A DNA stretch of 64,000 nucleotides, from contig CP136063.1 of the NCBI GenBank assembly GCA_032622095.1, positions 15,045,814 through 15,109,813 on the forward strand, written 5' to 3'. The notes beneath the pieces were generated by a model that saw nothing but the letters and a program-made list of their open reading frames with translations, was not told the DNA's origin and did no database searches. The position numbers were made by a program, and so were the translations under genes. Shown piece by piece: positions 1 to 64,000 of the stretch; the stretch's first letter is position 1; every line of letters begins with the position of its first letter. This stretch comes from Siphonodentalium dalli. Its lineage: Eukaryota > Mollusca > Scaphopoda > Gadilida > Siphonodentaliidae.

Positions 1-1100
1 TGAACACGCTCCGATCACGTTTGAACACGGAACATCCACGCTATGATCGTGGTACGACGAACGGGTGACCACGGCCAAATGATCACGATTGAACACGGAA
101 CATCCACGCTATGACCACGGGTGACCGCGACATGAACACGGAGGAACATGGCTGAACACGGAGCCATCGCTAGCGGCCATCGCTTGGCACGCCGCGGTGG
201 CGGAGCTCGCGGTGTGCGTTACGTAATTAGTTATCACCTCCCTAGTCCAAAATATATTCTCGAAATTTCTGCTCAAATTAGCAAATTAGCAAATTAGCAG
301 CACCATTTTATTTAACGGAAATTTCATCGAAATTCAACCCGTCGATTGTGAAAATTGGCCCAGAAAAAGTAAAGATACCAATATAGCGCGATTACTCAGA
401 AAAATAACTTATATATGGGAGTCGGAATTGTACCGATACACATGCATTATTCCAAGCAGGGTGCTAAATTAATACTAAATAACTCGAATATTTTGACAGG
501 AACATATGACTATATATATTTATTGAATTTTATAGATTAACATCTTCTGATCGAAAATATCTTGACGGGACCTTTGATAAATGTTCAATTTAGTTTCAAT
601 TAAGAATGTTTCTGGTATCAATGTCCGTTTAGTTTTAAACAAACCTTGATCACGTTTGAATACGGAACATCCACGCTATGACCACGGGTGACCACGGCCA
701 TAACACATGTGACCGCGACATGAACACGGAGGAACACGGAGGAACACGGAGGAACATGGCTGAACACGGAGGCATCGCTGGCGGCCGGGGCTTGGCACGC
801 CGCGGTGGCGGAGCTCGCGGTGTGCGTTACGTAATTAATTATCACCTCCCTAGTCCAAAATATATTCTCGAATCTGAACACGCTCTGACCGCGTTTGAAC
901 ACGCTCTGATCACGTTTGAACACGGAACATCCACGCTATGACCACGGGTGACCACGGCCATAACACAGGTGACCGCGACATGAACACGGAGCCATCGCTG
1001 GCGGACGGAGCTTGGCACGCCGCGGTGTGCGTTACGTAATTATTTATCACCTCCCTAGTCCAAAATATATTCTCGAAATTGATGCTCAAATTAGCAAATG
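1..1100. repeat. Dispersed/tandem GAACACGG-type repeat block
   Basis: At least three diverged copies of a roughly 260-bp unit are visible (near 100-300, 640-890 and 890-1100). Each carries GAACACGG/GACCACGG words, then a GC-rich piece (CTTGGCACGCCGCGGTGG) and TTACGTAATTA followed by TATCACCTCCCTAGTCC. The short open frames here change frame between copies, so they are not genes. Confidence 0.85.
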
Positions 1101-1136
1101 AGCAGCACCATTTTATTTAACGGAAATTTCATCGAA

Positions 1137-1990
1137 ATGCGACAATAAAACATGACACGGATATAAAGGCCATAGACACAGATAAACAAATATGCATATA
1201 TATATAATTCAATATATGAAATTGTTTTTTTATTATAAAAGATTTTATCTGACAATTCTTTATTCATTGACGAAACAATCCGGGCCAAATATACCTAACA
1301 AAGCCAACCGCAAGTAATACTGCGGCAACTCTTTGATGTCGCGGATTATTCACACCTCCCGCACTGTCCCTGAAAAGAGTAGGTGTAGCTCTGCATTGGG
1401 ATGCAGACCACGGGGTAAACACTGCTGACTACGCTATTAGCATGGATGACCACGGCATGAACACGACTTCAACACGGGTGACCACGGAGTGCACTCAGAG
1501 TGCATAAATGTCTTTAACTTATGAATTTTTGAAATGTTATATCCAACTTTGCAGCCATTTGTTGGGACACGATATCGACGCACAAACTACCGAAACCGTT
1601 TGCGTACATGTAATATGAACAAGCACAAGAAAATATTAATGCCAACTAAAATAAAATGCGACAACAAAACATGACACGGATATAAAGGCCATTGACACGG
1701 ATTAACAAACATGCAGATATATAATTAAATATATGAAATTGTTTTTTATTATAAAATATTTTATCTGACAATTCTTTATTCATTGACGAAATCAATCCGG
1801 CCAAATATACCAGAAAAAAGCCAACCGCAAGTAATACTGCGGCAACTCTTTGATGTCGCGGATTATTCACACCTCCCGCACTGTCCCTGAAACTAGTAGA
1901 CGCCGCTCTGCACTGGGGTGCAGACCACGCCGTAAACACGGCTGACCACGCTATTAACACGGCATGAACACGATTTCAACACGGATGACC
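1137..1990. repeat. Direct duplication of about 340 bp
   Basis: The stretch 1137-1500 recurs at 1656-1990 in the same orientation, with shared runs such as CGGCAACTCTTTGATGTCGC. Both copies end in the GACCACGG/GAACACGG word set of the preceding block. The intervening 1500-1655 is unique and shows no gene. Confidence 0.85.
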
Positions 1991-2545
1991 ACATGCCGTG
2001 TTCAGACCGTTTTTGAACACGCTGGCCATATTGCCGAAATTGATCACGCTAATAACACGACTTCAACACGGATGACCACGGCGTAAACTCGGATGACCAC
2101 GGCATGTACACACAGATCACATTGATACGGGCGATCCCCGGTGTGGATCCTCTTATGTGAAGTCAGGTGACTCAAGTGAGCAAACGATTTCTCGCACACA
2201 TCACATTGATACGGACGTTCACCTGTGTGGATTCTCCTATGTGAAGTCAGGTTACAAAACAGGGTAAATGATTTCTCGCACATATCGCATTGATACGGGT
2301 GATCACCTGTGTGGATCTTCTTATGTCTCGTCAGGTCACTCGAGTGAGCAAATGATTTCTCGCACACATCAGACTGATGCGGTCGATCACCCGTGTGGAT
2401 CCTCTTATGTTTCGTCATATTACCAAACAAAGTAAATGATTTCTCGCACACATCACATTGGTACGGGCGATCTCCCGCGTTGATCATCTTGGTTGCCATC
2501 GGGATCACATGCCGTGTTCAGACCGTTTTTGAACACGCTGGCCAT
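1991..2545. repeat. Identical 39-bp direct repeats bracketing a zinc-finger relic
   Basis: The same 39 bases (beginning ACATGCCGTGTTCAGACCG) occur at 1991-2029 and 2507-2545 in the same orientation. They flank the zinc-finger fragment at 2046-2506, and the surrounding DNA is the GAACACGG repeat family. Confidence 0.85.
2046..2506 (-). pseudogene. C2H2 zinc-finger gene fragment (4 fingers, truncated at both ends)
   Basis: The minus-strand frame encodes four consecutive C2H2 fingers of the form YQCDVCEKSFTxxxxLxxHKRIH, joined by TGDRP/TGERP linkers. This is the classic sequence-specific DNA-binding array of nuclear transcription factors. Finger 2 has lost its first zinc ligand (HQSDVC, Ser for Cys). 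A fifth finger stops after CDLC, where the frame runs into the GACCACGG repeat. No N-terminal domain precedes the first linker; the frame opens with a few residues of repeat-like DNA and then GDRP. Truncation at both ends, the damaged finger and the flanking identical repeats suggest a captured relic, not a working gene. The fingers belong to the same subfamily as those at 17.7-18.0 and 39.0-39.9 kb. Confidence 0.85.
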
Positions 2546-2689
2546 TTTTCTGAAGTTGACCACGCTAAGACCACGCGCGATTTTTCCGTGTTTTTTCCGT
2601 GTTAAAATGTTGGCCACGCGTGGTTTTGAAAAAACCACGGGCCTTGTACTGTATGTTACATACAAAGCGATATACTGCAAGGCTCAGAT

Positions 2690-3011
2690 GATTAAATGGA
2701 GAATCCCGGCTGAATTTAAGAACGAGTTAGAGTTGGGAGGCATGCACAGAGCCATGAACTTCATGCAAGATTATGCAGGAAAGTGGATTCGAGGACATTG
2801 TTATAGAGGCTGGTGTACATGGTAACGCAACGGTCAATCGGATTTTGTATGGAAAATCGTATATCTGCGGCGTTCGCTTGCATAAATTGATGAACGAAGC
2901 TTTCGGACATTTGAGGTGGAAGGCATTTCTGGAATGGCTTAGCTGCAACAGAGAAAAAATTGAGTCGCACATAATGGACAATATTGCAGAAAATGTGATG
3001 GAGAGATGATA
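2690..3011 (+). pseudogene. Frameshifted fragment of an uncharacterised repeat-associated protein
   Basis: Two overlapping plus-strand frames read as one protein broken by an indel near 2770-2780. The first frame contains ELGGMHRAMNFMQDYAG. The second continues ESGFEDIVIEAGVHGNA, then LYGKSYICGVRLHKLMNEAF, and ends IAENVMER. The composition is clearly protein-like and resembles, from memory, proteins of unknown function that recur in many copies in marine invertebrate genomes; I cannot name a family. No start codon or splice context is evident, and the fragment ends at a TGA just before the 66-bp tandem repeat. It is probably a decayed exon of a mobile element or multicopy gene. Confidence 0.5.
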
Positions 3012-3069
3012 CCAATAGAAGAAATATTTGTATCAATACCAAAACGAATAAGTTGTGTTCTTTCAATAT

Positions 3070-3355
3070 CTAGTATCAACTGCTGATCGGCAAAAAGAAA
3101 TGCATTATGATAAATATGTATATCTACATGTAGTATGAACTGCTGATCGGCAAAAAGAAATGTATTATGATCTATATGTATTGGTTTACTAATATCTAGT
3201 ATGAACTGCTGATCGACAAAAAGAAATGTATTATGATCTATATGTATTGGTTTACTAATATCTAGTATGAACTGCTGATCGACAAAAAGAAATGTATTAT
3301 GATCTATATGTGTTGGTTTACTTATATCAACACTTGTATTGGATGTGACATTCAT
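3070..3355. repeat. 66-bp tandem repeat (about 4 copies)
   Basis: Units share CTAGTATGAACTGCTGATCG and have a 66-bp period, for example starts at 3196 and 3262. The last two complete copies are nearly identical and the outer ones are diverged. As 66 is divisible by three, the minus strand stays open and would encode 22-residue repeats containing DHNTFLFVDQQFIL. No promoter or flanking coding sequence supports a real gene. Confidence 0.85.
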
Positions 3356-4101
3356 ACAGTTTAAATTTCATTTACTAGTTCATTATTTGTTGAATTGTTA
3401 ATAAAGTAGCAGTTCATTGGGTGTGTTTGCTGAATTTACTAGGTTCTACTAAACAACGAACACAAACGAACATAAACGAACACAAACGAACACAAGTCCA
3501 AAAAGCGGAATATAAGGGTGAAATTGGGTTTGTGGGTGTGTGGATGTCCATTCTATGTGTATGTGGTATTATTTCCAACTTTGATGACTTTTTTAGTTAT
3601 TAGCGTTCTTTGAATACAAAGCTACTAAACAACGAACACAAACGAACATAACATTGGCCGTATAGCCCTATAAGGCGTTAATCAAGGTGTTAATTGACTA
3701 CCGCTTACTCTACGGCTTACACTGTCTCCTTGTTAATTACACATCTCTGAGTTGTTTTGACTTTATCTAATTCACTATGGCTCTTTGTTTAACTCCCCTC
3801 AGCCTTTATCTGAGCTTGCGACCAACAAACTTCATAGAAGTCAGCCGGATGTAAAACAAATTTCAGTTCGGTTAACAATTAGCTTTAAAATCTCAATATT
3901 TTATAGAAATATAATTCAAATGAAGTGCCTAGTCTGGATGCGTGGATCTCTTTAGCTTCACTGGGATCGTATATGTTTTCAGTACTAGAAAGCAAAATTC
4001 AATAAATCCGAAATGTTGGACGAATAACAATTGTGAAAGCCTTAACAAAAATAACATATTAGAAAACAATAGGAGGGCAAAATAATCAACTGATTTGACA
4101 G

Positions 4102-4273
4102 AGAATTTAAATGATATACTGACTGACCAACTGTGTGACATTCGAGCCCTCCACGGTGGCGGGGATTTTACCTCATCATATATTGCATCTTCTTCGAAAG
4201 TCAGACACGAAATTTGGACAGACATGACAGCAGAACAACGAGACAGACGGGTGCTAAGACTTCTTAATTTTGT
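4102..4273 (+). pseudogene. Orphan exon-like fragment of an unknown protein
   Basis: A protein-like stretch begins after a plausible acceptor (TTGACAG|AGAAT) and ends at a good donor (AATTTT|GTGAGT). It contains DIRALHGGGDFTSSYIASSS, then KVRHEIWTDMTAEQRDRR. The composition and flanking splice signals suggest a real exon. No partner exon was found nearby and it sits inside the fold-back element, so it is probably a captured relic. Function unknown. The (TA)n run just downstream ends any readable frame. Confidence 0.4.
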
Positions 4274-5159
4274 GAGTGACATATATATATATATATAATA
4301 CTTCTGTAGCCTATACAGATCTGTATCCTAGCTGTGTGGTGATGGATTGTGAAATAACACCTTTAAGACCTTTGAAATTTATATACGAACAAGCTTTCGG
4401 CTTTCTCAAAGTTACACAGTTATATATTCAAGATCCAACGTAATAGCAATGGCGCGTAATGTGACGTAATCACTGACATAAAAATGGCGCGCAATATACT
4501 AGCTAGTAAGTTATAACCATTTGGCCATATCTGATCCATATCTGATCCATCTGTAACAATTTCCCGACATATCTTCTTAGCTGATAAGAAACGCTCTTTA
4601 TTACTGATCCCAAGCAAAAAATGCTATGTATAAAATATGCAACCAACCATCTCTCAGATATTCAATTCGATAATTTTTTGTTGCAAAGTATTTCAATTTA
4701 CCTGTCCGTGACGTACGATTCCATTTCAGCTTTCAGCCAATCGAACAAACACATGGTAATTCTAACCGAGGATAAAACTAAATCAAAACGTTTGTAACGC
4801 GAAAATAAATTGTTCAATAGCAGAAATGTTGAAATCGCAAGCATTTTCAAACGCAATTTCACAGAATTAAGCTCTCCATTGCCTGAGATTCTCGACAGAC
4901 GAGTGATTATAGCTTACAGAACAAAATTCCAAGTTTGCGTCATGTTGAAAAATAGTTAGCGATTACTCGCTTGTTGTTAAATCCTCTTCACCCTCATCTA
5001 TTCTAAATCATGTCAAAAATAGACATTTGTAACAAATATTTTATATGTTATTTGAGGGTAGAATTAAATATTGTTTAAACCAAAAATAATTAGCAGTACT
5101 TCTAATAATCATTCATGTGCATGTGAAATTTTAAACTCAATTCAAATCGGTTTTTACGA

Positions 5160-6485
5160 AGGAAAACCCCAGCGACAAAATACCATCACTTGGAGAAGAT
5201 CGTGACCTGATAGAAGACCTCGAAATCAACGAAGAGGGGGTAAGAAACTTTTGAAAGATGTGAAGACCGGGAAAGCATCAGGACCGGACGGAATTCCTAA
5301 CACCGTTCTAAAAACCTGAGCATATTTGATATCACCAGGACTGACAGCAATATTAAAAAACTCATTAGCAACAGGACAACTACCATCTGACTGGTTAAGT
5401 GCAAACATCGCACCCGTCTACAAAAAAAGGAGAGTCCATCTTGCAGAAAACTACATACATGTCTCTCTAACATATGTATGTTGCAAAATGCTGGAACATA
5501 TTGTATGCCGACACATAATGAACTATCTAGAAAAGCATAACATCCTGACGTCACGAAATCATGGATTTAGGAAAGAACACTCATGCGTCAAACAGCTATT
5601 GACCACCAACACAGATTTCCTAACAACATTTGACGAGAAAATTCAAACTGACGCCGCAATATTAGACTTCTCCAAAGCATTTAACACCGTACCACACAGA
5701 AAACTGCTCGCCAAAATAAGCAACTACGGTATCAAAGGAAAGCTCCACACCTGGCTTCAAAACTTCCTAACACAGAGGCAAATGAGAGTCGTAGTTGAAG
5801 GGCAAGCTTCATCCAGCGTATACGTCGACTCTGGCGTGCCACAGGCAACCACACTTGGATCTCTCCTTTTCCTGTGCCACATCAACGACCTACCAAAGTG
5901 TGTCTCCTCACATGCGAGGTTTTACGCGGACGACTGTTTACTATATCGCCAAATGAAAATATACAACGATCATGTCACTCTACAAAAATACCTAGATAAG
6001 CTAGAGGTATGGGCAGAAACGTTGGGCATCCTATTCAACGCTAAGAAGTGCTACATCATGTCCATGAGCAAAACAACATCATTCACATACCAGCTAAACA
6101 ACTTCCTACTGATAACACATACCTGGGGGTAACACTCTCCAAGGACATGACGTTGTCATCTCACATCACCAAAATAGCACAGAAGGCGAATAGTACGCTA
6201 GGCTTCATTAGAAGAAACCTCAAGAAAGTAAAAAGTAAAAAGCAACCAAAAATTGAATATGTATCAGTTGTCTGGGACCCCCACCTGAAAGAAGACATTG
6301 ACAAATTGGAAAGGACACAAAAGAGAGCAGCTATATTCATAACTGAGGACTATACATCTCAAGGGGAAGGAACAATTACCAACATGCTGCAAAAGTTACA
6401 ACTACAAACATTCGAAAAAGACAGCATGCGATCCACCCAAACAACAATGGACGGAGAACCAGCTGAAACCAACCAACCGTCCTAA
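5160..6485 (+). pseudogene. Non-LTR retrotransposon reverse transcriptase, broken
   Basis: The plus strand encodes much of a LINE-type reverse transcriptase (Jockey/CR1-like; exact clade uncertain). The N-terminal part includes GKASGPDGIPNTVLK at about 5265-5318, followed by an in-frame TGA. The main open stretch, 5326-6132, holds motif A (DFSKAFNTVPH, catalytic Asp at residue 114 of that frame), motif B (SGVPQATTLGSLLF, usually GVPQGT) and motif C (YADD, residues 200-203). A further frameshift lies near 5250. Another near 6110 moves the C-terminal part (YLGVTLSKDMTLSSHI, then IDKLERTQKRAA) to the +1 frame, where an internal deletion precedes IEYVSVVWDP. No endonuclease domain or complete 5' end is visible, so this copy cannot be autonomous. 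It lies inside the fold-back element and ends close to the microsatellite at 6528, as LINE 3' ends often do. Confidence 0.9.
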
Positions 6486-6527
6486 ATCATCCCATCCCAC
6501 GCGCTTATACATCCGAACTAATCCTGC

Positions 6528-6800
6528 GCGATACAGATACCAATACCAATACAGATACCAATACAGATACCAATACAGATACCAATACAGATACAGACAC
6601 AGATACCAATACAGACACAGATACCAATACAGATACAGATACCAATACAGATACAGACACAGATACCAATACAGATACAGACACAGATACCAATACAGAT
6701 ACCAATACAGATAGAGACACAGATACCAATACAGATACAGACACAGATACCAATAGACACATATACCAATACATACACAGATACCAATACAGATACTCAT
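6528..6800. repeat. Microsatellite of ATACAG/ATACCA hexamers
   Basis: About 270 bp of alternating CAGATACCAATA words with interspersed CAGACACAG. All minus-strand frames stay open and yield low-complexity V/S/L or Y/W/L repeats, which are artefacts. It may be an expanded 3' tail of the adjacent LINE relic. Confidence 0.9.
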
Positions 6801-7039
6801 TATAGAGTTCCAAAGATGCATTTACGTAAATCACGCAACCGAAATGAGCCAGTGCCAACTTAATTTTTTTCAAAAATATAAAACATCAAATCCGGCTGAC
6901 TTCTACGAAATCTTCTGATCCCAAGTCCAGATAAAAATTGAGCGGAGTTAAACAAAGTTAAAACAACTCAGTAATTAACAAAGAGACAGAGTATAAGCTG
7001 TAGAGTAAGCGGTAGTTAATTAACACATTGATTAACGCC

Positions 7040-7567
7040 TTAAAGGTGGATTATCTCTTTGTAAACATGTATTATATAGTTACCGGGGTATAAAATATTA
7101 GAGTTGAATCGAAGACTCCTGTCCGGAAATGCTTCTATCGATTAATATTAATTTTATTTCGAATATTTTCTGGTCTAAAAAGGTGTGTTTGTTCAGCTAA
7201 AGAACAATAGTGATTACTGTTAACACAGACCAGAAATTATATTGTGCAATTTTGTCACAAATAAACGTTAATTATACTCATTATCGGTTATATCTGTGGA
7301 ACAAAACAATACAAACAACCAATCTGTGACATTTGACATTCGTTGCGTAGCCGTAGGAACAGCCCAGTGCTCTATATCGCAATACGGTCTCTTCCGAATG
7401 GTCGGTTCTAAAAATAGTAACATAAACGGGCCCGATTTAATATTCGAAATAAAATCAATATTAATTGATAGAAGCTTTTCCGGACATAGGTCTTCAGTTC
7501 ATATCTATTATTTTATACACACGCAATTATTTAAAATTTGTTATTTAAAGAGATAATCCATCTTTAA
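7040..7567 (+). mobile_element. MITE family 1, copy 1 (TTAA-flanked, TIR about 135 bp)
   Basis: Begins TTAAAGGTGGATTATCTCTT and ends with the inverted form AAAGAGATAATCCATCTTTAA. The two ends pair over about 135 bp, including TGTCCGGAAA and TTCTATCGATTAATATTAAT. It interrupts the right arm of the fold-back element, whose left arm near 3655 gives the empty site, consistent with insertion at TTA(A). The 86-aa open frame inside (starting MEQNNTNNQS) recurs in other copies and is a by-product, not a transposase. Confidence 0.85.
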
Positions 7568-7785
7568 ATTACAGTGCTGTACGGCCAATGTTATGTTCGT
7601 TTGTGTTCGTTATTTAGTAGCTTTGTATTCGAATAATGCTAATAACTAAAAAAAATAAGTAATCAAAGTTGGAAATAACACCACATATACATAGAATGGA
7701 CCCCCAAGCACACACAAACCTAATTTCACCCTTCTATTCCGTGTTTAGACCTGTGTTCGTTTGTCTTCGTTGTTTAGTTGGACCC

Positions 7786-8250
7786 TTTTCACAAATGCTG
7801 AATGTTCCTGGCCACTAATACAATTTTCTGGTGACTGTATAACATCTGAAATATTTTGGTGAGGCAAACTTCTTTTCTTTTAATTTTTTGGTAGTATCAC
7901 TCTCTCTGATTTTTCTCATCGAGCTAAGTCATTTAGAACCAAACTGTAGACACACAGTTGAAATTTCAGGGTGGGTGCCCCAACTTATTATGTTCTTTGT
8001 TGAAACATGTCGCACAAAAAATGGTATTAAATTTATGTTGTGCATTATTTTGGCATGAGTTTCAAAACTCTTTTGTCTTTCATAGTCAGGACAATTTTCA
8101 AGTCCCGATACTCCTTGAATTTCCGGTATTTTAATAAAAAAAAATTAGTTGCGAACATATTTACAATGTTTCCTGATTGTTGGGAAAATGACCTCCTGTT
8201 ACAGTGATTGTTCCTTTGTCTGACAGAACCTCGCTAGGTACATCGATGTC
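7786..8250. other. No feature recognised
   Basis: AT-rich sequence between the fold-back element and the region homologous to the 3' flank of the second zinc-finger locus. No open frame, repeat or hairpin worth reporting was seen. Confidence 0.5.
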
Positions 8251-8444
8251 ACTGGGGTTATCATCCCATGAGCTCTGACCAAATCTATGCGCGGAATCCA
8301 TGCCGTATATAAGTTGTGCAAGGCCTCCCAATCATAAAGTCTATAGTTACAAAGATTCATTCCGCCTTCTTTTTCTGCTGACATCAAAATCTAAGATTTT
8401 CAATTATCCTGCGACGAACATCTTAAATGTCAGAAACTCCATTT
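8250..8444 (-). other. 3' flank shared with the zinc-finger locus at 34 kb
   Basis: This stretch aligns with about 34020-34245, with common runs such as CCATGAGCT, TGACCAAA and CCAATCATAAAGT. It lies downstream of the zinc-finger stop codons in both loci and is therefore probably 3' UTR or 3' flank copied in a segmental duplication. Confidence 0.7.
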
Positions 8445-9219
8445 GGAGAGATGTATGTGGGCTTATCTCCGGTGTGGAGAGATGTATGTGGGCTTATCTC
8501 CGGTGTGGAGAGATGTATGTGGGCTTATCTCCGGTGTGGAGAGATGTATGTGGCCTTATCTCCGGTGTGGAGAGATGTATGTGGGCTTATCTCCGGTGTG
8601 GAGAGATGTATGTGGGCTTATCTCCGGTGTGGAGAGATGTATGTGGGCTTATCTACGGTGTGGAGAGATGTATGTGGGCTTATCTCCGGTGTGGAGAGAT
8701 GTATGTGGGCTTATCTCCGGTGTGGAGAGATGTATGTGGGCTTATCTCCGGTGTGGAGAGATGTATGTGGGCTTATCTCCGGTGTGGAGAGATGTATGTG
8801 GGCTTATCTCCGGTGTGGAGAGATGTATGTGGGCTTATCTCCGGTGTGGAGAGATGTATGTGGGCTTATCTCCGGTGTGGAGAGATGTATGTGGGCTTAT
8901 CTCCGGTGTGGAGAGATGTATGTGGGCTTATCTCCGGTGTGGAGAGATGTATTTGGGCTTATCTACGGTGTGGAGAGATGTATGTGGGCTTATCTCCGGT
9001 GTGGAGGGATGTATGTGGGCTTATCTCCGGTGTGGAGAGATGTATGTGGGCTTATCTCTGGTGTGGAGAGATGTATGTGGGCTTATCTCCGGTGTGGAGA
9101 GATGTATGTGGGCTTATCTCCGGTGTGGAGAGATGTATGTGGGCTTATCTCCGGTGTGGAGAGATGTTTGTGGGCTTATCTCCGGTGTGGAGAGATGTTT
9201 GTGGGCTTATCTCCGGTGT
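8445..9219. repeat. 31-bp minisatellite, 25 exact-length copies, derived from a zinc-finger linker
   Basis: The unit GGAGAGATGTATGTGGGCTT + ATCTCCGGTGT is 31 bp long. The array is 775 bp, 25 units with substitutions only and no length change. The reverse complement of each unit contains the codons for HTGDKP, the C2H2 linker. A single ancestral-like copy sits at the 3' end of the paralogous gene (about 34240-34270). As 31 is not divisible by three and the unit has no plus-strand stop, all three plus frames stay open, giving spurious 275-320 aa proteins. Confidence 0.95.
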
Positions 9220-10072
9220 GGATTCTGTTATGTGTCACCAAATTGCTCGATTGACAAAATGATTTCCCACACATATCACAACGGTAAGGTTTATCTCCGG
9301 TGTGGGTTCTCTTATGTTTCACCAAGTCGCTCGGGTCATTAAATGATTTCCTACATATATCACAATGGTAAGGCTTATCTCCGGTGTGGATTCTCTTATG
9401 TTTCACCAAGTCGCTCGATTGATTAAATGATTTCCCGCATATATCACAACGGTAAGGCTTATCTCCGGTGTGGATTCTCTTATGTGTCACCAACTTGCAC
9501 GATTGACAAAATGATTTCCCGCATATATCACAACAGTAAGGTTTATCTCCGGTGTGGATTCTCTTATGTTTCACCAAGGTGCTCGATGAATTAAATGATT
9601 TCCCGCATATATTACAATGGTAAGGTTTATCTCCGGTGTGGATTCTCGTATGTGCCACCAAATTACATGTAGTTGATTGACAAAATGATTCATTGCATAT
9701 ATCACAATGGTAATGTTTATCTCCAGTGTGGATTTTCTTATGTGTCGCCAAGATGCTCGATTGATTAAATGATTTCCCGCATATGTCACAACGGTAAGGT
9801 TTATCTCCGGTGTGGATTATCCTGTGTATCACCAAACCGCTCGATTGATTAAATGATTTCCCGCATATATCACACCAATAAGGCTTATATCCGGTGTGGA
9901 TTCTCTTATGATTGACCAAGTGGCTCGATTGATTAAATGATTTACAACATATGTCACAACGGTGAGGTTTATCTCCGGTGTGGATTCTCTTATGCGGCAA
10001 TATCATACGACTTCCCCGTCGAGATAATTTGTCGCCCAATGTTTTGAGTTTGAAACAAACTTCAGCCCACAA
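9176..10072 (-). CDS. C2H2 zinc-finger protein, nine fingers, 5'-truncated
   Basis: The frame encodes nine complete C2H2 fingers (pattern [23 protein letters not shown]) joined by TGDKP linkers, preceded by the last five residues of another finger. Finger 4 is two residues longer between its Cys and His pairs (CQSTTCNLVAH). Such arrays bind DNA in the nucleus, usually as transcription regulators. The first 20 or so residues come from a hairpin insertion (9996-10104), so the annotated Met is probably not native. The paralogue at 34.8-36.1 kb starts MGDAKLNDHETAH, and that N-terminus is missing here. The C-terminus (DKPTNISPHRR, stop) runs into the first minisatellite units. It is either a truncated but translatable gene or an early pseudogene. 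No KRAB, BTB or other effector domain is visible. Confidence 0.75.
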   Translation of the reverse strand: MWAEVCFKLKTLGDKLSRRGSRMILPHKRIHTGDKPHRCDICCKSFNQSSHLVNHKRIHTGYKPYWCDICGKSFNQSSGLVIHRIIHTGDKPYRCDICGKSFNQSSILATHKKIHTGDKHYHCDICNESFCQSTTCNLVAHTRIHTGDKPYHCNICGKSFNSSSTLVKHKRIHTGDKPYCCDICGKSFCQSCKLVTHKRIHTGDKPYRCDICGKSFNQSSDLVKHKRIHTGDKPYHCDICRKSFNDPSDLVKHKRTHTGDKPYRCDMCGKSFCQSSNLVTHNRIHTGDKPTNISPHRR

Positions 10073-10104
10073 TTTACTCGACGGGGAAGTCGTGTGAGAT
10101 TGCC
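9996..10104. mobile_element. Hairpin (fold-back) insertion at the 5' end of the nine-finger gene
   Basis: Arms of about 31 nt (GGCAATATCATACGACTTCC on the left, with its inverted partner ending GTGTGAGATTGCC) enclose a spacer of about 45 nt. It separates the finger array from upstream DNA homologous to the other zinc-finger locus. No clear target duplication was seen. Confidence 0.8.
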
Positions 10105-10129
10105 AAAATAGGATCTAATTAGAACCGAT

Positions 10130-10435
10130 TTCCATTAGCAGTGAAATATCGTATTGTGCGGAATAAACGTGCGCCTCAATATGTGGTTGTGATTAGAAGC
10201 ACCATTCACGAAACGATAGATGAATACATAGTCTTATTGGGAGTAAGCGTATACTACCAGGCGGTTTAGAGTCACAACATCTCTCTCCTTAAATGGGACA
10301 ATATAGTAGTATGTTGTTCGATTGATTGCGTGCTTCAGCAAATACAGACAAGATGTTGTGATATTAGGTGTCTGATTAATGAGTGATAATTCAATCTGAA
10401 GTAATCGGAACCAGCGGCGCCATTGATATTGGTCT
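10130..10435 (-). promoter_or_regulatory. Upstream region conserved between two zinc-finger loci
   Basis: This stretch matches 37030-37300 upstream of the 14-finger gene. Shared words include TATTGTGCG, GAAGCACCATTCACGAAACG and AAATACAGACAAGATGT. Position and orientation fit duplicated promoter or 5' flank sequence. No TATA box was identified, so the regulatory role is inferred. Confidence 0.5.
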
Positions 10436-11424
10436 GGAAATTAGAGAAATGTTAGAGGCAATGTCTCACTCTGACCCATGTCTAACTGTGGCCCACATTC
10501 CCCTAATCTGGTGCTACAACATATTTTCGTGCAAATAGGTTTATATTGTACCCAAATATTCACATAGGTTCATATTTTGTATTCATTTAAATTTGTTTAA
10601 ATCAAAATTTAGAAAAACCAACGCCATTATACACTCTGCCAGCGCATCCTGAGTCACCACACCAAATTTCGTTGAAATCCGGGCACCAAAATTAACAAAG
10701 ACGTGTTGGTCTCAACTTTACTCCAGTCGTATATGTATATATACATGTAAACAGTCCCATGAAACATTTATACATTTATTGATGGACGTGTCGTGAAATG
10801 TTCATACAGGATCGGGTTCATTATTCCGAAGTTTCCATATTCCGAAGGTTTATTATTCCGAAGATTCGCTATTCCAAATGTTCGTTATTCCGAAGATTCG
10901 CTATTCTGAAGGTTTTCTATTCTGGGCGTATTTAACCAGAACTGAGTTAAAATTTGCAGCCCCACCCCCACAAAAACCACACGAGGAATGAAAAATGATA
11001 TTACGCTAGTATTCACATATAGTACATTTATACATCCCATTCTAATCCCCAAATTGTCCCAGATGTCGGTTATTAATAGCAAGAAGACAGTATCAGTTTA
11101 TCGTTCATTATGGAAAGTTTAAAACACGATGACTGCATGACTGAAATAAGCTAGATGTAAGAGTCTAAGTGATACAGTCTGTCCGGACTGGCAATCTGTA
11201 TTTGAAAGAAACATCAACATTAAAGACCCACTTAATTTTCGAACCCCCAGATCATATATATATAAAATATATGCCATATTGTATACCATGCATTTGAAAT
11301 AGGAAGCTCTCTAACATTGTATTATCAACTTATCCGCGTGTAATAAACTGTGAACATGTTTTTGTTGAGTTGCCGACGTGTTTTGTGCTAAAGTTTCATC
11401 TGGTTTTGTTGTGCAAAGTGTATT
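10436..11424. repeat. Mostly featureless; short TTCCGAA repeats at 10820-10925
   Basis: About seven imperfect 14-17-bp units of the type ATTATTCCGAAG/GTTCGCTATTC occur at 10820-10925. An inverted relative lies at 16935-17055, and both are flanked by CCCATGAAACAT and GATGGACGT, suggesting one repeat family in two orientations. Nothing else was recognised. Confidence 0.6.
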
Positions 11425-11490
11425 ATTTTCAATGGAGGGGGGAATAACTCTATATTTTAAAGATAGAGTTATTCCCCTTCCATTGAAAAT
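11425..11490. repeat. Near-perfect palindrome
   Basis: ATTTTCAATGGAGGGGGGAA is mirrored by its inverted partner ending TTCCATTGAAAAT, with arms near 29 nt and a loop of about 9 nt. A long poly-G run follows at about 11535-11554. Confidence 0.85.
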
Positions 11491-11703
11491 TCCTTTTTCT
11501 AGCTTGAATTATGTTGCATTCTGAGAGCCATAGCGGGGGGGGGGGGGGGGGGGGTTATGATTTCAGGTATTATATATTTATATATGGGCATCTTCTGAGA
11601 CACAGAAGTTTCAAATGGTGATGGATTATAGTATTTTAATCTTATTTAATGGCATAGATTGTTATTAAAACAGAATATCAATGTTATGGCGCTCCAGTAT
11701 TCA

Positions 11704-12231
11704 TTAAAGGTGGATTATCTCTTTGTAAACATGTTTTATATAGTTACCGGGGTATGAAATATTAGATCAGAATCGAAGACTCCTGTCCAGAAATGCTTCT
11801 ATCAATTAATATTAATTTTATTTCGACTATTTTCTAGTCTAAAAAGGTGTAGTTGTTTAGCTAACGAACAATAGTGGTTACTGTTAACAGAGACCAGTAA
11901 TTATATTGTACAATTTTGTCACAAATAAACGTTACTTATACTCAGTACCGCTTATAACTATGGAACAAAACAATACAAACAATCAATCTGGGACATTTGA
12001 CTTTTGGTGCGTAGCCTTAGAAACAGCACAGTGCTCTATATCGCAATATGGTATCATCCAAATGGTCTGTTCTAAAAATAGACACATAAACTGTCCTGAT
12101 TAAATATTCGAAATAAAATCAATATTAATTGATAGAAGCTTTTCCGCACAGGGGTCTTCAGTTCATATTTATTAATTTATACCAACGCAACTATTTAAAA
12201 TTTGTTATTTAAAGAGATAATCTATCTTTAA
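11704..12231 (+). mobile_element. MITE family 1, copy 2
   Basis: Same ends as the copy at 7040-7567 (TTAAAGGTGGATTATC and GATAATCTATCTTTAA) and the same length, with scattered substitutions throughout. TTAA occurs at both boundaries. The internal pseudo-reading frame is truncated here, which argues against it being selected. Confidence 0.85.
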
Positions 12232-12639
12232 GCATTAAAGCCCCACTGTTATAAACCGCCTTTAGTTGGCGTATTCTTGCCTCTAAGATTATTGAGATAT
12301 AACGCCATGGAAACAAAGCAATTGTGTGGGCTGCCTGACGTCACATTAAATTTCAAGGAAACCCGCGAATTATTTTTACATTTATTGTTTCAATGTTTTA
12401 AGTTATTTCCTTCATAAAAAGAGTCTTATGAAAGAACCGTCTCAATACTTTAGAATATAGAATTAAACTTCAAAACAAGAAATTCAATTAATTGAGGAAA
12501 AACACCCACTGTCCTGAGTGGTATTGATAAGCTATGGGGGGGGGTCTATCACTTCGCATGCAAAATAACATGAATGACACCAACAGCTTGAATGTGAGAA
12601 TAACCCACCATATATGGTAGATATTCAACCAGGATGTGC

Positions 12640-13127
12640 TTAAAGGTACTCAATACGATAAAACTCCTCTCAATTACTATTTCAATGGCTTCGGGGGTCA
12701 AAAATATTTGATTCGAGTCGAGGAAGTCACCCATCAAAGCTCAGATTTGTTAGATATCTATTTTAGAAATCTGTTATTTTTCATTATCGGGAATACTTTC
12801 TGACCCAGATCTCAGGCAAAATTGCGTTTTTATTACCACTTGATTATAGAGTTATCCATCCTTGTCTGTTTGAATTGAGTTTCGGTGTACAAATCTCGAG
12901 CAGGTTACCAAATTGACGTCAGTTATTAGTACTCATCTCGAGCAATTAACAAATTTCTAAAATCAATATCTAATAACTCTGAGCTTTGTTTGATGGGTTC
13001 CTCGACTCGAATCAAATATTTTTTACCCCCAAAGCCAAAGAAATAGTAATATAGGACCCTCAGATCGGATTGTTGTTGTTGGAATCTGTTGAGATGGGGA
13101 CCCTCTGTTCGGATTGAGTATCTTTAA
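12640..13127 (+). mobile_element. MITE family 2, copy 1 (TTAA-flanked, TIR about 120 bp)
   Basis: Begins TTAAAGGTACTCAATACG and ends with the inverted ATTGAGTATCTTTAA. Inner landmarks TGATTCGAGTCGAGGAA and its partner TTCCTCGACTCGAATCA pair between the ends. The element shares the TTAA-AGGT terminus with family 1 but is otherwise different. Confidence 0.8.
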
Positions 13128-13389
13128 GTTTCTCAACTGATGACTGATGTACATATACAATACACACAAATAGTAATAACAAGTAACGTTGTGATTTTGA
13201 AACTAACCATGCTAGAATATTGATGGTAAGGTAGTATTAACTACTATGAACACCATTAATAATAGTACTATTCTTTTATAATATATGTGGGCATGGTGTA
13301 TGGAAATATTAAAGGACAAACCAATAGTTACAATACAATTATAACCTTTTTATAATTAAGCGCAAGAAGAGCTAATTGTGCTTAAAAGA

Positions 13390-13749
13390 TATCGATTTTA
13401 GAAATCTATTATTTTTCATTATCGGGAATTCTTTCTGGCCCAGAAGAGTCACACTTTCGTTATTATTACCACCTGATTATAGAGTTATCCATCCTTGTCT
13501 GTTTGAATAGAGTTTTGGCGTAAAATCTCGAGCAAGTTACCAAATTGACGGCAGTTATTAGTACCCATCTCGAGCAATTAACAAATTTCAAAAATCAATA
13601 TCTTATAACTCTGAGCTTTGTTTGATGGGTTCCTCGACTCGAATCAAATATTTTTTAACCCCAAAGCCAAAGAAATAGTAATATAGGACCCTCTGATCGG
13701 ATTGTTGTTGTTGGAATCTGTTGAGATGGGGACCCTCTTTTCGGATTGG
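13390..13749 (+). mobile_element. MITE family 2, 5'-truncated copy
   Basis: Matches the interior and right end of the copy at 12640-13127 (TTATTTTTCATTATCGGGAA, CTCGACTCGAATCAAATATT) but lacks the left terminal repeat and the extreme right end. It lies about 260 bp downstream in the same orientation. Confidence 0.8.
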
Positions 13750-14173
13750 GCTGAAGCGTAATTAGAGATTCCTTAAGTTATTGCGGTTAATCGAAATTGT
13801 CTATTAAATGTCAATTTTGATTCCCATAGAGATCATCAATGATGTCTATGCTCAGGGGCGACGTGCCAATCTTCGCTATTGGGGTTCCAATTGTTGGCTC
13901 ATTAAATATGCACATATGCTTAAGATACAGTCGCGCACGAAGCGAGCTCCCGTAAGTCGGGTTTTGGATCCCATGCAGTTAATGAAAATATCATTGAAAT
14001 AATCGGTTTCCCCCAATAAACAACCATATATTCAATATACATGTTTTGGAGAAGAATTAGGCAGTCCATATTGGACGCCATCATGGAATTTATTTTTGTT
14101 TGTTTAATTTTCACACATATTTATTAGTTATGTGGATGGAGTTCTCATTAAACCTAACATCCTTAAATTGGTT

Positions 14174-14654
14174 ACAGTAATGCCCAAAGTAATTGACCAC
14201 TTAACCATATCAGAATTATTGGTAATTTTTCAGGATTTAAAATCCTGAAAAATTACCCATTATTCTGCTGTGGTTAAGTGGTCAATTACTTTGTACATTA
14301 CTGTATGAGGATTGAGTTATCATTACACCTCAAATCCTTATATTGGTTACAGTAATGCCCAAAGTAATTGACCACTTAACCACAGCAGAATTATGGGTAT
14401 TTTTTCAGCATTTAAAATCCTGACAAATTACCAATAATTATGCTGCGGTTAAGTGGTCAATTACTTTGGACATTACTGTATGAGAATTGAGTTATCATTA
14501 CACCTCAAATCCTTATATTGGTTACAGTAATGCCCAAAGTAATTGACCACTTGACCACAGCAGAATTATGGGTAATTTTCAGGATTTAAAATCATGAAAA
14601 AATACCCATTATTTTGCTGTGGTTAAGTGATCAATTACTTTGGACATTACTGTA
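14174..14654. repeat. Three tandem long palindromes with a 175-bp period
   Basis: Each copy (14174-14305, 14349-14480, 14524-14654) is a hairpin with arms of about 60 nt. It starts ACAGTAATGCCCAAAGTAAT and ends with the inverse ending in ATTACTGT, with its centre at GGATTTAAAATCC. Starts are exactly 175 bp apart, separated by about 43 bp containing GAGTTATCATTACACCTC. A related half-copy lies at about 22490-22545 inside a transposon intron. Confidence 0.95.
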
Positions 14655-14659
14655 TGTAG

Positions 14660-15719
14660 ATGGAGTTAAACCTCACATCAGTGTGTTGTGGATTTGGACC
14701 TTGACTTGGGACCTTTTGTTTTTCACGCGACAAATGCGCGTACACCTTATACACAAATTTCTTTATATATGTAACCAGAGTTTTTCTTGGATAAGATGAG
14801 TTTGAAGCCTGCTTACATTTTAAAATGTTGTCAGTTTTATATTGTCTGCAGCGGAACTCAACGCGTTGAAGCAAAAGTTACAAAAGATTAAATGTGTACG
14901 TAACGAGACTATAATACAACTGAAAAAATAAATTGAGGGAGGGGTGGGCGATACAGGGAACTAAGGGTTGAACCGATATAAATTTGTAGAGCGATAACGA
15001 CCAATGTTGACATATTATGCATCTGAACTCTACTGTTGCAACAAGGCTATAAAATAGGGTGGTGTCAGAATCTTAGTCATCTCTATATAGTGCCAGAATA
15101 GTCATTTATGGACTTCTATAAGATGTTGGGTTGGTTATATGGACTCGGAGAAAAAGTGGTTTGTACCGATGAACTGACATAAATTAGTGGAGCGATGTTG
15201 CATCGCGACTGTACTAAAGCATCAATGATATAAAATTGGGGGGGGGGGGGTCTGAAATTATCTATCTCTATAGATGGCACCAGGATTATATAGAAAGGAA
15301 TAGCAATTGATATACGGTATACTATAGTAATATCATAGACATATAAGTACAAGTATCACGTGATAAAATATTACGTAACGTGACTATACCGATGAAAGAA
15401 AGAAATAAATTGGACCCCGGGATTAGAGGTTGGGTTGGTTATATGTGGATAATTGGATATGGAATTCATACCGGTGAAACGATACAAATTAGTGGTGCGA
15501 TGAAGACCAATGTTGACACTTAGTCAGGCTACGCGGTAGAAAATAGGGGTTGATACGATAGACCAAAATAAATTTGTCGGGTGATAATGACCAATGTTGA
15601 CCTATAAATTAACGCGACTATACTGTCGCAAAATTATCAGGTGTAACCAGTCAAATATGGACTCTAGTGACCTATATAGAACAGCTCAGAAAACATTCGC
15701 AGGGCCCTAAAATTTATTT
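14660..15719. repeat. Degenerate repeats, no gene
   Basis: Imperfect copies of words such as ACCAATGTTGACA, GGTTGGGTTGGTTATATG and ATAAATTAGTGGAGCGATG recur near 14950-15120, 15120-15260 and 15410-15640. A poly-G run occurs at about 15239. No supported coding region. Confidence 0.5.
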
Positions 15720-16067
15720 AACAATGCATTTGCCATTAAAATCGATTTATGTCGATAAAACTGTCATTTTTCAAAATTTTAAGCTGAGACTTGGAGTGTG
15801 TGGGTGGGATAGCTACATATTCCTAAAATGACAGAGTACAGCACGTAATTATGTTTTAGATGGAAGAAATTAATTTTTTTCAATGATAAAATTTAACATA
15901 GAATTTACCATTAAAATATATTTATGTCGATAAAACTGTCATTTTTCAAAATTTTAGGCTGAGACTTGGTGTACGTGCGTGGGATACATATATGTTCCTA
16001 AAATGACAGAGTCCAGTGCGTAATTATGTTTTAGATGGAAGAAATTGAATTTGTTTTCGATAATAAA
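15720..16067. repeat. Tandem duplication of about 174 bp
   Basis: The stretches 15720-15893 and 15894-16067 share long runs such as TTATGTCGATAAAACTGTCA and CCTAAAATGACAGAGT, in head-to-tail order. Confidence 0.85.
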
Positions 16068-16890
16068 TTTGCACGTTGATGGGTCATCCAGTGCCGAGTG
16101 CGCTCAATTTGTAAACAAAGATTTGTCAATAGTCGTTTTGGTCAAACTATCCATTTTTAGACCGGGAAAGCGGATCCGAATAGTAGCTAAGATGTATTTA
16201 GATAGAATTATCAAAAGGATTTGACCGATTAGTGTACATTTTAAGAGAATAGAGTGGATAAATATTGGTGAGATTTTCACAAAAACACGCCGATTCGGCA
16301 ATGACTGTACTTGCAGACGAGCGCTCGTTAATTTTCATGCCAAGAAATGCAGGCGTCAAACTCATTTTTTTGGAAGGTTAATCCGATATACACATATTGA
16401 AATAATCCTTCCAGAACACCTTCCAAGATATAGAAGAATATTTTAATAGATTAGGACGCCAAAACAGTCGTGATGAAAGAATTAAAATGCACATCGCCTC
16501 CGCTTCGATTATCACTGCGAGACCGCTATCGGCAATTGGAATTCTAATGACGTCATTTGCGTTGCTTACCAACCTTAACCCTTTCCGCTCTCAACGACAT
16601 TTCAATTGGTTGAAATTAAAAAGTTCTCAAGTTCTAGCTCAACCTGAATCTAGTTACTCAATTGGTAGAAATACCTTAGCAGTAATTCTTAGTTTTATAA
16701 GTTATAACTCTAATTTCATTAATGATACGAGCTCAACATCATAATATGTCACTGTTTATGGCGGTGTTATCCAAAAGTGTGCTTTGATAATGATTATAAT
16801 TTTATTTTGCGATCAAACGTCAGTGCAGCTCAGCAGAAACGCATAGGCACTAGTTCAATTCAGCAGAAACGCATGAGTCCTACGATTATA
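16068..16890. other. No gene recognised
   Basis: Short open frames on both strands overlap one another and resemble nothing known to me. No repeat was identified. Confidence 0.4.
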
Positions 16891-16893
16891 GTA

Positions 16894-16931
16894 CACCCAC
16901 TGGACGCGCTTCGCGCGTCGGGCAGTGGGTG
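16894..16931. repeat. GC-rich hairpin with TTCG loop
   Basis: CACCCACTGGACGCGC pairs with CGCGTCGGGCAGTGGGTG around TTCG. It directly precedes an inverted relative of the 10.8-kb TTCCGAA repeat (about 16935-17055). Confidence 0.8.
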
Positions 16932-17191
16932 AATAACAAAAACCTTCGGAAAAGAGAACATTCGGAATAGAGAATCATCGGAATAGCGAACCTTCGGTAT
17001 AGTGAACCTTGGGAATAGTGAACATTCGGAATAGCGAACGTTCGGAATAGAGACATGTCGCTATCCATCCGTACTGACGTGATCATATATCGTAAGTTGG
17101 CCGGAAACACAGGCACTCCCATGAAACATACATTTATCATTTTATAGATGGACGTACGTGTTTTGGGTTGTCCATACGTACTGACGTAATC

Positions 17192-17297
17192 ATATTAGAA
17201 GCCTTTCCGGACAGAGGTCTTCAGTTCATATTTATTAGGTTATACCCACGCAACTGTTTCAAATTTGTTATTTAAAGAGATATATTGCAACTTTAAT
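17192..17297 (+). mobile_element. MITE family 1, right-end fragment
   Basis: About 105 bp matching the right end of family 1 (CTTTCCGGACAGAGGTCTTC through TTATTTAAAGAGATA). The rest of the element is missing. Confidence 0.75.
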
Positions 17298-17508
17298 GGA
17301 GTGATTATAAACAATATGTATATAGGTAACGGCTATGTAGTTGATTATATGTGATAATTTTAGGCAACAGTCGACGAAGGCTAATACATGTAGCGGTGAT
17401 ATATTAACATGTAAAGGTAAATAATGCATCAAATGTAGGATTTTAATAATATCTGCATGTGCATGTCTTACTAACTCTTTAACACTTAATTAGTCCATAA
17501 TTAATCTT

Positions 17509-19360
<1,852 letters not shown>

Positions 19361-19361
19361 T

Positions 19362-20757
19362 GACATAAACTAGATCATGCCATAAATCTCTACTAAAGCT
19401 GACGCCCGTAGAGATCATATTTCACCTGTACAAAACCCGGTTTTGACAGGGAACCTTATAAAGTAAAAAAAAATGGGGAATGTAGCCTACTTCTTTGTTC
19501 ATACATGTACCTGTGGCTTAATGATTTATTCATCGGTACGTGAAGTTCCCAGCTCGATATTACAGAATTGCTTTCGCGTTATGTCGCTTCGGCCAAAGAA
19601 AAAAGATTGTATGTTTTCGGTAACCGAGCGAAAAAATTAGGGTAGGTAGGTACACTGGTAGGTAGGGAAATTTTTGTTTTTAATTTTATTTCGATATTTT
19701 TTATCCAGCTGCAGAAATATTGAACTACATCGACCGAAGTGACATAAAATGCCAACCCGTGTTGTGGGGAAGTATTACTTGATCAACACAGTGGAAACTG
19801 GAAATATACATTAAGGTTGATAAAAAAATCAAATTTCATGCTTAGGTATGTTTTTTTATTATTCACATACATGACATGTAGCACATTTTCATAAATTTGG
19901 CTATAAACTTGGTAGGAAATTGATGTCACTAACTTTTTATAAGAATTTTACCAATAATACCGCCATTATATATACTGTACTGTACTGGTATTGTGACGAC
20001 TACATTCCATTGTCTGGGGGGTAGCCAGTACGTCCACCGAGCATGCCTGGTTTTTGGAGACAGTAGCTATATCCCTAACATATGTGGTGATAACCTCTAT
20101 ACCTATATATATATATACACCCACCATGTCTATTGATAGTGTTCCATAAGTCCCCAACAAGACATAAAGCACTGTAAATTTAGTGTAAAAGCAGGCAGGA
20201 GATAGTCTGAGATACACTCTCAGGAAATTAAAAATTGCAAAATGTATGCCCATCAATCCACAACCCATCACACACCTAGGGCCTTTGAGACAGCCGTCAA
20301 TTCATGGTCACTTTTCACAGGGATATGTTAGAAACCATGTGTTTTGCACACTAAAGGTCATCAATATTTATGAGCATTAGTGGTAAAAATATAAGCAGTA
20401 AATTTTATAAAATTTTGACTTTTTCTCAAAATATCAATAAAAAGTTTAGGGTCGGCAGGTTATTTTTAGGGTCGGTCGATGTACGGAAACATAGTATCTT
20501 TTTACTTTGGCCTTACGACAATAATTTTCGTGACAGGGAATAAAATAAATATTTATCGCGGAATCGGGTCTCAAAAGTCACGTAAATAATATAATCTCGA
20601 GCTGAGAACTTCACTCACCGATGAATAAATAATTAAGCAACAGGTATGAACAAAGAAGTACATTCCCCGCGTTACTTTATAAGGTGGAATATGATCTCTA
20701 CGGCGTTCTAGCTTTAGTAGAGATTCATGAATCATGGCATGATCTAGACATAAACAA
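19362..20757. mobile_element. Non-autonomous element with inverted repeats of about 280 bp
   Basis: The left arm (about 19362-19640) and right arm (about 20463-20757) are inverted copies sharing CTAGATCATGCC, CGTAGAGATCATATT, ACCTTATAAAGTAA, ACTTCTTTGTTCATAC and TATTTATTCATCGGT. The roughly 0.8-kb interior has no transposase. Left and right outer ends diverge at ATAAAC/TTTATG, so the exact boundary and any target duplication are uncertain. Confidence 0.75.
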
Positions 20758-20973
20758 TCAGCATCCATCTTACTTCTTCTTAGTCTTACTTGTGTTGATA
20801 TGTCGTTTGGGACAAGCGTGTCTCCGTGTAATTTATATGTATCCTATTTATGTTACTTTCACAAAACTAGCACTAGTAGTATTCACATTCAAATTAAACA
20901 AAGCGGAATGTATATACAAATAGTACAATCCTTGAATTCATGTTGTGACAAGTGAGTAGTGTAAACTGGTAAA

Positions 20974-21198
20974 CAGGTCGGGCAAAGATGCAAAATTGGC
21001 TTACTAGCGAAATCGGGCTCAGTAAGCCAGTTCGATCTCTCGTTTTAATGTGTTTTGACAACGCACACCTGACTTTGCCAGGTGCCGCGACAATGCGCAA
21101 TTCAGTTTTCAACCCATCATTTACGACGCATTAGAGCGCTTTAAAAACCACCATTGTCTCACCTACTCGCAACGGCGGTAATCCTTTTAATTGGTGTT
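20974..21198. repeat. Left terminal inverted repeat (225 bp)
   Basis: 224 of 225 positions match the inverted right end. It contains two internal palindromes: GGCTTACT...AGTAAGCC (20998-21005, 21021-21028) and CACCTG...CAGGTG (21066-21071, 21079-21084). The inner edge carries CCTTTTAATTGG (21183-21194), a CArG-like core. Confidence 0.95.
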
Positions 21199-22130
21199 AC
21201 TTATTGTCTGTTTGCTTTAATTTTAGTGACTGTTTCATAGCCTTGTTCTCGCTATTAAGTTTCTTTTCGACGCGTTCTTGGTCCGGAAATGATAAATTGT
21301 GACGGCAGCAGAAAATTTTCACAAGGAAACGCTTATGATTGGCTGTATATATATCTGGCGAGATGCTTGAACCACCTTTATGATTAGTACTCTTTTTAAA
21401 ATCTACGGAAGACTGCATCAGTTTTGCGGCACAAATACATTCCCGCCGTCATTTTACCACTCTCGTAGCCGGTTTTCCCAACCGCTATCGGTGCAAAAAA
21501 CATGTATCGAGTTATCTTTCTTAATGACAAAGCGCCATAGAGAGTTACTCTGTGCAAATCGCGGTACCGAAGAGTGCCAATCGATAGTGCGCTGTGTGAA
21601 GGTTGACTGATCGGTGTACATTAAAGTGAACTACCGCGATGCTATTTTGATAGACTTGCATTGCTAGGTATATTATAACGAACACGTAACGAAAAAGCAG
21701 TAAACAACCACGATAAACGTGCACTGTCAGTTATATCACACACTAAAATGACAAAATTACGTAGGAAATTATGGTTTCGCTAGGATACAAACACATTAAA
21801 GTGTCTCATATGTTGAGAACACATGTCATATATAGCGTGTACCTACCTCTGTAAGGTGCTGTGAATCCGTGGACGTCGAAATTTCAAATGTACGTACAAT
21901 GAGTCCACATGAACTAGCCCCGCTGACTCAGCCAATCGGAGCATCACGTGTGGATATGTGAGTTGTTTGTTGAGATTATCAACCAATAGCCATTACCCAC
22001 ATACAACTGCAACATTATCTCTCAAGCAACAGGATTTCCCATTGGCCCCAATAAAACATGATAGTCACAGGTAGACGTGTATTTAAGCACATATTGAAGG
22101 CACAAATGTTGTCAAACATATATTTCCGAA
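21199..22130 (+). promoter_or_regulatory. Promoter/5' region of the transposase gene
   Basis: Between the left TIR and the first ATG lie CCAAT boxes (21932-21936, 21983-21987) and a TATA-like TATTTAAG at 22080-22087. The latter is about 45 bp before the ATG, so the 5' UTR would be short if it is used. No competing open frame is supported. Confidence 0.45.
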
Positions 22131-25100
22131 ATGGAGAACGATAGCAAAATTCGCTGTGGTTGCAGCTTACATAACTCGATCGCCGGTGACAAGCCGTTCA
22201 CTTTCAAGAAAGTTGGCAGCAAGAAGATAGAAAAACGAATATTGGAAACACTTTACGAAAATAATCTGATGTCAAGGTACGTCTAACATTTTATCTATAT
22301 AAGCCCAGTTCCACTGAAATGGCCAGTGTCACCCTTACCGTTCAGTTGGGTACCCAGCTGTTTGAATGTTCACTTGAGTACCCATCTTTTATAAAATTTG
22401 ATGTGGCTTGTTGACATTCATCGAAAAGCTCTCGGTGAGAGCTTTCCGATGAATGGCAACAAGCCACATATCCGACTAAATCATGAAAATTTACCCATAG
22501 TTTTGCTGTGGTTAAGTGGTCAATTACGTTTGGCATTATCGAACGCCAAATTGTAAATATTTACATCTCTATTCGGGACGCAGTGCTTGTAATTAATATA
22601 TAAGAATGGGGGTGTGTATCTTTAAATAAATTGGTTTTAAATATTTTGCAATATATGTTTTAAATGTTAAACACACTGGATATGTTCATATTATCCAAAT
22701 ACCACGACAATGATAGCTTTATAAAAATAAATATCTGTACTTTTGCGTGATAGCATCAGTTTGCATTACCAGCATCATATATTAAGTCAACGGGACCAAC
22801 CAGCATCACAGTATATTAGCAGGACCACTTGGCCAGTGGTGACTATGTCCTGTTGTTTCTAATAAGGTGTTTTAAAAATTACAGTGGTTGGAACAAGAGA
22901 GTCAACGACTGTTGAGTCGTTAACTTTATTGTAAAGTTTGGGAATAATATCGGCTGTACTTGTCAATCATCTTTAAATAGGTGATACCATGTTTCTCAAA
23001 GGGTAGCAATCAATTCACCGCGGATAATGCATAACTTACATGTCAAAATATATTATTGAAGTCCGAGTCAGAAAACATTCAGATTGGAGGGGAGGTGGGA
23101 GGGCATAAAATATCTGAAGTATGTATGAGCATAAATTGAAAGTTGCATTTGAGTCTCTGTATTGACAACCGATTAATAGTAGGCTATTTTCATCTCATTT
23201 CAGAAAAGCTGTGCGCCTCTGTAGTTTGTGCGAGGAAGATGTTGAACTACAAATGTCACCAGAAACATCTTCGGCAACGTCAGACAACACACCAAAAGAT
23301 GATATAAATGCTGAAACTGTCATTTCTAAAATAAGGGAAGGTGGATTTTCTCCTACAGAGTTGTCGGCAATTGCGAGAGCAATAGGTGAATCTCAAAATG
23401 ACACTATATATAAACAGAGTGAAATAAATATGAATTATGATTCCTTAGGACATTTCAACCGAACATATTGGTTGTCGTGCCAAAATGGTGTTTTAGTCTC
23501 CTTCTTGGAAGGAATCAGTCAATGCAACATTAAAACAGATAAGAAAATCAACACTTTGTGTATGGCGATCGAGCAAATTAGATATTTGAGAAATACAAAA
23601 TATATTGGACCTATTTCATTCATGGTTAACCTTTTGACATATTTCGTTACTTCTAGTAAGACAGTGTGTAATATTTTAGGGATATTACACGCTTCAGCCT
23701 CATATACATTCATATTGGACTGGGCAAAGGCCAATGCATCACAACCACTAACATGTCCAGTTTCCGGAAATGTGGTCACATTCTTTGACAACAATCAGGT
23801 TTTGGGAAGGCGGTGGCGCGTAAACATCAATGCAAAACCACTTCTCAGTGTCATCACCAACATTGTACATATATCTCCTATTTATTATAAAAATGTTCAA
23901 CATGATGAAAAGTTATCACCAACAATATGGCTGAAAACCAACCTCACAAAACAAAAACAAATTGTTGATTTGATGAGGGAGGAAATAGTTAATTCGCAAA
24001 GTTTGTTTAAGGAAGAGCGAGACAAATTCATTTCGGAAAGGTTAAAAAGTGTAATGAATGAGCAGATAGTTTCCGATGGACACGTCACTGACTTTCTGGA
24101 CATGGATGCTACAAATGATGTTGGTGCAGAAATAGAACCCTCCAAAGTTACGTTTTCGAATACCGGAAAAAGAATCCTTGAAAAAAGTAAGACATTAGAC
24201 TCTCGCTACACGGGAGTTGCTAGTGCTCACCCACCTGGAAAACCAACTATTAAAATGGGTGATCCTATTGAAACAAACCCATGTTCGTATGTAGCTGTAG
24301 AGAGTGTTCTCAGATCCCTCGCATCAAGAGCTATCGAAAACTGTGAGCGCAAATGGTCTGTGATTGGGTGTGATGGAAACCCCTACGTCATCGGTGCAAA
24401 AATTATTCAGCGAACACCCGAAAATGACATTTTAAAAAACATCTTACTGACACCAGGTCTCGGCCACATCGAAATTAATATTGTTAGAGCTGTGTTTAAA
24501 ATTTCGTGGGATTTGATACTAAAGGACGTAGGGAAGATGTTGGGGTTTAAAACACCAAATGCTATGGCGGCATGCAAAGGGGCATATGATCACCACAAGT
24601 CCTGGCAAATTCTCCAGATATTCATGTACGCCACTACAGACGAACTTTTGCTTCCATATATACGCGACTGTATCAGCAGAGGAGACTCTCCATCTGTGTC
24701 AGGTTTTGACAATTGGACAAATTCGCATTCTCAAGATGCAAATTTTTGCCTGATACATGATTTAGTGTTTACTTATGTTTTCGGACTTAATCTATTCAGG
24801 ATAGGCGTCAGAAGAAATTCAAGTGAAATAATTGTAGCCGCAACTAATAAATTGTCTCTGCTTTCTTTTGGGCTTAATATGCTTAATTACATGGAAATTT
24901 TTATGAGGGATTTGGCGTGTCGTGTTCAGCGGCCACTTGATGTTGCTGATTTTATGGATAAGACAATGTCATTTTCGCAATCCGGAAATCCATGTGCCGG
25001 TGAAGGAGGTGATTTTCTATTAGAAAATAAAAACAGAAGGACGAAAATGTGGGTTCCACCTGGTGTTCCCGACAGTGCAAGATGGTTCAGGGTATGTCGC

Positions 25101-28100
25101 AACCTGGACAAACTTGAAAGGGTAAGTTTAATAATTAGTAATACATGTATACAATCAATATTTCACTTCTTTCCCTTTTTCACGTATTTGCCACGCTTTG
25201 GCGCTTTACCTTTGCTACCACGTGGCTCCTCATCGGAGTCAGCCGGGGGTGCTACGAAAATGTCAACATTTTTCTTACATGCATCCACAGGCTTGTCTTT
25301 TCGCAAAGCCGCAAGCTTGTGCTCATGGCAAAAGAACTTTAATGCTTTGATTTCTTTGTTATCAAGCCCAACTAAGCCGACACAGTACCCATGCACCCAG
25401 TACTTGCATGCTTTTACTTTACACCCTACCCAGCGACCAAGCTCGTCGCAGGGTACGGTGTAAATACGTCCGCAGACGCGGCATCTATTCTTGCCGGACG
25501 CAATTTCGCCCGTGTTGGTTGCTGACGAAACTCTTCTTATTTTGGGAGCCGACGTTGATGGCAGATTTACTGGCCCTGTTGTTGTTGCTGCTGCTGTTGT
25601 TGTTGTTGTTGGTCGTGGTGGTGGTGGTGATGGCACTGCTGGTGACACGCCCTTTTGTTTATTTTTAACCACACCCTTCAATTGAAATTGTGATGTATGT
25701 TTCTAGGTGAATTGACACATAATTTTGTGACGTTCAAGTTAAAACTTCGTTCAAGGTCTGAAACACTAAGTACATGTTTTTGATTGTATCGTGATACACT
25801 CAACACGATATACTTAGTGTTTCAGACCAACTTAACTATAACAATTTGGATCCCAATATATGTCGTAACAAAACTTTTAGGCAATATAGTTCCATATAAA
25901 ACTTGTGCAGCTATAATGTAACATAACATAACGTTGTTTATGGTTGATTCAGTGAAACGTCACCATTAGCATTAATGGACAAGGTTATGGTTTATGTTGT
26001 ATGTGAAGTCGTTCATTCCTGCTTTAAATCTTTAAATTCAAAATATAAATTCACAATGGTTCAAAATACAAATTATTATGGTATACATTGTTATCTTTGG
26101 TGGGCGGTAATCAACAGCTACTGTTTACATAAAATTTCTGATCCATTTAAAGATACGGTGGCGTTCGTTGTGGATATTATTGTTAAAATGGTCACTTCCG
26201 TTAAAGCCGCCATAAACAGAAAGAATATTTAAATATAGCAACAGAATGTTCTTGTACTAAACCCAAATATTTGCATAAATAGTAGGTTATTGTCAAGTTC
26301 GTACGCTTTGCTATGTAAACAAAAGCCAAAAACATTTACACAACATGGATTTTGTTTACATAACAAAGCATACATAAATGATAATAACATATTGTTTATA
26401 CTATATTTATTATAGGTATAAAATCACATATGTCCATATTTTAATATTCTGTCTGTTTATGTCAGTTTTAAAGGGTGACTATTTTAACAGCATACCCACC
26501 AGGAAGACAATCCGTGTCTTTAATTATTTGTTCACAAATCCTCTAATTAATTTCATTTTATTTATTCTGAATACACATCATGCTGTTGTGCGCATTACAT
26601 AAATGTATGTCATAATTGTCTTAAATTGAATTGGACATTTAACATTATTGGATATGTTGTGGACAATCCTTCAAGCATTTCATTAATATATCGAACTTTA
26701 TGAATGATGAAATAAAACTGTACCTCATAAACTTCCGCGAAATGTCCTTCGCTGACGAAATACATCTTCTTTCTCCTTTCGTATTCCACGTCAACGAATA
26801 CATCAGCCCCCGTGGCAACACTCAGTTCCCATGCCTATTTTGATATACAAAATGAATAAACACTATTATTAAACAATAGCTTAATTGAATGAATGCATGT
26901 TGCAACTTTACTTTTCTTTCCATCTGGACAATTTTCCTGCCCGGAACAACAAGGGATATAACTCGACTTCTATTAACATATGTACGGAGTAAGATTATCG
27001 ACATAACAGAATGCCCTCTTTGCTTAGCGCATCTTATTACATGGTACATTTTCGCATGGAGCAATGACGTCATACATTAAAGTTGCGATTTGTTTTTAAC
27101 TATTATCAAATTCAACATGCTGCTTAATGAAAATTTCTTCCATAGTCTACGAATTACGTATTTTGTTAAATTGTAGATACGATGCAACATGGAAACTATG
27201 TTTGGCCAGTCGGCAACTCTCCAAGATCAGGGCGAAGAGAAGCACCAGGCTAGAAATATTGATCTGTCCAAAGAAATCAATGGCTGCAGGAAACTGTTGA
27301 GGGGCTCCTCATTTATCTATAGCAATATCGACAGGGTTGCTGCAGTTTCCTTTTCCGGTAAATATATATAATCATATCCCAATCGATCCTATACAAAAAA
27401 CGAGCAATTGGGAATTAATGTTATAACTATACACTAAATGAATGATGGATGTACAATATATTGCAAAAGGCATGTGTAATTGGATACAACAGTATTATGT
27501 TTCAATAATTAGTTGTAATGATGTGTCAATAACTGTGTGATTCAAACGGTACATAATTACTTATTTGTCGAATCGTGTTTTGTTTCTTTTTACAGGAGAA
27601 ACGCTTGATGACAGACTGCATGTCTTCAGCGATCGATGCAATCGAAACCGTGAGACGTATCTAACCAGATTAGAAGAGAAGGGGGAATACAGACAGGCCC
27701 TCGAAGAACCCATCTTCATTAAGCACGCAGACAGGGTACTGGCAGAGTCAATCCAAAGCAAAACAATCCCAGTGTTAAAGGCCATGGCAGAGGGATATCT
27801 TGACCAATTGGACCTGGTTGGTGACACCGACGCGCATGCACAATTAAGCAGCGACTACCAGACAGCAAAGAAGGGGAAAAAGGTCGACATCGTAAAATTT
27901 TGTCAGCGGCTAAAAAATGCTGTTGCTGCGACACAAGACTATTCAACCTCAGGTATGTGTCATTACACATTTGCATGCATTCAATTATATAGATTATGAT
28001 TTACATTGGCCAATGTATGTCAAATGTATACAAGGGCGATAAAATATGCCTCACCTTTTTCAAAACAGTGTTACTCCGCTTTCGAAATAATTGTGATCTC

Positions 28101-28489
28101 TTCACGTTGTCTGTTTCCAAGCTTGGCTTTCTCACCCCCCGTGCATGGGTTTTCGACCTGCATGGTTGGCCTTTTACATTTTTCCCCGGATTTGTACCTT
28201 TTTTCCTCTCTATCAACTTCCATTGATGTGGTTCGGCCGAATCGTCCTCGCTGTTCCCAGATTGGGTTTCGGAATCTGACGACTGGAAAAATATGTAGGC
28301 TTATAGCCAATTGCTATTTTCACACCAAACATTCCAATTCAGTAGAGTAATTTGTATTATTAAAATCATTAATTTTATTTCAATGTTGTGTTTACAATTG
28401 TTGACAAACTGCTTTCATACACTTTCATTGCAGTAAACGTAGAGTTTGCGAGCACAGAAGATGATACTTGTGCGTCGATGGCGATGTAA
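22131..28489 (+). CDS. Putative transposase, five exons, 885 aa
   Basis: Exons 22131-22276, 23204-25121, 27177-27357, 27596-27952 and 28434-28489 join with GT-AG introns. Coding length is 2658 nt (886 codons with TAA). Phases agree at each junction. The start GAAATGG has A at -3 and G at +4. Exon 1 plus the start of exon 2 give a CxC (C9, C11) and CxxC (C55, C58) zinc-binding pair, a likely DNA-binding module. The body holds FFDNNQVLGRRWRV (residues 242-255), IGCDGNPYVIGAK (about 437-449), PGLGHIEIN (466-474), YDHHKSW (about 510-516) and GEGGDFLLE (648-656). These acidic motifs, within alternating strand-like and helix-like segments, suggest an RNase H-like DDE transposase. Asp244, Asp439 and Glu656 are guesses only. 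The C-terminal exons are charged and helical. It may be related to the DUF6589/KDZ-like eukaryotic transposase group, but I cannot confirm this. Confidence 0.85.
22401..22469. repeat. Hairpin in intron 1 of the transposase gene
   Basis: Arms of 33 nt (ATGTGGCTTGTTGACATTCA..., mirrored by ...GGCAACAAGCCACAT) enclose a 3-nt loop. A half-copy of the 14.2-kb palindrome follows at about 22490-22545 (TTTGCTGTGGTTAAGTGG). Confidence 0.85.
23204..25121 (+). CDS. Exon 2 of the putative transposase (main exon)
   Basis: This 1918-nt exon begins after the acceptor CATCTCATTTCAG and ends at the donor GAAAGG|GTAAGT. The open frame runs on into the intron to 25463, but residues after LDKLER become low-complexity and lie antisense to the PHD-like exon, so the donor is taken as the true end. 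A split codon (AG|A, Arg49) joins it to exon 1. It carries CxxC (C55, C58) and nearly all the conserved-looking acidic motifs of the protein. Confidence 0.85.
25163..25675 (-). CDS. PHD-like exon (last exon of the antisense gene)
   Basis: This 513-nt exon (171 codons with stop) starts after AATTGAAG and encodes a Pro/Thr-rich linker. It continues with the Cys/His cluster (C-x2-C, C, W-V-G-C-x4-C, W-V-H-x2-C, F-F-C-x-E-H) and ends in a basic tail, GKYVKKGKK. The stop is 42 bp from the donor of transposase exon 2, facing it. ATTAAA just downstream on the minus strand could serve as poly(A) signal; it overlaps the plus-strand donor region. Confidence 0.85.
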   Translation of the reverse strand, partial: GVVKNKQKGVSPAVPSPPPPRPTTTTTAAATTTGPVNLPSTSAPKIRRVSSATNTGEIASGKNRCRVCGRIYTVPCDELGRWVGCKVKACKYWVHGYCVGLVGLDNKEIKALKFFCHEHKLAALRKDKPVDACKKNVDIFVAPPADSDEEPRGSKGKAPKRGKYVKKGKK

Positions 28490-28673
28490 CTAGTCAAAGT
28501 TCACCTATAAGTGTATGCAGCTCGCAGGATTGCGGTGTAACGATATAAGATGTGTGAGTACATTTATCTATCTATCTTTTATCTCTGAATAATTCGTACG
28601 ACATTCGTTCAAAGTGGCATATTGTTATCAACAAAATAACTTGAATCAATGTAAGCCTACGTACCGATTTCAT
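25163..28673 (-). CDS. Antisense MADS-box + PHD-like zinc-finger protein, about 286 aa
   Basis: Minus-strand exons are 28055-28282, 26724-26834 and 25163-25675, with a tentative first exon 28665-28673 (ATG AAA TCG|GTACGT). Three exons of 228, 111 and 513 nt join in phase 0 through ATTTTTCCAG, AAG|GTGAGG, TCAAAATAG, GAG|GTACAG and AATTGAAG sites. The first part is acidic then basic (SSDSETQSGNSEDDSAEP). Residues about 58-115 match the MADS domain: DNVKRSQLFRKRSNTVLKK then AWELSVATGADVFVDV. In SRF the core is KKAYELSTLTG. A Pro/Thr/Ala-rich linker leads to CRVCGRIYTVPCDELGRWVG, then CKVKACKYWVHGYC and FFCHEH, a PHD-like cross-brace with His as last ligand. The tail is Lys-rich, possibly nuclear targeting. 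Probable DNA/chromatin-binding accessory protein of the transposon. The first exon is the weakest part. Confidence 0.75.
25755..25828. repeat. Hairpin within the transposon
   Basis: GGTCTGAAACACTAAGTA is mirrored by TACTTAGTGTTTCAGACC around a loop of about 38 nt, between the PHD-like exon and the MADS exon of the antisense gene. Confidence 0.85.
26180..26600. repeat. Degenerate inverted repeat, MITE-like, inside the transposon
   Basis: The stretch 26180-26240 (TTAAAGCCGCCATAAACAGA) pairs imperfectly with 26428-26492 (TCTGTCTGTTTATGTC). The right part is also similar to 33640-33905. Open frames here are low-complexity and not supported. Confidence 0.55.
26724..26834 (-). CDS. MADS C-half exon of the antisense gene
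   Basis: This 111-nt, 37-codon exon runs between acceptor TATATCAAAATAG and donor GAG|GTACAG. It begins AWELSVATGADVFVDVEYE, the second half of helix 1 and first strand of a MADS domain, and ends FAEVYE. It lies in intron 2 of the opposite-strand transposase gene. Confidence 0.8.
27177..27952 (+). CDS. Exons 3 and 4 of the putative transposase
   Basis: Exon 3 (27177-27357) starts after AAATTGTAG and ends TTTTCCG|GTAAAT. Exon 4 (27596-27952) starts after TTTTTACAG and ends ACCTCAG|GTATGT. Exon 3 leaves one base that completes a Gly codon in exon 4 (FSG|ETLDDRL). The encoded segment is charged, with EEKGEYRQALEEP and AKKGKKVDIVKF, and resembles no catalytic domain. Confidence 0.8.
28055..28282 (-). 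CDS. MADS N-half exon of the antisense gene
   Basis: This 228-nt, 76-codon exon lies between acceptor CATATTTTTCCAG and donor GAAAAAG|GTGAGG. It carries an acidic start, then basic residues leading into FRKRSNTVLKK, which matches the SRF core SKRKTGIMKK. It lies in intron 4 of the transposase gene. An overlapping frame starting MEVDREEKRYKSG is the alternative; phase and MADS similarity favour this one. Confidence 0.75.
28434..28489 (+). CDS. Exon 5 (terminal) of the putative transposase
   Basis: After acceptor CACTTTCATTGCAG, 56 nt complete the split Val codon and encode NVEFASTEDDTCASMAM, then TAA. The phase match with exon 4 is the main support. Confidence 0.7.
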
Positions 28674-29085
28674 TTTCTGACAGCAATGCACCTCAATATG
28701 CGTTCTACAAAATTATGACCAAGCTAGCACTGTTACGAGTATCATTATATTCACCACTGCTTGGTCATGTGACAGGTTAATGAGTTCGGGACACGGGTAA
28801 TCGTGATAACGAGCTCATTTCATGGTCAATCGTCACGCTTGCGAATTTGATCTTTGTTATTTTGTGATTGTCCGTGCGTGCTTCCATACTATTGTTCTCT
28901 TAACCATGAAAATAATGTGAATTTGCGAAATACTATCCTCCAATCAAATTTCTTGCAACCAAAAGCTTACCTTGACCTTTGTAAACAGCTTGTCTTCAAA
29001 AAATGACGTGGCCGGCCATCACCTGAATTGCGCTACTAACTTCATCTTGGAAGAATATAGGAAGCTTAATTATCGGCTGTCATTA

Positions 29086-29310
29086 AACACCAATTAAAAG
29101 GATTACCGCCGTGGCGAGTAGGTGAGACAATGGTGGTTTTTAAAGCGCTCTAATGCGTCGTAAATGATGGGTTGAAAACTGAATTGCGCATTGTCGCGGC
29201 ACCTGGCAAAGTCAGGTGTGCGTTGTCAAAACACATTAAAACGAGAGATCGAACTGGCTTACTGAGCCCGATTTCGCTAGTAAGCCAATTTTGCATCTTT
29301 GCCCGACCTG
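29086..29310. repeat. Right terminal inverted repeat (225 bp)
   Basis: Inverted copy of 20974-21198 with one mismatch. Its outer end CTTTGCCCGACCTG is followed by GTAAA, the 5-bp duplication seen before the left end. Open frames spanning the two TIRs (starting MKTELRIVAAPG) are identical to each other because the TIRs are, and are not genes. Confidence 0.95.
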
Positions 29311-29315
29311 GTAAA

Positions 29316-30208
29316 TGTAATCACGATTCACCGGAAATCTGGCCATTAATTAGAATCAGTAATTTTGAACTAACGCCCGCTAAATCCACGTTGAAAAGAC
29401 GAAGTCAGAATAATTCCTCACGTCCAAGATGAAGCCTAATTTCATTTCAATTTCAAGGATTTTAATTTTTTGTTTGAGAATTGTCCCGACCTTGTCCTTC
29501 ACCTTGTTGGAATAACCGGAAATGTGTTTTGAAATTTTGTCCCGGTCTTCGCTAATGACAACTGTTGTTAAGCTTTGGAGTTGGAACAGAGACTGCTGAG
29601 AATTGATAAATTAGACGCACTTTTGCGATTAAATTCATTCAGTTGATGGCACCTATGATCTAGTTATCTTGCCAAGTTAACTTTCAGTTAATCATTCATT
29701 GAAACATGAACGGCAATAACAAAGACTCAGAGTTTGAAACTGTCAGTTTCAAACACAAACTTGACCAAGCCAGACTCAAACAACGGAAGTCTCAAATCAC
29801 AGTAAAACTAAAAGAAGTGTTTTGGTGACATTTTTCGGTCCGAAACAATATATGAAGTACAATTTTTTATTTAGATCACTCACCTATGTATATAGTTTTC
29901 ATCTCATCCTTTTGTTGTGTGATAATAGGTAATTTGTGGAAATACTAACGCCGAGGTGGTGAGTTCTGTATTTGAACTACTAGGCTTAGCAACAACCATG
30001 TCTATGCAACGTCAAATCTGATTGGTTAAGATAGACAATCTGACCAATAGGAAAATCATTTTTATTGCGCCTTTCATTTAAGAGAGCGCCACTTTACGTT
30101 ACGTCAAGCGCGTGCTCTGATACTATTCTCAGGTAACGTGAACTATATATAGAACACAATAATACAGCTTCACAGGTATGCGGATCTCATGCGCGTTACC
30201 GTCATGAA
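29316..30208. other. No gene recognised
   Basis: Flank of the transposon. A small palindrome, GTTTGAAACTGTCAGTTTCAAAC split into two 9-nt arms, lies at about 29732-29754. Otherwise featureless. Confidence 0.5.
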
Positions 30209-30247
30209 AACTTTCAGATTTCGCATCGCGAAATCTGATTAAGTTTT
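30209..30247. repeat. Hairpin next to the minisatellite
   Basis: AAAACTTTCAGATTTCGC / ATC / GCGAAATCTGATTAAGTTTT forms a stem of about 18 nt, ending where the 37-bp array begins. Confidence 0.8.
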
Positions 30248-31427
30248 CTATAATTTGACGTTAGTTTCGGGACCGGACAGTAGATATATAATTTGACGTT
30301 AGTTTCGCGGCCGGACAGTAGATATATAATTTGACGGTAGTTTCGGACCGGACAGTATATATATAATTTGACGTTAGTTTCGGGGCCGGACAGTAGATAT
30401 ATAATTTGACGTTAGTTTCGGACCGGACAGTAGATATATAATTTGACGTTAGTTTCGGGGCCGGACAGTAGATATATAATTTGACGTTAGTTTCGGACCG
30501 GTGTCGGGACCGGACAGTAGATATATAATTTGACGTTAGTTTCGGACCGGACAGTAGATATATAATATGACGTTAGTTTCGGACCGGACAGTAGATATAT
30601 AATTTGACGTTAGTTTCGGACCGGACAGTAGATATATAATTTGACGTTAGTGTCGGGACCGGACAGTAGATATATAATTTGACGTTAGTTTCGGGACCGG
30701 ACAGTAGATATATAATGTGACGTTAGTTTCGGACCGGACAGTAGATATATAATTCGGAAATTACATTGTGGTACTTTACCAGTTCATGTTAACAAAAGCG
30801 AAAGTCTAGGGCCCCTGTATAATATATATAAATCAACATGGAATTTGACGTTAGTTTCGGGACCGGACAGTAGATATATAATTTGACGTCAGTGTCGGGA
30901 CCGGACAGTATATATATATAATTTGACGTTAGTGTCGGGACCGGACAGTAGATATATAATTTGACGTTAGTTTCGGGACCGGACAGTAGATATATAATTT
31001 GACGTTAGTTTCGGACCGGACAGTAGATATATAATTTGACGTTAGTTTCGGACCGGACAGTAGATATATAATTTGACGTCAGTGTCGGGACCGGACAGTA
31101 TATATATAATTTGACGTTAGTTTCGGGACCGGACAGTAGATATATAATTTGACGTTAGTTTCGGACCGGACAGTAGATATATAATTTGACGTTAGTTTCG
31201 GACCGGACAGTAGATATATAATTTGACGTCAGTGTCGGGACCGGACAGTAGATATATAGTTTGACGTTAGTGTCGGGACCGGACAGTAGATATATAATTT
31301 GACGTTAGTGTCGGGACCGGACAGTTAATATATAATTTGACGTTAGTGTCGGGACCGGACAGTAGATATATAATTCGGAAATTACATTGTGGTACTTTAC
31401 CAGTTCATGTTAACAAAAGCGAAAGTC
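30248..31427. repeat. 37-39-bp minisatellite, about 27 copies in two blocks
   Basis: Units contain TTTGACGTTAGTTTCGG, then ACCGGACAGTAGATATATAA. Block 1 (30248-30752) has about 13 copies and block 2 (30840-31374) about 14. Both blocks end in the same stretch of about 53 bp, beginning TTCGGAAATTACATTGTGGT (30753-30808 and 31374-31427). The array therefore includes a higher-order duplication. Confidence 0.95.
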
Positions 31428-31482
31428 TCCGAATAGATTTAGAAGACAATACCGTTGTTAAATGAGTAGATGAGTAGATTTG

Positions 31483-31900
31483 TTAAAGGTACTTAATCCG
31501 ATCAGATCCTCATAAATTGCTATTTCTTTGGCTTCGGGGGTAAAAATAATTGATTCGAGTCGAGGAACCTACCCATCAACGCTCAGAGTGATCAGATATC
31601 AAGTTTTTGTTATTCTATTGTTTGTGGCACAGAACACGCCGTCAAAAGATTGTTTTCGGTCAAAATTGCGTGATTATTACCTCTTGATTTCAGAGTTATC
31701 CATCTTCATCCGTTTGAATAAGTGTTTCTGTGGCAATTATTAGTACACATCTCGAGAAAATTACAAAACTTAAAAAATCAATATCTGAACACTCTGAGCT
31801 TTGATGTATAGATTACTCGACTCGAATCAGATATTTTTTTACCCCTGAATCCAAAGAAATAGTAAGTTAGGGGGTGCTTAATCGGATTAAGTACCTTTAA
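31483..31900 (+). mobile_element. MITE family 2, copy 3
   Basis: Starts TTAAAGGTACTTAATCCG and ends with the inverse CGGATTAAGTACCTTTAA. Internal TTGATTCGAGTCGAGGAA pairs with TACTCGACTCGAATCAG. TTAA stands at both ends. Confidence 0.85.
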
Positions 31901-32514
31901 GAGATAATGGTAAAATGGTACATATAACAATTTTCCGAGTCAAATCGGTGATTTATTCGTGAGTCGTAAATACACCAAGTAATATAGATATGAGGGTGGT
32001 GCTTTAACGGGCCATTGGTATGTATCTTATTGCACTGGTTTGAAAATATTCTGCCAACAACTTTGATGTATCAAAATCAAATGCAAGAGATTGCACCGGC
32101 GGTGCTGGCATACCACCACCATGACAAATTCGAACCGACAAAGTATGGTTGATATATCTGCTCGGACAGGAAAGATCTGTATTTTGGTGTGGTAAACTAA
32201 CATACCAAATTTGGTACATTGGGTCTCATGTGTACCGTTGTAATAGTAGGTATATATTTGCAATACTAGGACATAACATTGATCAGTTATATTATATTAT
32301 ATTAAAATGGCAACAAGATTGGTACCCACGAGTGAGAGGATCGACACATTTTGCATTTATTCGCGCTCAAGTAATATTTCTTCTTCGACATCGGTGGCAT
32401 GTCGTGCAATTTATTTCACAATAAACATGATTGATTTAAGGCAGATGGCTGTACGACTATCTTTCGGAAAATAATAAGGGAATTGTGTATGTTACATTAA
32501 ATCTAACACGACAT
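31901..32514. other. No gene recognised
   Basis: Overlapping short frames on both strands, none recognisable. AT-rich spacer between two MITEs. Confidence 0.5.
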
Positions 32515-33042
32515 TTAAAGATGGATTATCTCTTTAAATAACAAATTTTAAATAGTTGCGTGGGTATAAAATAATATATATGAACTGAAGACCTATGTCC
32601 GGAAAAGCTTCTATCAATTAATATTGATTTTATTTCGAATATTAAATCGGGCCCATTTATGTTACTATTTTTAGAACCGACCATCCGGATGAGACCGTAT
32701 TGCGATATAGAGCACTGGGCTGTTCCTACGGCTACGCAACGAATGTCAAATGTCACAGATTGGTTGTTTGTACTGTTTTGTTCCACAGATATAAGCGATA
32801 GTGAGTATAATTAACGTTTATTTGTGACAAAATTGCACAAAATAATTTCTGGTCTCTGTTAACAGTAAACACTATTGTTCGTTAGCTGAACAAACACACC
32901 TTTTTAGACCAAAAAATATTCGAAATAAAATTAATATTAATCGATAGAAGCATTTCCGGACAGGAGTCTTCGATTCAAACATAATATTTTATACCCCGAT
33001 AACTATATAATACATGTTTACAAATAGATAATCCACCTTTAA
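32515..33042 (-). mobile_element. MITE family 1, copy 3 (inverted)
   Basis: Reverse-complement copy of the element at 7040-7567, nearly identical in its pseudo-reading frame. It is flanked by a 22-bp direct repeat (TTAAATCTAACACGACAT plus TTAA) overlapping both element ends, much longer than a TTAA duplication. Confidence 0.85.
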
Positions 33043-34019
33043 ATCTAACACGACATTTAAGCATACATGGCACTCTCTATACAGGGACATGAGTATGTAG
33101 ATAGAGGTGGGGTGGAAGCACTTTAGTCAGACCATTATATGGATCACATGGATACGGAGACACGGTGACAGGGATAGGGATGAACAGGGGTTTGATTAGG
33201 CCTTTGGGCAGATCATGTGTGTGCGGGATTTAAAATAATAAAATAATATAATTAAAATATAATAAAAAATATGAATTAAAAATAAATTGTGAAAAATAAT
33301 TTAAAACAATCCAAGAAGATAATAAAATTGTGTAACAAAAACGCGACCGCGAATAAAATAATTAACCAATTAAAGGCACGTGAGGCCTTAGTTGTCGAAA
33401 ATATTCATATTTGTTCTAATCACCGTAAACAGAAAAAACATTAAAACGCATACAGTTTGGTTCATATATACCATGAACATCACGTAAGCAGCATGTTATC
33501 ATAAAGACCTACAATATTTTACCTAAGCAAGAGCCTGATTGTGTTACAGAAGACAGTACAATGCTACTGGCTAATCACACACAAATGGCATAAACGCTCT
33601 TTATTAGTTCCATATCAGGAATTCACCAACAAAGAACGCTCTTTATGTTTACCATCATAATATAAACAAACACCAGAAAAGTAACTTTTTATGCTTTTGT
33701 TTACATAACAAGGGTAAACAAATTGACAATAACATACTGTTTGTGCGATATTTCTTATTTGTATACGGACAAAGTCTGTCTACATTTTGATGTTCTTTCT
33801 GTTTGTGGCGGTTTTTGACGGGTGGAAAAAATTTCACAGGATACCCACCGCCAAGGCCAACCGTACCTTTAACCATTTCGGATTCATATTTCATGAAATA
33901 ACTCATGTTGATACGAATCGTTAGTTACCCTCTATCAAAGAGGCGTGGTTACAAGAACGGAGCTACTGGTAAATTGGGTCTCATGTATACCGGTCTAATA
34001 GTAAGTATAAATGGACATT
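33043..34019. other. AT-rich spacer; repeat-like segment at 33640-33905
   Basis: The stretch 33640-33905 resembles 26360-26600 inside the transposon (TTTGTTTACATAACAA, ATACCCACC). The rest (poly-A-rich runs near 33240-33330) has no supported feature. Confidence 0.5.
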
Positions 34020-36073
<2,054 letters not shown>

Positions 36074-36740
36074 TGTGTGGAATAGTCAGATACATGTAGT
36101 CCTCCGCTGTTTATCTCGTTACGTCAGATAGTCCTACAATGTATATATCCGCTGTTTATCACGTGACGTCAGATAGTATTAGTTATCTTCGGCAACATCG
36201 GGGGTATATGGAGATTTAATACCTGGATGTCTCTTTTTGAACCGCCTCGGGGTTCAAAAAGAGACAACCAGGTATTAAATCTCCATATACCCCACGATGT
36301 TGCCGAAGATAACGATTTTGTCCCCACAACAATAGCCATGCGGCCTCAATTTAAGTGTGCTTTTCATAGGTTCTTAGATAAATTAACACCAATCAGCACC
36401 AATAAGAATAATTCAGTAGCCGATCTATGGATCCGGCGTCAGGTGACGTAATGCTCGGCGTGCTAGAGCAACGTCACGATTGGTGGAAACTTCCAGTTCA
36501 AGGGTCATTCATATACCCCCGATGTTTCACGTGCTCATATACCCCCGATGTTTGGCGCACGTTCTCTTATACCCCGTTGTCAAGGGTGACTGGGGACATG
36601 GTGATTTAACCGTGACGTTGTAGCCAGTCAGATTGCTAGTTACAACCGTATGTGGGGACAATCCTACATATCCGCTGTTTTTCTCGTGACGTCAGATAGT
36701 CCTATATATCCGCTGTTATCTCGTTAAGTGGCAATATTTA
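36074..36740 (-). promoter_or_regulatory. 5' flank with repeated CRE-containing units, split by an insertion
   Basis: Four diverged copies of a unit of about 42 bp (TATCCGCTGTTTATCTCG then TTACGTCAGATAGTCCTA) lie at 36106-36180 and 36665-36735. Perfect TGACGTCA (CRE-type) sites stand at 36164-36171 and 36687-36694. About 480 bp between the two pairs looks inserted. The position directly upstream of the 14-finger gene suggests regulatory sequence; this is inferred. Confidence 0.45.
36182..36313. repeat. Long palindrome upstream of the 14-finger gene
   Basis: GTTATCTTCGGCAACATCGG and its inverted partner ending GTTGCCGAAGATAAC form arms of about 61 nt around CGCCTCGG. It is the left part of the apparent insertion that splits the CRE repeats. 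TATACCCCCGATGTT words recur at about 36515-36550, and TTGTCCCCACA/TGTGGGGACAA at 36320/36651. Confidence 0.9.
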
Positions 36741-37019
36741 TAGATAAGCTGCAGATCATTCTTGGTCCATCGATGTTCAACGACTTCTCCTCGTCCGTGG
36801 CAGCGACACCGTTCAAGATACCGATCGCTGTCTCTTAGTTAAAGATAGTCACCTGTTCACACGTGAAATGTTGCACAGACTGATAGTCAGACCTGCACGT
36901 CTCCGTGACTTTTATCCAATTGTTGTTTTAGCAATTTAGATGATGTACATATGTACATACCAGAATGTTTCACGCTATATGGATGGACAGTTAAAGAAAA
37001 GAAGATAGTGAAGGATCTC

Positions 37020-37300
37020 TTATCGATGAACAAAGGAAATATCCTATTGTGCGCAATAAACGTGCATCTAAATACGTGGTTGTGATAAGAAGCACCATTC
37101 ACGAAACGATAGATAAATATACAGCCTACATGGCGTAAGTGTACTATCGGGCAGTTCAGAGTCACAACATTTCTCTCCCCAAAAAGGGGCAATAAAGAAT
37201 ATATGTCGTTCAACTGACGGGTATTTCACCAAATACAGACAAGATGTAAAATTAGGTTCAACTGAATTTAAGTAACCGGAACCAGAGACGACGATAAGGT
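37020..37300 (-). promoter_or_regulatory. Upstream region shared with the nine-finger locus
   Basis: Counterpart of 10130-10435 (see that entry). Here about 900 bp separate it from the first finger, whereas at the nine-finger locus it nearly abuts the array. Confidence 0.5.
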
Positions 37301-37308
37301 TACAAACA

Positions 37309-37418
37309 ACTAATTATTAGGTGACAGTGTTAACTAAAAGTCCCGCCGATCATGGGTTAAACACCTAATTATAAGGCGACAGTGTTAACTAAAAGTCCCG
37401 CCGGTCATGGGTTAAACC
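37309..37418. repeat. 55-bp direct repeat, two copies
   Basis: GACAGTGTTAACTAAAAGTC and CCGCCGATCATGGGTTAAAC occur in both 37309-37363 and 37364-37418. Confidence 0.9.
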
Positions 37419-38940
37419 TACATGTACTCACTCCATAAGCTAAGGACAAAATTTAAACACCAGATTGTTGCCTCCTGAAATTCATATTACACATTATTTA
37501 CAATAACAGTACATAATGTGTGCTCTTAGGCTTACAGTATCGAGAAAAATACCCTCTTCAGTAGCTCAAATATATTTCGGTATTCTAGGGGGGGGGGGGT
37601 GATAGGCTTCCAGATGGGTTACCGGTGATATCTTCAGTCATAATTAAGGACACTTAATAATATTTGGTATGTAAACACGTGTCAACTTTGATTACACCCT
37701 ATGTGTTTACTGGAGTTATGGTCCTTGTAGGCCAATTCGCCAATTATTCTCAACACATATGCACATATATGCATTAGGTCAAACAAAAAACATTGATATT
37801 TGTTTCTCATGTCCAACGACAATTAAAATAGCTGACAACCCTAATATGAATTTGTTATATCCACCTTGATGAAACATAACATGGAATTAAAAATTTAAAT
37901 TGCAGAGATCTAATTAAGGATTTGGGTGCGTTTTTCATAAATTGAAAATGGGGTGAATTATCCACCCAAACTTTCACTTTAATTTGGATTGCGGGTGCGG
38001 TTTCTGCCCTAATTTTCAATTTCACTTGGATCATGGGTATGGTACATATGGCCAGTTCCACGAGAAGGAAGTTCTGCCTACCGAGAATCCAACTAACACA
38101 GTGAACATATGTATAAATGTTGGGCATGCCAGAAAGTGGGTCTTTTTTCTTATTGAGTAGTATAACCCATATCAAATATTCTGAAGATCAGGCAATGTAT
38201 ACATGTACATGCTAAAGTTGTTGGACCACTACAGGGAAGGGAATCTGAAGCTCATTGTAGATTAAAAGGTGAGGTAACCCTTTATATTGCCTCTCATTTG
38301 AATATGCCATGAAAATAGCAATGTTTTCTCATGATCCATTTGAAATTTTGACACTTGTGACATAACCCTTTATATAGGATCTCATTTGAATATGCCACAA
38401 AACAACAATGTTTTTTTCAAGATCCGTTGGAAATTTTGACACTTAGATTGTTTTACAGACAAAACATACCTTTGTCGGAACTTGGAAAATTAAAAAAACA
38501 AAACAAACAACAAGACCAAATATTACCAGATTCCATTGTTTTTTCCAAAATCCGTTGAGGTTGCTAATAATACGTTTCAGGCCTCAGGGCCCTAAACAAC
38601 AAGCATGCAAACATATATAACAAATAGATGACTGATGACAACAAAATAAAATGTCCAGGTGAATAAAACTGAAAATAAATGAAATGACCAAAAGGCCACC
38701 AACACAAAATCTATACCACCACTCTCATATATATACTTGTACTTTAATTATCGATCCAGTCGACCTAGTTTACCTTTAAATATAAAGGGGTTCAAGCTGA
38801 ATTAAGATATACTTACATGTAAAGGTTTGTGGTACAGATCTTGAGTCAGAGACCTGTGTTTGAGCTTTGACATGCAGACAGACATGTACGATACAATACA
38901 TGCATATGACACATACATTAATATTATTATTGCGGGAGAT
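37419..38940. other. No gene; 89-bp direct repeat at 38272-38449
   Basis: Two copies of about 89 bp, with TAACCCTTTATAT, CTCATTTGAATATGCCA and GAAATTTTGACACTT, stand head to tail. A 106-codon minus frame at 37855-38175 is unsupported. A poly-G run occurs at about 37589. Confidence 0.6.
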
Positions 38941-38978
38941 CTCCAGTATGGATCAAATGATTTCCTGCACATATCACA
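38940..38978 (-). pseudogene. Remnant of a ninth finger after the premature stop
   Basis: Past the TAA, codons for CDMCRKSF followed by DPYWRSP are readable in the same frame, then the similarity ends. Confidence 0.7.
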
Positions 38979-39860
38979 TTAGTACGGGCAATCTCTCGTG
39001 TGGATCCTCTTATGTATCGTGAGGACAAACGATTGGGTATATGATTTCTCGCACACATCACATGTATACGGGCGTTCACCTGTGTGAATCCTCTTATGTT
39101 TCGCCATGTCATTCGACTGAGTAAATGATTTCTCGCACACGTCACATTGATACGGGCGATCACCTGTGTGGATTCTTTTATGTCTCGCCAGGTTACTCAA
39201 CTTGGTAAATAATTTCTCGCAAATATCACATTGATATGGTCGATCCCCCGTGTGGATCATCGTATGTGTCGTCAGGCTACTCGACTGAGTAAATAATTTC
39301 CCGCACACATCACATCGATACGGGCAATCCCCGGTGTGGATTCTCATATGTCTCGCCAGGTAACTCAACTGAGTAAATGATTTTTCGCACACATCGCATT
39401 GGTATGGGCGATCTCCAGTGTGTATCATCTTATGTCTCGTCAGGTAACTAAAATGAGTAAATGATTTGTCGCACACATCACACTGATACGGGCGATACCC
39501 CGCGTGGATTTTCTTATGCATGGAGAGATTACCCAACTGAGTAAATGATTTCTCGCACACATCGCATTGGTACGGACAATCTCCTGTGTGGACCATCTTA
39601 TGTTTCGTCAGGTGACTCAACCGAGTAAATGATTTCTCGCACACATCGCATTGGTATGGGCGATCTCCTATGTGGACCATCTTATGTTTCATCCGGCCAC
39701 TTGATTTATCGCACATCCCACACTGATGTGAACCCTTATGCTTTGTCTTACTGTGCAAACTGCTTGACAACTCTGAATCCGCGGCCATCTGTGACGTACG
39801 TATCGATGTGTGCTTATCATCTTCAGTCTCCATTGTTGATGGCTCCACCTCCCCATACAT
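38979..39860 (-). CDS. C2H2 zinc-finger protein, eight intact fingers plus one degenerate, 293 aa
   Basis: The N-terminal region of about 45 residues is acidic and Ser/Thr-rich (MYGEVEPSTMETEDDKH), followed by a degenerate first finger lacking its central segment (CGMCDKSSGRMKHKMVH). Eight complete fingers of the CDVCEKSFTQLSxLxxHKRIH type follow, with TGDRP/TGDCP linkers. The frame ends TRDCPY at a TAA, where the next finger should continue with Gln and CDMCRKSF; that finger is itself cut short after DPYW. So the array once extended further and a CAA-to-TAA change probably truncated it. It is likely a nuclear DNA-binding protein. The N-terminal sequence is not a recognised effector domain. 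Both Met1 and Met10 are possible starts. It is the best-preserved member of the CEKSFT subfamily in the window. Confidence 0.85.
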   Translation of the reverse strand: MYGEVEPSTMETEDDKHTSIRTSQMAADSELSSSLHSKTKHKGSHQCGMCDKSSGRMKHKMVHIGDRPYQCDVCEKSFTRLSHLTKHKMVHTGDCPYQCDVCEKSFTQLGNLSMHKKIHAGYRPYQCDVCDKSFTHFSYLTRHKMIHTGDRPYQCDVCEKSFTQLSYLARHMRIHTGDCPYRCDVCGKLFTQSSSLTTHTMIHTGDRPYQCDICEKLFTKLSNLARHKRIHTGDRPYQCDVCEKSFTQSNDMAKHKRIHTGERPYTCDVCEKSYTQSFVLTIHKRIHTRDCPY

Positions 39861-39861
39861 G

Positions 39862-40314
39862 ATTTAACTGTATATGTATATGTAATGTTTCTGTACGGAA
39901 TCAAATGATCACTCGTTTACACGATATTACCTGACTAAAGCTAACAAAGAGTATCACGAAAGAGTGAAAATAATCGAACAGTCAATCGATACAGTGAAGT
40001 TAAGAAACCATGAGATGAAAATAAAAATATTTCTGTCCAGAAAAAAGTGTTTGAATAAGTGGTCTTAAGCAGTGGGGTGCGAAACAGAACAATGTCGCAA
40101 TACATAGTTAAAACAAATCAATATAATAGTCAATACCGTATACATGTATTAAGTGACAACTTGAAAGCTTTCAGATTGTAGAGCTATGTCACTTAATTTA
40201 CGGTATTGACTATTATTACCACTTTATATGGCGTTCTCTGCTCTGCAGTTCTTCAAGCCGCCAAGAACCGATATTATGGGGATTTGGTTCTTCGTGCTCC
40301 CTGGAACACCCAGA
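39862..40314. repeat. Spacer with a hairpin at 40130-40210
   Basis: GTCAATACCGTATACATGTA...TTAAGTGAC pairs with GTCACTTAATTTACGGTATT...GAC around a loop of about 28 nt. Nothing else was recognised between the zinc-finger gene and the satellite. Confidence 0.75.
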
Positions 40315-41660
40315 TAGCATGACTACGTTGGGCCAACGTTGGCATAATGTCGGCAACGTTGGCAATAGATTTGGTTGGGTTAATGGTGTTGGCCCTTCGT
40401 TGGCCCAACGTATCCCCGACCGTTGGAATTATAACGTTGGTCCAACGCGAACGTGCAAACGGAATTTACTGCAGCACATTGGTTGGGTTGACGTTGTTGG
40501 CCCTTCGTTAGCCCAACGTATTCCTCCCAACCGTTGGAATTATAACGTTGGGCCAACGCGAACGTGCCAACGGAATATACTGCAGCACATTGGTTGGGTT
40601 GACGTTGTTGGCCCTTCGTTATCCCAACGTATTCCTCCCAACCGTTATAATTATAACGTTGTGCCAACGCGAATGTGCCAACGTAATTTATTGGTTGATT
40701 TGACGTTGTTGGCACTTCGTAGGCCTAACGTAGGCCTATTCCTCACAACTGTTGGAATTACAACGTAGTCCAACGTTGGGCCAACGCGAACGTGCCAACG
40801 AAATTTACTGCAGCACATCGGTCGGGTTGACGTTGGTCCTTCGTTGTTCCAACGTAGGCCTATTCATCCCAACCATTGGAATTATAACGTTGGTCCAACG
40901 TTGGGCCAACGCGAACGTGCCAACGGAATTTACTGCAGCACATGCATCGGTTGGGTTGACGTTGTTGGCCCTTCGTTGACCCAACGTAGGCCTATTTCTC
41001 CCAACCGTTGGAATTATAACGTTGGTCCAACGTTAGGCCAAAGCGAACATGCCAACGGAATTTACTGCAGCACATTGGTTGGGTTGACGTTGTTGGCCCT
41101 TCGTTTGCCCAACGTATTCCTCCCAACCGTTGTAATTATTACGTTGGGCCAACGCGAATGTGGCAACGTAATTTATTGGTTGGGTTGACTTTGTTGGCAC
41201 TTCGTTGGCCCAACGTAGGCCTAACTTAGGCCTATTCCTCCCAACTGTTTGAATTAAAATGCTGGTCCAACGAAATTTACTTTAGCACATCGGTCGGGTT
41301 GACGTTGGTCCTTCGTTGATCCAACGTAGGCCTATTCGTCCCAACCATTGGAATTATAACGTTGGTCCAACGTTGGGCCAACGCGAACGTGCCAACAGAA
41401 TTTAATGCAGCAAATTGGTTGGGTTGAAGTTATCTGCCCTTCTTGGCCCAACGTATTCCTCTCAACCGTTGGAATTATAATATTGGGCCAACGCGAATGT
41501 GCCAACGGAATTTATTGCAGCATATTGGTTGGGTTGAGGTTGTTGGTCCAACGTATGCACACCAACCGTTGAAATTGTAACGTTGGCACAACATTGGGTC
41601 AACGCGAACGTTCTTAAACATAGTTTACTGCAACAAATTGACTAAGTTGACGTTGTTACA
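40315..41660. repeat. GTTGGCCCAACG satellite, units of 107-132 bp
   Basis: At least ten diverged units, each with GTTGGAATTATAACGTTGG, CCAACGCGAACGTGCCAACG, TTTACTGCAGCACATTGGTT and TTGGCCCTTCGTTGGCCCAA. Periods between TTGGAATTA landmarks are about 111, 111, 107, 124, 132 and 122 bp. The unit is rich in short self-complementary words. A small isolated cluster recurs at 42400-42450. Confidence 0.9.
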
Positions 41661-41909
41661 TTTTGGCTGATCCAATGTATTCCCCTCAACAGGGCTAAAA
41701 TACATTTAATTTTTTGGTCTAACATATTCCAAACGGTAGCTCCAGGGGTAATGTCGCGAGAGCTATACTCGACCTTCACCTCAGAATTTGCAGTCACAAC
41801 GTTTACCCCCCCCCCCAGGCCTATATGGAACCTGTATGGGGTTCGTGGGTTGCACGTTCGGCTTGTGCGGTGAACACACAGCGATAAGTTTACACATCTA
41901 CCGACGGAC

Positions 41910-42350
41910 TTAAAGGTATTCCATCCGGTCAGGCTCTCATAAATTACTATTAATTGATTCCAGTCGAGGAACCTACATATCAACGCTCAGAGTGATCATA
42001 TATCAATCTTTGAAGTCTTGTTATTTATAATGTTTCTGGCCCAGAAACACGCCATCAAAAGGATGGTCTCAGTCAAAATTGAGTTATTAATAAACTTGAT
42101 TTTAGAGTTATCCATCTTCATCTGTTTTAATAAGTGTTTCTGGGGAAATTATTAGTACACGTCTCGAGAAAATTACAAACTTAGAGGCAATTATTAGTAC
42201 AAATCTCGAGAAAATTACAAACTTAAAAATTCAATATCTAGTAACTCTGAGCTTTGATGGATGGGTTCCTCGACTCGAATGATATATTTGTTACCCCTGA
42301 AGCCAAAGCAATAGAAATTTAGGGGTGCTTAATCGGGTTGAGTACTTGAA
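41910..42350 (+). mobile_element. MITE family 2, copy 4
   Basis: Left end TTAAAGGTATTCCATCCGG and a right end AATCGGGTTGAGTACTTGAA that has lost the TTAA. Internal CGAGGAACCTAC and GGTTCCTCGACTCGAAT pair as in other copies. It separates two parts of the GTTGG satellite region. Confidence 0.8.
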
Positions 42351-44285
42351 ATGGCATTATATAGGCCTACGTTTAATTCAATTCACAACATTGGTGCTAT
42401 GGTGGTCCAACGTTGTGCCAACGTTGTTTTCCCAACGTTGGGCCAACGGGATGGGACGATGGCGTCAAAATGCGCGTGCATGACGTCTTTGGCGTTTTCT
42501 TTTAGTTGTGGCGCGAAATGTTCTTTTCCGACCTTCGACGTTTTAGACCAATGTTGAAACCATTGAGGGAACTATTAAGGGTGCCGATAAGACGGACCAA
42601 CATTTTAGTTCAGTTTAATTGCTTTAGCTCGTGCTCGTTCTTCAAAATATATGCTCTTCGTTGTTCTACATTTCTCTTCTCTCATAATCCCAACATTGGT
42701 CCCTCGAACCGAATAGATGGCATCGAAACAACTCAGACTACGTCGAGCCCATCGTGGGCAGAGCTCGAAATTGGTGCATTTGATCACAGGCAGTGGTTGT
42801 TTTATAAATAAAAAGGACTATAAGTAAGAATAAAGTACAGGTATATAAGTAATTCTGTAGCAGAAATCACGAAATTTTAAAACATGTTTTTCATTTGCCC
42901 ACACTTCCGAAATGTCTGTACTATACACGCTTATATATACTTAATGACATCAAGATATATAATACTACCTTCTTTTGCCACAATTCGTACCTTGAAATGT
43001 TTATTTTGAAGTAATAAATTTGTTAAAAATTTGTGTCTGTTACAGATGTCGCCATTACTATGGTTGTACTCGATTGGGGAACTAGCTATACAGAGCCTAC
43101 ACCCGGGCTGTTCGATTACTCAGCTCGGAAAGTTCTCACATTCCAATTTGCATGGAGCTGCTTACCTTGACCTTGAACTCTTTATATCTTCGTACGTGAA
43201 CGTATTAATATCACTTATAAAAATATATTTTGATGCACAACTTACCACGAGCCGATATATTTCAATTTGTCATATTTGTTTGGGATCTATACCATAGCCA
43301 TAATAAATGTTCCAGTCATTCTGAGTCATTTATCATTTTTATTTGTATTTTCATTGTAACTGAAAATAGAAGTTAGCCTAGACGGGGGCCATCTTCGTGT
43401 GGGGCCGTCTTCGCGCGGGGCCGACTTATCAAGATACCGTCGTAAGTTTCTCAAGAGTTATTTCAGCGCGCGTTTGATTTAATAGTTCCCATTATTTTTG
43501 CATACTTATAAACATTGCAAATATCAACTACTAGATATAACTGCAACTCTACAAGGAATAACTATATATTCAGTTTAAAAAAAGCGCAAAATGGGGCAGA
43601 CGGTTATCTTGTAAGTTAGCGCGTTGTCAGGATAGATAACTCTTGTAAACCATAAAAGACCTAAAAAGGTTAAAATAAATGTGGATAAAAGTTGAAATAT
43701 AAGACGTACTTTTTGTTATTTTTTAATTCATTTTATAAGTAATTGACATAGGTTATAACAAACTAAAAGGAAATCAACATTTTTGGCATTATAGTAACGA
43801 CAATAAACGAAAGTGAAATTCCCCAACTACACATTTTACCGATTTCGGACTCGGAGTACAAGTTTTATTACAATTATATATGTCAAGGTCAATTTCACCG
43901 GAACTAAGTTCTGGTGTCACGCGGGTGCTCAACCTACAGAAACGTTATCGTAAATGCTTGCAAAAAACTTTTGTTTCTTTCTATACTAATAGTTGGAAGA
44001 ATCTTTAGTAAGACGAACACTGTAAGTAAAGCTAGTGTTAATTATATATGTATGGACGCGCGACGGTTAATTAACGTCGATAGGGTAAATATTATTACAA
44101 CGAAAGAAATTCCAATTTCCTCACTGGATATTTAATCTACTTCCGGTTTCCAGTTAGATACCTGTTCATTTATTTACAACAACGGTCACATCATTCTCAT
44201 GAAAAAGGTATATAAAACTACCAAAACCTGTGATTTGATGGAAGATGCCTTGCACAGCGGCAACGTGACGCAGGGAACTTAGACA
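42351..44285. other. No gene recognised
   Basis: Short frames on both strands are unsupported. CGGCAACGTGACGCAGGGA at about 44258-44276, just before the Gag relic, might be a tRNA primer-binding site of a BEL/Pao element. No LTR pair could be identified. Confidence 0.4.
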
Positions 44286-45020
44286 ATGGTCAGCTTGAAG
44301 AAAAAATTTACGAAACTGGAAGAAATCGATTCGAAGATTACTGACCTCCTTGATGAATCGGATGATAAATTTGATGACATTGTGGTAGAAGGTGATGAAT
44401 TCCTCAATGGACTCGGCAATATAATTACGGAATTCGAAATAGAGTTGAATGTACTTACCCTCAGAAGAGACGAATCAAAAAAGGACATTCTTAAGTGGCA
44501 GACATTTTGGGAAATGTTCGATTCATCAATACATTCATGTCGTCAACTCCGCAACATCGACAAATTCACATACCTCAAAACTACCATCACGGGAGATGCC
44601 AGAGCTTGCATTGATGGACTGCCCCTAACGGGAGACAATTACGACACAGCCATTGACCTTCTGAAAACGCGCTTTGGACAACCCCACCGCATTACTGAGG
44701 CATATATGAAACAGTTGATGGAACTTCCACACACAGAATGGGATTTTTATTCCGTAAGAACATTTTCGGATCAGCTTGAGTCATCTGTACGTGCTCTACA
44801 GTCACTTGGCAAAGCGGAAATACCTACGAAGTTATGCTACTTCCAATGCTGTGGGAAAAGTTACCATATCAGTTAAAATGTAACATGGCGAGAGCTCATG
44901 GCAACCGAGAATGGAAACTGGCCGAGTTCCGGGAGAGTATACAGTCCGAAATCGCAGCTCTTGAGTCATGTACACCAATAGTACGCCATGCAGAGGAGAC
45001 TCGTTACATGTATACCGAAG
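44286..45020 (+). pseudogene. BEL/Pao-type Gag (DUF1759-like) with a frameshift
   Basis: The plus strand encodes a 196-codon frame with coiled-coil-like MVSLKKKFTKLEEIDSKI at the start. The DUF1759 signature of BEL/Pao retrotransposon Gag follows: WQTFWEMFDSSIH, FTYLKTTITGDARACIDGLP, NYDTAIDLLKTRFGQP, and SVRTFSDQLESSVRALQSLG. A one-base shift near 44820 moves the continuation (TYEVMLLPMLWEKLPYQLK, then NREWKLAEFRESI) to the next frame. Similarity ends near 45010 in unrelated sequence; no zinc knuckle, protease or polymerase follows. It is a 3'-truncated, inactive retroelement relic. Gag normally forms the particle that packages the element's RNA. Confidence 0.8.
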
Positions 45021-45815
45021 CTGCAACACATGGCATTGTTATCCTCCTCCCTATTTTCCACCCTTCTGATTGGCCCATGTCCTGTCACGTGCCGGGCGAC
45101 AAATCACACTGTCGCCCGCTGAGCCGGGAGACATTGTTTTTGTCGCCCGCCTGATGTTATATTGCAAGAATATCTCCAAACACACACTGCAGTAACTCAT
45201 CTATTTCACATCACTATACGTACTAAAAAATCATAGATCTTATATACCCCACGGATTCGCAATACACGCCAATTGTGGTGTTTGCTAATTTGCATATATT
45301 TAGTGAACACTAATATTCGAACTTTTAAGTTGATATTTTTATCGGACAAGCGTTATTATTTACTTTTTACATAGAAACATCTCGGTGAATCAATTTGTTC
45401 ATGTCGACACTATGATGCAATATTGAAAGAGAGGATCCCTTGAGGTTGGTTGGTTATAAATGTTTGCTGGCAGACAACGTAATGCATACGTTTGTCGCGA
45501 ATGAATGGTACTGTACGCTTATCCTCCTCGATGTCTGCACTGTGGTCATAGAAGTATTTTATGTGAGGATCGCCATGAGCACTGACACATATGAATGTAC
45601 ATTAATGAAATTGACAACTTCCCAATAGCTTTTGGGGAAGACCGTGATGAAATGAACATCGCGGGTAAATTGCGCGCACAAGACGACATTGAATATGCCA
45701 CATTGCAGAAGACGAGAACATACCTATATGGCTTATTGGTTTACATTGCATGGATCGATATTGCCGATTTAACCACCAAATTGATCGTAAATTTAGTACG
45801 CATTTTCGTTATAAG
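45021..45815. other. No gene recognised
   Basis: A small inverted pair, GGGCGACAA...TGTCGCCC, lies at about 45097-45116. The remaining short frames look random. Confidence 0.5.
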
Positions 45816-46370
45816 AACTGGAATCGCGTTTTGGTACGCGAGTGATATGCTCTAGTAGTAATGTAACGCTTTAGTGCGAAGGCGACATGCCATTATTATA
45901 GCCCAAGATTGTGTACTGATGTTAAAAACCGATATATATGTTATTTTGGTGCTCGAGCACTTGAATATAGCGCTTTGGTGCGCAGGTGTTGGACCTTGTT
46001 AATATCGTTTTAACAATCTGGAATTATAAAACCAGGGTATAGAATTTTGATATGTTGGCATGTGATCCATGTTAACTTAACCAAATGTTAAACATCGAAT
46101 ATATGTTTGGCATGTGTAGGGTCGCTTTTGTGTGCGGGTTTTATAAAATTTCCGAGATGCTCGGCATTTGGAAGCGCGTCGGTGCGAGGGTTTGAGGCCC
46201 ATGATAATAATCAAGATACTCGGCATTTATAACTGGAATCGCGTTTTGGTACGCGAGTGATATGCTATAGTCGAATTGTAACGCTTTAGTGCGAAGGCGT
46301 CATGCCATTATTATAGGCCGCGATTGTGTACTATAGTGTTAAAAACTGAAATACATGTTGTTATTTTGGT
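45816..46370. repeat. Direct duplication of about 140 bp
   Basis: GGAATCGCGTTTTGGTACGC, GCTTTAGTGCGAAGGCG and ATGCCATTATTATAG occur in the same order at about 45818-45955 and 46229-46370. The intervening part introduces the next array. Confidence 0.85.
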
Positions 46371-46860
46371 GCGCGTCGGTGCGAGGGTTTAAGGCCCATG
46401 ATAATAATCAAGATACTCGGCATTTGGAAGCATGTCGATGAGAGGGCGTGAGGCCCATAATAATTCCCAAAATGCTCGGCATTTTGAAGCACGTCTGCAT
46501 GTGTGAGGGTTTGAGGCCCATGATAATAGTCAAGAAACTCGGCTTTTGGAACCATGCCGGTGCGAGGGCGTGAGGCCCAAGATAATTTCCAAGATGCTTG
46601 GCACTTGGAAGCACGTTTATATATGTGCGAGGGTTTTGAGGCCCATGATAATACTCAAGATGCTCGGCATTTGGAAGCATGCCGTTGCGAGGACTTGAGG
46701 TCCATGATAATTTCCAAGATGCTCGGCATTTGGAAGCACGTATATATGTGCGAGGGCTTTGAGGCCCATGCTAATACTCAAAATGCTCGGCATTTGGAAG
46801 CATGCCGGTGCGAGGGCGTGAGGCCCATGATAATACTCAAGCATGGAAGCATGTCTGCGT
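46138..46860. repeat. Tandem array of 58-66-bp units
   Basis: About ten units carry GATGCTCGGCATTTGGAAGC, GTGCGAGGG, TGAGGCCCATGATAAT and CAAGATGCTCGG. From about 46500 the units alternate in two types (with and without ATATATGTGCGAGG), giving a dimer period near 125 bp. Confidence 0.9.
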
Positions 46861-47639
46861 GCGTAGCTTTGAGTATAAGTGATTATGTTTGTATATATGT
46901 ACATGTATGTTGATTGTTGTAAGGGAGTCAGGAACGTGTGCAAACACGAATTATTGTTCATGTAGAATACAAATATATGATCAACTTTTTGGAAATGGAA
47001 TCTATTTTTTTCATTATTAGAAGATTAAAGTTTAATATTTAATGATTCCAACGACCAATTATTTGTAATGGATCTAGTGGACCCCGGCGCGGCTTGATGG
47101 CAATGATAGTGTTATCATTATTGGAGAATTGAGAATACTGATAATTTTTCAGCGTTTAGTGCAAAGCACATTAGCAGAAAAATACTGCATTCACTGTTAG
47201 TGACAATGAGTGACGATCTATTATGGCTGCGTGCATGAACAATGGAAAGAGGTCACGCTATTATAGAGTGTGTGGTGTCATTTCTAGCCAATTCGCCTTG
47301 TCCGTCGGGTCAGCTCCATTTTTTTTGTTTCAATCATTTGAGTAATGTTATGGATTGACGGTTCAATAACGTAAGGAGCGGCGTATGTTGAAACTATATA
47401 TTTGAGAAACAGATATTCTTGTAACGCATGAAATCATGCATATTACAGAAAATCGACGTTGAATTTTGTTCAATAAGCATTAATAAAAGTTAATTGCAAA
47501 TTTGAAATGTGCGTATCGCACCTTATTTATGAAGTAATAGTTTTATAGTCATTCATATTAAACGCATATAATGTGTCATTCGATCACGATCTTCTCTCCT
47601 ATATATTTTGATACAATCTATCTAATTTACATATCTCTC
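46861..47639. other. No gene recognised
   Basis: AT-rich spacer without a supported open frame or repeat. Confidence 0.5.
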
Positions 47640-50245
47640 TTATATATTTTTGATACAATCTATCTGTTTGTCTGTCTGTCATTTATACAAATCTACGATT
47701 CTCCACCGATCGAGACCAAACTTCCTATCTAGGGGTAAAATCCCACGGACACGGTCGTTGTCGTATTGGCGACCCCGTGCGACGCCCGTGCAGCGCATGC
47801 GCAGGCGAGATCTCGGAAACGGGTGGAGCTATCGACTTGAAATTTGCTATGTGAATGTATCTTGCCCCGGATACGAATGTTATCGGGTCGCCGAGCCCGT
47901 GCGACGCCAGCTTCGCGCATGCGCAGACGAGATCTCGGAAACGGGTGGAGCTATCGACTTGAAATTTGGTATGTGAATGTATCTTGCCCCGGATACGAAT
48001 TTTATCGGGTCGCCGAGCCCGTGCGACGCCAGCTTCGCGCATGCGCAGACGAGATCTCGGAAACGGGTGGAGCTATCGACTTGAAATTTGGTTTTTGAAT
48101 AGCTATCGACTTGAAATTTGGTTTTTGAATAGCCCGGACAACGTCGGGCTCATCGGCTAGTCTCATATATATTTTGAAGACCTCTGTCTGTCTGTATGTT
48201 TGTCTGTTTGTTTGTCATTTATACAAATCTACGATTCTCAACCGATCGGGACGAAACTTGGTACGTGTGTGTAGTTTGACCAGGCGGTCGTCGTTGTCGT
48301 ATTGGCGAGCCCGTGCGGCGCCCGCTTCGCGCATGCGCAGACGAGATCTCTGAAACGGGTGGAGCTATCGACTTGAAATTTGGTATGTGAATGTATCTTG
48401 CCCCGGATACGAATTTTATCGGGTCGCCGAGCCCGTGCGACGCCAGCTTCGCGCATGCGCAGACGAGATCTCGGAAACGAGTGGAGCTATCGACTTGAAA
48501 TTTGGTATGTGAATGTATCTTGCCCCGGATACGAATTTTATGGGGTGGCCGAGCCCGTGCGACGCCAGCTTCGCGCATGCGCAGACCAGATCTCGGAAAC
48601 GGGTGGAGCTATCGACTTGAAATTTGGTTTTTGAATAGTCCGGACAACGTCGGGCTCATCGGCTAGTCTCTTATATATTTTGAAGACCTGTTTGTTTGTC
48701 TGTTTGTATGTATGTTTGTCTGTCATTTATACAAATCTACGATTCTCAACCGATCGGGACGAAACTTGGTACGTGTGTGTAGTTTGACCAGGCGGTCGAC
48801 CTTGTCGTATTGGCGAGCCCGTGCAGCGCATGCGCAGACGAGATCTCGGAAACGGGTCGAGCTATCGACTTGAAATTTGCTATGTGAATGTATCTTGCCC
48901 CGGATACCAATTTTATCGGGTCGTCGAGCCCGTGCGACGCCAGCTTCGCACATGCGCAGACGAGATCTCGGAAACGGGTGGAGCTATCGACTTGAAATTT
49001 GGTATGTGAATGTATCTTGCCCCGGATACGAATTTTATCGGGTCGCCGAGCCCGTGCGACGCCAGCTTCGCGCATGCGCAGACCAGATCTCGGAAACGGG
49101 TGGAGCTATCGACTTGAAATCGTCGGGCTGGGTAGAGCTATCGACTTGGAATTTGGTTTTTGAATAGTCCGGACAACGTCGGGCTCATTGGCTAGTCTAT
49201 TATATATTTTGGAAGATCTGTCTGTGTGTGTGTGTGTGTGTGTCTGAGGGTGTGTGTGTGTGTGTTCGCGATGAACTCGAAAACGGCCCAGCCGATTTCG
49301 ATGTAACTTGGTATGTGGGGGTACTTTCGGCCGGGGGGTGACATAGGCATATTAATTTGTCCGTGCGACGTGACCTTGACCTTGAAATCGGGTCAATTCA
49401 AGGTCAAATCGCCAATTTTGATGGGATTTCGACGAAATTTTATACATAGGGTTACTTTTATCCACTGGGTGTTTTGGACGGGTCAAATCGTGACCCCGAC
49501 CTGACCTTGACCTTCAAAATGATCAATTCAAGGTCAAATCGGGTAAAACCGGATGGATTTCGACGGTACTTTTGTCGGGTACTTTTGTCCGGGCAGTGTT
49601 TTGGACGGGTCAAACCGTTACCCCACCTGACCGTGACCTTCAAAATGGTCAATTCAAGATCCACGCCCGACGAAGCCGGGTCACCTTCTAGTCTCATATA
49701 TATTTTGAAGACCTCTGTCTGTATGTATGTTTGTTTGTTTGTCTGTTTGTCTGTCTGTCATTTATACAAATCTACGATTCTCGACCGATCGGGACGAAAC
49801 TTGGTACGTGTGTGTAGTTTGACCAGGCGGTGAACGTTGTCGTATTGGCGAGCCCGTGCGGCGCCCGCTTCGCGCATGCGCAGACGAGATCTCGGAAACG
49901 GGTGGAGCTATCGACTTGAAATTTGCTATGTGAATGTATCTTGCCCCGGATACGAATTTTATCGGGTCGCCGAGCCCGTGCGACACCAGCTTCGCGCATG
50001 CGCAGACGAGATCTCGGAAACGGGTGGAGCTATCGACTTGAAATTTGCTATGTGAATGTATCTTGCCCCGGATACGAATTTTATCGGGCCCCCGAGCCCG
50101 TGCGACGCCAGCTTCGCGCATGCGCAGACCAGATCTCGGAAACGGGTAGAGCTATCGACTTGAAATCGTCGGGCTGGGTAGAGCTATCGACTTGAAATTT
50201 GGTTTTTGAATAGCCCGGACAACGTCGGGCTCATCGGCTAGTCTA
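47640..50245. repeat. Higher-order satellite with 119-bp units
   Basis: The inner unit is 119 bp (AGCCCGTGCGACGCCAGCTT, CGCGCATGCGCAGACGAGAT, CTATCGACTTGAAATTTGG, TTGCCCCGGATACGAATTTT). Blocks at about 47640-48160, 48165-48660, 48665-49195 and 49690-50245 each begin with TCTGTCTG-type DNA and ATACAAATCTACGATTCTC. Each ends GGACAACGTCGGGCTCATCG. A different block (49200-49690) with GACCTTGACCTTCAAAAT words is interposed. Both strands stay open in several frames because the 119-bp unit has few stops; the Arg-rich frames are artefacts. Confidence 0.95.
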
Positions 50246-51161
50246 TTATATATTTTGGGAGATCTGTGTGTGTGTGTGTGAGGGTGGGTTTGTAATAACC
50301 TCCGATCGGGGACACACACGAGCATTTGTACTCACCAAATGGGGACACCTGACAAGTGGGGACGTCCACGTTTGTAATTGACGGCCTGGCGTACTCCAGG
50401 GGCCATTGTTTACCCATTGAAATCGATATCGTGAAAAGTCCTCACTTCGGCAAGTTTTGAGATAATGTGTATAAATTCTATTTTTAGTAACATCATACAT
50501 GCACATAACTTGTGTGTTGGGGTCCAACATTCTCATTAAAAAAATTCACTTTATTGTGTGTTTTCCAATAAGGGACATAATGTTTTTTTTTTGTGTGCTT
50601 TCAAAATGTGGACATCAAAATAATCCAGACTGCGGACATAGTTTTCTAAAAATAGAATCACACTGCTTAACGAATGTGGATATTTTTATGTTTAAGGTCC
50701 TGTGCATTGCATGTGTGTGTGCTTCCGGACTGATTACGACTGGGACATAATATTGGGAACAAAATAGAAACACACTGATGGCATTCTCGTCGGCCTAAAT
50801 TTTGACATTTTTATAGCAAATTCATGTCTTTGCCGGATAGATTGATAACTTCTGCAATACTGACAGTATTATATTATAGATTAAACTGAAGAGTTGAATG
50901 TATGAACAAATCCAAATGAATTGTGATGAAATGAATGTTTCAAGCTAGATTGGACATACAGAATATTTGACCAAACAGTACACACTTTTGGTTGTGTATC
51001 CAATAGGGGACAAAGAGTTTCCAACTTCAGTTGACAACAGGGGACCAAATCAATTTGCTAAATGAAATCTTCAAGCTGGATAAGAGATTCAGAATATTTG
51101 AAGAAAGAGAAACACACTTTTGGCTGTGTATCCAATAGGGAACACAGATATTTCATCATGC
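50246..51161. repeat. Degenerate repeats related to the 54-61 kb array
   Basis: The stretch 50600-50815 contains inverted, diverged versions of the 120-bp repeat at 54.4 kb (ATTACGACTGGGACATAAT, AAAATAGAAACACACTG). A pair at 50942-51015 and 51071-51145 shares TTTTGG.TGTGTATCCAATAG. No gene. Confidence 0.6.
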
Positions 51162-51560
51162 AATTTGCTGTGTACATTGACATGTAGATGGGAACGAGTG
51201 ATTTTGGCCACAACCATTTAAAACCATGGCCGCCGTGGCCATCTTAGATTTTTCACTCAAATATTTTAGCACGGTATACAGGCCACAATTTTCTTCCAAT
51301 CCTTTTGAAATTTGTTGTATACATTGACGTGTAGATGGGAACGGGTGATTTTGGCCACGCCCATTCACAAAAACATGGTCGCCGACGGCCATCTTGGATT
51401 TTGCCCTCAAATCATTTAGCACGGGCTACAGCAACATTTTTCATCCGATCGTCTTGAAATTTGCTGTGTACATTGACATTAACATGTAGATAGGAAGGTA
51501 GGTTATGACCACGCCCATTGTAAAAACATGGTCGCCGGCGGCCATCTTGGATTTTGCTCT
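51162..51560. repeat. 149-bp tandem repeat, three copies
   Basis: Starts at about 51162, 51310 and 51459, each with GTGTACATTGACATGTAGAT, GATTTTGGCCAC and GGCCATCTTGGATTTT. A fourth diverged copy is inside the hAT-like insertion at about 56580-56715. Confidence 0.9.
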
Positions 51561-51599
51561 TAAATCCTTTCAAAACTTTTTACAAAACATAGTTGCTCA

Positions 51600-51880
51600 G
51601 AGAATGATACACTTTGTTATTGAAGTTAATGTTGTCATCCGCGGGCATCTAGAACATTAATATTCTCATGTTTTGTCATGGAAGTAAATGTTGTCGTCTG
51701 CAGGCATCAGGGAGGTTAACACTGGCTTGCTGTTTCATGGATGTTAATGTTGTCAACTGCAGCCACCAAGGAGGTTAACGTTGGCCTGCATGTTTTGTCA
51801 TGGAAGTTAATGTTGTCATCTATATATATATATATATATTTTGATACTTCCGTATATATATATATATATATATTTATTAT
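51600..51880. repeat. 65-bp-scale repeats followed by (TA)n microsatellites
   Basis: TCATGGAAGTTAATGTTGTC recurs about four times between 51610 and 51820 with GGAGGTTAAC. Two (TA)n runs flank TTTTGATACTTCCG at 51819-51872. Confidence 0.8.
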
Positions 51881-52353
51881 GTCAGCTCTTGCAATTAGCC
51901 AATCAGCGTCGATATATAGTGACGGTATATGAACCCATATTAGGTCGGTGACCTGATATGAAATCAATATTAGGTGCATAGCCGCCATCTTGTTTTTTTT
52001 CAGAAACTCAGTCGCCTCGGGAATATTTTTGGTGTATTTTGGCGCCAAGAAAGGGGCTATTTGTCGGAAATCACTTTCTGTGAATTTAAAAACATATAGT
52101 ATCATCTACGAAAACCTGCATGCGATATATTTTATCATAAATTAACTATCAAACTCAACAAGTTGTCCTACTTCAGTCTGGTAATTAGCCATTGACTCAA
52201 TGCGTTGACGTTCAACGCCCAACACGCGTCACTGTGACGTTAAATAAGTTAATGGCCATAGACGACACATTTATCTTACCCAATTACAATAAATTACAGC
52301 GACAATTAATTAAAGGGATATGCTGGATTTTGTCCACTGACATAATAAATACC

Positions 52354-52492
52354 TTACGGGACGCTTAATGTTCGAATATGGTGTCATGCGACGATCAGCG
52401 AGATCAATATTAGGCTCGGCCTACGGCATCGCCTAATATTGATCTCACTTCGCGTCACATGACACCATATCCGACCACTAAACGTCCCGTAA
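52354..52492. repeat. Long imperfect palindrome
   Basis: TTACGGGACGCTTAATGTTC to GAGATCAATATTAGGC pairs with GCCTAATATTGATCTC to CGTCCCGTAA, arms near 62 nt with a 15-nt loop. Hairpin MITE or fold-back element; nothing coding. The flanks 51881-52353 and 52493-52778 are featureless except a poly-G run at about 52549. Confidence 0.9.
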
Positions 52493-52779
52493 CTTATAAT
52501 ATGCACACATGTTCTTTCTATGTATATATATAAGTGTGTGTGTGTGTGGGGGGGGGGGGTATTTCATAGAATCGAAAACGGCTGCGCGTATTGAGCTCAA
52601 ACTTCCTATCTAAGTGTAAAATCCCACGAACACCGTCGTTGTCGCGTTTTGGAGAAGCTCTGAGCACCCTTTCTCCACTCCCAATCATCAAAATCACCGC
52701 GAACGGCACTGCGGTAGTGAATCAAGTGATAATTTAATGGACGTTGTATGTGACGCGTCGCTATAAAAAAGCGATTGTT

Positions 52780-53010
52780 TTACACAATTGAACGCAACGT
52801 TATCGCTCGATATATTAGGCAGAGAGATATACGGCAACACTATTTTGAGTGCTTTCCTATGCGGAGAGATTTATTGGAAGTCATAGTACTTTTACAATTG
52901 GATTCAACGCAACGTTATCGCTCGAAATATTATGCAGAGAGATATACAGGAACAATATTTTGAGTGCTTTCCTATGCGGAGAGATTTATTGGAAGTCATA
53001 GTACTTTTTT
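52780..53010. repeat. 115-bp direct repeat, two copies
   Basis: AACGCAACGTTATCGCTCGA and TTTCCTATGCGGAGAGATTT recur at 115-bp spacing (52793 and 52908). The following 53011-53370 contains TCTGTCGTTCCTAG twice but nothing else. Confidence 0.9.
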
Positions 53011-53371
53011 ACGGGATTAATTGACTGTCCGCTCCTTGCGGGGACTATTGACCATCTCGTAAGGGTGGACAACCTCTGTCAGGGGCTGCTCAATGGCCAC
53101 GGGCATGTTAAAAAAATCATACCTCTTTTAGGGACGGGCATCACAATTTCTCTTGATTAAAAAGTCTGTCGTTCCTAGGAACGGGGAAGTTTAGAACGGG
53201 TACCATGAATTAACTCATTGAAAAACAAAGAATGCTATGTCTGTCGTTCCTAGCAAGGGGGGATTTCATTGGGTCAATTTTTCCGCCAGAAAAAGGCACA
53301 AATAACTCACGAAAAAAAAAAATCAATTAAAAAATTAATTAAAACAATTTAAAATTAAAAAAAATTTAAAG

Positions 53372-53773
53372 TGTTGAATAATAATTCATTATTTCCATTT
53401 GCCTTTTACTTTATTCGCCTTGGCATTACAAGGCCAAGAACCAAGGCTCAACATAAGCTGTCTGACATTTGCAGAATGAGGTCCCCAGACGGTGAATTGA
53501 GTTATGCTACCCCGCACAGCGGGCTAGCCCCACTAAATTCACCCTCTGGCGACATCATTCTGTTCAAATATGGAGAGCTATCTTCAGAATGAAGTCCCCT
53601 GGGTGAATTTGGTGATGCTAACCCGCTATGCGCTGTAGCATCACTAAATTCACCCACTGGGGACCTCATTCTGCAAATGTCAGACATCTTATTTTGAGCC
53701 TTTGTTCTTGGCCTTGTAATGCCAAGGTGAATAAAGTAAAAGGCAAAAGGAAATAATACATTATTATTTAACA
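53372..53773. mobile_element. Fold-back element, about 400 bp
   Basis: The outer arms (TTTGCCTTTTACTTTATTCG, TTGGCATTACAAGGCCAAGA) pair with their inverse at 53690-53760. Inside are GAATGAGGTCCCCAGACGG and its inverse. Related inner arms recur in each unit of the 54-62 kb array and at 62570-62760. Confidence 0.85.
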
Positions 53774-54099
53774 ATTTTAACAAAGTAACAATGCATAATT
53801 GAGGTAGTCCAGGTGCGAAATTTGTGAAAATATGTTTTGGCACATGATTTCGACTGATATATTCTATATGAGCTAAATGTTTGAAGACTAGATTATAGTT
53901 AAACTTAGATAGAATATTAACTAATATTTAACCGTAAAGCTGTTAAATAGAAGCTTAGTTTTTCCAAACATTTAAATATAAAACTTTTGGAATGTCTGAC
54001 TTAGACTTTTCGTGACTGAATATGAATGTATTTAAATTTAACATATTTACAAAATTGACGAGAGCATAAATAACGTCAAGAAATATACATCTGGAAAAA
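53774..54099. other. No feature recognised
   Basis: AT-rich spacer between the fold-back element and the large tandem array. Confidence 0.5.
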
Positions 54100-56257
54100 A
54101 GTTAAGCACCGCCTGATATTTTGGCCATTCCACGTGCGCCACCCTAAAAATGTTGGAGTATACACCAGAACATGTTATAGTTTTCGGAAAGACGTTATCT
54201 ATCCCGATCCAAAAAGACAATTATCCTGACTTTGTCGGTAATTAAATTGGTATATTGTAAGATATTAAATTATTGACAAAATTTGAGGTAAATTTAAGTA
54301 GGACGGATAATGGCGCTTCAGGCCGATCAGAAACATTTGGGAGCATAAATTGTTGCTAGAAATGACAGTCAATTATCCAAGAACCTTTAATATGAAAAAC
54401 TCAGGCTGACGAGAACGTCCCCAGTCCTTAAGCAGTGTGTTTCTATTTTTAGAAAATTATGCCCCCAGTCGTTATAAGTGCTGAAACACACACTACAGGG
54501 ACCTTAAATAAGAAAAATTCGGGCCGACTAGAACGTTCCCAGTCGTTAAGGGGTGTGTTTCTGTCTTTAGAAAATTATGTCCCTAGTCGTAATACGTGCT
54601 GAAACACACACTACAAGGAACTTAAATATTATAATATTCAGGCTGACGAGAACGTCCCTTAACAGTGTGTTTCTATTTTTAGAAAATGGTGTCCCCAGTC
54701 GTAATCAGTGCTGAAACACACAATGCAAAGTACCTTAAAGGGACACAAACAATATAAACATAAAGTCGACCTCTGAATAACACCACGATACATCAAATGC
54801 GATCATCAAACTTATTTTGTGGCCTGCCGAGAACCTATGCCATATTTTTAGTCTCTAACCAAAACCAGTTTTTGTTTTAGATTCATCTTAAAACAGTTAT
54901 ATAAGGGATAGTTAATGGGATAAACAAATGTATGAGCTATCTATAGAATTTCAAACTGCACCTTTTCTAATTGGTGGTTGTACCTAATCAGACCTCAAAA
55001 TAAGGTGCCTGACATTTTCAGAATTATGTCCCCAGAGGGTGAATTTAGTTTGCTACCCCGCATATCTGGCTACTGGCTAGCCTCACTAAATTCACCCTAT
55101 AGGTGCCTCATTCTGATTATAGTGTTCCAATGTATGAATAGAATTAGGTCCCCAGAGGATGAATTTCGTGATGCTTTTAGCTGGCTAGCCTCACTAAATT
55201 CAGCCTCTGGGGACCTCATTCTGATTATAGTGTTCAATGGCTGAATGAGGTCCCCAGAAGATGAGTTTCGTGAGACTAGCCCACTATGTGAGATAGCATC
55301 AGTAAATTCAACATCTGGCGACCTCATTCATAGATCAGTGACACATTATCTTCATAAGTAAGTCATGTAATCAACATATGATTACATATAACCTACGCAT
55401 TTACCATACAACACATATATTGGTAAACTATATAGCCTTAAAACGGATTTAAATTCGCGCAGTATTTCAATTCGCGCACCAAGGGGGTGCGCGAATCTAG
55501 TACTGCGCCAATTTAAATACGATTAAGGTATACCAAATGAGCACATGACTTAATTATAATTGTCTCGCTTGAGCATTTTATTTATGAAATTACACATCAA
55601 AAGCATAAAATAACAAATTAAATGTACCATTATAAAGATCACACACATCATTAGAATGTTGTCAGATTCTGTAATTAATGGCGGTAATTGTCATGTGGAG
55701 TGAGAAAAATAATTGTGGAAGGGTGGAGCGGTGAAATCTCACCTTCGGGTATGATATTTGAGCCAGACACTCGGCAAGCCACGCTGGCCTAAAAATGGTG
55801 GAATATACACCAGAACATGTTATAGTTTCGGAAAGATGGTATCTATCGCGATTCAAAAAGACAATTATCCTGACTTTGCCGATAATTAAATTGGTATATT
55901 GTAAGATATTAAATTATTGACAAAATTTGAGGTAAATTTAAGTAGGACGGATAATGGTGCTCCAAGCCGAACAGAAATATTTGGGCGCATAAATTGTTGC
56001 CAGAAATGACAGTCAATTATCCAAGAACCTTAAATATGAAAAATTCAGGCCGACTAGAACGTCCCCATTCGTTAACGTGTGTGTATATATTTTTAGAAAA
56101 TTATGTCCTCAGTCGTAATAAGTGCTGAAAGACACACTACAATGACCTTAAATATGAAAAATTCAGGCTGACGAGAACGTCCCCAATCGTTAAACAGTGT
56201 GTTTCTATTTTTAGAAAATGGTGTCCCCAGTCAAAATCAGTGCTGAAACACATTAAC

Positions 56258-57168
56258 GCCATTAATTACAGAATCTGACAACATATTGATCGAATATATA
56301 TGTATTCCCCGTGTGAAAGTACTCTATATATCATAGATGCATAGTTTGTAGAACATTGCCAGAAGAAAACGCCGAAGCGATCAGGGGGGGGGGGGGGGGG
56401 TCGGAAAAAAAATTCAGGCACGTATGGCATTTTTTCCCTTTCGATCATTTTTTGTACCCACCCACCCCCACCGCCAATTTTTTTTCCGTTTTCGGCATTT
56501 TTTTCCGACCATTTTTTGACACCCACCCCCTTTTAACACTAAAACAGAGATTTGCGGGGGGAAATTCACTGTAAACAGCTGTATATGAATTTCTGTGCAT
56601 ACTATTTATCATGGATGTTAACATGGACATGTAAATAGGAATGAGTAATTTTGAGGTCATTCGGCCAAAAAAAACATGGCTGCCAGCGGCCATCTTGGAT
56701 TTCAAAATTTGCAACAAAATACAACACGATAACTGCCTGCAGTCAGTTTACCAGTTAGAATTACATTATTTCTCTCATTCAAATTGATTCAAAGTGGTTT
56801 TGAAGCCCAACTCATTGCCAAAACACTAAAAACAAGCAGGAATTTTTTTTTTTAGTTGCGGAAAAAATTGCTTGTTGGTGGCTTTGACTACCCACCCACC
56901 CACCCCGGCATACGTGCCGGAAGAAATTTTTTCACCCCCCCCCCCTGAAGCGATAAGGAAACATCGCTTTGGGCTCACTCCTCCATGACAGTCTGTGACC
57001 AAACAACACGCGCATTATCGAGGTCAATTTTTTTGTATCGCATGCGGAGTGAAATTGACAAGACGAATCTCATTCTAATGATGTGTGTGATCTTTATAAT
57101 GGTACATTTAATTTGTTATTTTATGCTTTTGATGTGTAATTTCATAATTAAAATGCTCAAGTACCTTA
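56258..57168. repeat. Inverted segment within the tandem array
   Basis: From GCCATTAATTACAGAATCTG to AATGCTCAA, the sequence is the reverse complement of the segment at about 58010-58330 in the next unit. DNA on both sides remains in normal orientation. The segment also contains a 565-bp insertion. Confidence 0.85.
56374..56954. mobile_element. Non-autonomous hAT-like insertion (56382-56946) with 8-bp TSD
   Basis: The ends CAGGGGGG...TCGGAAAAAA and TTTTTTCACC...CCCCCCT are inverted repeats that also share GGCACGTATG. GAAGCGAT is duplicated at 56374-56381 and 56947-56954. Other units of the array carry a single uninterrupted copy (CTTATCGCTTCGG near 58203), the empty site. No transposase inside. 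Confidence 0.85.
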
Positions 57169-60100
57169 AAGGGACACAAACGATATAAACATAAAGTCGA
57201 CCTCTAAATAACACCACGATACATCAAATGCGATCATCAAACTTATTTTGTGGCCTGCCGAGAACCTATGCCATATTTTTAGTCTATAACCAAAACCAGT
57301 TTTTGTTTTAGATTCATCTTAAAACAGTTAAATAAGGGGTAGTTAATGGGATGAACAAATGTATGAGCTATCTATTAATTTCAAACTACACCTTTTCTAA
57401 TTGGTGGTTGTACCTAATCAGACCTCAAAATAAGGTGCCTGACATTTTCAGAATTATGTCCCCAGAGGATGAATTTAGTTTGCTACCCCGCATATCTGGC
57501 TACTGGCTAGCCTCACTAAATTCACACTATAGGTGCCTCATTCTGATTATAGTGTTCCAATGTATGAATAGAATGAGGTCGCCAGAGGATGAATTTCGTG
57601 ATGCTTTTAGCTGGCTAACCTCACTATATTCAGCCTCTGGGGGACCTCATTCTGATTATAGTGTTCAATGGCTGAATGAGGTCTCCAGAAGGTGAGTTTC
57701 GTGAGACTAGCCCACTATGTGAGATAGCATCAGTAAATTCCACCTCTGGCGACCTCATTCATAGATCAGTGACACATTATCTTCATAAGTAAGTCATGTA
57801 ATCAACATATGATTACATATAACCTACGCATTTACCATACTACACATATATTGGTAAACTATATAGCCTTAAAACGGATTTAAATTCGCGCAGTATTTCA
57901 ATTCGCGCACCAAGGATGTACGCGAATCTAGTACTGCGCCAATTTAAATACGATTAAGGTATACCAAATGAGCACATGACTTAATTATAATTGTCTCGCT
58001 TGAGCATTTTATATATGAAATTATACATCAAAAGCATTAAATATCAAATTAAATGTACCATGATAAAGATCACACACATCATTAGAATGAGATTCGTCTT
58101 GTCAATTTCACTCCGCATGCGATACAAAAAAATTGACCTCGATAATCCACGTGTTGTTTGGTCACAGACTGTCATGGAGGAGTGAGCCCAAACCGATGTT
58201 TTCTTATCGCTTCGGTGTTTTCTTCTGGCAATGTTCTACAAACTATGCATCTTTGATATATAGAGTACTTTCCCACGGGGAATACATATATATTCGATCA
58301 ATATTTTGTCAGATTCTGTAACTAATGGCGGTAATTGTCATGTGGAGGGAGAAAAATAATTGTGGAAGGGTGGCGCGGTGAAATCTCACCTTCGGATTTG
58401 ATATTTGAGCCAGACACTCGGCAAGCCACACTGGCCTAAAAATGGTGGAATATACACCAGAACATGTTATAGTTTCGGAAAGAGGGTATCTATCGATATC
58501 CAAAAAGACAATTATCCTGACTTTGCCGATAATAAAATTGGTATATTGTAAGATATTAAATTATTGACAAAATTTGAGGTAAATTTAAGTAGGACGGATA
58601 ATGGTGCTCCAAGCCGAACAGAAATATTTGGGCGCATAAATTGTTGCCAGAAATGACAGTCAATTATCCAAGAACCTTAAATACGAAAAATTCGGGCCGA
58701 CTAGAACGTCCCCATTCGTTAACGTGTGTGTTTCTATTTTTAGAAAATTATGTCCCCAGTCGTAATAAGTGCTGAAAGACACACTACAAGGACCTTAAAT
58801 ATGAAAAATTCAGGCTGACGAGAACGTCCCCGGTCGTTAAACAGTGTGTTTCTATTTTTAGAAAATTATGTCCCCAGTCGTAATAAGTGCTGAAAGACAC
58901 ACTACAAGGACCTTAAATATGAAAAATGCAGGCTGACGAGAACGTCCCCGGTCGTTCAACAGTGTGTTTCTATTTTTAGAAAATTATGTCCCCAGTCGTA
59001 ATACGTGCTGAAACACACACTACAAGGAACTTAAATATGAAAAAATTCAGACCGACGAGAACGTCCCTATAGTCCTTAAACAGTGTGTTTCTATTTTTAG
59101 AAAATGGTGTCCCCAGTCGTAATCAGTGCTGAAACACACAATGCAAAGTACCTTAAAGGGACACAAACAATATAAACATAAAGTCGACCTCTAAATAACA
59201 CCACGATACATCAAATGCGATCATCAAACTTATTTTGTGGCCTGCCGAGAACCTATGCCATATTTTTAGTCTCTAACCAAAACCAGTTTTTGTTTTAGAT
59301 TCATCTTAAAACAGTTATATAAGGGATAGTTAATGGGATGAACAAATGTATGAGCTATCTATATAATTTCAAACTACACCTTTTCTAATTGGGGACCTCA
59401 TTCTGATTATAGTGTTCAATGGCTGAATGAGGTCCACAGAAGGTGAGTTTCGTGAGACTAGCCCACTATGTGAGATAGCATCAGTAAATTCCACCTCTGG
59501 CGACCTCATTCATAGATCAGTGACACATTATCTTCATAAGTAAGTCATGTAATCAACATATGATTACATATAACCTACGCATTTACCATACTACACATAT
59601 ATTGGTAAACTATATAGCCTTAAAACGGATTTAAATTCGCGCAGTATTTCAATTCGCACACCAAGGGGGTGCGCGAATCTAGTACTGCGCCAATTTAAAT
59701 ACGATTAAGGTATACCAAATGAGCACATGACTTAATTATAATTGTCTCGCTTGAGCATTTTATTTATGAAATTACACATCAAAAGCATTAAATATCAAAT
59801 TAAATGTACCATTATAAAGATCACACACATCATTAGAATGAGATTCGTCTTGTCAATTTCACTCCGCATGCGATACAAACAAATTGACCTCGATATTCCG
59901 CGTGTTGTTTGATCACAGACTGTCATGGAGGAGTGAGCCCAAAGCGGTGTTTTCTTATCGCTTCAGCGTTTTCTTCTGGCAATGTTCTACAAACTATGCA
60001 TCTATGATATATAGAGTACTTTCACACGGGGAATACATATATATTCGATCAATATTTTGTCAGATTCTGTAATTAATGGCGGTAATTGTCATGTGGAGGG

Positions 60101-62103
60101 AGAAAAATAATTGTGGAAGGGTGGAGCGGTGAAATCTCACCTTCGGGTATGATATTTGAGCCAGACACTCGGCAAGCCACGCTGGCCTAAAAATGGTGGA
60201 ATATACACCAGAACATGTTATAGTTTCGGAAAGAGGGTATCTATCGCGATCCAAAAAGACAATTATCCTGACTTTGCCGATAATTAAATTTGTATATGGT
60301 AAGATATTAAATTATTGACAAAATTTGAGGTAAATTTAAGTAGGACGGATAATGGTGCTCCAAGCCGAACAGAAATATTTGGGCGCATAAATTGTTGCCA
60401 GAAATGACAGTCAATTATCCAAGAACCTTAAATATGAAAAATTCGGGCCGACTAGAACGTCCCCATTCGTTAACGTGTGTGTATCTATTTTTAGAAAATT
60501 ATGTCCCCAGTCGTAATACGTGCTGAAAGACACACTACAAGGACCTTAAATATGAAAAATTCAGGCTGACGAGAACGTCCCCGGTCGTTAAACAGTGTGT
60601 TTCTATTTTTAGAAAATTATGTCCCCAGTCGTAATAAGTGCTGAAAGACACACTACAAGGACCTTAAATATGAAAAATGCAGGCTGACGAGAACGTCCCC
60701 GGTCGTTCAACAGTGTGTTTCTATTTTTAGAAAATTATGTCCCCAGTCGTAATACGTGATGAAACACACACTACAAGGAACTTAAATATGAAAAAATTCA
60801 GACTGACGAGAACGTCCCTAGTCCTTAAACAGTGTGTTTCTATTTTTAGAAAATGGTGTCCCCAGTCGCAATCAGTGCTGAAACACACAATGCAAAGTAC
60901 CTTAAAGGGACACAAACAATATAAACATAAAGTCGACCTCTAAATAACACCACGATACATCAAATGCGATCATCAAACTTATTTTGTGGCCTGCCGAGAA
61001 CCTATGCCATATTTTTAGTCTCTAACCAAAACCAGTTTTTGTTTTAGATTCATCTTAAAACAGTTATATAAGGGATAGTTAATGGGATGAACAAATGTAT
61101 GAGCTATCTATATAATTTCAAACTACACCTTTTCTAATTGGTGGTTGTACCTAATCAGACCTCAAAATAAGGTGCCTGACATATTCAGAATTATGTCCCC
61201 AGAGGGTGAATTTAGTTTGCTACCCCGCATATCTGGCTAGCCTCACTAAATTCACCCTATAGGTGCCTCATTCTGATTATAGTGTTCCAATGTATGAATA
61301 GAATTAGGTCCCCAGAGGATGAATTTCGTGATGCGTTTAGCTGGCTAGCCTCACTAAATTCAGCCTCTGGGGACCTCATTCTGATTATAGTGTTCAATGG
61401 CTGAATGAGGTCCCCAGAAGGTGAGTTTCGTGAGACTAGCCCACTATCTGAGATGGCATCAGTAAATTCAACCTCTGGCGACCTCATTCATAGATCAGTG
61501 ACACATTATCTTCATACGTAAGTCATGTAATCAACATATGATTACATATAACCTACGCATTCACCATACTACACATTTATTGGTGAACATATATAGCCTT
61601 GAAAACGGATTAAAATGCGGGCAGTATTTCAATTCGCGCACCAAGGGTGTGCGCGAATTCTAGTACTGCGCCAATATAAATACGAGTAAGGTATACCACA
61701 TGAGCGCATGACTTAATTATAATTGTCTCGCTTGAGCATTTTAAGTATAAAATTATGCATCAAAAGCATTAAATAACAAATTAAATGTTCCATTATAAAT
61801 ATTACACACATCATTCGAATGAGATTCGTCTTGTCAATTTCACTCCGCATGCGATACAAACAAATTGACCTCGATATTCCGCGTGTTGTTTGATCACAGA
61901 CTGTCATGGATTAGTGAGCTGTTTTCTTATTGCTTCGGTGTTTTCTTCTGGCAATGTTCCACAAACTATGTATCTATGATATATAGAGTACTTTCACACG
62001 GCGAATACATATATATATTCGATCAATATTTTGTCAGATTCTGTAATTAATGGCGGTAATTATCATGTAGAGGGAGAACAATAATTGTGGAAGGGTGGAG
62101 CGG

Positions 62104-62197
62104 TGAAATCTCACCTTCGGGTATGATATTTGAGCCAGACACTCGGCAAGCCATGTGTCTGGCTCAAATATCTTGCCCCTCGGGTGAGATTTCCCCG
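62104..62197. repeat. Palindrome closing the tandem array
   Basis: GGTGAAATCTCACCTTCGGG...GAGCCAGACAC is followed by GTGTCTGGCTCAAATATC...GGGTGAGATTTCC, arms of about 40 nt. The left arm is the normal unit sequence, and the array stops here. Confidence 0.85.
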
Positions 62198-64000
62198 CCC
62201 ACACCACTTATATAGGATAATAATAGTCTTCCCACATATTTTTACACACAAAACCACATAATTTTAAATCAAAAATATTTAATGTCACGAATAGGTTCTG
62301 GGGCTTTAATGAGTTGTACCTCAAGCCAACGGGTTATATCATATACAATCCCCCAGCTAGCATGATAGCCTGCAACGTTCGGATAGGTGGGTCATTGCCA
62401 CTATCGGTTTCTATGTTGGGATAATTGGCATGGACACTACTACGTGTTAACTCATACTCTCATAGTGGCAGTGACGACAGAAACATTTAGCGGGAGCGAA
62501 CGTGTGAAATCAAGGCATAAATTTACCAGATGAAACAGATTGAGGACAAATCATTCTACAGCCAATCCTGTAAATAAGGTGCCCAATATTTGCAGAATAA
62601 GGTATGCCCATAGGGTTAATTTATTGATTCTACCCCTCATAGCAGGCTAGCATAACCAAATTCACTCTCTGAGGACCTCAGTCTGAACATAATTCTCCAT
62701 ATTTGATCAATGTATGTACAGAATGAGGTCGCCAGAGGGTGAATTTGGTGATGCTATATTGCTTTATTCATTTATTGTTATTCTCATTCTCCAACATAAG
62801 TTCGCCTTCAGTCAGTGTTCGAGGGTATATTATTTACTCCGTTCTGTGCTTACCCAGATTATTTATGTACTTACAGTACCCTAAAATATTACGTTTGTGA
62901 AGTCTAGGACCCCATATGTGATATGCCTCTATCACCAGATACTGCCAAATTAATTAAGAAAAATTAGATAAATTAACCCAAATAGTTTTCTGACTCACGA
63001 ACTTGGGACGATTTTATGGGGTCTATATAAAAGCCTAATTTATGCAATTGTTGCCATATACCATCACACTCTAAACTAATTTATTAATTAATTAATATAT
63101 ATATAGTAATCAGGGGGGGGCAATGATTTACGTAATTCGTGAAGCGGGTGGAGGTTGTAGAAACCCGAATGTGTGATTTAGAGTGATTTTTTATCAGTGT
63201 ATTAAAATTCGAGGCCAGGGAAACGCGGTCTATCTGGTTTCTGAAACAGTACATGCATGCGCATGATAGCTCGAGTTTCATTAACGGGAATTGCGTTTAA
63301 CTAGACACCTTTTCAATTTTCATTGATATATTTCTGCATTTTGTTCATTTCTTGGCTTTCTTAATATACCTGTCTGTGTATATTACGCTGTTAATTAACC
63401 AAACACTATGTTCCGTGCAACTATCAAGATGTGCAAACAGAAATGCTGTTTAGATACTACAGTCATTATCTGCAAGATTGTGCCCCCCCCCCCGCGTTTA
63501 GGGGAGATTTCTCTCACATCGAGTTCACACAATCTATCTTTAGTAACAGTGAAGTTATTTTTAGACTGATTTATTCGTGTTGTCCCTGATTATCTATAGG
63601 TTCAAGACACATAATTTATTTCAAAATTTCACAATAACCACCTGAATTCGATCACCAAGGACATAGACGTACGCGAGAAACAATACTCAATATTAAATAT
63701 AGGTAAAATTATCGTTGATGAATCAAAATTGCATTTGCAAGAAGCATTCATGTCACAACTTTACAACTGATAAAATTAAGTTGTAAACGTCTAGCATAAA
63801 CGCTTCCTACAAATTAAAGCTGGACGTATCACAGATAAATAAACTAATTTAGGACGTTTTGTATCACCAGTGGAACAACTTCCCATAGGGATTCCCTGGT
63901 ACAAGGGATTCCATGCTACAAGAGTATATGCACAGATAAATGTGAATGCACCTTTTACAATTTGGCGAAATGGCAAACCCGCTGTGAATCGTATTATTTG
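62198..64000. other. No gene; diverged hairpin-block copy at about 62570-62760
   Basis: GCAGAATAAGGTATGCCC and CAGAATGAGGTCGCCAGAGG resemble the inner hairpin block of the array. The remainder has short frames only, with a poly-G at about 63112 and a poly-C at about 63483. Confidence 0.5.

What the first reader, a model, noticed from the sequence alone, without database searches (positions are those of the whole stretch)
25163..28673. Transposon-encoded MADS-box + PHD-like protein, antisense and interleaved with the transposase gene
Seen: minus-strand exons of 228, 111 and 513 nt join in phase 0 with good splice signals. They give FRKRSNTVLKK|AWELSVATG (SRF core KRKTGIMKKAYELSTLTG) and then a C4-type/His/Cys cluster ending FFCHEH. 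Each exon lies within a transposase intron or flank, and none overlaps a sense exon. Known: animals have few MADS genes (SRF, MEF2). Inference: a MADS/PHD accessory factor carried by a transposon; I know of no precedent.
Basis: partly seen in the sequence, partly recalled or inferred. Interest (0 to 1): 0.92.

Follow-up and report, generated by a model that had tools for sequence, protein, structure and literature searches.

The report
Jumping gene with captured SRF-like partner
An animal jumping gene carries, on the strand opposite its presumed transposase and threaded through that gene's introns, a second gene kept by selection that joins an SRF-like DNA-binding domain to a histone-reader-type zinc finger, and related elements in the same genome carry it too.

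Summary
Window 20974-29310 is an 8.3-kb DNA transposon (225-nt identical inverted ends, 5-bp target duplication). It is not chance: 8 of 9 transposon families examined in this genome carry the gene, with an intron at the same place in the MADS box. In young copies its dN/dS is 0.32, against 1.0 and 6.0 in the two shifted frames. Of 41 genome-wide first-exon loci, 21 lie 2-5 kb downstream of a transposase hit, all 21 on the opposite strand (0.03 expected). The MADS intron has the position and phase of the intron in the host's own SRF gene, which points to capture of SRF exons. The sense protein reaches DUF6589 only through homologs (two from an oyster). Most likely role (inferred): a RAG2-like DNA-binding, chromatin-reading helper of the transposase. 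Expression and function are untested, and novelty in print is not proven.

The parts
20969..20973 (.). left copy of the 5-bp target site duplication, GTAAA
   Evidence: other copies with both tips matched also have 5 bp
20974..21198 (+). left terminal inverted repeat, 225 nt, tip CAGGTCGGGCA
   Evidence: 100% complementary to 29086-29310
22131..22276 (+). sense gene (presumed transposase) exon 1
   Evidence: ATG, donor GT, open frame on joining
23204..25121 (+). sense gene exon 2, core with invariant D195, D390, E607 (exon numbering)
27177..27357 (+). sense gene exon 3
   Evidence: counterparts in L039, L041, L042
27596..27952 (+). sense gene exon 4
   Evidence: counterparts in L039, L041, L042, L043
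28434..28489 (+). sense gene exon 5, ends TAA
   Evidence: no counterpart was checked in other families
28665..28673 (-). antisense gene exon 1, start codon, MKS
   Evidence: ATGAAATCG|gtacgt; 9 of 9 bases kept in L034, L035, L036, L037, L038; no counterpart established in other families
28055..28282 (-). antisense gene exon 2, N-terminal half of the MADS domain
   Evidence: conserved in seven other families
26724..26834 (-). antisense gene exon 3, second half of the MADS domain
   Evidence: conserved in seven other families
25163..25675 (-). antisense gene exon 4, low-complexity linker, PHD-type finger, basic tail, stop
   Evidence: conserved in seven other families, frameshifted in the L051 copy
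29086..29310 (-). right terminal inverted repeat, 225 nt
29311..29315 (.). right copy of the target site duplication, GTAAA

Best explanation
The locus is a two-gene DNA transposon. Shown: a mobile element with terminal repeats and 5-bp target duplications; on one strand a gene of the DUF6589 kin (presumed transposase), on the other a gene for a protein with an SRF-type MADS domain and a PHD-type finger, kept by purifying selection and shared by related families. Inferred from the shared intron: an ancestral element captured the MADS exons of an animal SRF gene and joined them to a PHD exon. Inferred mechanism: each gene is transcribed inwards from its own end; the MADS-PHD protein dimerises and binds DNA through its MADS domain, its PHD finger binds the tail of histone H3 (perhaps methylated K4), and it works with the transposase to steer or license transposition at active chromatin, as RAG2 does for RAG1. 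My odds on its job: helper or targeting subunit 0.5, transcription factor of the element itself 0.25, acting on host SRF targets 0.1, other 0.15. The confidence below is for the whole statement, mechanism included; for the existence and selection of the gene alone I would say 0.95, for SRF capture 0.8.
For: Element: terminal repeats and TSD; five other copies align over most or all of it at 96.4-98.2%. Antisense protein: SRF-TF over cut-off in 8 of 8 families that have it; five-sequence profile hits SRF at 9.1e-12, MCM1 6.2e-10, MEF2D 1.5e-7, BPTF PHD 4.8e-4, RAG2 0.057 among solved structures. Selection: dN/dS 0.32, controls 1.0 and 6.0. Linkage: 21 of 41 first-exon loci downstream of a transposase hit, 21 of 21 on the opposite strand, 0.03 expected. 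Origin: host SRF intron KRKTGIMKK|AYELS, phase 0; same place and phase in 8 of 8 families. PHD: eight zinc-ligand residues plus W82 and W93 invariant in five families; they align to Tyr and Trp of BPTF in a weak match.
Against: No transcript or protein data. PHD passes the Pfam cut-off only in L039 of seven families scanned, and its last ligand is His rather than Cys. No canonical CArG site (CC W6 GG) lies anywhere in the element; a CC W8 GG site in the window family's terminal repeat is absent from those of L039 and L043, so binding of the ends through an SRF-type site is not supported. 1 of 9 families (L052) showed no antisense gene in 5.1 kb. 46 of 67 transposase loci had no first-exon hit in the single-query search. 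No relative of the antisense protein in the protein database. That PHD residues W82/W93 form an aromatic cage is recalled, not tested.
Confidence: 0.5

Rival explanations
1. The MADS-PHD protein is only the element's own transcription factor: it binds promoters near the terminal repeats, sets transposase level in certain tissues, and is no part of the transposition complex.
For: SRF-type MADS proteins are transcription factors (established); a CC W8 GG site, found 3 times in the 64-kb window, lies in both terminal repeats of the window element.
Against: That site is not kept in the L039 or L043 terminal repeats; the PHD and the facing layout recall RAG2L (PMC7204232, passages).
Confidence: 0.25
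2. The protein acts on the host: as an SRF mimic it sits on SRF sites or pairs with host SRF, to change the cell or to target insertions to SRF-bound genes.
For: MADS domain closest to SRF among solved structures; SRF intron position kept.
Against: Only 15-21 of 58 residues around the intron equal host SRF; TSDs seen are AT-rich 5-mers, not CArG sites. Insertion sites near genes were not examined.
Confidence: 0.1
3. Passenger: a captured host gene fragment carried along without use to the element.
For: Capture of host gene pieces by DNA transposons is well known (recalled); single copies of the gene are decaying: 3 of 5 young copies have a frameshift.
Against: dN/dS 0.32 in the antisense frame versus 0.30 for the transposase; retention in 8 of 9 families whose proteins are 27-50% identical among the five compared in full.
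Confidence: 0.05
4. Artefact: a chance reading frame and chance splice sites that happen to resemble a MADS box.
For: Exons were first picked by eye and an intron splits the domain; a single-sequence search found no database relative.
Against: Same three exons, AG/GT borders and phase in seven other families; profile E 9.1e-12 to SRF; selection.
Confidence: 0.01

Closest known systems
RAGL / ProtoRAG transposons (RAG1L + RAG2L)
   Same: Two facing genes between terminal repeats, 5-bp TSDs, and a PHD finger in the second protein (PMC7204232, passages)
   Different: Sense protein gives no RAG1 match and its kin are DUF6589; tips are CAGGTCGGGC, not CACTWM; the second protein has a MADS domain and no kelch match; genes are usually interleaved
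Mutator-like elements with a second ORF (mudrB; plant mobile domain ORFs, often antisense)
   Same: Long terminal repeats and a second ORF, often antisense (PMC6446971, passages)
   Different: TSD 9 bp or so in that paper's table versus 5 bp; other domains; no MADS (0 occurrences of MADS in that paper)
Harbinger/Nuwa-type elements with a Myb/SANT second protein
   Same: Transposase plus a DNA-binding second protein (PMC12730594, passages)
   Different: TSD of 3 bp or less; Myb/SANT rather than MADS; no PHD mentioned (0 occurrences)
Animal SRF
   Same: SRF-type MADS domain, with the intron at the same place and phase as in the host SRF gene
   Different: Only 15-21 of 58 residues around the intron identical; fused to a PHD-type finger and carried by a transposon
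DUF6589 proteins, e.g. Saccostrea cucullata LOC134230270 and LOC134265484
   Same: Relatives of the sense core, 38-46% identity for the five hits; one of five passes the Pfam cut-off
   Different: Uncharacterised; no paper in the library holds the term DUF6589; their DNA context could not be read here

Membership tests
SRF-type MADS-box proteins | Significant match to the SRF-TF profile | tested here: met
   Over cut-off in 8 of 8 families: 33, 41.3, 37.1, 43, 27.8, 27.9, 29.6, 29.0 bits against 26; in the window protein the match covers model positions 4-36 of 48
SRF-type MADS-box proteins | Intron position shared with host SRF | tested here: met
SRF-type MADS-box proteins | Dimerisation and binding of CArG-like DNA | not testable with these tools
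   Needs protein; no CC W6 GG site in the element
PHD finger | Profile match over cut-off | tested here: inconclusive
   L039 27.3 bits; window 22.8, L041 16.3, L042 20.2, L043 20.7, L049 20.2, L050 22.8 against 24; L051 not scanned, its exon is frameshifted
PHD finger | C4HC3 zinc ligands | tested here: not met
   Invariant C65 C68 C85 C90 H95 C98 C116 H119: the last ligand is His, so C4HC2H; some known PHD-type fingers vary likewise (vertebrate RAG2 ends Cx2H)
RAGL transposon | 5-bp TSD | tested here: met
   Window plus 4 of the 10 other copies examined (those with both tips matched) and L039
RAGL transposon | RAG1-like core and CACTW-type tips | tested here: not met
   No RAG1 match; DUF6589 kin; tip CAGGTCGGGC
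RAGL transposon | Kelch domain in the second protein | tested here: not met
   No kelch family among Pfam matches of the five aligned proteins
DUF6589 | Profile match of the sense protein | tested here: inconclusive
   Window exon 2: no Pfam family at E<=10. Of five homologs P0005 has 30.1 bits (cut-off 27), the other four 18.4-25.7; P0005 matches the window core at 1.2e-78
DDE transposase | Catalytic D-D-E on an RNase H-like fold | tested here: inconclusive
   D195, D390 and E607 invariant in ten sequences, among other invariant residues; model too poor, mean pLDDT 46
KDZ (Zisupton) | 8-bp TSD | tested here: not met
   5 bp; 8 bp for Zisupton according to passages of PMC12730594

The most novel reading that the evidence does not exclude
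A so far undescribed superfamily of animal DNA transposons captured, early in its history, the MADS exons of an animal SRF gene with their intron, joined them to a PHD finger, and has since kept this MADS-PHD protein as an oppositely transcribed partner of a DUF6589 transposase: an independent parallel to the RAG1/RAG2 pairing of transposase and chromatin reader.
Probability: 0.5. Interest if true: 0.92.

Novelty: new variant of a known kind. Interest (0 to 1): 0.82.

Why it matters
Animals have few MADS genes (recalled) and I know of no transposon that carries one as a working part. This one does so across families, under selection, with an origin traceable to host SRF by its intron. It would be a second case, beside RAG1/RAG2, of a transposase paired with a facing gene for a PHD-finger protein, so whether chromatin reading is a recurrent need of such elements becomes testable. 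It also suggests that DUF6589, a domain of unknown function, is a transposase domain.

Tried and rejected
Relatives of the antisense protein: none at E<=0.01 with one sequence or E<=0.1 with an alignment of five in the protein database, and none in viral contigs; the sense core was not found in viral or prokaryote contigs. Structure predictions of sense exon 2 (mean pLDDT 46) and of the PHD exon (40) were too poor, so no fold search was run. A conserved SRF-type site in the terminal repeats was sought and not found. No Rfam or tRNA match in the window. The ends of the L043 element are not fixed, since its inverted repeat runs on past the tip first assumed. In the C3 copy of the L039 family the left end lacks the tip.

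Literature: searches answered were (listings only); some searches failed. Papers of which I saw passages: PMC12730594, PMC7204232, PMC6446971. That no MADS-carrying DNA transposon is in print rests on listings 10 and 80, and on memory; it is not proven.
Full report
The element. Two perfectly complementary 225-nt arms lie at 20974-21198 and 29086-29310, flanked by GTAAA on both sides. The genome is held (2.23 Gb, 9 contigs). Of 13 further copies fetched, five (L021-L025, refetched as L034, L035, L023/L036, L037, L038) align over most or all of the element at 96.4-98.2%; the others are partial, deleted or older. I examined the tips of 10 of the 13: both tips matched exactly in 4 (L034, L035, L023/L036, L037), and all 4 have a 5-bp duplication (ATTAT, GTAAA, TTAAA, TTAAT); in the other 6 only one tip matched. 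A second family, L039, has a 204-nt terminal repeat with the same tip CAGGTCGGGCA and the duplication TTATA; its second copy, L040, has lost the left tip. This is a DNA transposon.

The sense gene. Five plus-strand exons give one 885-aa frame. The database search returned five relatives of its core at 38-46% identity, two of them uncharacterised proteins of the oyster Saccostrea cucullata. The window core itself matches no Pfam family. One of the five relatives passes the cut-off for DUF6589 and four score below it. D195, D390 and E607 of exon 2 are invariant in ten aligned sequences, along with other residues. That they form a catalytic triad, and that this protein is the transposase, is inference; the structure model was too poor to test it.

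The antisense gene. Pfam finds SRF-TF over its cut-off and PHD just under it. The antisense exons lie in sense introns or beyond the sense gene. The start exon was not identified in other families.

Recurrence. I read DNA downstream of the sense core in eight further families: L039/L040, L041, L042, L043, L049, L050, L051 and L052. Seven of these eight carry the same gene, so 8 of 9 with the window family; L052 gave no match in 5.1 kb. The weakest piece, the middle exon of L043, was found by a small profile (E 0.008 within that locus) and by its splice borders. The L051 copy is broken: its PHD exon is frameshifted and a stop precedes the conserved part of its first exon. Sense cores of five families are 35-54% identical and their antisense proteins 27-50%. 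SRF-TF passes its cut-off in 8 of 8; PHD only in L039 of seven scanned. A profile of five antisense proteins hits SRF in the PDB at 9.1e-12, MCM1 at 6.2e-10, MEF2D at 1.5e-7, BPTF at 4.8e-4 and RAG2 at 0.057.

Selection. Comparing five young copies with the window copy, the antisense frame has dN/dS 0.32 (distinct changes 31.5 synonymous, 30.5 non-synonymous; Fisher p 5.7e-6). The two other frames of the same exons give 1.0 and 6.0; leaving out codons near CpG gives 0.34 (p 7.1e-4). The sense gene gives 0.30, its shifted frames 2.5 and 2.1 (the 9-nt start exon and the last sense exon were left out). The copies share branches, so p is approximate. Between families synonymous sites are saturated, and third positions differ most in each of the 10 pairs. 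Single copies decay: 3 of 5 have a frameshift in the antisense gene, and 5 of 5 have a frameshift or stop in the sense gene.

Linkage. A search with 46 residues of the first MADS exon gave 42 hits, 41 loci after merging. Of these, 21 lie downstream of one of 67 transposase loci (merged from the 104 matches), at 2.0-5.0 kb, and 21 of 21 are on the opposite strand; 0.03 would be expected. Of the other 20, 12 lie on C6 at 67.3-71.8 Mb, where deleted derivatives are found. The remaining 46 transposase loci had no hit with this one query, which also missed the first exons of L049, L050 and L051, so 21 is a lower bound; how many truly lack the gene is unknown.

Layout. The genes are interleaved in the window family, L039, L041, L043, L049 and L050, and tail to tail without interleaving in L042; L051 could not be judged.

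Origin. A Pfam search of the genome found SRF-TF in six places. At one, two pieces 3.9 kb apart read KRKTGIMKK|gtaggg and tttcag|AYELSTLTG, phase 0: the host SRF gene (the name rests on the sequence, 80.5 bits to SRF-TF). In 8 of 8 transposon families the intron is at that place and in that phase. Two other host hits start at model position 9, so their gene structure differs; I did not check what they are. Capture of SRF exons with their intron is the simplest reading. Identity around the intron is 15-21 of 58 residues, so the event is old; the sequence of events cannot be proved from this genome alone.

Mechanism. From established knowledge, MADS domains dimerise and bind DNA, and the PHD fingers of RAG2 and of a sea urchin RAG2L bind H3 methylated at K4 (PMC7204232, passages). 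W82 and W93 of the PHD exon are invariant with the zinc ligands in five families and align to Tyr and Trp of BPTF (E 0.034); that these are aromatic-cage positions is recalled. From this I infer a DNA-binding chromatin reader that helps the transposase. Against a simple version stands the lack of a conserved SRF-type site in the terminal repeats.

Comparison. RAGL transposons share the facing second gene with a PHD and the 5-bp TSD, but not the transposase, the tips or the kelch domain: this works like, but is not, a RAG-type element. Mutator-like elements offer a precedent for antisense second ORFs (PMC6446971, passages). No paper in the library holds the term DUF6589, and listings 10 and 80 showed nothing on MADS-carrying DNA transposons, but several searches failed, so novelty in print is open.

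Verdict. Observation confirmed and extended. Existence and selection of the gene 0.95, SRF capture 0.8, RAG2-like helper role 0.5.

Noticed in passing
L028-L031 (G000 C6, 67.7-68.1 Mb): Deleted derivatives lack the core sense exon and 136 nt of the last antisense exon. In the two read over the antisense region (L028, L031) the middle exon's acceptor AG is changed, so the antisense gene is probably dead there too.
   Followed up: partly
L058 (G000 C6:3870500-3870800): An SRF-TF hit (27.2 bits) is a relic of a transposon first MADS exon, NPGKN...KRKNTLFKE, in two frames; its surroundings were not read.
   Followed up: partly
window 25122-25132: The first ATTAAA after the antisense stop, on the minus strand at 25127-25132, touches the complement of the sense exon 2 splice donor; if used, the two transcripts would compete there.
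   Followed up: no
window 26147-26523 and about 33418-33878: A palindromic MITE-like repeat sits in the large sense intron, with a related copy 7 kb away.
   Followed up: no
window 2044-2517, 9176-10114, 34844-36085, 38979-39863, minus strand: Four ORFs made of C2H2 zinc-finger arrays.
   Followed up: no
window 8279-9342, plus strand: A minisatellite is open in three frames with repeats such as WRDVCGLISGVE.
   Followed up: no
window 5320-6485, plus strand: Two overlapping ORFs resemble a non-LTR reverse transcriptase (motif recalled).
   Followed up: no
window about 30200-31400: A 37-38-nt tandem array lies just outside the right end of the element.
   Followed up: no
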